Source of the DNA: Corynebacterium pacaense | Lineage (GTDB): Bacteria > Actinomycetota > Actinomycetes > Mycobacteriales > Mycobacteriaceae | Length of the DNA stretch: 64,000 bases | Assembly (NCBI RefSeq): GCF_900169525.1 | Contig: NZ_LT821240.1 | Coordinates: 817,684 to 881,683 of the forward strand | Direction: 5' to 3' | Part shown: piece after piece, positions 1-64,000 of the stretch | Layout of the letters: each line of letters opens with the position of its first letter | How positions within the stretch are numbered: position 1 is the first letter of the stretch | The notes under the pieces: generated by a model | The model's database searches: none | What the model saw: the letters and a program-made list of their open reading frames with translations, nothing else | What the model was told of the DNA's origin: nothing | Program-made: the position numbers and the translations under genes

Positions 1-2012
1 ATCAGCTCATCACGGTGATCGGCGTAGTCATCGGAGTCAATGGAGGAGATCAGGCGCGAGGCCGCCGCAGAATCATTGTCCACCTCGTACATGTCGGCGT
101 GCAGGTGGGACAGTCCGGAGGTCACGCCACCGCGTGCCTCTCCCCTGCCCACCCAGCCGCCGGCATCGTGGGGATCGACGCCGGGAGTATCCACCAGCAG
201 CTGCTTGACCTGCGGTGAGGTAGTCGCCTCCTTGGTTGCCATGGCTGCGGTACCGACGAGGATTCCGTCGACGGGCATCTTGGGGTAGCCGAAGTCGGTG
301 GCCCAGACACCGGTCAGGTAGTGCGCAGCCTTCTCCGGGGTTCCGATGCCGCCACCGATGAGCAGAACGACATTCCTGTGGGCGCGGATCTCCGCATAGG
401 TGGTCAGCAGCAGGTCATCGAGATTGACCCAGGAATGGTGACCTCCGGCGTGCCCGTCCTCCACCTGGATGATGATGTCGGTGTCGGGGTTGGCCGCGGC
501 GATCCTCAGCGAGGCCCGGATCTGTTCGACGGTTCCGGGCTTGAAGGCGATATATGGGAAGCCATCGGCATGCAGATCATTGATCAGCTCGGTTGCCTCC
601 TCGACCTCCGGGATACCCGCGGAGACGACCACGCCGTTGATCGCGGCTCCGGCGGCGCGCGCCTTGGAGACGATGCGCTGGGCGCCGAACTGCAGGTTCC
701 ACATGTAGCGGTCGAAGAACATGGAGTTGAACTGTGCGGCGCGGCCCGGATTCAGCTGCTTGACCAGGCCCTCCTTGTTCCGGTTGAACACCTCCTCGGA
801 GTACTGTCCGCCACCGGCCATCTCGGCCCAGTGGCCCGCATTCGCCGCTGCCGCGACGATGGTGGGATCCACGGTGGTCGGGGTCATACCCGCCAGCACG
901 ATCGGTGAGTATCCGGTCAGTGTGGAGAATCCGGTCTGGACCTTCACATTTCCGTTGGGAAGGCGGACCAGCTTGGGGGCGAAGGCGGACCAGTCCTCGG
1001 AGGTGGGGATCTGGAAGCCCGGGCGGGCGAGGTTGTCGCGCTCGGCGGCGCTGAACGCGGGAAGAATGGTGATTCCGGTTCCGTCCAGCAGCGGCTCGGT
1101 GAACCGTGCAAGGCCCGCATCCAGGGCAAGGGCGTAGTCCGCCTCGAGGTTGGAGATCTGCTCGGTCCAGTCGGAGTGCTCGACCAGAATGGCATCGGCG
1201 AGTCCGCGGGCATCGACGTTCAGTCCGCTGGTGCCCGCCCATTCAACCGCCAGATCCGCCGCGGCTCTCATCGATGAATGGTGGAAGGGGATGGCCACCG
1301 CGAGGTAGTCGAACTTGGGCTCGACCAGCGATCCGCCGTGCTTCTTGTTGTTGATCTCCTCGTTGTACGAATCGGCGGCGCGCTGCAGTGCGGCGGCCGC
1401 CTTCTTCAGGTCTGCGGGGCTGCTGGAGGAGAGCACGAAGTGGCGCCGGGCGTTTCGCAGGGAGATCTCCACGGATTCAATCCCGGCGATGGCCTCCTCG
1501 ATGGTGGCGAGTTCGAGTCCGCGCACGGACAGCATGTGGTCGCCCTTGCCCGCGAACTGGGAAGCGGCGGTGCCCAGGAGGATGGCGAATGCGAGAACGT
1601 CTTCCTCATTGACTGCAGCCTCGACCCCGAGGATGCCCTGGGAGTGTCCCAGCCGTGTCGCCTTCTCCACGTCCAAGCCGAGATCACGGAGCTGTCGGGT
1701 GGCCGCGATTTGTCCCAGCACGATGCCGGGGATGGAGACGGCGGGTTGTGGGTCAAGATCGGATGAGACCTGCGCATCCTCCCTGGTCAATTCCTCCAGG
1801 CGTGCCAGTGCGCCGGGCACCGTGGACACGATCTGTCGGGCGAAGGGTGCCGTCCTGGCTCGGGCGCGGGAAAGCAGCTCACGAAGATGGGTGGCAGCGA
1901 TGTGGTCGACGCTGGCGTCGGCAATCACCTGCTGCCAGGCGGAGGCCTGACCGGCGTAGAGAATTGCTGGCTCCTTGAAGGAGTGCAGCGGTGTCAATGA
2001 AGAGATGCTCAC
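1..2012 (-). CDS. fas: Type I fatty acid synthase, N-terminal 670 codons (gene runs off the window)
   Basis: Multidomain FAS-I that builds fatty acids for membrane and mycolate synthesis in the cytoplasm. The visible part starts with GTG at 2012 behind an AGGAGC ribosome site and stays open to base 1. It shows the acyltransferase domain with the nucleophile motif GHSQG near residues 122-126, followed by the flavin enoyl-reductase region with SPIVLAGMTPTTVDP and MAGGGQYSEEVF. Full corynebacterial FAS-I proteins are about 3000 residues, so most of the gene lies outside. Placement beside an Rv2525c-like gene matches the fas neighbourhood of mycobacteria (Rv2524c/Rv2525c), and placement beside mctC matches the second fas copy of C. 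glutamicum as I recall it. Which paralog (fasA or fasB) this is cannot be proven here. Confidence 0.96.
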   Translation of the reverse strand, partial: MSISSLTPLHSFKEPAILYAGQASAWQQVIADASVDHIAATHLRELLSRARARTAPFARQIVSTVPGALARLEELTREDAQVSSDLDPQPAVSIPGIVLGQIAATRQLRDLGLDVEKATRLGHSQGILGVEAAVNEEDVLAFAILLGTAASQFAGKGDHMLSVRGLELATIEEAIAGIESVEISLRNARRHFVLSSSSPADLKKAAAALQRAADSYNEEINNKKHGGSLVEPKFDYLAVAIPFHHSSMRAAADLAVEWAGTSGLNVDARGLADAILVEHSDWTEQISNLEADYALALDAGLARFTEPLLDGTGITILPAFSAAERDNLARPGFQIPTSEDWSAFAPKLVRLPNGNVKVQTGFSTLTGYSPIVLAGMTPTTVDPTIVAAAANAGHWAEMAGGGQYSEEVFNRNKEGLVKQLNPGRAAQFNSMFFDRYMWNLQFGAQRIVSKARAAGAAINGVVVSAGIPEVEEATELINDLHADGFPYIAFKPGTVEQIRASLRIAAANPDTDIIIQVEDGHAGGHHSWVNLDDLLLTTYAEIRAHRNVVLLIGGGIGTPEKAAHYLTGVWATDFGYPKMPVDGILVGTAAMATKEATTSPQVKQLLVDTPGVDPHDAGGWVGRGEARGGVTSGLSHLHADMYEVDNDSAAASRLISSIDSDDYADHRDEL

Positions 2013-2063
2013 GAATTAAAGCTCCTAAGTCTTGGGAATGGGCACAGGTGGCCCATGACCACT

Positions 2064-2090
2064 TACGAATGCGTAGGTTACGCGAACGTA
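2064..2090. promoter_or_regulatory. 27-bp imperfect palindrome in the fas upstream region
   Basis: Left arm TACGAATGCGTA and right arm TACGCGAACGTA flank a 3-bp centre; nine of twelve arm positions are symmetric (TACG...GCGTA). It lies 52-78 bp upstream of the fas GTG, between the divergent fas and Rv2525c-like genes. This is the size and symmetry of a TetR-type operator; FasR, a TetR regulator of fas genes, is the obvious candidate, but I cannot confirm its consensus from memory. Confidence 0.45.
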
Positions 2091-2287
2091 GCCCAAATAG
2101 GTGAAGAAACCCTCACGTTTTGCTGACAGTTGTTTGGTTCGTGCAGGAAACTGCCCCTCCGACGTGTTCAACATCACATTTATCTGGCCGCTCCCCCGCC
2201 GATCCGGCACGAACTATGGCCCTTTGGGCCACTTGTTGTTATTGTTAACACTTGTTATTGGTGGGATTCAACCCGAATCGGAGAAAC

Positions 2288-3118
2288 ATGGACGCACACA
2301 TTAACCGTCGGACATTCCTCAAGGCTGCGGCGGGCGTGGCCGCAATCGGTGCAGCCGGGGTCCTCACAGCTCCGCGGGCACATGCGCTGGGCCCGGTACT
2401 GGGCACGGTAATCGACTATGCGGCAGGTGTCCCCTCCGCCGCATCGGTCAAGGCCGCCGGCCACCTGGGTGCGGTCCGCTATGTCTCACAACGGCGCCCC
2501 GGCAGCGAGTCGTGGATGCTGGGCAAGCCGGTCACCCTCGACGAGACCCGCTCCTTCGCCGCCGCCGGCCTGAAGACGGCATCGGTCTACCAGTTCGGCA
2601 AGGCTGACAGCGCAGACTGGATCGAGGGTGCTGCCGGAGCGGCCAGGCACGCACCGCAGGCCATCGCGCTGCACGTGGCGGCGGGCGGCCCCAAGAACCG
2701 ACCCATCTATGTCGCGATCGATGACAATCCCTCGAACGCCCAGTACACCGCCCAAATCCGACCCTACCTCCAGGCCTTCAAGGTGGCACTCGAAACTGCC
2801 GGATACAGGTTGGGCATCTACGGAAACTACAACGTCATCGACTGGGCCGTGGCAGATGGTCTGGGAGAGTTCTTCTGGATGCACAACTGGGGTTCCAACA
2901 ACCGGATCCACCCGCGGACCACCATCCATCAGATCCGCATCGACAAGGACACCGTCGGTGGGGTGAAGGTGGACATCAACGAAGTCTATGCCGCTGACTG
3001 GGGCCAGTGGACTCCCGGCAACGTGGTGGATGATGTCATTCCGCCCGCACCCCCGACCCAGAATTCCGTCGACACCGTCACTGAGGTGCTCCGGATTCTG
3101 AACACGCTGTCCAGCTAG
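2288..3118 (+). CDS. Tat-exported DUF1906 glycoside-hydrolase-like protein (Rv2525c-like)
   Basis: Secreted protein of 276 residues. ATG at 2288 follows a GGAG site; an in-frame ATG 36 bp upstream would put extra residues ahead of the signal. The N-terminus has a twin-arginine motif (NRRTFLK) and a hydrophobic stretch ending near ALG, so export by Tat is expected. The mature part has the DUF1906 pattern: a TIM-barrel-like domain with YVAIDDN and GIYGNY motifs and a substrate-facing WMHNWGS segment. M. tuberculosis Rv2525c, also a Tat substrate next to fas, is the named homolog; it is implicated in cell-envelope biology but its substrate is not settled. Divergent from fas, so the two may share regulation. 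Confidence 0.88.
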   Translation: MDAHINRRTFLKAAAGVAAIGAAGVLTAPRAHALGPVLGTVIDYAAGVPSAASVKAAGHLGAVRYVSQRRPGSESWMLGKPVTLDETRSFAAAGLKTASVYQFGKADSADWIEGAAGAARHAPQAIALHVAAGGPKNRPIYVAIDDNPSNAQYTAQIRPYLQAFKVALETAGYRLGIYGNYNVIDWAVADGLGEFFWMHNWGSNNRIHPRTTIHQIRIDKDTVGGVKVDINEVYAADWGQWTPGNVVDDVIPPAPPTQNSVDTVTEVLRILNTLSS

Positions 3119-3143
3119 CAGGTTCCGTTCCGGAGTCCGGTAA

Positions 3144-3965
3144 TCACCGCTGCGAGAAGTCCCCGACCTCACCCAACTGGTTCTCCACCAGTTGGGTGAG
3201 GTCGTCCGCCGTTCCGGTCACCGCAGCCGCGACCACGAAATCCGTTCCAAAGGACACCGAGGAGTGAAGCGTCTGATCATCGGACCATCCCCACTTGGTG
3301 CCCAGCACACCGGGCAGCACGGCGGTACCGAAATTCTGTGGGTATCCATCCGCAGCCAGCGGGTCCGCGGAAGCCATGGCCACGAGGATGGGTGAGGTGG
3401 GATCGTCCTCCAGGAGCCTGGCGATGAATCGCACAACGTCATAGGTCGACGTCACCGAACTCCCCCACTGCTCCGCACCCCTGGTAGACAGGAGTCCGTA
3501 CTTCTGGGCCGTCTCGTCGATGGATTCGGGGTAAAGCTCATACAGAGTCTCCGCCGAGGCATCGGAGGAGGTGCTGATCATGTCAAAGGCGAGATACTGC
3601 TGCTCGAGTGTTCCGTGTTCCACCACGTAGTCGGCGATGTAGAGCTTGCCAAGGCTCAGCGCCGGGCGGGCGAACCTCTCGGTGGCGGTGCCGGTGGTGA
3701 ACCCGTCGCTCAGGCGCAGGTAGCTGACCTGGGAACCCGTGGCGTTTTCAACGAACCCGGAATGCTCGGATGTCCCACCATCACCCGCTGGCGCGGTTGC
3801 GCTCATCTCCGGACCGGCGCCGCTTGAGTTGACCTGACCCTTCGGGGAATCATCGCCCCTGGTCATCAGGAACGGGGCCCCGAGGACGATGACCGCCGCG
3901 AGAATGAAGGTCGCAGCCTGCCACCCTCTGTGGCCGCGTGAAGTTGTTGACACGTATAACAACAC
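3144..3965 (-). CDS. Membrane-anchored serine-hydrolase-like protein (beta-lactamase/PBP-fold related)
   Basis: A protein of 273 residues with one N-terminal membrane segment (about residues 17-33), a Ser/Gly/Ala-rich linker, then a globular extracytoplasmic domain. The domain has an SxxK-like motif (SLGK) preceding a helix, an STYD segment where an SxN-type motif would sit, and TKWG where KTG would be expected, so it resembles a degenerate DD-peptidase or class A beta-lactamase. Whether it is catalytic is uncertain because two of the three motifs are altered. GTG at 3965 is used; a second GTG at 3950 is possible. It lies downstream of the mctC terminator and converges on the Rv2525c-like gene with a 25-bp gap. 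Confidence 0.7.
   Translation of the reverse strand: MLLYVSTTSRGHRGWQAATFILAAVIVLGAPFLMTRGDDSPKGQVNSSGAGPEMSATAPAGDGGTSEHSGFVENATGSQVSYLRLSDGFTTGTATERFARPALSLGKLYIADYVVEHGTLEQQYLAFDMISTSSDASAETLYELYPESIDETAQKYGLLSTRGAEQWGSSVTSTYDVVRFIARLLEDDPTSPILVAMASADPLAADGYPQNFGTAVLPGVLGTKWGWSDDQTLHSSVSFGTDFVVAAAVTGTADDLTQLVENQLGEVGDFSQR
3164..3204 (+). terminator. 17-bp perfect hairpin, possible terminator lying inside the opposing gene
   Basis: The arms at 3164-3180 and 3188-3204 are perfectly complementary around a 7-base loop. The hairpin starts 46 bp past the stop of the Rv2525c-like gene and lies inside the last codons of the convergent gene. There is no U-tract, so the terminator role is an inference. 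Confidence 0.4.
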
Positions 3966-3974
3966 TAGCGCATG

Positions 3975-4009
3975 GAAAACCGTCGCCCTCTGTGCGAGAG
4001 GGCGACGGT
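3975..4009 (-). terminator. Rho-independent terminator of mctC
   Basis: Read on the minus strand, a stem of ACCGTCGCCCTC and its complement with a short loop is followed by TTTTCC, 24 bp after the mctC stop. It separates mctC from the downstream serine-hydrolase-like gene. Confidence 0.8.
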
Positions 4010-4032
4010 GGTTGAGCTGCTAGAAATCGCTC

Positions 4033-5682
4033 CTAGTGGTCGACGGCTGCTTCGACGCCGACGCCGGTGAGGGAACGAACTTCCATCTCCGCCTGGAGGT
4101 CCTCCATGTTATCGGGCTTACCGAGCATGGTACCAATCCAGCCCGCGATGAAGGCCGCGGGGATGGAGACGATGCCGGGGTTGGCCAGCGGGAAGAATGC
4201 CCAGTCCGCGTTGGGAACCATGGAGGTCGCCGTGCCGGAGACCGCCGGGGAGAAGAAGATGAGAACCAGCGCGGAGATGAGGCCCGTGTAGATCGCAGCC
4301 ACGGCGCCGGTCGTGTTGAACTTCCTCCAGTACAGCGAGTACAGGATGCAGGGAAGGTTGGCGGAGGCGGCGATGGCGAAGGCCAGGGCCACCAGGAAGG
4401 CCACGTTCTGCTGCATCGCCAGGATTCCGAACACGATGGCGACGATACCGATGACCACAATGGTGATCCGCGAGACCTTCACCTGCTCGGCTTCAGTGGA
4501 CTTCCCGTCACGCAGAACGGCATCATAAATATCGTGACCGACAGCTGCGGATGCTGTAATGGCAAGTCCGGCGACCACGGCGAGCACGGTGGCGAAAGCA
4601 ACAGCCGAGATCAGCGCCATGAAGATCGATCCACCGAGTTCAAGCGCGAGCAGCGGGGCGGCGGCATTCTGCGCACCCGGCGCGGCCATGATCCGGTCAG
4701 GTCCGACCAGTGCGGCCGCTCCGTAGCCGAGGACCAGGGTCATCAGGTAGAAGGAACCGATGAGGATGATGGCCCAGGTCACGGACTTGCGGGCCTCGCG
4801 GGCGGTGGGAACGGTGTAGAAGCGCATCAGCACGTGCGGCAGACCCGCGGTACCGAGAACCAGGGCGATACCCAGGGAGATGAAGTCGATCTGCTTGGTC
4901 CGGGTTGCGCCGTACTGGAGGCCGGGCTCGAGGATTGCGGTGGGATCGTATCCCAGGGTTGCCGCGCGCTGGGAGACTGCGTGGGCTGCCACGGCGTCAT
5001 CGAGAAGGGTGGTGATTCCGCCCTTGACGGCGACAAAGGTCCAGATTGTCATGATCAGCACGCCACCGACGAGCAGCACGGCCTTGATCATCTGCACATA
5101 GGTGGTGCCCTTCATTCCGCCGAGGAGGACGTAGGCGATCATCACCAGGCCGACGAGACCGACCACGAGGGCCTGCCAGCGGAACTCATGGATATCCAGG
5201 AGCACCGAGACCAGCGAGCCTGCGCCGGCCATCTGTGCAATCAGGTAGAAGAGGGAGACGAACAGCGTTCCGAAGGCAGCGGCCACACGGACCGGCTTCT
5301 GCCGGAGGCGGAAGGAGAGCACATCGGCCATGGTGAAACGACCCACGTTACGCAGCGGCTCCGCCACGAGGAGCAGTGCCACGAGCCAGGCTACGAAGAA
5401 GCCGATGGAGTAAAGGAATCCGTCGTAGCCGTTGAGGGCGATGGCGCCGACGATTCCCAGGAAGGATGCGGCCGAAAGGTAGTCGCCCGCGATTGCGAGA
5501 CCGTTCTGGGTGCCGGAGAAGCTCGCACCGCCGGTGTAGAAGTCCGAAGCTTCCTTGGTGGATTTGCCAGCACGCAAAACCACAGTCATGGTGACCACGA
5601 TGAAGACTACGAAGACTGAGATGTTCAGAATCGGGTTGCCCGTGTTGGATTCACTCTGGGCAAGGAGAATAGTGGAGTTCAT
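4033..5682 (-). CDS. mctC: Monocarboxylate/acetate:cation symporter of the SSS family
   Basis: Inner-membrane sodium/solute symporter of 549 residues with about 13 hydrophobic helices. It carries family signatures such as the AGDYLSAASFLG segment after helix 1 and GTAGLPHVLMRFYT in the middle. The family includes E. coli ActP and C. glutamicum MctC, which imports pyruvate, acetate and propionate. It sits 6 bp downstream of a DUF485 gene, the standard partner arrangement of ActP-type carriers. RamA/RamB-like motifs upstream of the pair fit acetate-responsive control. A 527-codon open frame on the opposite strand is a composition shadow. Confidence 0.93.
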   Translation of the reverse strand: MNSTILLAQSESNTGNPILNISVFVVFIVVTMTVVLRAGKSTKEASDFYTGGASFSGTQNGLAIAGDYLSAASFLGIVGAIALNGYDGFLYSIGFFVAWLVALLLVAEPLRNVGRFTMADVLSFRLRQKPVRVAAAFGTLFVSLFYLIAQMAGAGSLVSVLLDIHEFRWQALVVGLVGLVMIAYVLLGGMKGTTYVQMIKAVLLVGGVLIMTIWTFVAVKGGITTLLDDAVAAHAVSQRAATLGYDPTAILEPGLQYGATRTKQIDFISLGIALVLGTAGLPHVLMRFYTVPTAREARKSVTWAIILIGSFYLMTLVLGYGAAALVGPDRIMAAPGAQNAAAPLLALELGGSIFMALISAVAFATVLAVVAGLAITASAAVGHDIYDAVLRDGKSTEAEQVKVSRITIVVIGIVAIVFGILAMQQNVAFLVALAFAIAASANLPCILYSLYWRKFNTTGAVAAIYTGLISALVLIFFSPAVSGTATSMVPNADWAFFPLANPGIVSIPAAFIAGWIGTMLGKPDNMEDLQAEMEVRSLTGVGVEAAVDH

Positions 5683-5688
5683 TGAAGA

Positions 5689-6030
5689 TTAACCTTCCAT
5701 CTTCTTGCGAATTGCGGCCTGACGTGGCTCGAGATTCTTGTTGGCGTAGACAATGTAGATGTAGGTGATCAGGAACGTCGTCACAAACTGTGCGAGTCCG
5801 AAGAGCACCCCGATGTTGATGGATCCGAATACCGGTGTGGCCATCCAGTCCGAAGCGAAGGTTGCGATCAGCACGTAGGCGATGTACCACACGAAGAACG
5901 CGACGCTCATGGGGAACGCGAAGGAGCGGAACTTGCTTCGGAGTTCACCGAATTCCTGACTGCTCTGCATGTCCCGGAATTCCTGAGGCGTCGGCTGGCG
6001 ACGCTCCCGGGTAGTTGGGGTTGCACTCAC
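5689..6030 (-). CDS. DUF485 small membrane protein, partner of MctC
   Basis: A protein of 113 residues with a charged N-terminal tail and two membrane helices (about 38-60 and 69-94), ending in a basic tail. DUF485 proteins (YjcH type) are almost always encoded directly upstream of ActP-type symporters and are presumed accessory. The reading frame starts with GTG at 6030; the ribosome site is weak. The 6-bp gap to mctC indicates one transcript. Confidence 0.9.
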   Translation of the reverse strand: MSATPTTRERRQPTPQEFRDMQSSQEFGELRSKFRSFAFPMSVAFFVWYIAYVLIATFASDWMATPVFGSINIGVLFGLAQFVTTFLITYIYIVYANKNLEPRQAAIRKKMEG

Positions 6031-6182
6031 TTTTGATTCATCTCACTTTCATTTCCCTTGTCCTGCAGGGAGTAGGTAGCCGATTACCGAGGGCGAGAAC
6101 CGGTTTCCCTGGTAACTGAACTTGATTCTTCACATCTCGTTGACGCCCGGAATTTATGCTGTCGGTCACAACTTAACGTGTG

Positions 6183-6207
6183 AATGTGAAGTTACCTAAC
6201 TCACATT
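6183..6207. promoter_or_regulatory. CRP/GlxR-like palindrome upstream of DUF485-mctC
   Basis: Outer arms AATGTGA and TCACATT enclose a smaller GTTA-CC-TAAC palindrome with a one-base asymmetry. The TGTGA...TCACA arms resemble GlxR sites, but the spacer is 9 bases between TGTGA and TCACA rather than the usual 6. It lies about 150 bp upstream of the DUF485 start. Confidence 0.4.
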
Positions 6208-6302
6208 GCAATGGGATAGCGATTTGGGAAACTTCTCCCCTCTCCCACACCCGCTGTTCGGAAAAATAGCAGTTGAGCTGGCCCCACGTCAGAGGGCCCA
6301 CT

Positions 6303-6338
6303 ACCCCCAGAATCCCCCCTTTTGCAAATCTTGCAAAC
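6303..6338. promoter_or_regulatory. RamA/RamB-like motif cluster in the mctC upstream region
   Basis: ACCCCCA at 6303-6309 and ATCCCCCCT just after it fit the C-run type of RamA motif, and TTTTGCAAA at 6320-6328 and CTTGCAAAC at 6330-6338 fit RamB half-sites. Both regulators are known to control acetate genes including mctC in C. glutamicum. The cluster is about 270 bp upstream of the operon start, so a long leader or action at a distance must be assumed. The remaining 6031-6388 sequence holds no ORF I can support. Confidence 0.5.
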
Positions 6339-6388
6339 AGCCCGTTGTAATAGTTAACCGTCTTTACACCGAGCGTTTTTCTCTACAC

Positions 6389-7243
6389 TTAGGGGTTCTG
6401 GCCCGGAAAGTCCCGGGGATCCTGATACATCCGCCCCGCGATCTCGGAGTGATCCAGTTCCGTGATCGACCGCATCTGCTGTTCATCGAGGACGAATCCG
6501 GAGATGTCCAGGTTGGCCCGCAGCCTCTGCTCATTTGAAGACTTCGGGATGGCCACACACCCGAGCTGGAGCAACCACCGCAGCACCACCGCCCCGGCAC
6601 CCACACCGTGCTCCGCCGCGATCGCCCGGATCACCGGCTGATCAAGGACCCTCCCCCGACCCAGGGGCGCCCAGGCGGTGGTGGTCACCCCGAGTCTGAG
6701 GTGGAGCTCCCTGAGATCCGGCTGGCTGAAGCCCGGATGGAGCTCCACCTGATTGACGGCCGGCACGATGCCGGTGGACCTCACCAGATCCTCGAGGACC
6801 TCCGGATAGAAGTTCGCCACCCCGATGGACTGGATCTGACCGAGACCCTGCAGCCGGGCGATCGCCTCGAAGGTTTCGTCGTAGAGGCCCTGTTGCGGGC
6901 ACGGCCAGTGAACCAGGTACAGGTCAAGGTAGTCCAGCCCGAGCAGCCTCAGGGATCCCTGAAAGGCCCGTGGCGTCCGCTCGGCGCCCTGGTCGGAGTT
7001 CCAGACCTTCGAGGTGATGAAAAGCTCGTCCCGGGTGGCATCCCCGGCGGCGATCGCATCGGCGAGCGCCCTGCCGATCTCCTCCTCATTTCCGTAGAGG
7101 GTGGCGGTGTCGATGTGCCGGTATCCGAGTCCGATCGCGGTGCGCACGACCCGGTAGGCCTCCTCTCCCCCGAGTTTCCAGGTGCCGAGCCCGATCTGTG
7201 GAATATCCGAACCGTCGTTGAGAGTCAGTGTTGGGGTAACCAT
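6389..7243 (-). CDS. Aldo/keto reductase (2,5-diketo-gluconate reductase type)
   Basis: Cytoplasmic NADPH-dependent reductase of 284 residues, a full-length AKR barrel. The catalytic tetrad is visible: Asp45 and Tyr50 (HIDTATLYGNE), Lys79 (TSKVW) and His112 (VHWP). The C-terminal cofactor motif IPKSSNEQR-like is present (VAIPKSS near residue 230). The physiological substrate cannot be read from sequence. ATG at 7243 is chosen, since the upstream in-frame ATG at 7252 adds only three residues. It is divergent from the carboxyltransferase gene with about 50 bp between starts. Confidence 0.9.
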   Translation of the reverse strand: MVTPTLTLNDGSDIPQIGLGTWKLGGEEAYRVVRTAIGLGYRHIDTATLYGNEEEIGRALADAIAAGDATRDELFITSKVWNSDQGAERTPRAFQGSLRLLGLDYLDLYLVHWPCPQQGLYDETFEAIARLQGLGQIQSIGVANFYPEVLEDLVRSTGIVPAVNQVELHPGFSQPDLRELHLRLGVTTTAWAPLGRGRVLDQPVIRAIAAEHGVGAGAVVLRWLLQLGCVAIPKSSNEQRLRANLDISGFVLDEQQMRSITELDHSEIAGRMYQDPRDFPGQNP

Positions 7244-7295
7244 GTCCCCCATTGAACACCACCGGAGCGGGGGAGGGAACGATATTGTTGTGTCC

Positions 7296-8729
7296 ATGAC
7301 CACCACCTCAGCCCGGTCCCTGCTGGATCACGTGCTCGACCACGACAGCTTCCATTCCTGGGATTCACCCCCTCACTATGGTGACATCGACGAGGATTAC
7401 CGCCTGGCACTTGCCCGCGCCAGGGAGAGGTCCGGGGTCGACGAGGCCGTGATCACCGGTCAGGGCACCGTCGACGGCACACCCGTGGCCTTCATCCTCT
7501 CCGAGTTCGCCTTCCTCGGCGGATCCATCGGTGCTGCGACCTCCCGCCGCATCATTGAGGCCATCCACCGCGCCACCAGGGAAAAACTGCCACTGCTGAT
7601 CTCCCCGTGTTCCGGTGGCACCCGCATGCAGGAGGGGACCCCGGCCTTCGCGCTCATGATCTCGATCACCACCGCGGTCTACCGCCACAAGGACGCGCAT
7701 CTTCCCTACCTGGTCTATCTCCGCAATCCCACCATGGGTGGCGTCCTGGCGTCCTGGGGTTCCACCGGGCACTTCACCTTCGCGGAACCGGAGGCGCTCA
7801 TCGGTTTCCTCGGGCCGCGGGTGGTGGAGCTGACCACCGGACACCCCATGCCGGAGGGGGTGCAGACCGGGGAGAACCTGGTCAGGCACGGCATCATCGA
7901 CGGTGTGGTCTCCCCCACCCAGCTCCGGGAGGCGGTGCGGCGGGTGACCGGAGTGCTCAGGCGGGCGTCGACAAGCGTTCCGCGGCCCCTCACACCCGCC
8001 CACCCGCGGCGAAGTGCCTGGGAATCGATCGAGAAAACCCGGGAGGACGGCCGGATCGGCGCCCGTGATCTGATCCGCGGGCTACCCAGGGTCGGCCTTT
8101 CCGGCACCCCCGCGGCCGTCAACGCCGCCCTGAGCAACATCGGTGGCCGACCCGTGGTGCTGATCGCGCAGGACCGCCGCACCCAGCCGCTCGGCCCGGC
8201 CGCGCTCCATCTCGCCCGGCGGGGAATCGCCCTTGCCGTGGAGCTGCGGCTGCCGATCGTCAGCATCATCGACACCCCCGGCGCCGAGCTGTCGCGGAGT
8301 GCGGAGGAACAGGGACTGGCCGGCAGCATCGCACGCACCATGGGGGAGCTTGTCGACGCCCCGGTACCCACGATGTCCATCATTCTGGGCCAGGGTTGCG
8401 GCGGTGCCGCTCTGGCGATGCTGCCGGCGGACCGCGTACTGGCAACCGAGAACGCCTGGATGTCACCCCTGCCGCCGGAGGGGGCCTCCGCAATCATTCA
8501 CCGCGACACCTCACACGCCGCGGAGATGATGGAACAGCAGGGCGTGACGGCACTGGCAATGCGGGAATCGGGAATCATCGACGGCATAATCGCCGAAACC
8601 GAGGACCCCGGAAAAGAGATAATCGCCGCCATCGAACACACCCTGCAGGAACTGGATGAAAATTCCGGCTCGGTGGGACGGGAGCAGCGATTCAGGCGCT
8701 ATGAGCGACTCGCGGAAACGATTACCTAG
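7296..8729 (+). CDS. Fused beta-alpha acyl-CoA carboxylase carboxyltransferase (AccDA type)
   Basis: A protein of 477 residues with two crotonase-fold halves. The N-terminal half has the beta-subunit signature LLISPCSGGTRMQEG; the C-terminal half has the alpha-subunit oxyanion signatures IIDTPGAELSRSAEEQG and GQGCGGAALAML. It would transfer carboxyl from carboxybiotin to an acyl-CoA. No zinc ribbon is visible at the N-terminus, unlike E. coli AccD. No biotin carboxylase or carrier gene is adjacent, so it must work with partners encoded elsewhere. The C. glutamicum gene in the same position is, as I recall, annotated as accDA/accD3. Start chosen at ATG 7296; GTG at 7290 is an alternative with better spacing from GGGAGG. 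Confidence 0.85.
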   Translation: MTTTSARSLLDHVLDHDSFHSWDSPPHYGDIDEDYRLALARARERSGVDEAVITGQGTVDGTPVAFILSEFAFLGGSIGAATSRRIIEAIHRATREKLPLLISPCSGGTRMQEGTPAFALMISITTAVYRHKDAHLPYLVYLRNPTMGGVLASWGSTGHFTFAEPEALIGFLGPRVVELTTGHPMPEGVQTGENLVRHGIIDGVVSPTQLREAVRRVTGVLRRASTSVPRPLTPAHPRRSAWESIEKTREDGRIGARDLIRGLPRVGLSGTPAAVNAALSNIGGRPVVLIAQDRRTQPLGPAALHLARRGIALAVELRLPIVSIIDTPGAELSRSAEEQGLAGSIARTMGELVDAPVPTMSIILGQGCGGAALAMLPADRVLATENAWMSPLPPEGASAIIHRDTSHAAEMMEQQGVTALAMRESGIIDGIIAETEDPGKEIIAAIEHTLQELDENSGSVGREQRFRRYERLAETIT

Positions 8730-9082
8730 GCGCTGAGCAGATCGATCACGAAGATCAGGGTCCGGCCGGACAGCGGATGTCCGCTTCCCTCAGGCCCGTA
8801 GGCAGCCTCCGGGGGGATGGTCAGCTTACGGCGACCACCCACACGCATTCCGGGGATACCCTCCTGCCAGCCGGCGATGAGCCCGTTCAGCGGGAACTGG
8901 GTGGACTGTCCGCGGTCCCAGGAGGAGTCGAACTCCTCACCGGTCTCGAAATCGACGCCCACGTAGTGAACCTCAACGACACCGCCCGGGTTCGCCTCGG
9001 CACCCTCACCGACGATGATGTCCTCGATAACGAGGTCCTCGGGGGCCGGGCCGGACTGGGCCTCGATCTGGGGCTTCTCCAT
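8726..9082 (-). CDS. FKBP-type peptidyl-prolyl cis-trans isomerase
   Basis: A single-domain FKBP of 118 residues, cytoplasmic (no signal). The family core is complete: VEVHYVG, FDSSWDRG, FPL-GLIAGWQEGIPGMRVGGRR, IPPEAAYGPEGSG and LIFVIDLL. It accelerates proline isomerisation during protein folding. ATG 9082 follows AAGGAG with good spacing; an upstream extension of 24 codons in the same frame lies in the intergenic region and is not used. It follows gltA in the same direction but after a strong terminator, so it likely has its own promoter. It overlaps the end of the convergent carboxyltransferase gene by 4 bp. Confidence 0.93.
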   Translation of the reverse strand: MEKPQIEAQSGPAPEDLVIEDIIVGEGAEANPGGVVEVHYVGVDFETGEEFDSSWDRGQSTQFPLNGLIAGWQEGIPGMRVGGRRKLTIPPEAAYGPEGSGHPLSGRTLIFVIDLLSA

Positions 9083-9134
9083 GTGTGACACACACTCCTT
9101 GGGATCAGGTACAACGTCAGTGCTCCCGCCGCCG

Positions 9135-9191
9135 GAAAAAACGGCCGGAACCATTGGCTGCCATTATGGCATGCCAGCTGGCTCCGGCCGA
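9135..9191 (-). terminator. Rho-independent terminator of gltA
   Basis: On the minus strand CGGCCGGA pairs with TCCGGCCG around an inner GGCATGCC-rich structure and is followed by six T residues. It begins about 36 bp after the gltA stop. Confidence 0.85.
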
Positions 9192-9226
9192 AGTCACGAC
9201 GGGCTACGTTACCGCCTTGTTATGTT

Positions 9227-10522
9227 CTAGCGCTCCTCGCGGGGCACAACCTTGCGGGCGGTGTTTCCGGTGTAGATCTGGCGCGGGCGGTTGATCTTTC
9301 CACCGGGTGCGCCGAGCTGCTCGCGGTAGTGGGCGATCCAGCCGGGAAGGCGACCGATGGCGAACAGGACGGTGAAGAAGTCCGTCGGGAAGCCCATGGC
9401 GCGGTAGATCAGGCCCGTGTAGAAGTCCACGTTCGGGTACAGCTTACGGGAGATGAAGTACTCGTCGTTGAGTGCGATCTCCTCGAGCTTGAGCGCGAGA
9501 TCGAGCAGGTCATCGCCACCGAGGTGCTCCAGAACCTCATGTGCGGTCTCCTTGACGATGGCAGCGCGCGGGTCGTAGTTCTTGTACACGCGGTGCCCGA
9601 AGCCCATGAGGCGGACACCCTTCTCCTTGTTCTTGACGCGGTTCATGAACTCGGTGGCGTCGCCGTCGTGATTGTTCTTGATGTCCTCGAGCATCTCGAG
9701 AACGGCCTGGTTGGCACCACCGTGCAGCGGGCCGGACAGGGCGTTGATGCCGCCGGCGATGGAGACGAACATGTTCGCCTGCGCGGAACCGATCATGCGC
9801 ACGGTCGAGGTGGAGCAGTTCTGCTCGTGGTCGGCATGCAGAATCAGCAGCTTGTCCAGGGCCTTGACCATGATCGGGTCGATCTCATAGGGCTCGGTCG
9901 GGTAGCCGAACATCATACGCAGGAAGTTCTCGCGGGCGTTGAGCGAGTTGTCCGGGTACATGTAGGGGGCGCCCTTGGAGGCACGGTATGCGTAGGCCGC
10001 GAGCATGGGCACCTTCGCCATCAGGCGGACGGTTGCCTTGTCCAGCTGCTCCTCGTCGAGGGGATCGAGCTGATCCTGGTAGTAGGTGGAGAGAATGTTC
10101 ACCGAGGATGCAAGGACGGCCATGGGATGGGCGTTGCGCGGGAACACGTTGAACTGGGACTTGAAGTCCTCATCGAGCAGGGTGTGGTGACGGATCTCGT
10201 CATTGAACTTGTGGAGCTCATCCACGGTGGGTAGCTCGCCCTTGATCAGCAGATAGGACACCTCGTTGAAGGTGGCGTTCTCCGCCAGATCAGCGATATC
10301 GTAGCCGCGGTACCGCAGAATTCCCTCGTCACCATCGATGTAGGTGATCTTGGACTCGGTGGAGCCGGTGCTCACATATCCCGGGTCAAAGGTGACCAGA
10401 CCTGTCTCGGACAGCAGCTTGCCCAGGACAAAACCATCGTTTCCCTCGGTGGCGCGGATCATGTCCATCTCGTACTCGCCGCCGGGGTAGTGCAGTACAG
10501 CCTTGTTGTTATCAGTAGCCAC
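9227..10522 (-). CDS. gltA: Citrate synthase
   Basis: Type II-like citrate synthase of 431 residues that condenses acetyl-CoA and oxaloacetate at the entry of the TCA cycle. Catalytic signatures are present: the HADHEQNCST and GPLHGGANQ histidine regions and GFGHRVYKNYDPRA with the catalytic region before helix P. Length matches the C. glutamicum enzyme. The start is GTG at 10522 with AAAGGG upstream. It is divergent from serC across a 0.7 kb regulatory region, exactly as in C. glutamicum, where RamA, RamB and GlxR control it. Confidence 0.97.
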   Translation of the reverse strand: MATDNNKAVLHYPGGEYEMDMIRATEGNDGFVLGKLLSETGLVTFDPGYVSTGSTESKITYIDGDEGILRYRGYDIADLAENATFNEVSYLLIKGELPTVDELHKFNDEIRHHTLLDEDFKSQFNVFPRNAHPMAVLASSVNILSTYYQDQLDPLDEEQLDKATVRLMAKVPMLAAYAYRASKGAPYMYPDNSLNARENFLRMMFGYPTEPYEIDPIMVKALDKLLILHADHEQNCSTSTVRMIGSAQANMFVSIAGGINALSGPLHGGANQAVLEMLEDIKNNHDGDATEFMNRVKNKEKGVRLMGFGHRVYKNYDPRAAIVKETAHEVLEHLGGDDLLDLALKLEEIALNDEYFISRKLYPNVDFYTGLIYRAMGFPTDFFTVLFAIGRLPGWIAHYREQLGAPGGKINRPRQIYTGNTARKVVPREER

Positions 10523-12361
<1,839 letters not shown>

Positions 12362-12403
12362 CCGTTCGCACCGTAAATTCACACCCCGGGGCACTTCCCC
12401 GAC

Positions 12404-12442
12404 AAAACGCGCCCTCCATTGCCACGGTGGGGCGCGTTTTTT
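12404..12442 (+). terminator. Rho-independent terminator of serC
   Basis: AAAACGCGCCC and GGGGCGCGTTTTTT form a GC-rich stem with a T-run, 43 bp after the serC stop. The A-run on the other side would let it act in both directions. Confidence 0.85.
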
Positions 12443-12484
12443 CGTTAAGCTGGTAAAACACCTATCCGACCTCAAGGAGTCAAC

Positions 12485-13549
12485 ATGCGGGAACTTTTCC
12501 TGGTCAGCGGGGATTCCACCGAATCATCCCTGGTTTTCACAACCTCTGCGGACGATGGGGCCGAGGAATTCTTCATCGCCGTGACCGATGAGTTCCGCGC
12601 CGTCCTGACCGGCGAACACGGCAGACCGAACCCCAATCAGGTGGTGCTGGAGTCCGTTCCCACCGGTGACGCCCCTGCCGGATCAAATGCCACCGGGCCA
12701 GATGCCACCGGGCCAGATGCCACCGGATCGGACTCCTCCGGATCGACGCCCCTGTCCTCACAAGTCGCCTCACAGGTTCCCGCACAGTCGGCTTCGGAAC
12801 CCGCCGCGGCACGCGACAAGGACAGGGAACTCGATCCCCGGATCAGTGCACCCCTGAAGATGACGCCCCGTGAGATCCAGAACCGAATCAGGGCCGGCGC
12901 GACCATCGCCGAGCTGGCAGAGGAGAACGAGGTCACGGAATCCCGCGTGGAACCCTATGCCCACCCCGTGGTCCTGGAGCGCGCGCGGATCGCGGATCTG
13001 GCCAAGCAGTCCCACCCCGTGCGCGAGGACGGTCCGGCAAAGCTGACCCTGTGGGAGATCCTCGCAACCGCATTCGCCACCCGTGGACACGATCTGACCA
13101 CCGCGACATGGGACGCCTACCGCGACGCCACGAACCAGTGGATCGTCCGCGTCAGCTGGAAGGCCGGTCTCAGTGACAACCACGCGGAGTGGGCGCTGAA
13201 GCTGCACAATACGAGCAGGCCCACAGCCGATCCCCGGACCCCGGTCGCCGCCGATCTCATCGACCCGGAGTTCATCCAACCCGTACGGACCCTGACCTCG
13301 ATCGGTGGCAACCGCTATGCGGACGGGGTACAGGACTCCGGGGCTGGTGGCGATGACGTTGCCACCGCTCCCCCCGCGGACGGCCGTGAGCGGTCCACGG
13401 ACAGCGAGGAAGGTGTCGAGGGGACGGATGCCGTCCCCGCGCACACCGGTGACGGTGCGCCGAAGAATCGACGGCGCAAGGCGGTCACCCCGCACTGGGA
13501 GGATGTACTTCTCGGGGTGCGTGCCAACACCAAACGCCCCAAGAAGTAG
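12485..13549 (+). CDS. sepH: SepH cell-division regulator (DUF3071)
   Basis: Actinobacterial septation protein that binds and stimulates FtsZ assembly. The 354-residue protein starts MRELFLV and has the DUF3071 domain in two parts: a beta-rich first 55 residues and, after an insertion, the helix-turn-helix part (TPREIQNRIRAGATIAELAEE, about 120-140) through WIVRVSWKAG near 220. Between them is a low-complexity insertion with 5-residue repeats of the type DATGP (about residues 66-82). The C-terminal third is acidic and disordered, ending in a basic tail. AAGGAG lies just upstream of ATG 12485. The next gene follows after 14 bp. Confidence 0.9.
   Translation: MRELFLVSGDSTESSLVFTTSADDGAEEFFIAVTDEFRAVLTGEHGRPNPNQVVLESVPTGDAPAGSNATGPDATGPDATGSDSSGSTPLSSQVASQVPAQSASEPAAARDKDRELDPRISAPLKMTPREIQNRIRAGATIAELAEENEVTESRVEPYAHPVVLERARIADLAKQSHPVREDGPAKLTLWEILATAFATRGHDLTTATWDAYRDATNQWIVRVSWKAGLSDNHAEWALKLHNTSRPTADPRTPVAADLIDPEFIQPVRTLTSIGGNRYADGVQDSGAGGDDVATAPPADGRERSTDSEEGVEGTDAVPAHTGDGAPKNRRRKAVTPHWEDVLLGVRANTKRPKK
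12687..12731 (+). repeat. 15-bp tandem repeat inside sepH, three copies
   Basis: Two perfect copies of ATGCCACCGGGCCAG are followed by one diverged copy, encoding the DATGP-like repeats. The unit is a multiple of three, so copy changes would keep the frame. Confidence 0.85.
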
Positions 13550-13563
13550 GAGAGCTGTAGACG

Positions 13564-14448
13564 ATGCCGAATCTCCTGGGCGACAGGGCCGCGATAGTCA
13601 CCTTCTGGTTTGTCACGGCCAGCGATCCGGCCGCAATCATCCGCTCCGAGCCGCGGGCCGACCGTGGCTTCGGCCGGAAGCTTCTCGCACAGCTCAATCC
13701 CACCTGGCCCATCACACCCATCGGGCAGTTCGCGCTCAACCGATCAGCCCCGGCATCGGTCGATGAATTCTACATCGCCGGTTTCCCCGGCGTCACGGTG
13801 ATTCAGACGGTTCTCGAGGATGCCACCTCCCTGAGCGGGCTCGACACCCGCCTGATGCATTCGATGCCTGCGACGGACACGTTCATCTTCGCGGTGAACG
13901 AGTCGACGACGCTCGGCGGTTTCGTCCATCTCACCGGCGATGGCGTCAAACGCTCGTTCATCGCCAAACAGGAGCGGATCTTCGAGGATATCGGGGTACC
14001 GGGGGGTTTCGAGGCCCCCTACTGGGCCGGGAGCATGGGTAAGCGGATCAGCGCACTGTCACTGCCCTTCAACCCGATAGACCTGGTCGAGGCGGCACAG
14101 CGGGCGTGGCTGGGCTTTGACGCCGCGGAGTCGCCGGACATCAACGTCGTGGCCTATGCCATCGACGGCCGGCCCGAGCCGAGGATCGCACAGACTCGGC
14201 AGCTCTCGCCCGCCGAACTGACCCACTCCGCCGCCGGAAAGCTCGGCTTCCGCGAATCGGGGGAATACGATGACTACGAGGAGCACGGGGCGCAGGGGAC
14301 CAACCTGGAGGACGCCTTCACCGGGCGTCTCGGCGCGCAGGCGAAGAGGGCGGCCCGTTCCGCCCGGAGATGGGGCCGATCATTGATCACGGCGAGCCGC
14401 AGCTTCACCTCGAATGTCGCGGAGCGGATCCGTCACACCGACCGCTGA
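13564..14448 (+). CDS. Conserved actinobacterial protein (DUF6928-like), unknown function
   Basis: A soluble protein of 294 residues with no signal or membrane helix. The N-terminus IVTFWFVTASDPAAI and the pattern of WPITPIGQF and MHSMPATDTF segments look like the family annotated as DUF6928, which I recall from memory only. The last 50 residues are basic (RAARSARRWGRS), possibly for nucleic-acid or membrane contact. It follows sepH after 14 bp and is probably co-transcribed with it. The C-terminal codons overlap the convergent methyltransferase gene by 16 bp. No function can be assigned. Confidence 0.8.
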   Translation: MPNLLGDRAAIVTFWFVTASDPAAIIRSEPRADRGFGRKLLAQLNPTWPITPIGQFALNRSAPASVDEFYIAGFPGVTVIQTVLEDATSLSGLDTRLMHSMPATDTFIFAVNESTTLGGFVHLTGDGVKRSFIAKQERIFEDIGVPGGFEAPYWAGSMGKRISALSLPFNPIDLVEAAQRAWLGFDAAESPDINVVAYAIDGRPEPRIAQTRQLSPAELTHSAAGKLGFRESGEYDDYEEHGAQGTNLEDAFTGRLGAQAKRAARSARRWGRSLITASRSFTSNVAERIRHTDR

Positions 14449-15293
14449 GACCGGTCCCTCTCGTAGAAGGCTATCGCCGCGGAGGTTGCCAGGTTGAGGC
14501 TGTCCGTTCCCGGTGCCATAGGAATTCTGGCGCGGACGTCGGTGGCACGCATCGCGTGCTCGCTCAGCCCCGGGCCCTCGGCTCCGACCAGCAGTGCAAC
14601 CCTGTCGTGTCCCGCGAGGGCGTCCTCGATGTGTTCCGCTGCGGGGTCGGGTGTCAGCGAGACCAGGTGGAACCCCTCCCGCCTGAGCTGGTCCAGACTG
14701 TGCTGCCACGTCGTGTATCCGCCCTCCAGGTGCGCGAAGGGCAGTCGCAGGACATGACCCATGGAAACGCGCACAACCCGCCTGTAGAGCGGGTCGGCAC
14801 AGCCATTTCCGAAAAGTATCGCGTCGACACCCATTCCTGCTGCGTTTCTGAACATGGAGCCGATGTTCTCGTGATCGCCCACCCCCTCAAGAACAACCAC
14901 GGTCCGGGCCCCCTCCAGCACCTCGGCGACGCTGAGTGGCTCCGGGCGGTCCGCGGAGGCGAGCAGTCCGCGATGCATGTCAAAGCCGGCGACCTCCGCC
15001 AGCACCTCCCTGCTCACCTCATAGACCGGGATATCGTCCCCTAGTTCCTTCCCACCGGCATTGGCGGCGAGGAAGGAGTCGAGTTTTCCTCCGAATCCGA
15101 CCACCGCCCTGACCGGAAACCGTGACTCCAGCAACCGGCCGACCACGAGCGGACCCTCCGCGATCACCAGTCCCCTACCACCCGGAAGGTCCGGTCTGGA
15201 GTCGGAGTGGTTGAGGTCGCGGAAATCCGCCAACCTCGGGTCCTCGGGGTCGAAGATCCGGATTCGTGCTGTTGCTGCATCCCCTTCAACCAT
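14433..15293 (-). CDS. SpoU/TrmH-family RNA 2'-O-methyltransferase
   Basis: A knotted SPOUT methyltransferase of 286 residues. Motif 1 is GVGDHENIGSMFRNA, motif 2 LLVGAEGPGLSE, and motif 3 IPMAPGTDSLNLATSAAIAFYE-like at the C-terminus, which together build the SAM-binding knot. The N-terminal 100 residues form the substrate-binding domain typical of larger SpoU proteins. The RNA target (tRNA or 23S rRNA) cannot be told. ATG 15293 lies one base after the stop of the permease gene; ATG 15308 upstream, overlapping that gene, is also possible. Both imply translational coupling. Confidence 0.9.
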   Translation of the reverse strand: MVEGDAATARIRIFDPEDPRLADFRDLNHSDSRPDLPGGRGLVIAEGPLVVGRLLESRFPVRAVVGFGGKLDSFLAANAGGKELGDDIPVYEVSREVLAEVAGFDMHRGLLASADRPEPLSVAEVLEGARTVVVLEGVGDHENIGSMFRNAAGMGVDAILFGNGCADPLYRRVVRVSMGHVLRLPFAHLEGGYTTWQHSLDQLRREGFHLVSLTPDPAAEHIEDALAGHDRVALLVGAEGPGLSEHAMRATDVRARIPMAPGTDSLNLATSAAIAFYERDRSQRSV

Positions 15294-15294
15294 G

Positions 15295-16767
15295 TCAGGA
15301 CAGCGCATCCATGATCGGATCGACGGCGAAGAAGATCACGAACAGACCGGCCACCAGCCACATAAGCCAGTGCACCTCTTTGGCCTTGCCCGCTGCGGCG
15401 GCCATGACCGCGTACATGATGAAGCCGACGCCGATACCGTTGGCGATCGAGTAGGTGAAGGGCATGATGACAATTGTCAGGAAGGCGGGGAAGGCGATGT
15501 GGAACTTGGTGAAATCGATCTCCGTGACCTGCGCCATCATCATGGCACCGACCACCACCAGCACCGGGGCCGCCGCCTCGATCGGAACGATCTCGTAGAG
15601 CGGGGTGAGGAACATCGCCAGAAGGAAAAGTGAACCGGTGACAATATTGGCCAGACCGGTCCGGGCTCCATCGGCCACACCCGCGGAGGAATCGGCGAAC
15701 ACGGTGCTTGACGACGCCGACACCGCACCACCGACGATGGCGCCCGCACCCTCGACGACCAGTGCGCGCTTGATGTCGGGCAGGTCACCGTTTGCATCAA
15801 CCAGGTTGCCCTGCTTGCCCAGTGCGGTCATGGTGCCCATGGCATCGAAGAAGTTGGCCAGGACGAGGGTGAACACGAGCAGCGTCGCCGCCACGACACC
15901 GACCCGGGAGAATCCCCCGATAAGATCGACGGCGCCGACCAGCGACAGGTCGGGCATGCCACCGAAGGAATCGGGAATGGTCGGCACAGCCAGTGACCAT
16001 CCACCGGGATTGGGCTCGCCGTTTTCCACACTCGGCCCGGAACCGAACACCGACTCGAAGATGATGGCGAGCACCGTGGTACCGAGAATGCCCAGGAACA
16101 GGCCGCCGCGGACCTTCCGCACGACCAGGATGCCGCAGAGCAGAACACCGATGACGAAGACGAAGGTCGGCCAGGAGGCGATCGAGCCCCCGATACCGAG
16201 TCCGACCGGGACGGTCGTGTGGGCCGCATCCGGGATCCTGCGGACGAATCCGGCATCCACCAGGCCGATCATCGCGATGAACAGGCCGATGCCGACTCCG
16301 ATCGCCGCCTTCATCGATGGGGGAATCGCCCGGAACACCGCGACGCGGAAACCCGACACCGCGAGGATGACGATCACGATTCCGTCGATGACCACCAGTC
16401 CCATGGCCTCGGGCCAGGTGAGACCCTCCCCCGCCACGAGTGTCACCGCCACCATGGTGTTCAGACCGAGCCCGGCGGCGATTCCGAAGGGATAACGGGC
16501 TATCAGGCCGAAGGCGATGGTCATGACACCGGCGGCGAGCGCCGTGGCCGCCGCCACCTGAGCGATACCGAGCGTGTTGCCCTCTATGTCCGGGGTTGTT
16601 CCGAGGATCAGGGGATTGAGAATAATGATGTAGGCCATCGCGAAGAATGTGACCGCACCCGCACGCACCTCGGTGCCGATGGTCGATCCCCGCTCTGAAA
16701 TGTGGAAGTAGCGGTCCAGGAAGCCTGTGGTTTCCCGGGCCGTCTCCGTTGCATTGCTCGACGTCAT
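15295..16767 (-). CDS. Purine permease, AzgA/PbuG family (NCS2)
   Basis: Inner-membrane nucleobase transporter of 490 residues with about 13 helices. The N-terminal signature GTEVRAGAVTFFAMAYIIILNP and the central DAMGTMTALGKQG and SSSTVFADSSAGVADGARTG segments are diagnostic of the AzgA group, which imports guanine, hypoxanthine or adenine with protons. It leads a two-gene transcript with the SpoU methyltransferase. The 224-bp region upstream, shared with a divergent gene, shows no recognisable purine riboswitch. Confidence 0.92.
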   Translation of the reverse strand: MTSSNATETARETTGFLDRYFHISERGSTIGTEVRAGAVTFFAMAYIIILNPLILGTTPDIEGNTLGIAQVAAATALAAGVMTIAFGLIARYPFGIAAGLGLNTMVAVTLVAGEGLTWPEAMGLVVIDGIVIVILAVSGFRVAVFRAIPPSMKAAIGVGIGLFIAMIGLVDAGFVRRIPDAAHTTVPVGLGIGGSIASWPTFVFVIGVLLCGILVVRKVRGGLFLGILGTTVLAIIFESVFGSGPSVENGEPNPGGWSLAVPTIPDSFGGMPDLSLVGAVDLIGGFSRVGVVAATLLVFTLVLANFFDAMGTMTALGKQGNLVDANGDLPDIKRALVVEGAGAIVGGAVSASSSTVFADSSAGVADGARTGLANIVTGSLFLLAMFLTPLYEIVPIEAAAPVLVVVGAMMMAQVTEIDFTKFHIAFPAFLTIVIMPFTYSIANGIGVGFIMYAVMAAAAGKAKEVHWLMWLVAGLFVIFFAVDPIMDALS

Positions 16768-16991
16768 TGCCGCATACCTGTTTTCTGCTCTGAGTAGAAG
16801 AAAGGGGTGAGCTTCAGAGACACTGAACCTTTAGCTCGACAGAATTCTTTCACCTGTCGACCTGAACAGGCAAGTTAAAGGCACCGCGAAGGCGGGGCTT
16901 CCGGCGACTTTTGAGGCCCCCCTGCAGGTGATACTGTCTTGGCTATCATTTAAGGCCCGTGAAACCCGCTTGAAAGGCGTTCACCCTCACC

Positions 16992-17693
16992 GTGGTAACC
17001 ACAACGTTTCATATGATCAATGGTCACGTCCGCAATTTCAGCAGTCACGTGGCGCGGTTGATCAATGCCGTACCCGCGTCGGTGGACTATGAGCCGAGGA
17101 TCCGGGAGCGTCTGAGAGCCGCCGCACCCGATGTCTACCCCTGGGTGACCGTCGAGGATCACACCTTCAACGTCGAGATCAAACCCTTCCGGCCTTCCCC
17201 TTCCGACCTGACGCTGGATGTGCACGGGCACCGTGATGAACGGGCGCACCCGGTGATCAAGGGTCGCGACTTCGCCTGGCAGGCCCGGGCTCTGGCCGCC
17301 TCGCGCCGGCAGGGTGCGGATGAGGGCCTGCTGGTCGATGAGCGCGGCATGGCCGTCAGCGCCATCGAGGCCTCGCTGTTCGTCATCGAGGGCGAGATGG
17401 TCTTCTACTCCACACACCCGCGCACCCTGTCCTCCGTAATCGAGACCCAGGTGGTGGAATACCTGGCCACACTGGGTGCAACCCCGAAAGCCCGGCCGGA
17501 GGGTTTCAACATCGAGGAGCTGCGTTCCGCGGAGGTCTGGTTGCTCGACTCCTGCAACGGTGCCCGTCGCGTGGCGGCATGGGTGGAATACGGCAGCACC
17601 TTCCCGGTCGCGGAGGTGCGCCCGGTGGCGGCCTTCATTCCGACGATTGCGGAGGTCAACGATCACCTCTGGGAAATAGCTGAGGAGGTGTAG
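16992..17693 (+). CDS. PLP fold-type IV (aminotransferase class IV / PabC-like) protein
   Basis: A protein of 233 residues resembling 4-amino-4-deoxychorismate lyase. It has the family core KGRDFAWQARALAAS (probable PLP lysine), GADEGLLVDERG and a following beta-strand/loop. The usual SNxF motif after GADE is replaced by AIEASLFVIE, and the TPPL segment by YSTHPRTL, so activity may differ or be lost. GTG at 16992 is used; ATG at 17013 is possible. It is followed after 4 bp by a lipoprotein gene whose ribosome site lies in its last codons, indicating an operon. Confidence 0.75.
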   Translation: MVTTTFHMINGHVRNFSSHVARLINAVPASVDYEPRIRERLRAAAPDVYPWVTVEDHTFNVEIKPFRPSPSDLTLDVHGHRDERAHPVIKGRDFAWQARALAASRRQGADEGLLVDERGMAVSAIEASLFVIEGEMVFYSTHPRTLSSVIETQVVEYLATLGATPKARPEGFNIEELRSAEVWLLDSCNGARRVAAWVEYGSTFPVAEVRPVAAFIPTIAEVNDHLWEIAEEV

Positions 17694-17697
17694 GCCC

Positions 17698-18501
17698 ATG
17701 CCGCTGGCCTTCAAGAAGACGCTCGCCCTCATCCTGTCGGTCCCCGTCCTGGCTTCCTCCGCGCTGATGTCCTGCGCGGACACCGGTCCCGGTGCCCCAC
17801 GCCCGGTGGAGCACCTCCGCCCGGAGATCATCGGTACACACGCCTTCGACGATTCCTCCTTCACCCAGGGTCTGGAACTCGACGGACAGGACCTGGTCGT
17901 TGGCACGGGCCAGTATGGTGACTCACGCATCTACCGCAGTGGCATTGACGGGCGGGAGTACGCCTCGCAGGATCTCCCCGCAGATGACTTCGGTGAGGGA
18001 ATCACCATCGCCGGGGACCACATCTGGCAGCTGACCTGGAAGTCCGGCATCGCATACAAACGCGACCGCTCGAGCCTGGAGGTTCTGGACCGGGTCCCCT
18101 ATCCGGGCGAGGGCTGGGGTATCTGTGCCGGCGACGGAGACGTCATGTACATGTCTGACGGCACCTCAACACTCCGCACGCTGGATCCGGAGACCTTCGA
18201 GGAGCGGGGCCGAGTGACGGTCACCTCCGGGACCGAGCCGGTATCCCGGCTCAACGAGCTGGAATGCGTCGGGGATGAGATCTACGCCAACATCTTCCAG
18301 AGCACCGACATCGTGCGTATCGACGCCGACAGTGGTGCGGTCACCGCGGTCATCGACGCCTCCGGACTTCCCAACAACGCGGTCCCCGACGTGAACAATG
18401 TCCTCAACGGGATCGCACACATCCCGGGCACCGACCGCTTCTATCTCACCGGAAAACGCTGGCCCGACCTGTATGAGGTTGAATGGGTCGGTGGCAACTA
18501 G
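17698..18501 (+). CDS. Glutaminyl-peptide cyclotransferase-like lipoprotein
   Basis: A secreted lipoprotein of 267 residues. A type II signal peptide ends at the lipobox LMSC (Cys26). The mature domain is the five-bladed propeller of plant/bacterial glutamine cyclotransferases: FTQGLELDG, GTGQYGDSRIY, GEGITIAGDHIWQLTWKSG, YPGEGWGI and LNGIAHIPGTDRFYLTGKRWP. These enzymes cyclise N-terminal glutamine to pyroglutamate on exported proteins. GAGGAGG upstream supports ATG 17698. It sits in a three-gene run with the PabC-like gene and the DUF2771 gene. Confidence 0.9.
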   Translation: MPLAFKKTLALILSVPVLASSALMSCADTGPGAPRPVEHLRPEIIGTHAFDDSSFTQGLELDGQDLVVGTGQYGDSRIYRSGIDGREYASQDLPADDFGEGITIAGDHIWQLTWKSGIAYKRDRSSLEVLDRVPYPGEGWGICAGDGDVMYMSDGTSTLRTLDPETFEERGRVTVTSGTEPVSRLNELECVGDEIYANIFQSTDIVRIDADSGAVTAVIDASGLPNNAVPDVNNVLNGIAHIPGTDRFYLTGKRWPDLYEVEWVGGN

Positions 18502-18512
18502 GATGGGGTTCC

Positions 18513-19040
18513 ATGGCTAGCCGGAAGACACGACGCAGGAATCTGATCCAAATAATCGCGCTGACGCTGGCGGTGGTCCTCGTGGTGGTCGCCTCCGTGG
18601 TGTTCCAGAGCTGGTGGAACGACCGCCCGGACCCCGAGCCCTCGGAGATCTCCGTCACTGCCTCCTCCCCGGCCGGCGAGATCGAGGTGTTCCCCTTCAG
18701 CGTCTGTGAGCCGGGGGTGGCATGCGAGGAGAACGAGGTGCCCGTCCTGGAGGTCGGCGCGGACGAGGAGCTCCACCTCTCGATTCCGGAAGCCATCCAT
18801 GACCACGACTGGTATCTGCTGACCATCTACGATGATCCCGCGGCCAACGACGAGTTCTACCACACCAGCTTCGACGCCACCGAGGTCACCGTACCCGGAT
18901 CCGTGGACCCCACCGAGGAGGGTGGGCAGCGGCCCCGGCTCGTGGTCGTGGAGATCTCCGCGGTGATGATCGGACACGATTCGGATGGCGAACAGGCCCC
19001 CTACACCACCACCTGGTCCCTGAGCACGGTGGCAGAATAG
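18513..19040 (+). CDS. DUF2771-type membrane-anchored extracytoplasmic protein
   Basis: A protein of 175 residues with a basic start (ASRKTRRRN), one membrane helix (about 12-34) and an extracytoplasmic beta-rich domain. It fits the DUF2771 family of Corynebacteriales, whose function is unknown. Two cysteines (CEPGVAC) could form a disulfide. AGGATGGGG precedes ATG 18513; an in-frame GTG/ATG 30 bp upstream overlaps the previous gene and is less likely. It ends the operon, with a terminator directly behind it. Confidence 0.82.
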   Translation: MASRKTRRRNLIQIIALTLAVVLVVVASVVFQSWWNDRPDPEPSEISVTASSPAGEIEVFPFSVCEPGVACEENEVPVLEVGADEELHLSIPEAIHDHDWYLLTIYDDPAANDEFYHTSFDATEVTVPGSVDPTEEGGQRPRLVVVEISAVMIGHDSDGEQAPYTTTWSLSTVAE

Positions 19041-19041
19041 G

Positions 19042-19071
19042 AAAGGCGGTGCCTGTGCGGCACCGCCTTCC
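19042..19071. terminator. Bidirectional terminator between DUF2771 gene and csp gene
   Basis: AAGGCGGTGCC pairs with GGCACCGCCTT across a 5-base loop, with TTC-rich sequence on the plus side. It lies between two convergent genes. Confidence 0.8.
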
Positions 19072-19072
19072 T

Positions 19073-19456
19073 TCAGTTCTCCAGCTCCGTGGCCACCGCC
19101 CTCAGGATCGAAGCAACCTGCCGTCCCGATTTCCGGTCCGGGTAGTGGCCCTTCAACAGCCCCGGCTGCACACTTCCCTCCAGCAGCGTGACCAGATCCG
19201 AGATCATGCTGTGCAGCTGATCCGGCTCGTACTTGTGCTGGGGGCGCTTCCGGGGAGAGTCCAGCACCCTGACACGCAGCGCCTGGGGACCCTTTCGTCC
19301 CGCGGTGAAGTCATACTCGATCCGCTGGCCCTGGTGCAGTTCATCAACGCCTTCGGGCAGAGACTGCCTACCCACGAAGCAGTCGTCCTCCCCCGGATTT
19401 GAGACAAAGCCGAAACCACGCTCTGCGTCATACCATTTCACAGTTCCGACGGGCAC
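19073..19456 (-). CDS. Cold-shock domain protein with C-terminal extension (CspB-like)
   Basis: A protein of 127 residues. The first 65 residues are a cold-shock OB-fold: GTVKWYDAERGFGFV (RNP1) and DCFVGRQSL (diverged RNP2), where the more usual phenylalanine-histidine pair is altered. The last 60 residues are an extra helical part (QHKYEPDQLHSMISDLVTLLE) seen in actinobacterial long Csp proteins. Such proteins bind single-stranded RNA or DNA. GTG at 19456 follows GAGGAC. It is convergent with the DUF2771 gene. Confidence 0.88.
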   Translation of the reverse strand: MPVGTVKWYDAERGFGFVSNPGEDDCFVGRQSLPEGVDELHQGQRIEYDFTAGRKGPQALRVRVLDSPRKRPQHKYEPDQLHSMISDLVTLLEGSVQPGLLKGHYPDRKSGRQVASILRAVATELEN

Positions 19457-19853
19457 TTGTCCTCACCACCTTCCTCAACAGTGGTCACCGCCCCGGTAGC
19501 GGGATAAGGATGGTCGCGCAGCTCGGAGGGTGACTCAAAAGAATACGAACGAACCAGTATACACCGGCCGGCCCTGGAGAAAAACACGCGCTCCGGTTCC
19601 CGCGACATTACGCCCGAGAAGAAAATGTAACCAGGATCACAGTTCAGGGTTTGCCCCCATGACCTGCAAATTCAAGGTGGGCCGCAAAAAAGTTTGATCA
19701 ACAATCCATTAAGAACGTGACAATTTCGTTACCAAAGCGCTAGCGTATGTCGCAGGCACTTCGCATTGATCCACCATCCGGCTCTTCGCCAAATCCTGTC
19801 TGGAGCCGGAGGATCAACAAGGAACATGTGCAATAGACCGTAAATAATCTATC
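19457..19853. promoter_or_regulatory. Divergent csp/rpf1 promoter region
   Basis: No gene is seen here. There are GTAAC-type elements (GTAACC near 19628 and GTTACC near 19730) of the kind bound by MtrA, which regulates rpf genes in related bacteria, but they are isolated. The sequence drops in GC compared with the flanks. A transcript start for rpf1 should lie upstream of the riboswitch. Confidence 0.35.
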
Positions 19854-20006
19854 TTCCACCGTCCGGTGGAAGCGAATGCAGACAGGAACGGGGAAACCAC
19901 CGCCTGGTCCACAGGCACCGGAGGTTCCACTCCTTGGGGTGAAGTCGGAGAAATCCGACAGAGCATATCCTCCGCTCTAACCCGACAGCTAACCTCGACG
20001 GCGACA
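19854..20006 (+). promoter_or_regulatory. c-di-AMP riboswitch (ydaO/yuaA leader) upstream of rpf1
   Basis: The conserved elements appear in the right order: ACGGGGAAACCACC (about 19889-19902), CTTGGGGTGAAGTCGG (19933-19948), AACCCGACAGCTAACCTCG (19979-19997), and an outer stem made by CCGTC (19859-19864) with GACGG (19997-20001). This is the RF00379 pattern, which in actinobacteria commonly controls rpf and NlpC/P60 cell-wall genes. The rpf1 ribosome site AGAGGA lies just 5 bases behind, so control by termination or by masking the site are both possible. Confidence 0.88.
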
Positions 20007-20011
20007 AATGA

Positions 20012-20617
<606 letters not shown>

Positions 20618-20625
20618 AAAGCCCG

Positions 20626-20670
20626 AAGAGGCGGTACCCCGGTTATCCGGGGTACCGCCTCTTCTTTGTT
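20626..20670 (+). terminator. Terminator of rpf1
   Basis: AAGAGGCGGTACCCCGG and its perfect complement surround a tiny loop and are followed by CTTTGTT. The stem is 17 bp, and it can also serve the convergent small ORF. Confidence 0.88.
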
Positions 20671-20695
20671 CTATCCGGGTTGCTGTCGGATCGGA

Positions 20696-20896
20696 CTAGC
20701 GGTTGATTCTGGTGTAGGGATGAACGTAGCCCAGGCTCTCGGGGGGAACCGGGAGCTCAAGATCATCGCCGAAGGGACTGGACGCACCAGCCAACCGGGA
20801 GGTGAGTTCGGAAACCGCGTGGCCATCGCCTGGGAGGTGCGCCGGCCATGCCGGGTCAACGTATCCCTTTTTCTCTACATTTGACATGCCTCCCAT
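20696..20896 (-). CDS. Small conserved-looking protein, 66 residues, unknown function
   Basis: ATG at 20896 has GGAG nine bases upstream. The product is acidic, soluble, with no cysteine or membrane segment, and ends in GYVHPYTRINR. Its codons have the strong GC3 bias of the neighbouring real genes, and no other frame covers the interval between rpf1 and the helicase-partner gene. I recognise no domain. It is divergent from the helicase-partner gene. Confidence 0.6.
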   Translation of the reverse strand: MGGMSNVEKKGYVDPAWPAHLPGDGHAVSELTSRLAGASSPFGDDLELPVPPESLGYVHPYTRINR

Positions 20897-20953
20897 TCTG
20901 TCAAACTCCGCCGCGAAAAGTCACCTCAACTGGAACTAAACTTGAATGCCACC

Positions 20954-23158
20954 ATGAAAAATGATCCACCCACGATGACACTTCGGGACTGGCTGGCCGA
21001 TTTGGACGATCCGCAGCTGGCCGAACTCCTGCGCAACCGACCCGATTCCGTGCTGCCACTGCCGCCCGGCTTTGGCTCCCTTGCAGCGCGTTTACAGCTG
21101 CGGGCGTCCCTGGTCCGCGCCCTCCACAGGCTCACCGCCCTCGACCTCGCGGTGCTGGAGGCCGCGGCGGACATCGGCGCGGAACTCCACCCCGTCACTG
21201 CCCCCGAAGTGGTGGAGAGACTGCACACCGTCCTTGAAAACAGCGGACAACTGCCGGATGCCGGGCAGGTCTCCCACGCACTGGACCACCTTCGCTCCAT
21301 GGCCGTGATCTACGGGCGGGATCACATCCGTATTGTCGGTGAGGCGATGCCCGCACTGCCCACGAACTGGCAGCTGCTTCCGGAGGTGCAGGCCCGCACC
21401 CTGAGCTTCGCCGAGGCCACCGAGGCCGTGGGGTCGCTGGACCAGCGCAAACGAAAGATCCTGACCACCCTCGTGGCATCCGGCGGCTTCGGGCTGACAA
21501 AGGACGCGGCGATCACCGCCATTCCCACCCGCCCGATCCCGGAGCTGATCTCAGCCGGGCTGCTGGCACGGGTGGACAGCAGTACCGTCAAGCTCCCCGC
21601 CGCCGTGCGGCGGGTGCTTGAGGGGAAGCAGGCGCTGCCCTGGCGCATTCTGCCCGTCGACAAGCATCCGGGGACCGCCGATGATTCCGCCGGCGTCGCG
21701 GCCGGGCTCGAGGTGGTACGCCTGACCAGAATGCTTATCGACGCCCTGGGTGCCACCCCGGCCGCCACCCTGAAGGACGGCGGCCTGGGCGTGCGTGCGG
21801 TCAGCAGGCTGACCAGGGAACTGGGCGTGGACGAGTTCCTGCTCGCCAGGCTGGTCAACCTGGCTGTGTCCGGCAACCTGCTCGCCCGCGGCGTCCCCGA
21901 TCCCCTGCCCGATGTTGATGACGGCGGTGATTACATCGCACCTACACCCACTGCCGATGAATGGCTCGCTCTCGACCTCCGTGGCCAGCTGGCCGCGCTG
22001 CTGCGCGCGTGGTGGTCACAGACCCTCGCCGCCTGGCTCGTCGGCGCCGCCGATCCCAGGAACAAACCGATCCACCTGCTCAGCCCGGCGGCGGCGCGTG
22101 AGCAGCTTCCGGACACCCGCGCGATCGTCATCGGGGCGCTGAGCAGAGTTGCACCGGATGAGCTGGCCGAGGAGATCTTCTATTCCCATCCGATCGCCGC
22201 GCACCGCATGGACGCCGGGACCGTGGAGCAGATTCTCGAAGAGGCACGCTGGATCGGCGCGGTCGCCGGTGGTGTCACCTCCGCCGGGCTCGCACTGCTG
22301 CGGGGGGATGACCCGGCCCCCGCGATCGACGCCCCTGCCCCGGTCCAGAACTTCCACGTACAGGGCGATCTCACGATCATGGTTCCCGGGCCGTTGGATC
22401 CTGCCATGCAGAAAATGACCGACACCATCGCCGAGCTGGAGTCCGCCGGTGTGGCCAGCGTGTACAGGATCACGGAATCATCCCTGCGCTCCGCCCTCGA
22501 TACCGGGCTGAGCACCACCGACATCGAGTCCTTCCTCCGTCAACATTCTTTGACCGAACTCCCGCAGTCGGTGACCTATCTGCTCAAAGACATCGCACGC
22601 AGGCACGGTACCCTTCGCGGCGGGCCCGCACTGTGCTATCTGCGTTCCGATGATCCCGCCGTACTGCTCGCCGCCATCGACGCCGCACCCTCGGTGGCGC
22701 TGCGTCAGATAGCGCCGACCGTGGCCATCTCCCAGGCGCCCCTGATCGCCGTGGTCAGGGCACTGCGTGAGGCGGGAATGCACCCCGTGGCAGAGGACGC
22801 CCTGGGTGCCCGGCTCGACCTGTCCCCGACACCGGTGCGGGTACCGTTAAGGGAACGCCAACCCCGTCGGACGGGGCTGGACGACGGCCGCATCCGGGCG
22901 GCCATCAACGCCCTGCGCCGCGAGGACGCGGCGGCTGGCGGCGAGGCCACCGAACAGCCCACGCTGGCGGTCCTGCAGGCCGCTGCGAGGGGGAACCGCT
23001 CGGTGACTCTCGGATTCGTGGATAAACAGGGGGTGGCGGTGCACCGCGTGGTCAAACCTCTGACTGTGTCCGCCGGTCAGGTCGATGCCCTCGATGAATC
23101 CACCGGAAAGATCCACCGCTTCCTTCTCCACCGCATCACGGAAGTGATAGTGGACTAG
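20954..23158 (+). CDS. Helicase-associated protein, Rv0862c-like partner of XPB
   Basis: A protein of 734 residues in the actinobacterial family encoded next to XPB (Rv0862c in M. tuberculosis). It has an N-terminal winged-helix-rich part (residues 1-280) and a C-terminal Helicase_C_3-type domain (about 450-730) with FHVQGDLTIMVPGPL and IAPTVAISQAPLIAVVRALREAGMHP, but no Walker motifs. It is thought to assist the XPB helicase, though its activity is not established. ATG 20954 is preferred over TTG 20942. The gap to the XPB gene is 51 bp. Confidence 0.88.
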   Translation: MKNDPPTMTLRDWLADLDDPQLAELLRNRPDSVLPLPPGFGSLAARLQLRASLVRALHRLTALDLAVLEAAADIGAELHPVTAPEVVERLHTVLENSGQLPDAGQVSHALDHLRSMAVIYGRDHIRIVGEAMPALPTNWQLLPEVQARTLSFAEATEAVGSLDQRKRKILTTLVASGGFGLTKDAAITAIPTRPIPELISAGLLARVDSSTVKLPAAVRRVLEGKQALPWRILPVDKHPGTADDSAGVAAGLEVVRLTRMLIDALGATPAATLKDGGLGVRAVSRLTRELGVDEFLLARLVNLAVSGNLLARGVPDPLPDVDDGGDYIAPTPTADEWLALDLRGQLAALLRAWWSQTLAAWLVGAADPRNKPIHLLSPAAAREQLPDTRAIVIGALSRVAPDELAEEIFYSHPIAAHRMDAGTVEQILEEARWIGAVAGGVTSAGLALLRGDDPAPAIDAPAPVQNFHVQGDLTIMVPGPLDPAMQKMTDTIAELESAGVASVYRITESSLRSALDTGLSTTDIESFLRQHSLTELPQSVTYLLKDIARRHGTLRGGPALCYLRSDDPAVLLAAIDAAPSVALRQIAPTVAISQAPLIAVVRALREAGMHPVAEDALGARLDLSPTPVRVPLRERQPRRTGLDDGRIRAAINALRREDAAAGGEATEQPTLAVLQAAARGNRSVTLGFVDKQGVAVHRVVKPLTVSAGQVDALDESTGKIHRFLLHRITEVIVD

Positions 23159-23209
23159 CCGGAAAACCGTGACATAATGGGGGTTTCCACCTGTTAGGAG
23201 ATTTCTTTA

Positions 23210-24883
23210 GTGGCTTTTGGCGATGGACCCCTGATCGTCCAATCAGACAAGACTGTTCTGCTCGAAATCGACCACCCCCTGGCCTCCGCGGCCCGGGCCG
23301 CGCTCGCCCCCTTCGCGGAGCTGGAGCGTGCGCCCGAGCATGTGCACACCTACCGCATCACCCCCCTTGCGCTGTGGAATGCGCGCGCCGCGGGACATGA
23401 CGCGGAACAGGTGGTGGATCTGCTCGAGCGCTACTCCCGCTTCCCCGTGCCGCAGGCGCTGCTCATCGACATCGCCGAGACGATGTCGCGCTACGGGCGC
23501 GTCCGTCTGCACAAGCACCCCGCACACGGGCTCATCCTCGAATCCGCCGAACCCGCGGTGCTCGTCGAGATCACCCGGCACCGCAGGATCAAACCGATGC
23601 TGGGTCAGCAGGTTGACGCAGAGAACATCATTGTCCACCCCTCGGAGCGTGGCCGTCTGAAGCAGGAGCTGCTCAAGGTCGGATGGCCGGCGGAGGACCT
23701 GGCGGGTTACGTAGATGGGGAGGCGCACCCCATCGCACTTTCGACGGCAGTGGAGCAATGGGAACTACGCGACTATCAGCGCCTCGCCGCCGATTCCTTC
23801 TGGCAGGGCGGATCCGGAGTGGTCGTCCTGCCCTGCGGGGCGGGAAAGACCATGGTCGGTGCCGCGGCCATGGCCAGGGCGGGGGCGACCACGCTGATCC
23901 TGGTCACCAACACCGTCGCGGGCCGGCAGTGGAAGGATGAGCTGCTGCGCCGCACCACCCTCACCGAGGAGGAGATCGGCGAGTACTCGGGTGAGAGGAA
24001 GGAGATCCGCCCGGTGACCATAGCCACCTACCAGGTGGTCACCCGGCGCACCAAGGGCGAGTACAAGGCGCTCGAACTCTTCGATTCCAGGGACTGGGGG
24101 CTGATCATCTACGACGAGGTCCACCTGCTCCCCGCCCCGGTGTTCCGGATGACCTCCGATCTCCAGTCCCGCAGGCGCCTGGGTCTGACCGCCACGCTCG
24201 TCCGCGAGGACGGGCGGGAGGGCGATGTGTTCTCGCTGATCGGACCGAAGCGCTATGACGCCCCGTGGAAGGATCTGGAAAACCAGGGGTTCATCGCGAC
24301 CGCCGACTGCGTGGAGGTCCGCACAACCATGACCGATGCCGAACGCATGGTCTATGCCACCGCCGAATCGGGCGACCGTTACCGGCTGGCCGCCTGCGCG
24401 CACACAAAGGTCGAGGTGGTGCGCAGACTGCTCGAACGGCACAGGGGCCAGCCCACGCTGATCATCGGGGCCTACCTGGACCAGCTGGAGGAACTCGGCG
24501 GGGAGTTCTCCGCACCCGTGGTGGACGGAAAGACCTCCAACAGGAAACGCGGTGAGCTCTTTGATCGATTCCGCAGCGGAGAGCTCGACGTTCTCGTGGT
24601 GTCCAAGGTCGCGAACTTCTCCATCGACCTTCCCGAGGCCGCTGTGGCGATCCAGGTTTCCGGGACCTTCGGCAGCCGCCAGGAGGAGGCGCAGCGTCTC
24701 GGGCGTCTGCTGCGTCCCAAGGCAGACGGCGGTGAGGCGCACTTCTACTCCGTGGTCAGCAGGGACACCCTTGATACGGAGTACGCCGCACACCGGCAGC
24801 GTTTCCTGGCGGAACAGGGCTACGCATACCGCATCATCGATGCCGATGATCTCCTATACCCCATCTCAGAGAAAGACCAATAA
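23210..24883 (+). CDS. XPB-type DNA repair helicase
   Basis: SF2 helicase of 557 residues, the bacterial homolog of eukaryotic XPB/ERCC3 (Rv0861c in M. tuberculosis). Domains in order: damage-recognition-like N-terminus (1-185), helicase domain 1 with PCGAGKT (208-214) and DEVH (302-305), the RED-like segment VREDGREGD, and helicase domain 2 with QRLGRLLRP-like motif VI. It has ATP-dependent 3'-5' unwinding activity in the family. GTG at 23210 follows TAGGAG. The last base pair of its stop is shared with the ATG of the next gene (TAATG). Confidence 0.94.
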   Translation: MAFGDGPLIVQSDKTVLLEIDHPLASAARAALAPFAELERAPEHVHTYRITPLALWNARAAGHDAEQVVDLLERYSRFPVPQALLIDIAETMSRYGRVRLHKHPAHGLILESAEPAVLVEITRHRRIKPMLGQQVDAENIIVHPSERGRLKQELLKVGWPAEDLAGYVDGEAHPIALSTAVEQWELRDYQRLAADSFWQGGSGVVVLPCGAGKTMVGAAAMARAGATTLILVTNTVAGRQWKDELLRRTTLTEEEIGEYSGERKEIRPVTIATYQVVTRRTKGEYKALELFDSRDWGLIIYDEVHLLPAPVFRMTSDLQSRRRLGLTATLVREDGREGDVFSLIGPKRYDAPWKDLENQGFIATADCVEVRTTMTDAERMVYATAESGDRYRLAACAHTKVEVVRRLLERHRGQPTLIIGAYLDQLEELGGEFSAPVVDGKTSNRKRGELFDRFRSGELDVLVVSKVANFSIDLPEAAVAIQVSGTFGSRQEEAQRLGRLLRPKADGGEAHFYSVVSRDTLDTEYAAHRQRFLAEQGYAYRIIDADDLLYPISEKDQ

Positions 24884-25524
24884 TGCCGCACTTCCCTTTT
24901 CAGGTTGACGAGGCCTACGCGAAGAAGAACAATGAGTTCCTCCGCGACGCCAGGAGGCTCCAGGTCTCCGCCTTCTTCTTCGGTCTCGTCCTCATCGCCG
25001 GCGGTGTGGCCGGCTACTACGCCGCCGGTGGTGCTGTCTGGGGGTGGATCCTCGCCTTCGTGCTGGGGGTGATGGCGCTGATCAGTTTCATCATGATCCC
25101 GGTGCTGCCCAGACAGATGGGCTCGGCGCAGTCGCTCTATGACAACTACGACCTGGTCCCCGCGGTCATCGCCGAGGTCAACCCCCGCGATGTGGTGCTG
25201 CTCGCGCTGGTCAACATCAATGTCGACGATTCCGCCGCACCGAAGTGGGCGCTGGCCACACGCACGATCACCCGTGTCGGGATGCACCCGCGCAAGCTCG
25301 GTACCAGGGTGCCCTCGGTCGCCGTCACCGGTCGCCGCAGGGTGCGCAACCAGGAGCAGTGGGATGAGATCAGCCCGATGCCGATCACCTGGGGCACCAC
25401 CGACGTTGACGTGGTGCGCAGGGCGGAGAAGACCATTCCCCACGAACAGTGGGCACGGCTGGAGAAGCTCAGGGGCCGCCTCGACGAGGTCAAGGAGACC
25501 AGGTTCAATCTCCTAGAGCTCTAG
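24883..25524 (+). CDS. DUF3239-like membrane-anchored protein
   Basis: A protein of 213 residues. After a short cytoplasmic start come two membrane helices (about 27-46 and 49-70), then a soluble domain with VVLLALVNINVDD and a conserved PMPITWGTTDVDVV segment. It matches my memory of the corynebacterial DUF3239 family of unknown function. Translation is coupled to the XPB gene by the TAATG overlap. The C-terminus overlaps the convergent aminotransferase gene by 12 bp. Confidence 0.8.
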   Translation: MPHFPFQVDEAYAKKNNEFLRDARRLQVSAFFFGLVLIAGGVAGYYAAGGAVWGWILAFVLGVMALISFIMIPVLPRQMGSAQSLYDNYDLVPAVIAEVNPRDVVLLALVNINVDDSAAPKWALATRTITRVGMHPRKLGTRVPSVAVTGRRRVRNQEQWDEISPMPITWGTTDVDVVRRAEKTIPHEQWARLEKLRGRLDEVKETRFNLLEL

Positions 25525-26682
25525 TTCCCCGATTCTCCCGAGACGCTGCGCAGCTTCGCGCAGCGTCTCTTCCTTTTTGCAGAAGGCGAAACGGACCTTC
25601 GAGGACCATTTCCGCGGATGATCGACAAAGGCCTGGACCGGGATCGCCGCCACACCCACCCGGTCGATGAGCCGTGAGCAGAACTCCGCCCCGTCACGGT
25701 CACCGATATCGGCGACGATGAAATAGGTCCCCCGGGAGTCATGGACGGACAGTCCGGCACCGGTCAACGCATCGCGGAGGATGTCGCGCTTGCGCTCCAG
25801 TCCGGAGCGCATGGATGACAACCATTCCTGCTCGTTCCTCAACGCGTACGCCACCGCGGGTTGGAGGGGGGTGGCACCGACGTAGGTCATGAACTGCTTC
25901 GCCCTGAGCACCCCGGTGATCAGGGGCTCAGGCCCCAGGGCCCAGCCGGTCTTCCACCCCGTGACGCTGAAGCTTTTCGACGCCGAGGAGACGGTGATCG
26001 TGCGGTCCCACATGCCCGGCAGGGTGGCAACCGCGACATGCTCAGCATCATCGAAAACCAGGTGCTCGTAGACCTCGTCCGAGAGCACGAGAAGGTCATA
26101 GACCCGGGCGATGCCGGCAAGCGCCTCCAGGGAACGGCGGGAAAACACCGAACCGGTCGGGTTGTGCGGGGAGTTGATGATGATCATCGACGTCTTTTTC
26201 GTGATAGCCGCCTGAAGCGCGTCGATGTCCAGCGCCCAGGAGTTGTCCTCCTCCTTCAGCGGTACCGCAACCCTGGTGGCCCCGGCGAGCGCAATGGCCG
26301 CGGCATAGGAATCGTAATAGGGTTCAAAGACGATGACCTCGGAGCCGGGTTCAACCAGCCCGAGGACGGTGGCGGAGATCGCCTCGGTGGCCCCGACGGT
26401 GATCAGAACCTCGGAATCGGGATTGTAGGCCAACTTGAATCTCTTCTTGCGCTCCTTGGCCACGGCCTTGCGCAGCTCAGGCGCTCCCCTGCCCGGTCCG
26501 TACTGGTTGTTACCCCCGGCGATCTGCCCGGCGGCGATGCGCAGCATCTCGGCGGGGCCATCCTCATCTGGGAATCCCTGGCCGAGGTTGATCGCATCGG
26601 CCTTGGCGGCCCTGGCGGACATCTGCGCGAAGATGGTTTCCCCGAAGGGGCGCAGACGGGAGACTACATGAGATTTGGACAT
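25513..26682 (-). CDS. Class I PLP aminotransferase (Rv0858c/DapC-like)
   Basis: Fold-type I aminotransferase of 389 residues. The PLP lysine lies in SSASKSFSVTGWKTGW; other landmarks are NQYGPGRGAPELRKAVA, NSPHNPTGSVF and the C-terminal RFAFCKKEETL. M. tuberculosis Rv0858c, assigned as N-succinyldiaminopimelate aminotransferase, sits in the same neighbourhood near XPB. Related enzymes also act on methionine or kynurenine, so the substrate is not certain. ATG at 26682 has no clear ribosome site and may be nearly leaderless. It is transcribed toward the XPB operon. Confidence 0.88.
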   Translation of the reverse strand: MSKSHVVSRLRPFGETIFAQMSARAAKADAINLGQGFPDEDGPAEMLRIAAGQIAGGNNQYGPGRGAPELRKAVAKERKKRFKLAYNPDSEVLITVGATEAISATVLGLVEPGSEVIVFEPYYDSYAAAIALAGATRVAVPLKEEDNSWALDIDALQAAITKKTSMIIINSPHNPTGSVFSRRSLEALAGIARVYDLLVLSDEVYEHLVFDDAEHVAVATLPGMWDRTITVSSASKSFSVTGWKTGWALGPEPLITGVLRAKQFMTYVGATPLQPAVAYALRNEQEWLSSMRSGLERKRDILRDALTGAGLSVHDSRGTYFIVADIGDRDGAEFCSRLIDRVGVAAIPVQAFVDHPRKWSSKVRFAFCKKEETLREAAQRLGRIGELEL

Positions 26683-26834
26683 GATTGCAGTCTATTGGTT
26701 CCGGTCACCACGGGTGAGCACAGGGGTGCGGACATGCGGAAAGAGAGTGCCACCCAGCAGAAGGAAACCCACTCCCACCACCAGATCACACTCTCCCACA
26801 CACTACTTCTGCTTTAACAATCTTTTTAAGTTTT

Positions 26835-26954
26835 AGGTCGGCGGTAACCTACTCTCCCACACCCTCCCGAGTGCAGTACCATCAGCGTAACCAGGCTTAG
26901 CTTCCGGGTTCGGAAAGGGACCGGGCGTTTCCCTGCTACTATCACCACCGACAC
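26835..26954 (-). rRNA. rrf: 5S ribosomal RNA
   Basis: The minus strand has the 5S core CAGGGAAACGCCCGGTCCC, CCGAACCCGGAAGCTAAGCC and matching terminal arms GTCGGTGGTGAT / ACCGCCGAC, about 120 nt. It is the last gene of the rrn operon. Confidence 0.95.
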
Positions 26955-27071
26955 AACCACAACGGCAACCACACACCACCACACACCATGGTAGGCGATC
27001 GTGTGTCATGCCAGACACTGCATAGTGGACGCAAACACAACAATTCTTAAGTAAACACGCTTAATGCACAC

Positions 27072-32083
<5,012 letters not shown>

Positions 32084-32525
32084 AAAAAATATCACGGCCG
32101 TGAAAAGCCCGATAACCCAGCCAACAACAAAACCAACACCCACAACCACCCACACAAACGCAGATGACCATAAATGCCGACTGGCTGTCAACCAAAAATA
32201 AATGATCAAAAAACAACCACCACAACCCACCCAGACGGGGCAAAAAAAGGGCCATGATGAAAACATCGCCATCAATCATGCACAAACAATTCCCACCACC
32301 AACCACCCACACCAAGCGGGCAACCAGCAACAGGCAACAATTTACAGTGCAGGGACATTCATGCAACCCCCACACCCGGCATGACCACCCGGCACCCACC
32401 ACAACAGCGGGCACCAAAAGCGACAAAAGAAAAAAATAAATGGCACACTATTGAGTTCTCAAACAACACGCACAACCTGATTACCGGGAAGTTCCTATCT
32501 CCCCTGCTCTCAAGCAGCTTTTTCG
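32084..32525 (-). other. rrn leader region
   Basis: About 440 nt of transcribed leader. It carries the actinobacterial boxA-type element GTTTGAGAACTCAATAGTG (minus strand, about 32446-32464), also known from mycobacterial rrn leaders. The rest is A/C-rich and holds no gene. Confidence 0.7.
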
Positions 32526-32554
32526 ACTTTACAGAATCCCTTGAAAGAAGTCAA
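32526..32554 (-). promoter_or_regulatory. rrn promoter
   Basis: On the minus strand TTGACT (32549-32554) and TAAAGT (32526-32531) are separated by exactly 17 bp, close to the sigma-A consensus. It is about 440 bp upstream of the 16S 5' end. Confidence 0.8.
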
Positions 32555-32607
32555 AGTCTTTTCAAAGTTCTTTTTGTCTTCCCCGCTCCGTAACCTTCTG
32601 ATTACCT

Positions 32608-32639
32608 CGGCGGTGTGAGAATTAATTTACACACCGCCG
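32608..32639. promoter_or_regulatory. Perfect 10-bp inverted repeat upstream of the rrn promoter
   Basis: CGGCGGTGTG and CACACCGCCG flank a 12-bp AT-rich spacer. It lies 54 bp upstream of the rrn -35 and 50 bp beyond the ABC-operon terminator. There is no T-run, so an operator or transcription barrier is more likely than a terminator. Confidence 0.5.
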
Positions 32640-32683
32640 GATTGCTCCACAAATCCCCAGGTCAAAGGCTTGTCTCCGCAGAA

Positions 32684-32722
32684 AAGAGCCGGCACCCCTC
32701 CACAGTGGTGGAGGGGTGCCGG
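32684..32722 (-). terminator. Terminator of the siderophore ABC operon
   Basis: A 15-bp perfect stem CCGGCACCCCTCCAC with its complement and a 4-base loop is followed on the minus strand by CTCTTTTC. It starts 24 bp after the ATPase stop. Confidence 0.85.
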
Positions 32723-32745
32723 TGTTGGCGTCGACAAGCGGGGGC

Positions 32746-33501
32746 TCAGTGATAGCAGGCGATCTTGCCGGTCGGTCCATCAATAACCTGGATCGAGGTG
32801 TTGAAGATCGAACTCAGGGTGTCATCGCGCATGATCTCATCCGGTGTCCCCATCTGTTCGATCTGTCCGTTTTTCACGGCAATGATGTAGTCGGCGTACC
32901 GCGCCGCGAAGTTAATGTCATGAAGAACCACGATGATGGTGCGTCCGAATTCCTCGGCGGCGTGCTCCAGGTGCCTCATCATTTCCACGGAGTGGGCGAT
33001 GTCGAGGTTGTTCAGGGGCTCATCGAGCAGGACGTAGTCAGTGTCCTGGCTGAGCACCATGGCGACATACGCCCGCTGCCGCTGTCCGCCGGAGAGCTGG
33101 TCGAGGTAGCGGTCCTCCAGGTCGGTGAGATTGAGGAAATCGATGTACCTCGAGATGATCCCCTCGTCCTCGGCGGTGAGCCTGCCCCTGCTGTAGGGGA
33201 AACGTCCGAAGCCGACCAGCTGGCGGACGGTCAGTTTCGTGATGAAGTGGTTCTCCTGACGGAGAATCGAGATGATCTTGGCCAGATCCTGCGATTTGGT
33301 CGAGCTGACATCGAACTCCGCCACCCGGATCTCACCGGAGTCCATCCCAAGCAGCCGGCCGATCATGGTCAGCAGGGTGGATTTTCCCGCGCCGTTCGGG
33401 CCGACCAGCGCGGTGATTCCCCCGGCCGGGATCTCAAGATTGACCGGCCCTATCTTGACGTCGCTTGAATAGTCCTTCCGGACATTCTTTAAGGTGATCA
33501 C
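32746..33501 (-). CDS. Siderophore ABC transporter ATP-binding protein
   Basis: ABC ATPase of 251 residues, FepC/CeuD/YclP group. Walker A GPNGAGKS (34-41), Q-loop RQENHF, signature LSGGQRQRA and Walker B YVLLDEPLNNLD followed by HD are intact. It energises uptake of ferric siderophore at the inner face of the membrane. Its ATG overlaps the stop of the second permease (4-bp ATGA overlap), so the operon is translationally coupled. It is the last gene before the terminator. Confidence 0.94.
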   Translation of the reverse strand: MITLKNVRKDYSSDVKIGPVNLEIPAGGITALVGPNGAGKSTLLTMIGRLLGMDSGEIRVAEFDVSSTKSQDLAKIISILRQENHFITKLTVRQLVGFGRFPYSRGRLTAEDEGIISRYIDFLNLTDLEDRYLDQLSGGQRQRAYVAMVLSQDTDYVLLDEPLNNLDIAHSVEMMRHLEHAAEEFGRTIIVVLHDINFAARYADYIIAVKNGQIEQMGTPDEIMRDDTLSSIFNTSIQVIDGPTGKIACYH

Positions 33502-34664
33502 AATCTGCCCTTTCTGAGGATGACAAAGAGGAATACCGATCCGCCGACCAGCTCGATGATGATGGACACCACGCCCTGGGCACGGAACACATGGTTCATG
33601 ATGAAGTAGGACCCGGCCAGCACGACAAACCCCGTCAGCACCGACATCGGGAAAATGTAGCGGTGGTCGAAGGTGTCGGCGAACTGATAGGCCAGTGTGG
33701 CCACCAGGAATCCGAGGAAGGTCATCGGCCCCACCAGGGAAGTGGACACCGCCATGAGGATGGACACCAGAACCAGGATGTAGATGGAAAGCGTCTTGTG
33801 GTTCACCCCGAGGTTGGTCGTGGTGTCCCTGCCCAGGGCAATGACATTGAGTTTCCGTGAGGCCAACAGCAGCAGTGTTCCGGCGACCACGATCAGGGGG
33901 ATCGCTATCGGGAAGTACTCCGTCTCAGCATTGTTGACTGAACCGAAGAGCCGGGCGGAGAGGACATCGAATTCCGAGGGTGTCAGTGTTCTCTGCATGA
34001 AGGTGGACACCGATCCCAGGCCGGTGCCGATGATGATGCCCACCAGGAGCATCGCATGCATGTCACTGTTCTTTCCGGTCAGCAGCCAGGTGTAGAGCAC
34101 CAGCGTGAGCAGAACCATGACCACCAGCTGGCCGAGGAACATCTCGAGATTGCGGGTCGCGATCAGGGTCGTGGCGCCGAAGAAGAACACGGTGCCGGTA
34201 TGGATGACCGTGTAGAGCGATTCGAACCCCATGATCGACGGCGTGATGATCCTGTTTCCCGTGACGGTCTGGAATGCAACGGTGGCCAGGCCCTGGCAGA
34301 AGGCGACGATAACCATCACCACCACGCTCTCCATGCGCCTCTCGGCGATGAGCAGGAAGCCGGGGTGACCCATGGGCATCGGATTGTTGTACCAGATCAG
34401 CCCCCAGGTGAACCCCAGGCCGGCGAGCAGCAGTCCCGCCATGATAGTCCAGTACTTCCGCCTGGCCCCCGGGCTCTGGAACGCCCCGGAGCTCCGACTT
34501 GCGGTGCGCTCGGCCTCCGTGTCCGGGGCCGGCGCGCCCAACTCACCGGGTACAGCGCCCTGCAGCGCGGACAGCCCGGGGGTGGAGCGCCCGTCACCTG
34601 CGGCACCGCCTCCGGCAGCCTTCGTCTCGGCCTGGTCCCCGACCGGGGTTTCACTCTGGGTCAT
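33498..34664 (-). CDS. Siderophore ABC transporter permease (FecCD family), second subunit
   Basis: A protein of 388 residues. The first 75 residues are a Gly/Ala/Ser-rich cytoplasmic tail that is longer than usual for the family; about nine membrane helices follow. FecCD landmarks include VTGNRIITPSIMGFESLY and LGVNHKTLSIYILVLVSILMAV, with the coupling motif near GPMTFLGFLVATLAYQ. ATG 34664 has AGGAAA upstream and lies 7 bp after the first permease. It pairs with the other permease as a heterodimeric channel, as in YclN/YclO. Confidence 0.92.
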   Translation of the reverse strand: MTQSETPVGDQAETKAAGGGAAGDGRSTPGLSALQGAVPGELGAPAPDTEAERTASRSSGAFQSPGARRKYWTIMAGLLLAGLGFTWGLIWYNNPMPMGHPGFLLIAERRMESVVVMVIVAFCQGLATVAFQTVTGNRIITPSIMGFESLYTVIHTGTVFFFGATTLIATRNLEMFLGQLVVMVLLTLVLYTWLLTGKNSDMHAMLLVGIIIGTGLGSVSTFMQRTLTPSEFDVLSARLFGSVNNAETEYFPIAIPLIVVAGTLLLLASRKLNVIALGRDTTTNLGVNHKTLSIYILVLVSILMAVSTSLVGPMTFLGFLVATLAYQFADTFDHRYIFPMSVLTGFVVLAGSYFIMNHVFRAQGVVSIIIELVGGSVFLFVILRKGRL

Positions 34665-34671
34665 GGTTTTC

Positions 34672-35682
34672 CTATCCACGTCCACGCTGCCTGACAATCA
34701 GAATCACGAAAACCACCGCGCCGACGATTCCGAGGATCACCGACACCGGCATCTCGAAGGGCGCGATGATGGTCCTACCGATCAGATCACAGATGGTCAC
34801 CGTTGCAACTCCCATCAGGCACACCCACGGCAGGTTGGATCGGAGATCATCGCCGCGAAACATTGAGACGACGTTTGGAACGATCAGTCCGAGGAAGGGC
34901 AGACTGCCCACGACAACGGTGACCACACCGGTGGCAATGGCGATCAGTCCCGTTCCGATCAGGATCATCCGGTTGTAGTTGAGTCCGACATTGGTTGCGA
35001 TCTCCTCGCCCATACCCACCACGGTGAGACGATCGGCGAAGATGAACACCGCCACCACGACGATGACAACGATCCACAGCACCTCATACTGCCCGCGGAA
35101 GACCGTGTTGAAGGATCCGGCGAACCAGATGCCCAGTTGCTGGAGCATATCGGTCTGCAGGGCGAAGAAGGTGGATATGGATCCGACCACCGCACCGAGC
35201 ATGATTCCGATGATCGGGACGATCAGTGATGAGCGGAGGGTGACCCGGCGCAGGAAGAGGAAGAAGACCATTGTGCCGATGAAGGAGAACACAACCGCAC
35301 CGATCATGCGGTCGAGGACGCTGGCCGCGGGAACGAAGTACATCACCGTCAGCAGTCCAAGTCCCGCCCACTCGGTGGTGCCCGTGGTCGAGGGTTCGAC
35401 GAACTTGTTCTGGGTGAGCAGCTGCATGACCAATCCCGACATCGCCATCGCGGCGCCCGCAAGCACCAGGGAGACGGTCCGCGGAATGCGCACGGCATTG
35501 AACATCATTGCGCCGTCCTCCCCACCGAAGATGTCGTACTGCCCGGTGAACAGTGAAAGGACAACCAGTGCACCGACAAGGATGACGCCGATGAGCAGCT
35601 TCCAATCGAAGAGCTTCGCGCGCGTCCGCCCGCGTCGGGGTTCCTCTGTATCCACCGCCTGCGGGGTTGACGTCGACTGCAT
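34672..35682 (-). CDS. Siderophore ABC transporter permease (FecCD family), first subunit
   Basis: Inner-membrane permease of 336 residues with about nine helices. Signatures include RIPRTVSLVLAGAAMAMSGLVMQ and NKFVEPSTTGTTEWAGLG near the N-terminus and GSLPFLGLIVPNVVSMF with the ATPase-coupling loop. ATG 35682 follows AAGGGGGA; an open frame upstream is in the spacer. A 256-bp gap with hairpins separates it from the binding-protein gene, which may lower expression relative to that protein. Confidence 0.92.
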   Translation of the reverse strand: MQSTSTPQAVDTEEPRRGRTRAKLFDWKLLIGVILVGALVVLSLFTGQYDIFGGEDGAMMFNAVRIPRTVSLVLAGAAMAMSGLVMQLLTQNKFVEPSTTGTTEWAGLGLLTVMYFVPAASVLDRMIGAVVFSFIGTMVFFLFLRRVTLRSSLIVPIIGIMLGAVVGSISTFFALQTDMLQQLGIWFAGSFNTVFRGQYEVLWIVVIVVVAVFIFADRLTVVGMGEEIATNVGLNYNRMILIGTGLIAIATGVVTVVVGSLPFLGLIVPNVVSMFRGDDLRSNLPWVCLMGVATVTICDLIGRTIIAPFEMPVSVILGIVGAVVFVILIVRQRGRG

Positions 35683-35938
35683 TGTCAGATCCCCCTTCCC
35701 CGGTGTCGATTCGGAGTGTAAGACATGAACAATGGCCTGGTTCCTCAATGTGGTTCTCCACCGTCCCCAGGGGTGCCTCCGCGATGGGACACCCACTGAG
35801 AACGGCGGAATGTTGTAGTTAGGAAAATGGGACAGGAGATCGCCTCGTCCAGTCTGGGAACAAGGCGACCTCCGGAGATGTAGCACTGGGAGCGGCCTCG
35901 GCCGGGAGCATTCCCTCCCCCGGCCGGTGCCGTTTCAG
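35683..35938 (-). other. Spacer with hairpins between binding-protein and permease genes
   Basis: A GC-rich hairpin (arms CGGCCGGGAG at 35899-35908 and CCCCCGGCCG at 35917-35926, minus-strand reading complementary) stands just after the binding-protein stop. A second one uses GGAGATCGCC (about 35834-35843) and GGCGACCTCC (about 35864-35874). Neither has a T-run, so partial termination or mRNA 3'-end protection is likely, the usual way to make more binding protein than permease. Confidence 0.6.
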
Positions 35939-36970
35939 CTATTTGTTGTTGGCTGCCTTCTCGAACAGATCGGCGAGCCCGTTGAGAATCTCGGTGTAGG
36001 TGATGATGTTCTCGTTGGTGTAGGTGTCGGCCGGGGCGTAGTAGACGTTGCCACCGGTGACCGCCCGGACGTTGGCGAGAGCCTCATTGCCCTCGATGAC
36101 CTGCTGGGCCGCGACGTAGCCCTCCTCGTTGCGGGTGTTCGTGCCGCCATCGCGATCCATCACCAGGACGATATCTGGGTTCGACTCTGCGATTGCCTCG
36201 ACGTTGACATCGTCGCCCTCATGGTCGGAGGAGGCATTCTCCACCTCCAGCGCGGGGGTCAGGCCGAGCAGATCGAAGATCGGGCCGTAGGTGCGACCGA
36301 CACCGGGGGCGATGTAGCCGATGTTTCCGCCGGAGACATTGACCGCCATCACGGTCTTGTCGGAGATCGCGGCGTAGGCGTCCTTCGCACGGTCGACTGC
36401 CTGGTTGAACTCGTCGACGATCTTGGCGGCATCCTCTTCCTCGCCGAAAATCTCACTGAGGGTCTCCACCTGACGGATGAGTTCCTTGTCCAGGGGCTGG
36501 CCGTCACGCGGATCCAGTTCGATCACGGTGGCGTCCGGGTTGAGGGTGGTGATGTCCTGGTAGAAGGATGCGAAGCGCTGGCCGTTGATGATCAGATCGG
36601 GCTGCGCGGCGGTCAGCGCCTCGAGGTTGGGCTCACGGTGGGATCCGATATCCACAATGTCGGGATTGTCCTTGTAGTCCGTGACGGTGAAGGGAATCAA
36701 CGGCACCGGAGCGGCTACCAGATCGACGCCCCACCGGTCGAGGAGTTCGAAGGCGCGGTTGTCGGTGGCGGCGACCGCCTTGACCGGCAGGGTGATCTCG
36801 TGGGATCCGTGGTTGTCCTCGATTGTCACATTGCCCGACGCCTCGGCGGCGACGGAGGATGATCCGGAGGAGGATTCCGAGGCGGCATCACTTTCGGAGG
36901 AGGAGCAGCCGGTGAGTGCGAGCGCGGCGGCGGCAGCAACAGATACCAGCTTGAAACGAGTGTTAACCAT
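35939..36970 (-). CDS. Siderophore-binding lipoprotein of the ABC transporter
   Basis: A lipoprotein of 343 residues. The signal ends at the lipobox ALTGC; a Ser/Glu-rich linker follows, then the two-lobed periplasmic-binding-protein fold of the CeuE/YclQ group (HGSHEITLPVKAV, RAFELLDRWGVDLVAAP, QPDLIINGQRF, NVSGGNIGYIAPGVGRTYG). It captures ferric siderophore outside the membrane. ATG 36970 has AAAGGA upstream. Two DtxR-like boxes lie 56-113 bp upstream, so expression should rise in low iron. Homologs I recall are cg0924-cg0928 of C. glutamicum. Confidence 0.93.
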   Translation of the reverse strand: MVNTRFKLVSVAAAAALALTGCSSSESDAASESSSGSSSVAAEASGNVTIEDNHGSHEITLPVKAVAATDNRAFELLDRWGVDLVAAPVPLIPFTVTDYKDNPDIVDIGSHREPNLEALTAAQPDLIINGQRFASFYQDITTLNPDATVIELDPRDGQPLDKELIRQVETLSEIFGEEEDAAKIVDEFNQAVDRAKDAYAAISDKTVMAVNVSGGNIGYIAPGVGRTYGPIFDLLGLTPALEVENASSDHEGDDVNVEAIAESNPDIVLVMDRDGGTNTRNEEGYVAAQQVIEGNEALANVRAVTGGNVYYAPADTYTNENIITYTEILNGLADLFEKAANNK

Positions 36971-37025
36971 GTCGTCCTTTGTTGTCGTTCTTCGGCCTGC
37001 TTCGAGACCCTTCAAAAAGTCCAAG

Positions 37026-37044
37026 TGAGGTAAGGTTACCTAAA
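37026..37044. promoter_or_regulatory. DtxR-like iron box 1
   Basis: The 19-bp sequence TGAGGTAAGGTTACCTAAA matches the DtxR palindrome (TTAGGTTAGGCTAACCTAA type) at most arm positions. It sits 56 bp upstream of the binding-protein start. Confidence 0.8.
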
Positions 37045-37064
37045 GAAAAAGCTAACATATGTGT

Positions 37065-37083
37065 GCAGGTAAGCCAAACCTAT
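37065..37083. promoter_or_regulatory. DtxR-like iron box 2
   Basis: GCAGGTAAGCCAAACCTAT keeps the AGGT...ACCT arms and the AAG-C core. Its centre is 39 bp from box 1, so two DtxR dimers pairs could bind on nearly the same face. Confidence 0.65.
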
Positions 37084-37286
37084 TACCGATGGGGGTTACC
37101 CCCCGAAAGTTTGAGCAGGCGGACACCGACGCCCCTCCCGCATCGCGGATCCATCCCGCCAGAGTTGGAAAATACTTTCCATGTTTAGTAATTGGCTGTG
37201 AAGTTCATCCCCCGTCCGCCGAAACACGGACAGGTGAATACACTTGGACCTCGAAACTTTTACCCGTGCCGATCCGGAGGTTCCCC

Positions 37287-37892
37287 GTGTCCACCGACAC
37301 CCACATGTCCACCGACACCGTCCAGCTGCCCAAGCCGCCGACATGGCTGGGTTGGACGCTGTTGATCTGCGGCATCATCGGCTTGATCGCCTCCACGATC
37401 ATCATGATGGAGAAGTTGGCGATCCTCGAGGACGCGGGCCACGTCACCAGCTGCGATCTCAATGAGGTCCTCTCCTGCGGAAGCGTCATGCGCTCCGGAC
37501 AGGCCGCGGCCTTTGGAATTCCCAACCCCTTCATCGGTCTGGCGGGTTTCGCCGTGACCTCGCTGATCGGCGCCGCGATTCTCGCCGGAGGCCGTTTCAA
37601 AGGCTGGTTCTGGTTCGGCGCACAGCTCGGCCTGACCTTCGCCCTAATGTTCGTCCACTGGTTGGCGTACCAGTCCATGTTCATCATTCGGACCCTGTGC
37701 CCCTACTGCATGGTCGTGTGGACGGTGACCATCATCATGTTTGTCATGGTCACCGCATGGAATGTGAAAACCTACGGCGGCTCCTCCGGCGGCATCGGCG
37801 CAGCGCTGGACAAATCAAAGATCCTCGTCGCCGTGGTCTGGCTGGCGGCCATCGCCGCCACCGCGGTCTGGGCATTCCGGAGTTACCTCTGA
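37287..37892 (+). CDS. Vitamin K epoxide reductase (VKOR) family membrane protein
   Basis: A four- to five-helix membrane protein of 201 residues. The VKOR cysteines are all present: Cys56 and Cys64 (SCDLNEVLSC) and the redox pair Cys138/Cys141 (CPYC). In actinobacteria VKOR replaces DsbB, reoxidising DsbA-type thiol oxidases with quinone as acceptor. GTG at 37287 with CGGAGG upstream is the best start; an upstream open frame runs through the DtxR boxes and is not coding. It is divergent from the siderophore operon, sharing its iron-box region. Confidence 0.92.
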   Translation: MSTDTHMSTDTVQLPKPPTWLGWTLLICGIIGLIASTIIMMEKLAILEDAGHVTSCDLNEVLSCGSVMRSGQAAAFGIPNPFIGLAGFAVTSLIGAAILAGGRFKGWFWFGAQLGLTFALMFVHWLAYQSMFIIRTLCPYCMVVWTVTIIMFVMVTAWNVKTYGGSSGGIGAALDKSKILVAVVWLAAIAATAVWAFRSYL

Positions 37893-37992
37893 CCCTCCGG
37901 CACCCCGCGTGACGACGCCTCCACCCCAGCCCCCCACCGGAGGCCGATGGAACCGGGCTGCGCAGCGGCACCTGATCAATTAATATCTAAAT

Positions 37993-38142
37993 ATGGAATT
38001 TATTTCAAGCTCCTCGGCCATCGGCACCCTCATCATCTGGAACATCCTGATAGCTCTGGGTATACCTGAACACCAGCTGGAGATCTGGCTCTCACAGTTT
38101 TCCGCCGGCCCCCTTGCCGAGCTACTCAGCGGCGGCTGGTAG
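37993..38142 (+). CDS. Possible 49-residue amphipathic peptide
   Basis: ATG at 37993 opens a 49-codon frame ending TAG at 38142. The product starts MEFISSSSAIG, has a hydrophobic run (TLIIWNILIALGI), an acidic/hydrophobic part (PEHQLEIWLSQF) and ends in Gly-Gly-Trp. No ribosome site is visible. Size and amphipathic character recall the tiny PorA/PorH-type porins of corynebacteria, but I see no real similarity. The rest of 37893-38375 holds no other supported gene. Confidence 0.3.
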   Translation: MEFISSSSAIGTLIIWNILIALGIPEHQLEIWLSQFSAGPLAELLSGGW

Positions 38143-38375
38143 CTTCCGACGGACCCGCAGGACGATCCTCGCCTGCCCATCTGAACCGCCCGGGTTGACT
38201 GCGGTAGCGGGCGGAAGCTGCTGAGCGGATCCCGGAGAGGGTCCGCGACGGGGGTGATCATGCCCACTGACCACCCGGATGCACGCGGAGTTCCGGCGCC
38301 GGGCGCGTAACATCACTCGAAGTTCAAGGCCCCTCCACGGGGCCGATCCGATCTGCACACTGAGAGTCCCATTTT

Positions 38376-39191
38376 ATGAACACCGCGCCCAGTACCGCCA
38401 AATGGAAATCGATCCTCGCCTGGGTATCGGTCGTCTTCGGTGCCTGCTCACTCATCAGCCTCTTCAGCAGCGGGTCCGTCGGCGGGGCGTTCGGCAGCCT
38501 CCTGATGTCAATCGCCTTCGGTCTTCCGGGCGCCTGGTGGATGTACTGCAACGCGCGCGACAGAAAAGCCGCCTCGGCTTACGGCTCGGCGATGAAGAAG
38601 CACATCCAGCTGACCGGCCTGCTCCGGGAAACGGACCCCACAATCGTCATGGGAATGGGGACACCGGATGCCCCGGCCACACAGAAGAGGCGCTGGCCGG
38701 TCGTAGCAGGTGCCTCCGTCGCCGTGGCGTTCATTGGAGCCTCGCTGTTGCCCACGCCGGAGCCGGGTGTCGCACCCGCCGTGTCAACTACCACCGCATC
38801 CCCGACCGCGGAGACGACCTCGCCTGTGGCCACCACCACGCGGACGACGTCACGGAAGCCCACCACAAGGACCTCGACCTCCACACCGACGACCTTGGCG
38901 CAGTCCGTGGAACCAACCACGGAGCAACCCGCACCACCGGTTGGGGAGGCCCCCGTGGTGCAACAGGGGTTCGCGGCCATCCCGGCGGCACCCGTGGTTG
39001 AAGAGGCGCCCGCTCCTGCCCCCGCACCCGTACCGGCGGCACCCGCACCGGCGCCCGCATCTGCGAGCTATAAGAACTGCACCGCAGTATGGAACGCAAT
39101 CGGTGGCCCCATCTATTCAGGCAATCCCGGCTACGCCGGCCATCTGGACAGTGACGGCGACGGCATCGGGTGTGAGAAGGATCCGCGATAG
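38376..39191 (+). CDS. Excalibur-domain membrane protein
   Basis: A protein of 271 residues. Two N-terminal membrane helices (about 10-30 and 35-52), a third near 108-126, then a Thr/Ser/Pro/Ala-rich linker, and a C-terminal Excalibur domain (about 232-271) with YKNCTAVW and the calcium-binding loop DSDGDGIGCE. The domain is exported or surface-exposed in the family and its role is unknown. A decayed second copy of the N-terminus lies at 40619-40786. It is the first gene of the eroded island next to ssrA. Confidence 0.85.
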   Translation: MNTAPSTAKWKSILAWVSVVFGACSLISLFSSGSVGGAFGSLLMSIAFGLPGAWWMYCNARDRKAASAYGSAMKKHIQLTGLLRETDPTIVMGMGTPDAPATQKRRWPVVAGASVAVAFIGASLLPTPEPGVAPAVSTTTASPTAETTSPVATTTRTTSRKPTTRTSTSTPTTLAQSVEPTTEQPAPPVGEAPVVQQGFAAIPAAPVVEEAPAPAPAPVPAAPAPAPASASYKNCTAVWNAIGGPIYSGNPGYAGHLDSDGDGIGCEKDPR

Positions 39192-39340
39192 GTGGCCACG
39201 TAGCAACGTATTGGTGTTGCGGACACCCAGCCAAGCTGTCGTCGGGGACGAAGAAAACCCCTCCACCCGGACACTGGAAGATTTCTCAGATGGCCGGAAG
39301 CGCTGATCCAGGGTGTGAAAGGCCCTCTGACTGACGAACC

Positions 39341-39739
39341 AGGAAGAGACACCTGTGGATCGGCAAAAGAAGCAATACCAGGTGGAAAGATGGCACCAAG
39401 GCGGACCAGGTGTTCGTGGTGAAAATGGCGCGGGCCTACGGAGTCAATGCGCTCCAGGCTCTCGTGAAGGCTGAGTTCACCACCGGGGAGAAAGCTTTCC
39501 TTTATGAAGTGCGCGGCCTCCAAGCTCCATCAAAGCTCCCCAACACGATCATCTCATCGGAAGTCGAATGAAGACGCCGGGAGTTCTACGAGCTGGAGGA
39601 TTCCACACCCCGCGCGACGGTCACCTCTTTGCCCCCGCGTTCGAACGAATCCGCTGACGATGTCGAGCACATCCCCTATGCTGCCGAAAGCAGTGACGAT
39701 GAACTAATGAAGGGAGACGACTATGGAGACGGTGCTTGA
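39341..39739 (+). pseudogene. Nonsense-broken XRE/phage-type regulator remnant
   Basis: One continuous frame reads WIGKRSNTRW, KADQVFVVKMARAYG, NALQALVKAEF, then an in-frame TGA at 39569-39571, and goes on in the same frame with RRREFYELEDSTPRATV and a typical acidic tail (DDVEHIPYAAESSDDE) to TGA at 39737. The pieces have the layout of corynebacterial XRE regulators that accompany prophages. The N-terminal start and first helices are missing. So the gene is truncated and interrupted, but not frameshifted. Confidence 0.7.
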
Positions 39740-39851
39740 CCTTGAGGCACGAGCCGACGCCCGCCCCGGCGCGATCGCCCGAGAGCTGGGTGTGACCATC
39801 CGCCTCGTCGCTACATGGCGGGACAGACACGCACGTCACATCTCCGTTTAG
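39723..39851 (+). CDS. Short ORF, 42 residues, possibly truncated partner of the XRE remnant
   Basis: ATG at 39723 follows AAGGGAG (39712-39718) and overlaps the end of the XRE remnant in another frame. The product (METVLDLEARADARPG..., ending HARHISV) has no clear domain. In intact loci the gene after such a regulator is often an ImmA/IrrE peptidase, so this could be its stump. That is a guess from position. Confidence 0.35.
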   Translation: METVLDLEARADARPGAIARELGVTIRLVATWRDRHARHISV

Positions 39852-39886
39852 CTCCGCTCCTTTTGAATCTTTGATTAGGAACCAAC

Positions 39887-40423
39887 ATGAAACGTTTAGC
39901 TTCTGCACTCTCCGTGACTGCGCTGGCGATCACGCTTACCGGGTGTTCGAACGGTGGCGATACCCCCGCGACGTCGACAACCCCAGCCACTAACACCGTG
40001 ACGTCGACAGCGACTTCCAGTTCAAGTTCATCTACGACTGTCACGCCGTCGGCTACCGAAGAGACGACAACCCCCAGTCTGACAACGACGGCTACGGCAG
40101 CGCTGGCTCCAGCTCCAGCAGTTTCACCAACGTTCGTTGAATGCTGGGAGAACGACGCAGCGATGATGTCCGACGGATCAATCATCTACGATCCGGTGAA
40201 CTGCCATCTCGCCAGTGATGAGGAAATCCGCCAGCGTGCCGAGGCCTATTTCTCAACCGCCCCAACCTATTCAGAGCCTGTTCGAGCCGATGGCTGCGTT
40301 GGGCCCGCCGCTGTATGCGGATACTACGACGAATCAGGGAATCCGATCTGGTTCGACAAGACGACGGGCGAGACGTCGCCGCGGTTCTATGACCAGTTTG
40401 GCAACCCAACGATGAGCCCATAG
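39887..40423 (+). CDS. Lipoprotein with Thr/Ser-rich linker, unknown function
   Basis: A protein of 178 residues. A lipoprotein signal ends at ITLTGC (Cys20); a Thr/Ser-rich linker covers 25-75; the C-terminal 90 residues form a small domain with two cysteine pairs (ECWEND, VNCHL, DGCVGPAAVCGYYDE). AGGAACC precedes ATG 39887. I recognise no family. It lies in the island next to ssrA between decayed genes, so it may be cargo that still functions. Confidence 0.65.
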   Translation: MKRLASALSVTALAITLTGCSNGGDTPATSTTPATNTVTSTATSSSSSSTTVTPSATEETTTPSLTTTATAALAPAPAVSPTFVECWENDAAMMSDGSIIYDPVNCHLASDEEIRQRAEAYFSTAPTYSEPVRADGCVGPAAVCGYYDESGNPIWFDKTTGETSPRFYDQFGNPTMSP

Positions 40424-40618
40424 CGACTGAAACGCTCCAGCGTAACGATTTGCACTCAAGAGCTAGACTCCATCTGAGGAGCCTGGCAGTCGGCTTTTAC
40501 TGGGTGATCATGCACACCACAGCCGGTCAATGCCCGCAGGTTTAGTGAAACACGCGGTATCATCACCCGGAATTCACTCCCTATCCCAAGCCCATTCCGA
40601 TCGCCGTAGGGAGGGCTC

Positions 40619-40786
40619 AAGAACTTTAGTACCGCTCCCCGACCCGCCAAATGGAAAACGATCCTCGCATGGATCTCAATCGACTTCGGCGCGCTGACTC
40701 TGATAAGCATATTCTCAAGCGGATCAATCAGTGAAGCGTTCGGCAGTTTCCTCCTGTCATGCTGTATCGCACTGCCCGGCGCGTGA
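40619..40786 (+). pseudogene. Decayed N-terminal copy of the Excalibur-protein gene
   Basis: The frame AAKWK-like (PAKWKTILAWISIDFGALTLISIFSSG, given here only in part) matches the first 55 residues of the protein at 38376 almost throughout, then stops at TGA 40784. The start codon position reads AAG instead of ATG. Some upstream DNA (GGTGATCATGC near 40504) also resembles the region before 38376, which points to an old tandem duplication. Confidence 0.75.
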
Positions 40787-40823
40787 GTTTGACCAGTTGA
40801 ATGTCCCTGAGGCGTGCGGTGTG

Positions 40824-41160
40824 TCAGGTGACTTTGAGGATGCAGGCCTCAAGGGTCCATTGGTAGTCGTCGAGATGGATGGGCCGAAGAGCCGGCTGTC
40901 GCGGGAGCGAAGGTCGAGCCACTCTGTGATTCAGGTACCGACGGTGCGGGCGAGGTCTTCTCTGGCGGTGACGCGGGTGGTGACCACTCGTCGAACTCGA
41001 TGAGTTTCTGTTCGCTACGGATCCGGCTGTAGGCATCGCACTCACCGGCCCATGTGTGTGGACCTTTGTGCTGGCGTCCGTCGGGGCCGGTGTAGCGGGC
41101 TCTCCACTTGCCGGAGGGTAGTTGGTCGACGGTGCCGAATTCTCGTTTCTTGCGTGCCAT
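40824..41160 (-). pseudogene. Tyrosine integrase stump
   Basis: From ATG 41160 the frame MARKKREFGTVDQLPSGKW, then YTGPDGRQHKGPHTW and KLIEFDEWSPP, is the arm-binding N-terminus of actinophage integrases. Farther on, another frame carries AREDLARTVGT, a TGA and ITEWLDLRSRD, the next integrase segment, so there is both a frameshift and a nonsense codon. The catalytic domain is absent. It lies 136 bp from the tmRNA terminator. Confidence 0.75.
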
Positions 41161-41295
41161 GGTGGGATGTCCGTTTTCGTGACAGTTCGGGACAGATAGG
41201 GCCTGCATGACAAACAAGCGACTTACGGAATCGGTCTTTTGTTCTAAAGTGCCCACATCCGCACGTCAGCATGAGTCCCAGATCAGGGTACAAAC

Positions 41296-41336
41296 ACGAA
41301 GGAACCCCACACCAGAGGGGTGCGGGGTTCCTTCGT
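41296..41336 (-). terminator. Terminator of ssrA
   Basis: ACGAAGGAACCCC and GGGGTTCCTTCGT form a 13-bp perfect stem just behind the tmRNA CCA end; a T-rich stretch (GTTTG) follows. Confidence 0.85.
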
Positions 41337-41337
41337 A

Positions 41338-41713
41338 TGGTGGAGCAGCCGGGAATTGAACCCGGGTCCTACATCACCTCGCCAGGGCTTCTCCGTGCGC
41401 AGTTCGCGCGTGGATCTCTACTCGGCCCTCCGGCCAGGACGAACGCTTCCGGATGATGGGCCCAGTCTGCGGTGGAAGTCCCATCCAACCCCGCGGACGC
41501 GATTGGATGGCAAGTCCCTTGGTCGATGCCAGGATCCAGGTCAGGGACTCCCCTGGGCTGACAGACACGCGGTCGCTACTTAGGCAGCGAGGGCGTAGTC
41601 GCGCTGAGACTTCTCGGCGCTTATTGGTTTGCTGCGACGCTTACGGTGGTCTCCAGCCTTCACCGGCACGCTTCCCCTGGCTCAATCAACGTAGTCGAAA
41701 CCATGTCTGCCCC
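41338..41713 (-). ncRNA. ssrA: tmRNA (transfer-messenger RNA)
   Basis: The 5' acceptor strand GGGGCAG (41707-41713) pairs with CTGCTCC near the 3' end, which ends in an encoded CCA at 41338-41340. The T-arm CCGGGTTCAATTCCCGG is intact. The tag frame at 41580-41618 encodes AEKSQRDYALAA and a TAA stop. It rescues stalled ribosomes together with SmpB, encoded 430 bp upstream. Its 3' end faces an integrase stump, so it probably served as an attachment site. Confidence 0.96.
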
Positions 41714-41759
41714 GTTGGTTGTTCTGTGGTGGGCTCGTGCGAGTTCCACAGGAAGTCCG

Positions 41760-41788
41760 ACTCTACTCCATACTCAAGATGAACGCAA
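41760..41788 (-). promoter_or_regulatory. ssrA promoter
   Basis: Minus strand TTGCGT (41783-41788) and TAGAGT (41760-41765) are 17 bp apart, 46 bp upstream of the mature tmRNA 5' end, directly after the DUF488 stop. Confidence 0.65.
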
Positions 41789-41790
41789 GG

Positions 41791-42147
41791 TTACGTCCTG
41801 AGCCAGTCTGCCAGCACCATGGCGTGGTTGTGTTTCCGGTCCGCGGCCGCGTACAGGAGGGTGACCGGGCCGGCGGTGGCGGCGTCGACAAGCTTCTGCA
41901 CATCACCGGTCCCGGCGCGCTGATCAAGTTCCGCGCGGTAGCGCCGGGAGAACTCGTCGAACCTCGCCGGCTCGTGGTTGAACCAGTGGCGCAACCCCGG
42001 AGATGGGGCCGCGTCCTTCAGCCAGGTGACCCCCGCCAGCTTCGCCCTGGAGATTCCGCGGGGCCAGAGGCGATCGACCAGGATCGGGGTGCCGTGGATC
42101 TGTTCGCCCTTGACAACGTCATGGACCTTGGCGATGTGGACCTCCAT
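41791..42147 (-). CDS. DUF488 family protein
   Basis: A small cytoplasmic protein of 118 residues. The family motif ILVDRLWPRGISRAKLAG lies at about 22-39, and the C-terminal TLLYAAADRKHNHAMVL is typical of the DUF488/YeaO group. The function is unknown; related proteins are simple alpha/beta folds. Its ATG shares one base with the smpB stop (TGATG), so it is translated together with smpB. Confidence 0.85.
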   Translation of the reverse strand: MEVHIAKVHDVVKGEQIHGTPILVDRLWPRGISRAKLAGVTWLKDAAPSPGLRHWFNHEPARFDEFSRRYRAELDQRAGTGDVQKLVDAATAGPVTLLYAAADRKHNHAMVLADWLRT

Positions 42148-42644
42148 CAGCCCGTGATCCCCTTCACCCGCCTCCCGAGCTCGCGGGTAACCTCGCGTTC
42201 CTCGGTGCGGCGCTTGATGTCCTGGCGCTTGTCATAGTCCTGCTTGCCCTGTGCCAGACCGAGCTCAAGTTTCACCCGTCCGTTCTTCAGGTAGAGCTTC
42301 AGCGGAATCAGGGTGCGGTTGCCGTCCCGCACCTTGCCCATCAGCGAATCAATCTCCTTGCGGTTGAGCAGGAGTTTGCGTGTTCGTTTGGGACTGTGGT
42401 TGGTCCAGGTGCCCATGGAGTACTCCGGAATGTGGAGATTGCGCAACCACACCTCGCCGCCGTCGATGGTGGCGAAGGAATCCACCAGCGAGGCTTTCCC
42501 CTCGCGCAGCGATTTGATCTCGGTACCCAGCAGCACCACGCCCGCCTCCCAGGTGTCCTGGATCGTGTAATCGTGGCGGGCCTTGCGGTTGGTGGCGATA
42601 ACTGCGTTGTTATCGTCGACCTTCTTCTTATTCTTCTTGGCCAT
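42147..42644 (-). CDS. smpB: SsrA-binding protein
   Basis: A protein of 165 residues that binds tmRNA and places it in the stalled ribosome. The OB-fold core is clear: NRKARHDYTIQDTWEAGVVL, GTEIKSLREGKASLVDSF and KLYLKNGRVKLELGLAQGK, with the basic C-terminal tail DKRQDIKRRTEEREVTREL. Extra Lys-rich residues stand at the N-terminus. It directly follows ftsX (43 bp) and overlaps the DUF488 gene; the cognate ssrA lies just downstream on the same strand. Confidence 0.96.
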   Translation of the reverse strand: MAKKNKKKVDDNNAVIATNRKARHDYTIQDTWEAGVVLLGTEIKSLREGKASLVDSFATIDGGEVWLRNLHIPEYSMGTWTNHSPKRTRKLLLNRKEIDSLMGKVRDGNRTLIPLKLYLKNGRVKLELGLAQGKQDYDKRQDIKRRTEEREVTRELGRRVKGITG

Positions 42645-42687
42645 AGCGTCTCCAGTCTACGCGAGCGACCTGTCTGCCCACATCCGC

Positions 42688-43590
42688 CTACTTGCGCACA
42701 TAGAACCGCAGGGTCAGGTTGGCGATCAATCCCGCCACCAGAACACCGATCACCGAGATCACCGGGGTGATCATCCAGATGTCACCCGTTGTCACCGGGG
42801 CGATCAGCTGCGATTCATACAATCCGCGCAGCGCCTTGTCGATGACAAACTCCTTGCCCAGGAACAATCCGGCCGTGGCGAGTACCGCACCGATCAGGGT
42901 CGACAGTACTGCCTCGAGGATGAAGGGCGCCTGGGTGTAGAGCCTCGAGGCACCGACGATACGCATGATCTCGGTCTCCTCCCGCCGGTTGTAGGCGGCG
43001 ATCTGGACCATGTTGGCGATCAGGAAGATGGAGGCGAGGATCTGCACCGCGGCGATGAGGAAGGTTGCATTCCGAATTGAATCGAGGTTGTCTGTGGCTC
43101 CCCGGAGGTCATCAACCTGATCGATCACGGCGCTGACCTGCGGTAGATCACGCACCGGGTCGAGGATGTCCACGGCGAGCGGATCCTGGAGACGCACATG
43201 GAAGGCCGCGGGCAGGGCATCGGGCGAGGTTTCCTGCACCAGCACCGGATCGGTGTTCTGGAACACCTCCACGAAGCGCTCATAGGACTGCTCCCGGGAA
43301 CGGTAGGTGATGGAATCGACGCCCTCAAGTCCCTCCAGCTTCTCCCGCACCTCCACACAGGATTCGCCCGTGCACTCCGGATCATTGGCCGAGGTGTCCT
43401 CATCCAGTTGGATCATCACCTCCACCCGGTCGAGGTAGATATCCTTTGTGCGCTCGGTCATGTTCGTGACCAGGAAGCCGGTGGCCAGCAGTGCGAGGGA
43501 GATCGCCGTGGTGATCACCAGGGCGATGGTCATGGTCAGGTTGCGCCCCATGCCGCGCACGGCCTCGCGAAGTACGTATCCGATACTCAT
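42688..43590 (-). CDS. ftsX: Cell-division protein FtsX
   Basis: Four-helix membrane protein of 300 residues: helix 1 at about 24-46, a large extracytoplasmic loop (50-170), and helices 2-4 in the C-terminal part. It forms the FtsEX complex that activates peptidoglycan hydrolases (RipC in mycobacteria) at the septum. The N-terminus MSIGYVLREAVRGMGRN is typical. ATG 43590 follows AAGGAAGG. It begins 10 bp after ftsE on the same transcript. Confidence 0.95.
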   Translation of the reverse strand: MSIGYVLREAVRGMGRNLTMTIALVITTAISLALLATGFLVTNMTERTKDIYLDRVEVMIQLDEDTSANDPECTGESCVEVREKLEGLEGVDSITYRSREQSYERFVEVFQNTDPVLVQETSPDALPAAFHVRLQDPLAVDILDPVRDLPQVSAVIDQVDDLRGATDNLDSIRNATFLIAAVQILASIFLIANMVQIAAYNRREETEIMRIVGASRLYTQAPFILEAVLSTLIGAVLATAGLFLGKEFVIDKALRGLYESQLIAPVTTGDIWMITPVISVIGVLVAGLIANLTLRFYVRK

Positions 43591-43600
43591 TGATCCTTCC

Positions 43601-44290
43601 TTAGCGCATCTCGCCATAGACGCCGTGGGCGTCATCGCGGACAACTTTTCCGAGCTGCAGCTCGATCACACGGCGGCGCATGTCGTCGACGGTGCGGGCG
43701 TTGTGGGTGGACATGATCACCGTGGTTCCCAGGCGGTTGATCCGGCCGAGCAGAACCATGATGTCGTCGGAGGTGTCCGGGTCGAGGTTTCCGGTGGGCT
43801 CGTCGGCGAGGAGCACCAGCGGCCGGTTTACAAAGGCACGGGCGATGGCGACGCGCTGCTGCTCACCGCCGGACAGTTCATTGGGCATCCGGTTCGCCTT
43901 TCCGGACAGCCCCACCATCTCCAGGGCCTCGGGAACCAGCTTTTCAATGGCGTCCCGCTTCTTCCCGATGACCTCGAGGGCGAAAGCCACGTTGTCGTGG
44001 ACGTTCTTGTTCTTCAGCAGGCGGAAATCCTGGAACACGTAACCGATTCGCTGCCGGAGCTTGTTCACATTGGAGCCCCGGAGCTTGTTCACGTGAAAAT
44101 CGGAGAGATAGAGGTCGCCGCTGGTGACGTTCTCCTCGCGGGTGAGCAACTGCAGGAACGTTGACTTGCCCGAGCCGGAGGGACCGATCAGGAACACGAA
44201 CTCGCCCTTGTCGATGGTCATGGAGACGTTGTCGAGTGCGGGGCGCGTCGATGTCTTGTAGGTCTTGGTGACTTTCTCGAACGTGATCAC
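43601..44290 (-). CDS. ftsE: Cell-division ATP-binding protein FtsE
   Basis: ABC ATPase of 229 residues. Walker [10 protein letters not shown] begins at 36; Q-loop VFQDFRLL, signature [14 protein letters not shown] and Walker [12 protein letters not shown] are intact. It drives FtsX at the divisome. GTG at 44290 is the start that gives the family length; an in-frame extension of 72 codons upstream is spacer. It lies about 115 bp downstream of prfB, the usual actinobacterial order prfB-ftsE-ftsX-smpB. Confidence 0.95.
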
Positions 44291-44405
44291 GCGTCTCACT
44301 CTAGCCAACGCGGTGTTACTAAAGAAACGCGAGTGATTAAACTGCCCGGGTATTCCCAGCTCCCCCGAGGTCCCGTGGCGCCGGGGCCGGCGTGCGGCCC
44401 GGAAT

Positions 44406-45512
44406 TCAGGAGGCGTGCTCCCCCTGCGCCATGCGCCACCGGATACCGGCCTCGAGCAGTCCGTCGATATCACCGTCGAGCACCTTGGTGGGATCATTGA
44501 CCTCATAGTTGGTGCGCAGATCCTTCACCATCTGATAGGGGTGCAGGACATAGGACCGCATCTGGTTTCCCCAGGAGGCGTTGCCCCCGGCGCCGAGGGC
44601 GTCGAGTTCCGCACGCTCCTCCTGGCGCTTCTTCTCCAGCAGCTTCGCCTGCAGCACCCGCATTGCCGAGGCCTTGTTCTGAATCTGGGATTTCTCGTTC
44701 TGGCAGGTCACCACGATTCCGGTGGGGATATGGGTCAGTCGCACCGCGGAATCGGTGGTGTTGACCGACTGCCCTCCCGGGCCGGATGAGCGATAGACAT
44801 CCACACGGACCTCGTTGTCGGGGATATCGATATGATCCGTCGTCTCGACCACCGGGAGCACCTCGACCTCGGCGAAGGAGGTCTGTCGCCGCCCCTGGTT
44901 GTCAAAGGGACTGATGCGCACCAGACGGTGGGCACCCTGTTCCACCGATAACTGGCCGTACATGTAGTCCCCGTGAACCACGAAGGTGGCTGATTTGATG
45001 CCGGCTTCCTCCGCATAGGAGATGTCATAGACATCGACCTTGTGGCCGTTCTTCTCCGCCCATCTGGTGTACATGCGCATGAGCATCTCGGCCCAGTCCG
45101 CGGCATCGACCCCGCCTGCCCCGGAACGGATGTTGATCACCGCCTCACGGGCGTCATACTCGCCGGCGAGCATCGTCTTTACCTCCAGGGTGTCAATCTC
45201 CCTGCGCAGTTCGGCGAGCTCCTCGTCCGCCACGGAGGTGTCACCGTCCTCCTCCTCTGCGAGTTCATACATGATGGGCAGGTCGTCGATGCGCTGCCGC
45301 AGATCGGTGATGCGACGAAGATCGGCCTGCACGTGGGAAAGCTCCGAGGTCACCTGCTGCGCGTGATCGGGATCATCCCACAGGCCGGGATCCGCGGCCT
45401 GCGCCTCGAGCTCCCGAACGCGATCCGACATCTCCCGTGGATCAAGCACCTTTTCAATGGTGGTCAGTGTGGATTCGAGCGCGGAGATTTCTGCTGATGT
45501 TTCGGGACGCAT
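44406..45512 (-). CDS. prfB: Peptide chain release factor 2
   Basis: RF2 of 368 residues, which ends translation at UGA and UAA. The codon-recognition tripeptide SPF is at 201-203 and the peptidyl-hydrolysis motif GGQ at 246-248 ([10 protein letters not shown]). The frame is continuous from ATG 45512, so the programmed +1 frameshift known from many bacterial prfB genes is absent. An AGGAT ribosome site is present. It is divergent from the IMPase gene. Confidence 0.97.
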
Positions 45513-45617
45513 GATTGCATATCCTACCCGTTCGCCTGACAACGCCCGCCATCTCGGTACGACCGCGGTCCCGGCAATGCCCCTCGAGTTCAGCGACCAC
45601 GCCCGCAAGGATGCACA

Positions 45618-46493
45618 ATGGGAGGCATGAATGATGCCAAGCAGATGCAGCCGACCGCAACCCTGGAGCAGATGATCGGGGCGATCACAAAAACCTTCAC
45701 CATCGCCCATGAACAGGATTCGGATGAGCATCTCGCGCAGACTCTGGTGTTCAACGCGGGCAGGCTGGCATGGCGGATGCGGGAGAACGGGGTGGACACC
45801 GATTACAAGACCTCCGTATCCGATGTGGTCACCGACGCCGACCGGGCGGCGGAGTCCTTCGTCGCGGGGGTCCTTGAGGCCCTGCGGCCGGAGGACGGCA
45901 TCCTGGGTGAGGAGGGTGCGCACCGGGCGTCGACAAGCGGGAGAACCTGGGTGATCGATCCCGTCGACGGCACCTACAACTTCACCCGGGGCAGCGACTA
46001 CTGGTGCTCCGCACTCGCGCTCGTCGAAGGTGACCCCGCGGCACCGGAGCGCGTGGTCTTCGGGGCGGTGCACCGCCCCGCCATGGGATACACCTGGTTC
46101 GGTGGCCCCGGAATCCGCAGCACACGCGATTCCAGGGAACTGCCCCTGCTTGTCGACGCTCCCTGCGGTGACATCTCACTGGCCACCTACATCCACCCGG
46201 TTTGGCTGGCGAAGGAGCGGGTGCGCGGCGTTTGGGCGGAGGTGGCGACCCACTTCGCCACCCTCAGGATGCTCGGGGCCGGGTCCGTCGACCTGGCCAG
46301 CGTCGCGGACGGCACCTGGGGTGCCTGGATGCAGCACAGCGTCGCCGACTGGGACTGGCTACCCGGCCGTGCCCTCGTCGAGGGTGCGGGCGGCGCCTGC
46401 GTCAAGGTCGACGCCGGCGGGGTCACCTGGTGTGTCGCGGGTAACCCGCAGGCGGTCACGGAGATCTCCGCGATCCTGGGCGCACTAGACTGA
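45618..46493 (+). CDS. Inositol monophosphatase family phosphatase
   Basis: A protein of 291 residues of the Mg-dependent IMPase/FBPase superfamily. Metal-site motifs are visible: [17 protein letters not shown] and [15 protein letters not shown], with the C-terminal [16 protein letters not shown] in place of the usual W-D-xAA. The substrate may be an inositol phosphate or another sugar phosphate. ATG 45618 has AAGGA at good distance. It lies 6 bp before hisN and forms an operon with this paralog. Confidence 0.9.
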
Positions 46494-46499
46494 TAACCC

Positions 46500-47285
46500 A
46501 TGAGCAACTACGCCGACGATCTCGCCCTGGCAATCGAACTTGCCGAGCTTGCCGATACCATCACCCTCGACCGCTTCGAGGCCGCCGACCTCGATGTCTC
46601 GGCGAAACCCGACATGACCCCGGTCAGCGACGCCGACCTGGCCACTGAGAAGGCACTGCGTGAGCGGATCGCCTCGGTCCGCCCCTCCGACTCCATTCTC
46701 GGCGAGGAATTCGGCGGCGAGGTTGAATTCACGGGACGCCAGTGGGTGATCGACCCGATCGACGGCACCAAGAACTACGTCCGCGGTGTCCCCGTGTGGG
46801 CCACCCTGATCGCCCTGCTGGAGGACGGTCGGCCCGTCGTCGGCGTGGTGTCAGCACCCGCACTGTCCAGGCGCTGGTGGGCCGCCGAGGAATCCGGTGC
46901 CTGGCGCAGCTTCAACGGGGGCTCACCCAGAAAGCTCGGTGTCTCCGGAGTCTCCACCCTCTCCGACTCCTCCCTGTCCTTCTCCTCGCTCGAGGGCTGG
47001 GCGGCGCGGGGACTGCGGGAGAATTTCATCGCGCTGAGCGACCGGACCTGGCGGCTGCGCGGGTACGGCGACTTCTTCTCCTACTGTCTTGTCGCCGAGG
47101 GCGCGGTGGACATCGCCGCGGAACCCGAGGTCAGCCTCTGGGATCTCGCGGCCCTGTCGGTGCTGGTCACCGAGGCTGGGGGTCGCTTCACCTCCTTGGC
47201 GGGCCAGGACGGCCCCCATGGAGGCGATGCCCTGGCCACCAACGGTCCGCTCCACGATGAGGTACGTCGCGCCCTCGTCGGTTGA
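46500..47285 (+). CDS. hisN: Histidinol-phosphatase, IMPase type
   Basis: A protein of 261 residues of the IMPase family, the type that dephosphorylates histidinol phosphate in actinobacteria. Motifs: [43 protein letters not shown] and [17 protein letters not shown]. The assignment as HisN rests on close resemblance to the corynebacterial enzyme and on the same gene order (upstream IMPase, prfB divergent). It is convergent with the protease gene 10 bp away. Confidence 0.9.
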
Positions 47286-47294
47286 GCGGCGTGC

Positions 47295-48326
47295 TCATTC
47301 GATGCGGGCGGGCGTGAAACCGCTGCCCGGACCCTCGCTGCCATCCATGTCACGGAGAATCTGGTCCATGTTCACCGACAATGACGGCATGAAAAGCGGA
47401 CCCTGCAGCGGGGTTCTACAGGCGAGATCATAGTTGGGGATCATGCCGCCCGACATGACCCCCACCAGCCGGGTACCGGCGAGCACGGGAGCACCGGAAT
47501 CACCACGGTTGGCGCACAGCTGGGACATGGTGCTGCGCTGATCGGCGGTCCACACCGGTCCACAGGTTCGGCCCGTGGCCACGCCGGTCTTACACAGCTG
47601 CTGACCGCCGACAACCGTGCCCCCGATCTCATCGACGGTGACGCCGTTGTAGGAATTGGTTATTGCCGCATTGGATCCCAGCTCAATGACCGAGTAGTCC
47701 GAGCCGGTCCCCGTGGCCACCACCGTGCCGGAGTCGCCGACCCAGTAGGAATCCGCGGAACGGACGCTGTCCCCAACCTTTCCGCAGTGCCCGGCGGTGA
47801 TCCCGATTTTTCGCCCCTCGGCGTCGGTTCCGGTCACCGCGAGTGTGCACATGGAGTGTTCACCTAGGTAGATGGGGGTACCCGGCCCATAGAGGGATGT
47901 ACCCTGCGACTCGGCCTCAATGGACTCCGCAGGTACCGCGGGGGCGTTGAACCAGGAACCCTGCACGCGGTGCACCACCTCCCCGGGGGTGGCCGCCATG
48001 ATCTGTGATTCCAGGTCGGTGCGCACCTCATAGTTCGGAAGTGGCTGCGCTGCCCCGATCTCGACCACCGGCGCCGGAGCAGGGGTCCGCACCCCGCCGA
48101 AGTCGGCCAGGGCGGCCTCGATGCCGCTGTTGACGCTCGCATCGAGATCCTCCGCGACTCGGCGGTCCAGAGCCGGTCCGTACCCTGAGAATGTGGCGTT
48201 CGCCTGATCCACAATGGCCGCGGTATCGACCCACTGCGCAGCATGCACCGGGGGTGCGAATAGACTCACCGCTGCCACCAGCACTGAGGTGGTGAGCAGG
48301 GGACGCGGTGGGACCAATCGGTGCAT
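47295..48326 (-). CDS. Secreted trypsin-like serine protease
   Basis: A protein of 343 residues. A Sec signal ends near VHAAQW; residues 35-140 are a propeptide-like helical region; the chymotrypsin-fold domain follows. The triad is recognisable: His180 (TAGHCG), Asp210 (GSDYSVIEL) and Ser277 (NRGDSGAPV). Cysteines around 160/181 and 245/255 fit disulfides. Actinobacterial relatives are secreted proteases with broad or unknown targets. It lies downstream of the transcarboxylase operon but about 100 bp apart. Confidence 0.9.
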   Translation of the reverse strand: MHRLVPPRPLLTTSVLVAAVSLFAPPVHAAQWVDTAAIVDQANATFSGYGPALDRRVAEDLDASVNSGIEAALADFGGVRTPAPAPVVEIGAAQPLPNYEVRTDLESQIMAATPGEVVHRVQGSWFNAPAVPAESIEAESQGTSLYGPGTPIYLGEHSMCTLAVTGTDAEGRKIGITAGHCGKVGDSVRSADSYWVGDSGTVVATGTGSDYSVIELGSNAAITNSYNGVTVDEIGGTVVGGQQLCKTGVATGRTCGPVWTADQRSTMSQLCANRGDSGAPVLAGTRLVGVMSGGMIPNYDLACRTPLQGPLFMPSLSVNMDQILRDMDGSEGPGSGFTPARIE

Positions 48327-48424
48327 GGCGGTTCAGCATCGCTTTCTTCGGAGTACGGAGCGGGTGATTTCCTCTATACTGCCATGCCCCCGTGGGTCTG
48401 GAGACAACAATCGCCGAGTGTGGT

Positions 48425-48784
48425 CTAGTCGATTTCGACGAGGGACTGACCGCCCTGCACCGCATCCCCCTCCTTGACGTTGAGGGCTGCGACAACGCCT
48501 GCCGCGGGTGCGGTAATCTCCGTCTCCATCTTCATGGCTTCGAGGATGAGAAGGACCTGACCAGCCTCGATCTCCTCGCCAACCTCGACGAGGACCTTGA
48601 AGACGGACCCGGCTAGAGGTGCGACGATGGCGTTGGCGGCCACGCCCTGCACCGAGGCGGTGGTGGGGGCGGCGGGGGTGTTTCCCCGTGAACCGATGAC
48701 GATGGATCCGAGGGTCTTCTGCTCCTCCTCCACCTCCACGTCCACGCTGTAGGCAATACCGTTGACTGTGACTTTGAGTTTCAT
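48425..48784 (-). CDS. Biotin carboxyl carrier protein (transcarboxylase 1.3S-like)
   Basis: A biotinyl-domain protein of 119 residues. The biotin lysine is Lys85 in EAMKMET; the preceding flexible linker is rich in Ala, Pro and Thr ([11 protein letters not shown]). Length and layout match the 1.3S subunit of Propionibacterium transcarboxylase and the carrier parts of decarboxylases. It carries carboxybiotin between the two carboxyltransferases encoded upstream. Last gene of a four-gene operon; 12 bp after the small subunit gene. Confidence 0.92.
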
Positions 48785-48796
48785 TTTCCTCGACCT

Positions 48797-49054
48797 CTAG
48801 AACAGTTGGGAGTGGTCCTGGACACGCTGCCGGCCCTGCGCAGCCCACGTCCGATGACGTTGGAGTCTGACGGCCCTCACCTTTCCGCGGTTACCCATGT
48901 AGGCCGAAACCGCGGCGGAGATGGCGAGGAGGATGTCCTCCGGTATATCTGCGTCGGAGCGCGCACGGAGATCGGCGAGCTCCGATTCGACGGAATCCAG
49001 TCGCGCCGAGAGCTGTGCGACCAGTTCCTCGAGCTGTTTCTTTTCCATCATCAT
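48797..49054 (-). CDS. Small accessory subunit of the biotin-dependent carboxyltransferase complex
   Basis: A protein of 85 residues. The first 35 residues form a coiled coil (KKQLEELVAQLSARLDSVE); the rest has ILLAISAAVSAYMGNRGKVR and a C-terminal WAAQGRQRVQDHSQ. Similar tails occur, as far as I recall, in small subunits of methylmalonyl-CoA or acyl-CoA carboxyltransferase complexes and fused to some of them. No membrane helix is present. It is wedged between the 12S and 1.3S genes with gaps of 3 and 12 bp. Likely role: scaffold between core and carrier. Confidence 0.75.
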   Translation of the reverse strand: MMMEKKQLEELVAQLSARLDSVESELADLRARSDADIPEDILLAISAAVSAYMGNRGKVRAVRLQRHRTWAAQGRQRVQDHSQLF

Positions 49055-49057
49055 CTC

Positions 49058-50608
49058 CTAGGACGGTCCGAGTCCGTGTTTCTTCGACGGACGGCTGACG
49101 CGCTTGTTCGCCAGGAGCTCGAGGGCATCGGCGATCTGGAGGCGGGTGTAGGCGGGATCGATGATGTCGTCGACGAGTCCCCTGGAGGCTGCCATGTAGG
49201 GCGAGGAGAAGGTGTCCTTGTACTCCTGGATCAGTTGCTCCCGGCGCGCCGGCTTATCCTCCGCCGCCTCGATCTCCCTGCGGAAGACCACATTGACGGC
49301 ACCATCGGCACCCATGACGGCGATTTCCGCGGTGGGCCAGGCGAAGACGCGGTCGGCGCCGAGGTCCTTGGAGCACATGGCCAGGTGGGCACCACCGTAG
49401 GACTTGCGCAGCACGACGGTCAGCTTGGGCACCGAGGCCGCGGAGTAGGCGTAGAGCATCTTCGCACCGTGGCGGATGATCCCGCCGTGCTCCTGGGCGA
49501 CGCCGGGCATGAAGCCGGGGACGTCCACCAGAGTGACCAGTGGAATGTTGAAGGCGTTGCAGAAACGGATGAAGGAACTCGCCTTGTCTGAGGAATTGAT
49601 GTCGAGCACTCCCGACATCACCTGTGGCTGATTGGCTACGATTCCCACGGTGCGACCGGTGATCCTGGCGAAACCGACCACGATATTGCGAGCGAATCCC
49701 TCCTGGACCTCCAGGAAATCGGCGCGGTCGACGATCCGGGCGATCACCTCGCGGACGTCGTAGCCCTTCTTGCCGTCGACGGGTACCAGGTCGCGCAGCA
49801 CCTCATCGGGTTCGACATCGAGGTCCGCTTCCACGATGGGCGGCTCCTCCGTGTTGTTCTGCGGGAGGAAGCTCAAGAGCTTCTGCGCTATCAGCAGAGC
49901 CTGTTCGTCGTTCTCGGCTTCGAAATGGATATTGCCGGCCTTGGACATATGGGCGTCGACACCACCGAGCTGCTCGGCGGTGACGTCCTCACCGGTGACC
50001 GACTTGATCACGCCGGGACCGGTGATGAACATCTGCGCACCGCGCACCTGGATGATGAAATCCGTCAGGGCCGGGGAATACGCCGCCCCACCGGCGCAGG
50101 GGCCGGCAATGATGGAGATCTGCGGGACGAGTCCGGAGAGCAGGACGTTGTTGTAGAAGACCTTTCCATATCCGGAGAGGGAGTCAATGCCCTCCTGGAC
50201 GCGGGCACCACCGGAATCATTGATGAACACGAAGGGCGTACCGGTGGTGGCCGAGGCCTCCATCATCGCCGCCACCTTCTCGGACTGCGTCTCTCCCGCC
50301 GAGCCGCCCATGACCGTGAAGTCCTGGCTGGCGATGTGCACGGGCCGGCCGAAGACCGCGCCAACTCCGGTGACCACGCCATCGCCGGGCGCGTCGACCT
50401 TGTCCATGCCGAAGGCGGTGGTGCGGTGCTGGGCAAACATTCCGGTTTCCCGGAAGGTGCCCTGGTCGACGAAGGCATCGACGCGCTCGCGGGCGGTCAG
50501 CCGTCCCTTGTCGTGCTGTTTGTCAATTTTTGCCTGCCCGCCACCCAGTGCGACCCGTTGGCGTTCGACGGTCAGGGCGTCGAGACGTTCCTGCATACTC
50601 TGTTCCAT
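49058..50608 (-). CDS. Acyl-CoA carboxyltransferase, transcarboxylase 12S / MmdA type
   Basis: A protein of 516 residues with two crotonase-like halves. It has the acyl-CoA and biotin site motifs FINDSGGARVQEG, GPCAGGAAYSPALTDF, LVDVPGFMPGVAQEHGG and KSYGGAHLAM. The family moves carboxyl between methylmalonyl-CoA (or propionyl-CoA) and biotin. The C-terminus ends KKHGLGPS-like, as in MmdA and 12S proteins. The 5S gene is 2 bp upstream, which supports a methylmalonyl-CoA/pyruvate transcarboxylase over an ordinary propionyl-CoA carboxylase. No biotin carboxylase gene is present in the operon. Confidence 0.92.
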   Translation of the reverse strand: MEQSMQERLDALTVERQRVALGGGQAKIDKQHDKGRLTARERVDAFVDQGTFRETGMFAQHRTTAFGMDKVDAPGDGVVTGVGAVFGRPVHIASQDFTVMGGSAGETQSEKVAAMMEASATTGTPFVFINDSGGARVQEGIDSLSGYGKVFYNNVLLSGLVPQISIIAGPCAGGAAYSPALTDFIIQVRGAQMFITGPGVIKSVTGEDVTAEQLGGVDAHMSKAGNIHFEAENDEQALLIAQKLLSFLPQNNTEEPPIVEADLDVEPDEVLRDLVPVDGKKGYDVREVIARIVDRADFLEVQEGFARNIVVGFARITGRTVGIVANQPQVMSGVLDINSSDKASSFIRFCNAFNIPLVTLVDVPGFMPGVAQEHGGIIRHGAKMLYAYSAASVPKLTVVLRKSYGGAHLAMCSKDLGADRVFAWPTAEIAVMGADGAVNVVFRREIEAAEDKPARREQLIQEYKDTFSSPYMAASRGLVDDIIDPAYTRLQIADALELLANKRVSRPSKKHGLGPS

Positions 50609-50610
50609 GA

Positions 50611-52110
50611 TTATTCTCCCGGCTCTACCTTGACCGTCTGACTGCGACCGCCCACGGTGATCTTGTATGTGATGGGTTCGCGAACGGCGTTCGCCTGTCC
50701 CGATGCCACGGCCTTCTCTCTGGCCAGTTGCTCCTGGGTCTTGCCCACGTTCTTCGGTCCCTCATCGCGTGTGGTGAAAAATCCCGGAGCCACGCCGGGG
50801 AAGAGCGCATTTGTCAGAACGTCCTCGTCGGTACCATCGAATCCGGGAAGGGATTCCGCCTCGGCGCGCAGCTGGTCCCACTCCGGCTCGAGCAGATCCG
50901 CCGGCCGCACGGTGATGGGCTCCTTCCTGGCCTGTGCCTCCGCCTGCCTGATCAGATCGGGATTGCGTTCGCCGATGCACTCCCCGTAGTAGCCGAGCAT
51001 GAGGTCGGCGAATTCCGCGGTGAGCACCTTGTAGCGGCCCATGAGCACGTTGAACACCGCCTGGGTTCCGACGATCTGAGAGGAGGGGGTGACCAGTGGC
51101 GGGTACCCTGCGTCCTTGCGCACGACGGGCACCTCGAGCATCACCTCATCCATGCGGTCGGCGGCCCCCTGGGCGCGCAGCTGGCCCTCCATGTTGGAGA
51201 GCATGCCACCCGGGATCTGCGAGAGGAAGATATTGGTATCCACCAGGGTCTTCGACTCGAATTCCGCGTACTTTGGGCGGACCTGCTTGAAGTGGTCGCG
51301 GATGTTGATCAGGCGGTGCATGTCCAGACCGGTTTCAAAACCGGTGCCCTCCAGCATCTCGGCGAAGGACTCGGTGGGATTGTGCCCCGGTCCCAGCGAC
51401 ATCGAGGAGATGGCGGTGTCCACCACGTCCGCGCCGGCCTCGATCGCCTTGAGCAGCGTCACCATGGTCACACCGGTGGTCGAGTGACAGTGAACGTTGA
51501 TCTGTGTCTCCTCGCCGTAGGTGTCCTTGATCCCGCGGATAATGTCATAGGCCGGCTGTGGTTTGAGCAGCGCCGCCATATCTTTAAGGGCGATGGAATC
51601 CGCCCCCATGTTCAGGAGCCGACCGGCCTGCTCGATGTAGCCCTCCACCGTGTGCAGCGGCGAGGTGGTGTAGCAGATTGTGCCCTGGGCGTGCCCACCG
51701 ACCTGCTTCACCGCGGACATCGCGCGCTCCAGGTTGCGGGGATCGTTGAGGGCGTCGAAGACACGGAAGACATCCATGCCGTTTTCCTTGGACTTCTCCA
51801 CGAACTTGTCCACCACCATGTCCTCGTAGTGGCGGTATCCCAGGAGGTTCTGCCCTCGTAGCAGCATCTGCAGGCGTGAATTGGGCATCAGTTCGCGGAA
51901 TGTGCGCAGCCTCTTCCACGGATCCTCGTTGAGGAAGCGGATGCAGGCATCAAAGGTCGCCCCGCCCCAGCACTCGACGCTCCAGTATCCGGCGTTATCT
52001 ATGTCCTCACATGCTCCGACCATGTCCTCCATGGCCATTCTGGTTGCCATCAGGCTCTGGTGCGCGTCGCGCAGGGCCACCTCGGTTACACCAATTTGTC
52101 TTGGGCTCAT
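50611..52110 (-). CDS. Pyruvate/oxaloacetate carboxyltransferase, transcarboxylase 5S type
   Basis: A protein of 499 residues. The TIM barrel has the metal and carbamate site residues Asp15 (LRDAHQS), Lys176 (ALKDMA) and His207/His209 (NVHCHSTTG), as in the 5S subunit of Propionibacterium transcarboxylase and oxaloacetate decarboxylase alpha. No biotinyl domain follows, so the carrier is the separate 1.3S-like protein. It exchanges carboxyl between oxaloacetate/pyruvate and biotin. It is the first gene of the operon; no membrane beta subunit is encoded nearby, which argues against a sodium-pump decarboxylase. Confidence 0.93.
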   Translation of the reverse strand: MSPRQIGVTEVALRDAHQSLMATRMAMEDMVGACEDIDNAGYWSVECWGGATFDACIRFLNEDPWKRLRTFRELMPNSRLQMLLRGQNLLGYRHYEDMVVDKFVEKSKENGMDVFRVFDALNDPRNLERAMSAVKQVGGHAQGTICYTTSPLHTVEGYIEQAGRLLNMGADSIALKDMAALLKPQPAYDIIRGIKDTYGEETQINVHCHSTTGVTMVTLLKAIEAGADVVDTAISSMSLGPGHNPTESFAEMLEGTGFETGLDMHRLINIRDHFKQVRPKYAEFESKTLVDTNIFLSQIPGGMLSNMEGQLRAQGAADRMDEVMLEVPVVRKDAGYPPLVTPSSQIVGTQAVFNVLMGRYKVLTAEFADLMLGYYGECIGERNPDLIRQAEAQARKEPITVRPADLLEPEWDQLRAEAESLPGFDGTDEDVLTNALFPGVAPGFFTTRDEGPKNVGKTQEQLAREKAVASGQANAVREPITYKITVGGRSQTVKVEPGE

Positions 52111-52273
52111 AACTTCTAAAGATAGAGGTGTTGTGTAGATCTCGCAGCCCTTCCCACAGTTCCATTAGTCACACCATATAACCTGGATCACAGTGCCAAA
52201 CGGGCGGTCAGTGGCACCTGCCGGGGCCGCTGAATCCACGCGTCCGCGGTGGAGGTCCCCGCCGACCCCCCCG

Positions 52274-52374
52274 CCCCGGTCATCGTGCCTTCCCGGCCCG
52301 TCAAGGTGATGATCCCTGACCACCTTCCCCTTATCTTCCACCGGTCAACTGCTCCCAGAGCCCCTTGTCAAAGG
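52274..52374. repeat. 101-bp perfect direct repeat, copy A
   Basis: Bases from CCCCGGTCATCG to CCTTGTCAAAGG are identical to 52543-52643. This copy is detached from any gene. Confidence 0.97.
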
Positions 52375-52537
52375 AGCTGCCGCGGTTGTCTGGGTGCTGT
52401 TCGGCGGACTGCTCAGCGGCAACTGGGAAACCATCATCACGCTGGTCGCGGTCCTCTGCGCCGGTGCCACGGCCTACATCGCCCCCAGCCGCATTGAATC
52501 CGCGCGACTACGGTAACCGTGATCGTGGCACCCCGAT
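52375..52537 (+). pseudogene. C-terminal fragment of a small membrane protein cut by the repeat
   Basis: Directly after copy A a frame reads AAAVVWVLFGGLLSGNWE, TIITLVAVLCAGATAYIAP and SRIESATTV to TAG 52537. It looks like two helices or a re-entrant pair, with normal codon bias. No start codon exists in frame, because the DNA upstream is the duplicated 3' end of the regulator gene. The remaining 52111-52273 stretch holds nothing I can name. Confidence 0.5.
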
Positions 52538-52542
52538 AGGCA

Positions 52543-52643
52543 GACCCCGGTCATCGTGCCTTCCCGGCCCGTCAAGGTGATGATCCCTGACCACCTTCCC
52601 CTTATCTTCCACCGGTCAACTGCTCCCAGAGCCCCTTGTCAAA
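52543..52643. repeat. 101-bp perfect direct repeat, copy B
   Basis: Identical to 52274-52374; its right 42 bp are the last codons and stop of the regulator gene (52602-54053), so this is the original copy. Confidence 0.97.
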
Positions 52644-54053
52644 GGCCACCGGAGATTTCGCGGACATGTGCTTGACGGCGTTGTCAAGCTTGGCCCACCA
52701 CACCCGCACGGCCTCCTCCTGATCCCCGCTCACCAGCGCACGGAGAATCCGGCGGTCATCGCTGAGTATCCTGTCGATGGCGGGCCGGTAGTCCAGTCGC
52801 AGCACCGAGATGAACATTCGAACCCTCAGCGTCAGTGCATGAAAACTCCTCGCGGTCTGAAGCAACCCGCTACTGTCGGCGATCTCCTGCTGGAAATGCA
52901 GATCGGCCTGGTCCACATGGACGGAGGTCCCGTGGACCGCCGCCGCCTCGAGCGAACGCAACGCGATGCGCGGAGCGAGCATACTGTGTCTGGGCTGTGC
53001 GCTGCAGGCCCGGAGAATGAGGGTGCCCAGCTGCCGCCGTGCGGCGTAGAGATCAATGATGTCCCTGCCCGAGACCTCCGGAATGGAAAAGGAGCCTTCA
53101 CCGAAGGTCAGCAGACCATCGTCGGTCATCCTCCGCATCGCGCTCCGCACGGTGGAAACCTGAATACCCATGTCCGAGGCCAGCATGGAGGGCGGGATCC
53201 GGTCGCCCGGTTGAAAACCTGAGTTCATGATCTCCTTGCGCAGAGAAATCGCGATCTGTTCGGTGATGGACAGTTCATTCTGCGGCAACCAGGGGGAATG
53301 CCGGGGTATGCGCTGGCCCGGAGCGGGATACTCCGGAAGCGGGAACGGATGTGAGTCAAAAACCTCGGAGGTTTCTCCTCCCTGTACGGACCGGCCGGAG
53401 GAGTGGAGACGCCGCCACCGGACCCCGTGCAGCCCCCGATCGGCGCGTTGGGCGAGTAGGGCGAGAAGATCTCCCGGTATGGAATCGGCGTCGGTGGTGC
53501 AGGCGGACAACGCCACGGCGACACCATCGAGGAAGTCATCCCAGGCAGGACCCCCGGGGCGCCACCGGATACTCCTCGTCCCTCCGGTCGACTCCTCCGC
53601 TGCCGCACCCCCGGAGTCTTCCAGGGGTTTGTTGGGCTTCCAGTCACGAGCACCGGAAACCCGGAGCGCCGCCATCACGGCGGTGGCCCGCCTGGCCGAT
53701 GCATGGACCTGGGTGCCCATGTGATCCCCGGATTCGGCGAGGACGATGGTGATCTCCGGGAACTCCACGGTGAACTCGACGATGTGGAGACGACCTCCCT
53801 CATCCGGAGCGCCTCCCCCAGCACCCGCCCGCCGGATATTCACAACCGCCCTGCTGACCACCGTCTGGCTCAGACCGGTCAGAGACGAGATCCTTCTCGT
53901 TGAGTAGTCACGGCTGCCCACTCGCGGGCCGGCGGTGGCGATGACACTGGCCACGATGTCATCGGCCGTCTCCTGAATCCGCGGTCGACCCGCACCCCGC
54001 CGGGTCTTATCTCCGCGCCCGCGGGTCCGCTCCGGGGTTGCTGCCATGCTCAT
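52602..54053 (-). CDS. GntR/FCD-type regulator with an extra N-terminal HTH domain
   Basis: A protein of 483 residues, twice the normal size. Residues 261-325 are a GntR winged helix (EQIAISLRKEIMNSGFQPGDRIPPS, cut short here; then QVSTVRSAMRRM) and 330-475 a helical FCD-like ligand domain (DQADLHFQQEIADSSG, SGDQEEAVRVWW). Residues 20-75 hold a second DNA-binding region (STRRISSLTGLSQTVVSRAVV); 80-200 is an alpha/beta part of unknown kind. Metal-binding histidines of classic FCD proteins are mostly absent. It is divergent from putA, so proline control is likely. Its 3' end is duplicated 168 bp farther on. Confidence 0.82.
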   Translation of the reverse strand: MSMAATPERTRGRGDKTRRGAGRPRIQETADDIVASVIATAGPRVGSRDYSTRRISSLTGLSQTVVSRAVVNIRRAGAGGGAPDEGGRLHIVEFTVEFPEITIVLAESGDHMGTQVHASARRATAVMAALRVSGARDWKPNKPLEDSGGAAAEESTGGTRSIRWRPGGPAWDDFLDGVAVALSACTTDADSIPGDLLALLAQRADRGLHGVRWRRLHSSGRSVQGGETSEVFDSHPFPLPEYPAPGQRIPRHSPWLPQNELSITEQIAISLRKEIMNSGFQPGDRIPPSMLASDMGIQVSTVRSAMRRMTDDGLLTFGEGSFSIPEVSGRDIIDLYAARRQLGTLILRACSAQPRHSMLAPRIALRSLEAAAVHGTSVHVDQADLHFQQEIADSSGLLQTARSFHALTLRVRMFISVLRLDYRPAIDRILSDDRRILRALVSGDQEEAVRVWWAKLDNAVKHMSAKSPVAFDKGLWEQLTGGR

Positions 54054-54214
54054 AATTTTGACTCAAAGGATTTCACAGAGCAAGCAATTCCTTTCTTTCC
54101 GGAATGCCAGCACCCACACTGACTTCTATCGCGCCACCCCGGGTGGCGCACCCGCCGGTGCCCGACCCGGGAACCGGGGAGGTCAAGAAACGGAACCGAT
54201 CGAGAAGAGGCATC

Positions 54215-57200
54215 ATGACTGCACACGTGTCCGGCACCACCCACCTGCCCGAGGATCTGGAAAGCATCACCGATGCCGCCGTGGATACGGTTCGCCGGTG
54301 GCTGGTGTCCAGCGAGGGAAGAGCCACACCCCACGCATCGGCCGCGCGTCTGTCAGCTGTCCTCTCCGACCCTAACGGACTCGACTTCACGGTTGGATTC
54401 GTCGACCGCGTGGTCCGAACGGAGGATGAGAGGGCCGCCGCCCGTGCCCTCACCGAACTCGGCGGCATCACTCCGAGGACGCTGCCCGCACTCGACCGGG
54501 CACAGATCCGTGTGGGCGCGGCCGTGGCACGGTATCTGCCATCCGTTGTCATCCCGGCTGCGCGTACCAGGATCCGATCCATGGTCGGCCACATGATCGT
54601 CGATGCCCGAGACAAACAGTTCAGCAGGGCCGTTGAGGAGCTGACCAGGGAGGGCAACCGCCTCAATATCAATCTGCTCGGTGAGGCTGTTCTGGGAGAG
54701 GACGAGGCGGACCGCCATCTCGAGGACACCCGTCGGCTCCTCGCCCGCCGGGATGTGGACTACGTATCGGTCAAGATATCCTCGATCACCTCCCTGATAT
54801 CGATGTGGGGCTTCGATGAAACCGTGGACCGCGTGGTCACACGCCTCACCCCGCTCTATCGTGAAGCGGCTGCCGCACCGCGCGGCTCCACGTTCATCAA
54901 TCTCGACATGGAGGAATACCGTGACCTGCGGCTGACCATCGAGGTCTTCCGTCGGCTCCTGTCCCTTCCGGAAACCAGGCACCTGGAGGCCGGAATCGTG
55001 CTTCAGGCCTACCTACCGGATGCCCTCGGCGCCATGCAGGAACTCTCGGCCTTCGCCGACAGTCGTGTCGCGGAGGGTGGCGCGGGAATCAAGGTCCGCC
55101 TGGTCAAGGGAGCAAATCTGGCCATGGAGCGGGTCCACGCGGAGATCGCCGGATGGCCGGTGGCCACCTGCGGATCCAAACAGGCAACGGATGCGAACTA
55201 CAAGCTCGTCCTGCACTGGACGTTGCAGCGCAAGCACATGAGGGGTCTGCGCATCGGGGTCGCCGGACACAACCTCTTCGATATCGCATTCGCCCATCTG
55301 CTCAGCGTGCGAAACGAGGTGACCGACCGCGTCGAGTTCGAGATGCTTCAGGGCATGGCCACTGAACAGGCCGCGGCCGTGAGCGAGGATGTGGGTCGGC
55401 TCCTGCTCTATGTTCCGGCCGTTCGCCCGGAGGAATTCGATGTGGCCATTTCCTACCTGGTCCGTCGTCTCGAGGAGAACGCGGCCAGCGAGAACTTCAT
55501 GTCCGGGATCTTCGATCTCAAACCCGGCAATGAGATCTTCCGCAGGGAGGAGGAGCGGTTCCGTTCCTCCATCGGGGATCTGGCGGAGATACTCAACCGG
55601 GGTGCCCACGATGCCCCCGCACCGAACCATCTTCAGGATCGGGAGGCTGAAGAGGAGGGGAACTCCGAGCCGGTGGACCATCCGGCGCTCCCGGAGTTCC
55701 GCAATGAACCGGACACCAACCCCGCCCTGGCCGCAAATCAGAGGTGGGCGCGCAGGGCGATGGAGCGTTCCGCCGAGCCCGGCTGGTTGGATCGGCAGGC
55801 CGGGCCACGGATCATCGAGAACTCACAGGTCGATGAATTGGTCAGCACCGCTCACAGTGCCGCGGCCACGTGGGCGGCTTCGCCCGCGGAGGATCGCGCG
55901 CGCATCCTTTTCCGCGCCGCCGATATCCTCGTCTCCCGGCGCGGCCACCTGGCCTCCATCGCGGCCGCGGAGGTGGGCAAATCCATCGCACAGTCCGATC
56001 CGGAGATCTCCGAGGCAATCGACTTCGCGAGGTACTACGGGCGGCAGGCCATTGAGCTGGAGAACGTGGACAATGCCGTGTTCACCCCCGACAGGGTGGT
56101 TCTGGTCACCCCTCCCTGGAACTTCCCCATCGCCATCCCCGCCGGATCGACCTTCGCGGCATTGGCGGCGGGGGCCGCGGTCATCCACAAACCCTCGAAG
56201 CCCAGCCCGCACTGCTCCATGGCAATCGTTGAAGCCCTGTGGGAGGCCGGCGTCCCCCGGGACGTGCTCCACGGTGTCTATCCGGCGGACCGCGAGGCCG
56301 GCCGTGCGTTGGTCAGCCATCCCAGAATTGACCGGGTGATCCTTACCGGCGCATCCGAAACCGCCTCCATGTTCGCCTCCTGGCGTCCGGAGCTGAAGAT
56401 CAGTGCGGAAACCTCGGGAAAGAACGCCATGGTGATCACGCCCGCCGCGGACCGCGATCTCGCGGTCGCGGATCTGATCATTTCCGCCTTCGGCCACGCC
56501 GGTCAGAAGTGCTCGGCGGCTTCCCTCGGCATTCTCGTCGACAGTGTCTACACCTCCGAACGCTTCCGGCGTCAGCTCGTCGATGCGGCATCCTCGATGG
56601 TGGTGGACTGGCCGAGCAATCTCAGTGCCACTATGGGTCCGCTGACGGAGCTGCCCGGCGACAAGCTCCGACGGGCGCTGACACAGCTCGATGAGGGTGA
56701 GAGGTGGTTGCTCGAGCCGAGGCAGCTCGATGATTCCGGACTGCTCTGGTCCCCTGGGATCAAGGAGGGTGTCAGACCCGGTTCATTCTTCCACCTCACC
56801 GAGGTCTTCGGCCCGGTGCTCGGATTGATGCATGCCAGGGATCTCGATCACGCCCTGGAACTCCAGAATGCCACGGACTTCGGATTGACCGGCGGTATCC
56901 AGAGTCTTGATCCCGAGGAGGTGCGGACCTGGATCGACGGTGTGCAGGTGGGCAATGCCTACGTCAACCGCGGGATCACCGGCGCGATCGTCCAGCGGCA
57001 GTCATTCGGCGGCTGGAAGAAGTCCTCGGTGGGCCTCGGCTCGAAGGCCGGTGGCCCCAACTACACCATGCTCATGGGTACCTGGCAGGACGCGACCAGC
57101 GTGGACGGGGAGAGCCGGGGAAGTGGGGATTCCATGGCGGATGCACTCATCGACCGCCTGCGCGGGCAGGAGCTTATCGACGCCCACGCCGCCGACTGGC

Positions 57201-57772
57201 TCACCGAGGCCGCCAGAAGCGACGATCGTGCGTGGTCCAAGGAATTCGGTACCACGCAGGACAGGAGCGCGCTGCGGAGCGAGGCCAATATCTTCCGCTA
57301 CCGGCCCGCGTCGGTGGTGCTGCGTGTCAGCCCGGACGCGGCCGCAGCCGACGTCGTTCGTGCCCTTTTCGCCGCCCGTCGTGCATGTGCGGACCTCAGG
57401 ATCGTCAGCGATCCCGGCTGCTCGGAGAAGGTCGCTGCGGTACTTGCCGTCGCCCCCTCACTGCTCGGGTTCGCATCGGCGCAGGTTGTCGATGACTCCA
57501 CGTTCGTGTCCAAACTTGCCTCCGGGGACTTCGACGATCAGGTCGGGATCAGGGTCCGGGTTCTCGGCTCAGTGACACGATTAACCCGCGAGCGTCTTGC
57601 CGCACGACCCGAAGTGGCGCTTCTCGACGACCCTGTCACCGCGTCCGGGCGCGTCGAGCTGCGTTTTTGGCTCAAGGAGCAGGCCGTCTCCATCACCCTG
57701 CACCGCTTCGGGAATCCCTCAGCCGCCTTCCGAGCACTGGCCGAGGAAATGTCCGCGGCTCAGCGGAGGTAG
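54215..57772 (+). CDS. putA: Bifunctional proline dehydrogenase / P5C dehydrogenase
   Basis: A protein of 1185 residues that oxidises proline to glutamate. The N-terminal proline dehydrogenase barrel (about 100-450) includes YVSVKISSI, GIKVRLVKGANL and NLFDIAFAHLL; the P5C (glutamate semialdehyde) dehydrogenase (500-970) has the NAD site PPWNFPIAIPAG, ETSGKNAM and the catalytic cysteine at 766 (GQKCSA). The last 200 residues match the extra ALDH-like domain of long PutA proteins. No ribbon-helix-helix repressor domain is present, so control probably comes from the divergent regulator. ATG 54215 follows AGAGG; an upstream frame extension is not needed. Confidence 0.94.
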   Translation: MTAHVSGTTHLPEDLESITDAAVDTVRRWLVSSEGRATPHASAARLSAVLSDPNGLDFTVGFVDRVVRTEDERAAARALTELGGITPRTLPALDRAQIRVGAAVARYLPSVVIPAARTRIRSMVGHMIVDARDKQFSRAVEELTREGNRLNINLLGEAVLGEDEADRHLEDTRRLLARRDVDYVSVKISSITSLISMWGFDETVDRVVTRLTPLYREAAAAPRGSTFINLDMEEYRDLRLTIEVFRRLLSLPETRHLEAGIVLQAYLPDALGAMQELSAFADSRVAEGGAGIKVRLVKGANLAMERVHAEIAGWPVATCGSKQATDANYKLVLHWTLQRKHMRGLRIGVAGHNLFDIAFAHLLSVRNEVTDRVEFEMLQGMATEQAAAVSEDVGRLLLYVPAVRPEEFDVAISYLVRRLEENAASENFMSGIFDLKPGNEIFRREEERFRSSIGDLAEILNRGAHDAPAPNHLQDREAEEEGNSEPVDHPALPEFRNEPDTNPALAANQRWARRAMERSAEPGWLDRQAGPRIIENSQVDELVSTAHSAAATWAASPAEDRARILFRAADILVSRRGHLASIAAAEVGKSIAQSDPEISEAIDFARYYGRQAIELENVDNAVFTPDRVVLVTPPWNFPIAIPAGSTFAALAAGAAVIHKPSKPSPHCSMAIVEALWEAGVPRDVLHGVYPADREAGRALVSHPRIDRVILTGASETASMFASWRPELKISAETSGKNAMVITPAADRDLAVADLIISAFGHAGQKCSAASLGILVDSVYTSERFRRQLVDAASSMVVDWPSNLSATMGPLTELPGDKLRRALTQLDEGERWLLEPRQLDDSGLLWSPGIKEGVRPGSFFHLTEVFGPVLGLMHARDLDHALELQNATDFGLTGGIQSLDPEEVRTWIDGVQVGNAYVNRGITGAIVQRQSFGGWKKSSVGLGSKAGGPNYTMLMGTWQDATSVDGESRGSGDSMADALIDRLRGQELIDAHAADWLTEAARSDDRAWSKEFGTTQDRSALRSEANIFRYRPASVVLRVSPDAAAADVVRALFAARRACADLRIVSDPGCSEKVAAVLAVAPSLLGFASAQVVDDSTFVSKLASGDFDDQVGIRVRVLGSVTRLTRERLAARPEVALLDDPVTASGRVELRFWLKEQAVSITLHRFGNPSAAFRALAEEMSAAQRR

Positions 57773-60171
57773 CGCCCTGTCACCGATTCGGCACTAGCTG
57801 CGATCTCCTCCGCCGTGCCGGTGGCCACCACCCTTCCGCCATGGCTGCCACCACCCGGTCCGATGTCGATGACATGGTCCGCGGAGCGCAGCACCTCAAG
57901 ATCATGCTCAATCACCACCACGGTGTGTCCGGCATCGACTAGAGCCTGGAACTGCTCGATCAACAGGTCCACATCGCTCGGGTGCAACCCGGTGGTCGGC
58001 TCATCCAACAGGTACAGGGTGTGCCCCCGTGCCGACCGCCGAAGCTCCGCAGCCAGTTTAACCCGCTGGGCCTCTCCCCCGGAAAGCTCGGTGGCGGGTT
58101 GCCCGAGGCGCGCGTAGCCCAGACCGACGTCCGAAAGGGCTTCCAGCGCTTTGTAAATCCCCGGCTGGCCTGAGAACAGATCCCTGGCCGAGTCGACGGT
58201 GCGGGCGAGAACATCGGCAATGCTCATGCCCTCCCACCTGACCTTGAGCGTCTCTGCGTTGTAGCGGGCTCCGTGGCAGGTGGGACACGGTGCCGTTGTA
58301 CCGGGCAGGAAGAGCAGTTCGACGGAAACCGTTCCCTGCCCCTGGCATGTTTCGCAGCGCCCACCGGGGACATTGAAGGAAAATCTACTGGAGTTCCATC
58401 CACGGGAACCTGCCTCGGGTGTCCCCGCGAAAAGCGCACGCACCTGATCGAACAGTCCCGTGTAGGTGGCGATCGTGGACCTGGGGGTTCGCCCAATGGG
58501 CTTCTGATCAACTTCGACCATCCTGGTCACGGACTCCGCACCCGACAGTCCCGCGGGAGTATGTCCGGAGAACATCTCCCGCAGATCGGGTGCGAGGACC
58601 CGATCAATGAGAGTCGTTTTTCCCGAGCCGCTGACGCCGGAAACCACCGTGAATGCATGGAGTGGGATGTCCACATCGACGCCCTTGAAGTTCCGAATAT
58701 GAATGTCTTTCAGATGCAGGAACGTTCCGAGGTTGCGGTGGCGCGGAATACCGACGGCATCCCTCCGGAACAGATAGGGTCGCGTATGTGATGCGGCAAC
58801 ATCCGCGAGCCCCTCCACGGGTCCCGAGTAGAGGACGCGTCCGCCGTCCTCACCCGCGCCTGGTCCGATGTCGACGATCCAGTCCGCCCCGGCTGCCACA
58901 CGCATATTGTGTTCCACGATCAGCACGGTGTTTCCCTGCTCTCGCAGTTCATTCAGTGCCCCGATAACACGGTCGGTGTCGCTGGGATGCAGTCCGCTGG
59001 AGGGCTCGTCCAGGACGTAGAGGACACCAAAGAGGCCGGATCTCAGTTGAGCGGCGAGCCTCAACCTCTGCAACTCCCCGGATGACAGTGAGGGTGCACT
59101 CCGGTTGATGGCCAGATAGTCCAGTCCCAGATCCCTCACGGTGGCTATGCGCTTCCGGAGGTCCCTGGCAAGGGCGACGGCCACCTCCGTCGTCTCGCCC
59201 GAGTCAGGTGAGACGACGGCCGCCACCGGATTCCTCAGCTCCGCGGTCGGACGAAGGATCTCATCAACATCCGAGATGGGGAGCTGCTGCATCTGATCGA
59301 TGCTCTGTCCGGCGAAGGTCACTTTCAGCGCCTCCGGATTGATTCCCGTCCCCCGGCAGGTGACGCAGGGTTCCTCTGTGGTGAAACTCCTGGCGCGTCC
59401 GCGGTTTCTTTCCGAGTTCGATGAGTCGAGCGTGTGCAGGATATATCGCCGGGCGCTGGCGAAGGTTCCCCTGTAGGTGGTACTGCGGTTCCCGGGGTGC
59501 ACCGTGACCGTGGGCTGTTCATCCGTAAAGAGGATCCACCTGCGTGTCTCCGCCGGAAGCTCGCGCCAGGGACGATCGAGGTCAACGCCCATCTCCTTCA
59601 GAATGTCCCTGTAGTTCTGCCCCTGCCAGGCTCCGGGCCACGCAGCAACCGCGCCGTCCCGGATACTGAGCGCCGGGTTGTGAACGAGGGTGTCCTCGGT
59701 GACCTCGGTGATTACTCCGCTTCCCTGGCACACGGGACAGACCCCGGCCACGGTGTTCGGTGAGAAGGCATCGGAATCCAGTCGACTGGTCGTTCCCTGC
59801 GGATAGCTCCCGGCGCGGGAATAGAGCATGCGCAAAGAATTGCCGATCCTGGTCATCGTGCCCACGGTGGTGCGCTCCGATGGCACTCCCCTCCGTTGCT
59901 GGAGCGCCAATGCCATCGGCAATCCGGTGATATCGCCAACATGTGGCGCGCCCACCTGCTGAATCAGACGTCGGGCATAGGGTGCGACAGATTCCAGGTA
60001 TCGGCGCTGCGCCTCGGCGTAGATCGTGCCGAAAGCCAGTGTGGACTTCCCCGATCCGCTGACCCCGGTGAACACGATCAGCTTGTCGCGCGGTATCTCC
60101 ACATCGACTGACCGCAGATTGTGGTCCGCAGCCTCGGTGACGGTGATGAAACCCTTGCGTGAATCCGACAT
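57760..60171 (-). CDS. UvrA-like ABC protein (UvrA2 type)
   Basis: A protein of 803 residues with two ABC halves: Walker A GVSGSGKS at 36-43 and again near 545, signatures LSSGELQRLRLA and LSGGEAQRVKLA, and zinc sites CPVCQGSG/CVTCRGTG and CETCQGQG/CPTCHGARYN. It is about 150 residues shorter than UvrA and has no room for the UvrB-binding region, as in UvrA2 proteins, which are linked to drug or DNA-damage tolerance. ATG 60171 is chosen. It overlaps the end of convergent putA by 13 bp. Confidence 0.88.
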   Translation of the reverse strand: MSDSRKGFITVTEAADHNLRSVDVEIPRDKLIVFTGVSGSGKSTLAFGTIYAEAQRRYLESVAPYARRLIQQVGAPHVGDITGLPMALALQQRRGVPSERTTVGTMTRIGNSLRMLYSRAGSYPQGTTSRLDSDAFSPNTVAGVCPVCQGSGVITEVTEDTLVHNPALSIRDGAVAAWPGAWQGQNYRDILKEMGVDLDRPWRELPAETRRWILFTDEQPTVTVHPGNRSTTYRGTFASARRYILHTLDSSNSERNRGRARSFTTEEPCVTCRGTGINPEALKVTFAGQSIDQMQQLPISDVDEILRPTAELRNPVAAVVSPDSGETTEVAVALARDLRKRIATVRDLGLDYLAINRSAPSLSSGELQRLRLAAQLRSGLFGVLYVLDEPSSGLHPSDTDRVIGALNELREQGNTVLIVEHNMRVAAGADWIVDIGPGAGEDGGRVLYSGPVEGLADVAASHTRPYLFRRDAVGIPRHRNLGTFLHLKDIHIRNFKGVDVDIPLHAFTVVSGVSGSGKTTLIDRVLAPDLREMFSGHTPAGLSGAESVTRMVEVDQKPIGRTPRSTIATYTGLFDQVRALFAGTPEAGSRGWNSSRFSFNVPGGRCETCQGQGTVSVELLFLPGTTAPCPTCHGARYNAETLKVRWEGMSIADVLARTVDSARDLFSGQPGIYKALEALSDVGLGYARLGQPATELSGGEAQRVKLAAELRRSARGHTLYLLDEPTTGLHPSDVDLLIEQFQALVDAGHTVVVIEHDLEVLRSADHVIDIGPGGGSHGGRVVATGTAEEIAASAESVTGRYLR

Positions 60172-60468
60172 GGAGAAGGTGACTCCCAACATTGTTCAGG
60201 CGGTGTACGACCCCACTCTAGGTGTAGGTGGCCGTGACGATGCGACGCCGTTGCATGGGCGCCGGACCTCCGAGGAATTGGCTCCTTTGTTCCTGGCCGC
60301 CTCGGTAGGTCTTCTCACCAGGCACGCGGCGCGCGATGGACCACCCTCCGATGAAAACAGCACACCCAGGACCACTTGATACATCTCACAGCATCATACT
60401 TTCGATGGATACTCGCCCGCTTCGGCATTAGCGTTGAAGGGAACACCTTTCAGAGCTCAGGAGAAACC

Positions 60469-61632
60469 ATGCCACATGCGCCGGTGGTCCGTACCGTTCG
60501 CCATGACATCTCGACCAAACCTTTCATCGTCATCTGGGAAGTCACACGGGCCTGCGCGCTCGTATGCAGGCACTGCCGCGCCGACGCCCAGCACTCCGCC
60601 CACCCCCGCCAGCTCACCACGGAACAGGGCTTCCTGCTTCTCGACGCCCTGGCCGACTACCCCGCACCGCACCCACTGGTGGTCCTCACCGGTGGCGATC
60701 CTTTTGAAAGAGATGATCTGGAGGACCTGGTGCGTCATGGGACGCGACGTGGGCTGTCTGTGTCCCTTTCTCCTTCGGTCACCCCGAAGCTCACCCGGCC
60801 ACGACTGGAGGCTCTGCACGAGGCGGGCGCCAGGGCCATGTCGATGTCACTGGATGGCGCGACCGCCGAGACCCATGATGCTTTCCGCGGCTTTCCCGGA
60901 ACCTTCGATGCCACCGTGTCCATGGCACCGGTCATCGCCGAAATCGGCTACCGGCTCCAGATCAACTCAACGCTCACCCGCGACACCATTCGGGAAGCAC
61001 CGGCGCTGCTGAAACAGGTCATGGAGATGGGAGCACGGATGTGGTACGTCTTCTTCCTCGTCCCCACGGGACGGGGTGCGCAGTTGAACTGCCTGGATCC
61101 GAACGAACGCGAGGATGTCCTGCACTGGCTTGCGGATGTCTCGGATCGTATAGCCATCAAAACCACGGAGGCACCCCAGTACCGCCGTGTTGTGCTGCAG
61201 AATGAGCAGGTGAGACAGGGAAGGATTCCCGCTTTTGTCGGCGGCTCTCTCTACCGGTGGCTGACGGTGGAAACCACCCGGCTCCTGGGAGCGTACCCCG
61301 AGGTACCGCGCCGCCCACGGCCACCAATGGCCGTGAACTCCGGATCGGGTTTCGCCTTCATCGATCACATCGGTGATGTCTATCCCAGTGGATTTCTGCC
61401 TCGGAACTGCGGGAGCGTTAAAGAGCGTTCTTTCGCCGACATCTATCGCGATTCTCCCGTGTTCCGCCAGCTTCGAGATCCGGATAGTTGGCTCGGCAAA
61501 TGCGCAGTATGCGAATTCCACTCATTGTGCGGTGGTTCTCGCTCAACGGCGTATGCCCTGACCGGGGATATTCGGGCCTCCGATCCAACGTGCGCATACA
61601 TCCCACCTGCCTGGGAGAGTACACGGGACTGA
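60469..61632 (+). CDS. Radical SAM/SPASM protein (TIGR04053-like)
   Basis: A protein of 387 residues. The 4Fe-4S site CALVCRHC (Cys29, 33, 36) follows FIVIWEVTRA, and radical SAM strands include VVLTGGDPFERDDL and MSMSLDGATAETHD. The C-terminal part has CAVCEFHSLCGGSR and a distal Cys (DPTCAY), a SPASM-like auxiliary cluster. Relatives include AhbC/AhbD/NirJ haem-modification enzymes and peptide-maturation enzymes. No haem genes or precursor peptide are adjacent. AGGAG precedes ATG 60469. The 297 bp upstream hold no supported gene. Confidence 0.88.
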   Translation: MPHAPVVRTVRHDISTKPFIVIWEVTRACALVCRHCRADAQHSAHPRQLTTEQGFLLLDALADYPAPHPLVVLTGGDPFERDDLEDLVRHGTRRGLSVSLSPSVTPKLTRPRLEALHEAGARAMSMSLDGATAETHDAFRGFPGTFDATVSMAPVIAEIGYRLQINSTLTRDTIREAPALLKQVMEMGARMWYVFFLVPTGRGAQLNCLDPNEREDVLHWLADVSDRIAIKTTEAPQYRRVVLQNEQVRQGRIPAFVGGSLYRWLTVETTRLLGAYPEVPRRPRPPMAVNSGSGFAFIDHIGDVYPSGFLPRNCGSVKERSFADIYRDSPVFRQLRDPDSWLGKCAVCEFHSLCGGSRSTAYALTGDIRASDPTCAYIPPAWESTRD

Positions 61633-61783
61633 TGCGGGGAGGGGCCTGACATCCAACCTTGTCGAAGACGAACGATACCTCAGCGAATCCCATGTAGACC
61701 TCAACGAGACGCTGCGCTAGAAATTCGACCGTGGTTACTATGACCGACAGCAGCATGCCAGCCGCTTTCAAAGAGGTTTTCGG

Positions 61784-62032
61784 TCACTTGTGTTCCCGCG
61801 CAAGTGGCCGTCTTCTTTTCCACTCGCATTGGGCTGCGCTCCGGATGAGTCCGTCGAGTACGGGAGCGGGAATCTTCCAACGCCCATTCGGCAAGCGAAG
61901 CGCACCCGAAATCTGCCCCTTCCTGCACCAATTCTGGATTGATCGCGTTGATGTTCCAGGCGGGGCGGTTGCGACTTCCCTCGGTGACAACCATTCACTT
62001 TTATGTAGATGTTCCACTTTCGTTGCATTCAT
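61784..62032 (-). CDS. Small HTH protein, excisionase/Cro-like
   Basis: A protein of 82 residues. It has a MerR/excisionase-style helix-turn-helix: LSPREVATAPPGTSTRSIQNWCRKGQISG, here shortened to LSPREVA, STRSIQNWCRKGQI and NGRWKIP. It is divergent from the XRE gene 80 bp away. In temperate phages and islands such a gene is the excisionase or Cro. The 150 bp between the radical SAM gene and this one show no gene. Confidence 0.6.
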   Translation of the reverse strand: MNATKVEHLHKSEWLSPREVATAPPGTSTRSIQNWCRKGQISGALRLPNGRWKIPAPVLDGLIRSAAQCEWKRRRPLAREHK

Positions 62033-62112
62033 ACATTGGAAGATGCCCGTCCGTCGCCTTAGTTCGCAACAGCACGTTGCGAAAGGTGGTCTATTTGCTG
62101 AAAGTTCGAAAC

Positions 62113-62454
62113 ATGGTCAAATTGAAACAACAGCGGAGGTTCTATTCCGCAGACGAAGCTATCGGCGCGAAGGTCAATCGACTTCTCTTCGTACAAGGAC
62201 AAACCCGGATGTCACTGGCCGAAGCATTGGGGCTCTCGCCTCAAGGGATAAGCAAAAAAATTCACGGTCAGACAAGTTGGAAGATGGAAGAACTCTTCGC
62301 CGCAGCCGAATTCCTCGCAGTTCCGATCACCGATCTTCTCCCCCGCCGGATCACGGCATCACAAACGCCGGAATCCCCCTCAACCGAAGTTGAGGGGGAT
62401 TCCGGGAATTTAGTAGCGGGGGCAGGATTCGAACCTACGACCTCTGGGTTATGA
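62113..62454 (+). CDS. XRE-family repressor-like protein reading into the tRNA gene
   Basis: A protein of 113 residues. The HTH lies at about 20-70 (MSLAEALGLSPQGISKKI) followed by a dimer-like helix (WKMEELFAAAEFLAV). From residue 90 the frame crosses the tRNA hairpin and then the antisense of tRNA-fMet, giving the end GAGFEPTTSGL, known as a by-product of reading through tRNA DNA. So the true C-terminus was probably replaced when the element inserted or decayed. ATG 62113 has no strong ribosome site. Confidence 0.6.
   Translation: MVKLKQQRRFYSADEAIGAKVNRLLFVQGQTRMSLAEALGLSPQGISKKIHGQTSWKMEELFAAAEFLAVPITDLLPRRITASQTPESPSTEVEGDSGNLVAGAGFEPTTSGL
62370..62403 (-). terminator. Strong hairpin behind tRNA-fMet
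   Basis: A perfect 15-bp stem GGAATCCCCCTCAAC with its complement around CGAA stands 10 bp after the tRNA 3' end. A T-run is missing on the minus strand, so it may act as an RNA 3' stabiliser or as a factor-aided terminator. It lies inside the 3' part of the XRE frame. Confidence 0.65.
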
Positions 62455-62487
62455 GCCCAGCGAGCTACCGAGCTGCTCCACCCCGCG
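62414..62487 (-). tRNA. Initiator tRNA-fMet (CAT)
   Basis: A 74-nt cloverleaf with anticodon CAT in CTGGGCTCATAACCCAG. The three G:C pairs in the anticodon stem and the unpaired C1 at the acceptor end are initiator features. The T-arm GTAGGTTCGAATCCTGC is normal. CCA is not encoded. Confidence 0.93.
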
Positions 62488-62562
62488 ACGCGGCGATACT
62501 AACATCACCTCACATTGCCCAGCTCCTAGAATCTCTTCCATGCTGCCTGGCAACGTGTTCAT

Positions 62563-62591
62563 ACTATACATAGTTCCAGAAGTTTCGACAA
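62563..62591 (-). promoter_or_regulatory. tRNA-fMet promoter
   Basis: Minus strand TTGTCG (62586-62591) and TATAGT (62563-62568) are separated by 17 bp, about 75 bp upstream of the tRNA 5' end. Confidence 0.65.
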
Positions 62592-62608
62592 ATCCCCAGG
62601 CAGCGGCG

Positions 62609-63202
62609 CTATGCCACCTGCTGCTCGATCATCTCCAGCCATCGCCGATGAAGGCTGCTGTCGGCGGTCACCTCGGGGTGGAAGGACAGTGCAAGGATTG
62701 AGTCCTGCCTGACTCCGACGATGCTACCGTCGGACAGCGTGGCAAAGGCGCTCGCATGCTCCCCCACCTCCGTCACCACGGGTGCGCGGATGAAGGATGC
62801 TTCCACCTCGGCCAGTTCCAGGCTAGGGTCCATGATCTTCACGCTCGTATCAAAAGAATTACGCTGACTGCCGAAGGCGTTGCGCCTGACACGAATGTCC
62901 AGCACACCGAGGGTCTGCTGCCCCATAGCAGGATTTTCAACCCCGCGGGCGAGGTAGATGAGTCCGGCGCAGGTCGCCAGAACCGGCAGTCCCCCGACAA
63001 TCGCCGTGGCCAGTGGTTCCGCCAGCCCCAGGGATCGGGCGAGTTTGTCCATCACAGTGGACTCGCCTCCGGGAAGAACGACTCCGTCGATTCCCTCAAG
63101 GTCAGCGGGCACCCGCACCCTGCGTGTATCGGCACCGAGTCCGGCAAGCAACTGCATATGTTCGGAGTACCCTCCCTGCAGCGCGAGAACCCCGATAATC
63201 AC
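62609..63202 (-). CDS. pdxT: Pyridoxal 5'-phosphate synthase glutaminase subunit
   Basis: Class I glutamine amidotransferase of 197 residues. It makes ammonia from glutamine for the PdxS lyase in the DXP-independent vitamin B6 route. Motifs: [19 protein letters not shown], nucleophile Cys78 (LATCAGLI) and the His-Glu pair in FHPEVT. GTG at 63202 overlaps the pdxS stop (GTGA), so the two are translationally coupled. Confidence 0.96.
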
Positions 63203-64000
63203 CAGCCACGCTCTGCGAGGCGGTGCGGGGCGGCAACATCGGTGACATTGATGCCCACCATTGCCTCGCCGAGGCCACGTGAGACCTCGGCGAGCGCGTG
63301 GGGGTCGTCGAAAAGCGTCGTGGCCTTAACAATTGCGGCGGCCCGCGCCGCGGGGTTACCGGATTTGAAGATGCCGGAGCCGACGAACACTCCCTCGGCA
63401 CCCATCTGCATCACCAGGGCGGCATCGGCGGGCGTGGCCACACCTCCGGCGACGAAGGTCACCACCGGCAGCGCACCGCTTTCCGCAACCTCGCGAACCA
63501 GATCGTAGGGGGCCTGGAACTCCTTCGCGGCGACGAAGAGTTCATCCGCATCAAGGCTGCGCAGTCGGTTGATATCACCACGGATCGTGCGCAGGTGCTT
63601 GACGGCCTCGGACACATCGCCGGTTCCGGCCTCTCCCTTGGAACGGATCATCGCGGCACCCTCGGTGATACGGCGCAGTGCCTCGCCGAGGTTCGTCGCA
63701 CCACAGACGAAGGGCACCTCGAAGTTCCACTTATTGATGTGGTTGACATAGTCGGCGGGGCTGAGGACCTCGGACTCGTCGATGAAGTCGACGCCGAGGG
63801 ATTCAAGGATCTGGGCCTCGACAAAATGTCCGATCCGGGCCTTGGCCATCACGGGGATGGACACGGCATCGACAATCCCCTGGATCAGGTCCGGGTCACT
63901 CATCCGCGCCACCCCGCCCTGTGAGCGGATGTCCGCCGGAACCCGCTCGAGTGCCATCACGGCGGAGGCACCGGCATCCTCAGCGATCCTCGCCTGCTCG
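63199..64000 (-). CDS. pdxS: Pyridoxal 5'-phosphate synthase lyase subunit, C-terminal 267 residues
   Basis: The TIM-barrel PLP synthase lacks only about 30 N-terminal residues, which lie past base 64000. Very conserved segments are seen: [19 protein letters not shown] (part), [54 protein letters not shown] and [19 protein letters not shown]. It joins ribose 5-phosphate, glyceraldehyde 3-phosphate and ammonia into PLP. It forms a dodecamer coated by PdxT. C. glutamicum, as I recall, has the same pair regulated by PdxR. Confidence 0.97.

Follow-up and report, generated by a model that had tools for sequence, protein, structure and literature searches.

A small protein resembling the delta scaffold of sodium-pump decarboxylases in a predicted transcarboxylase operon of Corynebacterium pacaense

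We analyzed an operon in a 64,000-nucleotide stretch of Corynebacterium pacaense DNA (the window) which, judging from its sequence, very probably encodes a Propionibacterium-type methylmalonyl-CoA:pyruvate transcarboxylase. A transcarboxylase in the genus Corynebacterium is already in print (PMC9403272), so the enzyme as such is an ordinary finding. Of more interest is an overlooked small protein of the operon, which appears to be a soluble relation of the delta scaffold. Most likely it is an unrecognised fourth subunit of the enzyme, a soluble counterpart of delta with a presumed role in assembly.

The operon and its enzyme

The four tightly packed genes lie on the minus strand, and their open reading frames match exactly the span of 48425-52110 given in the preliminary description. 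The 5S subunit (pyruvate/oxaloacetate carboxyltransferase, 499 aa) is encoded at 50611-52110, the 12S subunit (methylmalonyl-CoA/propionyl-CoA carboxyltransferase, 516 aa) at 49058-50608, the small fourth protein (85 aa) at 48797-49054, and the 1.3S biotin carboxyl carrier subunit (119 aa, PF00364) at 48425-48784, with gaps of 2, 3, and 12 nt between successive genes. Neither a biotin carboxylase nor a membrane pump gene was present among the reading frames and family matches of the operon, as had been described. The gap upstream of the 5S gene (52111-52601, minus strand) was read from the sequence as the presumed promoter region of the operon; of a 101-nt direct repeat, one copy lies wholly and the second partly within it, and a promoter scan gave no sigma-70-like match in this gap. 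The order 5S-12S-small-1.3S was retained in all 73 complete named loci, and the identical four-gene order was found in Acidipropionibacterium and Cutibacterium (L100, L102). Because of this retained order, and because the 5S protein scored 982 bits against NF008984, the NCBI transcarboxylase equivalog with a curated cut-off of 827, the operon is not a chance arrangement.

The 5S protein shares its HMGL-like and PYC_OADA domains with both the oxaloacetate decarboxylase alpha subunit and pyruvate carboxylase. However, it stayed below the oadA equivalog (668 bits, cut-off 756.5) and likewise did not reach the Pyc equivalog cut-off. Its closest PDB chain was the transcarboxylase 5S subunit 1rqb (E 1.3e-250), and the metal and carbamate residues Asp15, Lys176, His207, and His209 were found at the positions claimed for them and were identical in the alignment with Propionibacterium 5S. 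For the 12S protein, the closest PDB chain was the transcarboxylase 12S subunit 1on3 (E 6.2e-235, 783.6 bits), followed by a chain at 682.6 bits; the score against mmdA was 750 bits, below the cut-off of 999. The closest chains to the 1.3S protein were the transcarboxylase 1.3S structures 1o78 and 1dcz. Its residues 1-9 are identical to the start of chain 1o78_A, and the biotin lysine Lys85 stands in EAMKM at the claimed position and is identical in the alignment with Propionibacterium 1.3S. The operon thus shares 5S, 12S, 1.3S, and the catalytic and biotin residues with the Propionibacterium transcarboxylase (EC 2.1.3.1; PDB 1rqb, 1on3, 1o78), and differs from it in its Corynebacterium host and in our treatment of the small protein as a subunit instead of a 12S fragment.

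Grouping of 5S and 12S with ATP-dependent carboxylases had been named as evidence against a transcarboxylase. In the 12S tree, the window protein lay within the transcarboxylase clade (support 100/100), and the three other full-length carboxyltransferase subunits of the genome were on a separate branch. The 5S protein was judged by its equivalog scores. A 5S tree that included Pyc, OadA, and OadA-like sequences as outgroups had long branches and did not resolve its placement, and we draw no claim from it. A joint tree of 5S and 12S covered 50 of the 76 eligible rows (the window plus 75 loci), and was built by a quick method with SH-aLRT support only and a midpoint root. The 5S equivalog, the closest structures, the 12S clade, and the mutase, epimerase, and CoA-transferase found in the genome all agree with the transcarboxylase interpretation put forward earlier. 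In such an enzyme, 12S would take the carboxyl group from S-methylmalonyl-CoA and load it onto the biotin of 1.3S, from which 5S would pass it to pyruvate, giving propionyl-CoA and oxaloacetate with no ATP or free CO2.

The small protein and the delta subunit

A profile scan found the small protein encoded separately, never fused to 12S, at every one of the 73 complete named loci; 28 of these loci had also supplied rows to the search profile. At a threshold of 1e-3, tblastn did not pick up the small gene in L070 and L077; the profile scan recovered both, and also located it in L078, L094, and L027. Strong matches were found in exactly those 47 of 201 Corynebacterium genomes that carry 5S. In the window, a GGAG motif overlaps the 12S stop codon and lies directly ahead of ATGATGATG. 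The small gene is under purifying selection, with dN 0.15 and dS 1.30 in comparison with L023 and dN/dS of about 0.1 in comparison with two near relatives.

With residues counted as in alignment A1, starting at the second ATG (84 aa), the small protein consists of a coiled-coil-like leader (about residues 4-32) and a delta-like C-terminal half (about residues 36-79), with W69 and R74 as conserved residues of the tail. It matched no family in NCBIfam or Pfam at E 0.001. At E 10, Pfam gave five matches, all below the cut-offs, of which the best was the coiled-coil model DUF7310 (E 0.0024). Among the best 60 of 142 matches in a PDB profile search, most were coiled coils, with GCN4 constructs first. 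The structure model showed three helices, with low confidence toward the C-terminus (block means of 53-62 from residue 51).

The delta subunit (MmdD/OadG-type) is the scaffold of sodium-pump decarboxylases, and its tail joins the catalytic subunits. When a profile of the C-terminal half of the small protein, with the coiled coil excluded, was run against 2902 frames, two delta subunits ranked 1 and 2 (E 5e-5 and 2e-3), and the next frame had an E value of 0.67. None of 200 column shuffles of this profile reached the real score; the lowest E value of any frame among them was 0.0026. With a reverse profile made from three delta tails only, 39 of the 40 best-ranked of 13146 frames were the small protein, as identified from their position; the best E value was just 0.006. 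Alignment of the small protein with delta by hhalign gave an E value of 5e-4 and a probability of only 32%. The forward profile did not recover the OadG-type proteins of Monoglobus, Bacteroidota, and actinobacteria. The OAD_gamma family PF04277 matched 3 of 29 members of the small family weakly (best E 0.02) and was absent from the five weak Pfam matches of the window protein. At least as many members matched each of several unrelated families, most of which were coiled-coil models. No N-terminal membrane helix was found in the small protein, residues 4-32 forming a charged, coiled-coil-like helix; because of this, and because the PF04277 match is weak or absent, the protein was not assigned to the OadG family. 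Homology of its C-terminal half to the delta tail is supported by the profile comparisons but remote, and the predicted coiled coil occupies the place of the membrane helix of delta.

The gene order 12S-delta-BCCP, with delta in the same position as the small gene, was found in L133-L136 and L155, and by reading frames in L132. The delta set is small, and tblastn with three deltas in the plasmid collection returned just those already included. In the 12S tree, the delta-bearing rows did not form a single group, and those from Bacteroidota stood beside a PccB row. Among 296 Actinomycetota genomes, OAD_gamma gave a match in 12, over the cut-off in 6; the six taken as loci L120-L125 were read by eye, and none has a W...R tail resembling the one in the small protein. 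The operon resembles the sodium-pumping methylmalonyl-CoA decarboxylase (Mmd: alpha, beta, gamma, delta) in its 12S protein, to which MmdA is related, in the order 12S, small protein or delta, biotin carrier, and in the related C-terminal tail. However, it has no beta pump gene and does have 5S, and its small protein carries a coiled-coil-like leader but lacks a membrane helix. Acting as an assembly subunit, the delta-like small protein might hold the catalytic subunits together.

Alternative readings

It is highly improbable that 12S and 1.3S form an ATP-dependent propionyl-CoA carboxylase together with a biotin carboxylase encoded elsewhere in the genome, with 5S incidental. The genome does offer a 633-aa biotin-carboxylase frame, and 12S is 50-51% identical to two other carboxyltransferase subunits of the same genome. 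However, 12S belongs to the transcarboxylase clade, off the branch of the genome's three other full-length carboxyltransferase subunits; the operon brings its own biotin carrier and 5S in an order kept at every complete locus, and four other PF01039 matches in the genome could fill that role. This reading of the operon was rejected on the 12S tree and the model scores.

The small protein has been interpreted before: PFREUD_18850 of P. freudenreichii is reported to match Swiss-Prot Q8GBW6 in the C-terminal part of the latter and was taken for the terminal piece of a truncated 12S (PMC2909200), and the propionibacterial enzyme is described with three subunits (PMC2909200, section 10). That the 85-residue protein is such a detached end of 12S without a separate function seems to us improbable, since it is a separate frame at all complete loci, its gene is under purifying selection, and it resembles delta subunits, which are themselves separate genes. 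Moreover, the crystallised 12S chain has 523 residues, and the window 12S aligns almost to its end without any part of the small protein. A less improbable but still unlikely alternative is that the protein is a genuine subunit whose likeness to delta is convergent, both having arrived at an Ala-rich helix with a W...R motif after it. The stretch is short and Ala-rich, and the modest hhalign probability and the OadG-type proteins missed by the forward profile in the background are in keeping with this; against it stand the failure of shuffled columns of equal composition to reach the score, the concordant reverse search, and the same position of the small and delta genes. We lean toward homology, and toward a four-component transcarboxylase with a soluble, membrane-free delta, probably descended from a methylmalonyl-CoA decarboxylase pump in which beta was lost, the delta helix was replaced by a coiled coil, and 5S was recruited. 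If this is true, a textbook multienzyme complex has a conserved fourth subunit that was mistaken for a 12S fragment (PMC2909200), three-subunit studies miss one part, and the complex is linked by descent to sodium pumps.

Genome partners and distribution in Corynebacterium

The preliminary description proposed a search for methylmalonyl-CoA mutase and epimerase, and both were found in the genome, as was a succinate CoA-transferase (761 bits, cut-off 659). The operon, mutase, and epimerase loci are hundreds of kb apart on the same contig. With these partners the transcarboxylase could close a Wood-Werkman cycle, which would most likely serve propionate production under oxygen shortage, if the direction is as we infer. 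A PrpD-family gene in the genome suggests that propionyl-CoA may also be oxidised, which bears against fixing the direction in vivo, and a 1178-aa pyruvate-carboxylase-like frame is present as well, so that oxaloacetate can probably be supplied by a second route. The OAD_beta pump gave no match in the whole genome. Three biotin-carboxylase domain matches were found, all outside the window; we take the 633-aa frame to be AccBC-like.

Several Corynebacterium species make propionic acid; a literature search found no usable report of propionate formation by named species. The enzyme, known from propionibacteria, is not confined to them and this strain, because the comparison across Corynebacterium showed 5S over the cut-off in 47 of 201 sampled genomes. 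It may therefore be a propionate route for about a quarter of Corynebacterium species. Mutase and epimerase were both present in all 47 genomes with 5S, in comparison with 8 of the 154 without it (Fisher p 6e-38, kinship ignored).

Layout and identity of the operon

The four genes, all on the minus strand, encode 5S (50611-52110), 12S (49058-50608), a small protein of 85 residues (48797-49054) and 1.3S (48425-48784). The frames matched exactly those in the preliminary description, with intergenic gaps of 2, 3 and 12 nt. GGAG lies directly before the start of the small gene, ATGATGATG, and overlaps the 12S stop codon. The metal/carbamate residues of 5S (Asp15, Lys176, His207 and His209) and the biotin residue Lys85 of 1.3S, which we take, as the preliminary description did, to be the catalytic residues, were intact at the positions it named, and alignment to PDB chains showed that all are identical in the aligned Propionibacterium chains.

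On the NCBI transcarboxylase 5S equivalog, whose cut-off is 827 bits, the 5S protein scored 982; its scores for the OAD and Pyc equivalogs were both below cut-off. The best PDB matches were 1rqb for 5S, 1on3 for 12S (well ahead of the next chain) and 1o78/1dcz for 1.3S. A 12S tree of 26 rows, including outgroups, placed the window protein inside a 12-row transcarboxylase clade (100/100), while three other carboxyltransferase subunits of the same genome, presumably DtsR and AccD, formed a separate branch. A grouping of 12S with ATP-dependent carboxylases, which had been named as evidence against a transcarboxylase, was not seen in this tree; the 5S tree was without resolution. The closest rows outside the clade were the sodium-pump methylmalonyl-CoA decarboxylase alpha subunits of Acetoanaerobium, Ilyobacter and Monoglobus and a Parabacteroides 12S without delta subunit (fork 93/95); high identity between decarboxylase alpha and 12S is already noted in PMC7650540. 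Judged from its sequence, the operon likely encodes a working transcarboxylase. This is a further case of an enzyme already in print for Corynebacterium, described in PMC9403272 as a two-subunit enzyme in 108 Propionibacterium and Corynebacterium genomes.

An exact 101-nt direct repeat was found at 52274-52374 and 52545-52645. Its second copy spans the 3' end of a GntR/FCD regulator gene (52602-54053, minus strand), so that the final codons of the regulator occur a second time in the intergenic region before 5S. The gene directly downstream of the operon (47295-48326, minus strand) encodes a serine protease that looks secreted and matches the Rv1815 family only weakly (45 bits, against a cut-off of 175). 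A further match to a carboxyltransferase domain, weaker at 161 bits, lies in a 547-aa frame about 40 kb from the operon, at 7416-8579 on the plus strand (G000:C13:825099-826262).

Spread of the operon and pathway genes

From a genome scan the best 80 of 120 loci were kept, of which 73 contained both the 12S and 1.3S genes; the other seven, on short or cut-off stretches without 1.3S, were left out. The order 5S-12S-small gene-1.3S was present in all 73 complete loci. A joint tree of 50 rows, rooted at the midpoint and with SH-aLRT support only, grouped the 19 Corynebacterium rows, including the window, in one clade (99). Adjoining it were 27 rows from Propionibacteriaceae and their relatives (99); Cutibacterium and Acidipropionibacterium fell outside. 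The 12S tree with outgroups joined four Corynebacterium and four propionibacterial rows (98/98) within the wider transcarboxylase clade. We infer that Corynebacterium acquired the operon in a single transfer, the donor being propionibacterium-like. The small-protein profile had matches in seven of 296 Actinomycetota genomes, three strong (the window genome, G339 and G239) and four weak, at 17-20 bits. G239, graded only as the same phylum, carried all four genes, with a small protein of 72 aa (L110).

The methylmalonyl-CoA mutase (two matches) and epimerase (146 bits, cut-off 115), for which a search had been proposed, were both found in the window genome, as was succinate CoA-transferase (761 bits, cut-off 659). 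The decarboxylase pump beta subunit was absent from this genome in a genome-wide family search (0/1). A 1178-aa pyruvate-carboxylase-like frame and a PrpD-family gene were also present, so the reaction could run in either direction in vivo.

In 201 sampled Corynebacterium genomes, 5S was over the cut-off in 47, and the mutase and the epimerase (over its cut-off) in 55 each; the latter two sets were the same and included all 47 transcarboxylase genomes. Mutase without transcarboxylase was found in 8 of the remaining 154 genomes (Fisher p 6e-38, shared descent not corrected for). The named control C. glutamicum had the mutase but no 5S over the cut-off, in agreement with the earlier supposition that transcarboxylase is not part of the core genome of that species. 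The eight genomes with mutase and epimerase but no transcarboxylase (G039, G080, G106, G113, G119, which is only 53% complete, G164, G174 and G186) are a natural comparison set for the role of the mutase alone. In transcarboxylase genome G001, the second mutase-family match occupied two overlapping frames (G001:C5:226623-228079), possibly through a frameshift or sequencing error. At least 15 Corynebacterium genomes among the matches listed had a 5S-like frame (about 520-630 aa) whose score, 295-311 bits, was far below the transcarboxylase cut-off; two of these, L145 (G070:C9) and L146 (G049:C1), had about 35% identity to 5S.

Conservation and separateness of the small protein

The main interest of the operon is its fourth gene, whose product was claimed by no curated family in NCBIfam and Pfam searches. 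Across 29 aligned rows, the coiled-coil leader is variable; the half behind it is conserved and includes seven residues that never change (I44, A46, A47, V48, G53, W69 and R74, counted from the second ATG). Compared with two near relatives, the small gene had dS of 1.30 and 1.43 and dN of 0.15 and 0.14; for three relatives further away, dS was 2.57 or saturated and dN 0.28-0.33. In the 201 genus genomes, strong profile matches (101-129 bits) occurred in exactly the 47 with 5S, with at most 26 first-look candidates scored per genome, so that a divergent copy elsewhere could escape this search. Seven further matches, one in a genome that also has a strong match, were weak (at most 19.3 bits) and look like chance coiled coils.

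The P. freudenreichii operon was described by Falentin et al. (2010). In that paper (PMC2909200), the operon has four coding sequences and the enzyme three subunits; since a Swiss-Prot entry has both joined, the authors regard 12S as truncated and PFREUD_18850 as its C-terminal part. However, frames at other loci speak against this as a general rule: among the 73 loci (from the best 80 of 120), of which 28 had supplied rows to the profile that found the small protein, it was a separate frame in all and fused to 12S in none. Four genes, MTCA-D, are named for the carboxyltransferase of an E. coli pathway in PMC7344785.

Likeness to the delta subunit of sodium-pump decarboxylases

In sodium-pump decarboxylases, the delta subunit occupies the same gene position as the small protein, between the 12S-type alpha subunit and the biotin carrier. 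A delta/OadG scaffold gene was annotated there in five comparison loci (L133-L136 and L155), and in L132 it was read from the frames. In Parabacteroides locus L137 (19992-21884), a biotin carrier gene comes immediately after a 12S-type gene, without OadG between them; the annotated genes of this 41.5-kb stretch, whose gene table is incomplete, include no decarboxylase pump gene.

With a forward profile of the C-terminal half of small proteins alone, the top two of 2902 frames were the deltas of Acetoanaerobium (E 5e-5) and Ilyobacter (E 2e-3), the next frame having E 0.67; over 200 column shuffles, the lowest E reached by any frame was 0.0026. Speaking against homology, the OadG-type proteins of Monoglobus, Bacteroidota and actinobacteria present in this background were not recovered. 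A reverse profile of three delta tails gave 39 of the 40 top places among 13146 frames to the small protein, recognised by its location between the 12S and 1.3S genes, with a best E of only 0.006. The hhalign comparison gave E 5e-4 but a probability of only 32%. Only 3 of 29 small-protein members matched OAD_gamma (best E 0.02); at least as many matched other families, most of them coiled-coil models.

PMC7274780 describes the delta subunits of methylmalonyl-CoA and glutaconyl-CoA decarboxylases as homologues of OAD gamma, and states that gamma binds the alpha subunit through its C-terminal tail; PMC11575231 cites the Veillonella delta as indispensable for complex formation. By analogy, the small protein would link the catalytic subunits as delta does, and its coiled coil, predicted as helix 4-32 in a structure model, would stand in for the membrane anchor. 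In the open-access literature searched, mostly as listings, no paper linking the small gene to delta was found, and novelty is claimed within that scope. In the 12S tree, the delta-bearing rows did not form one group, and those of Bacteroidota grouped with a PccB row and an archaeal row.
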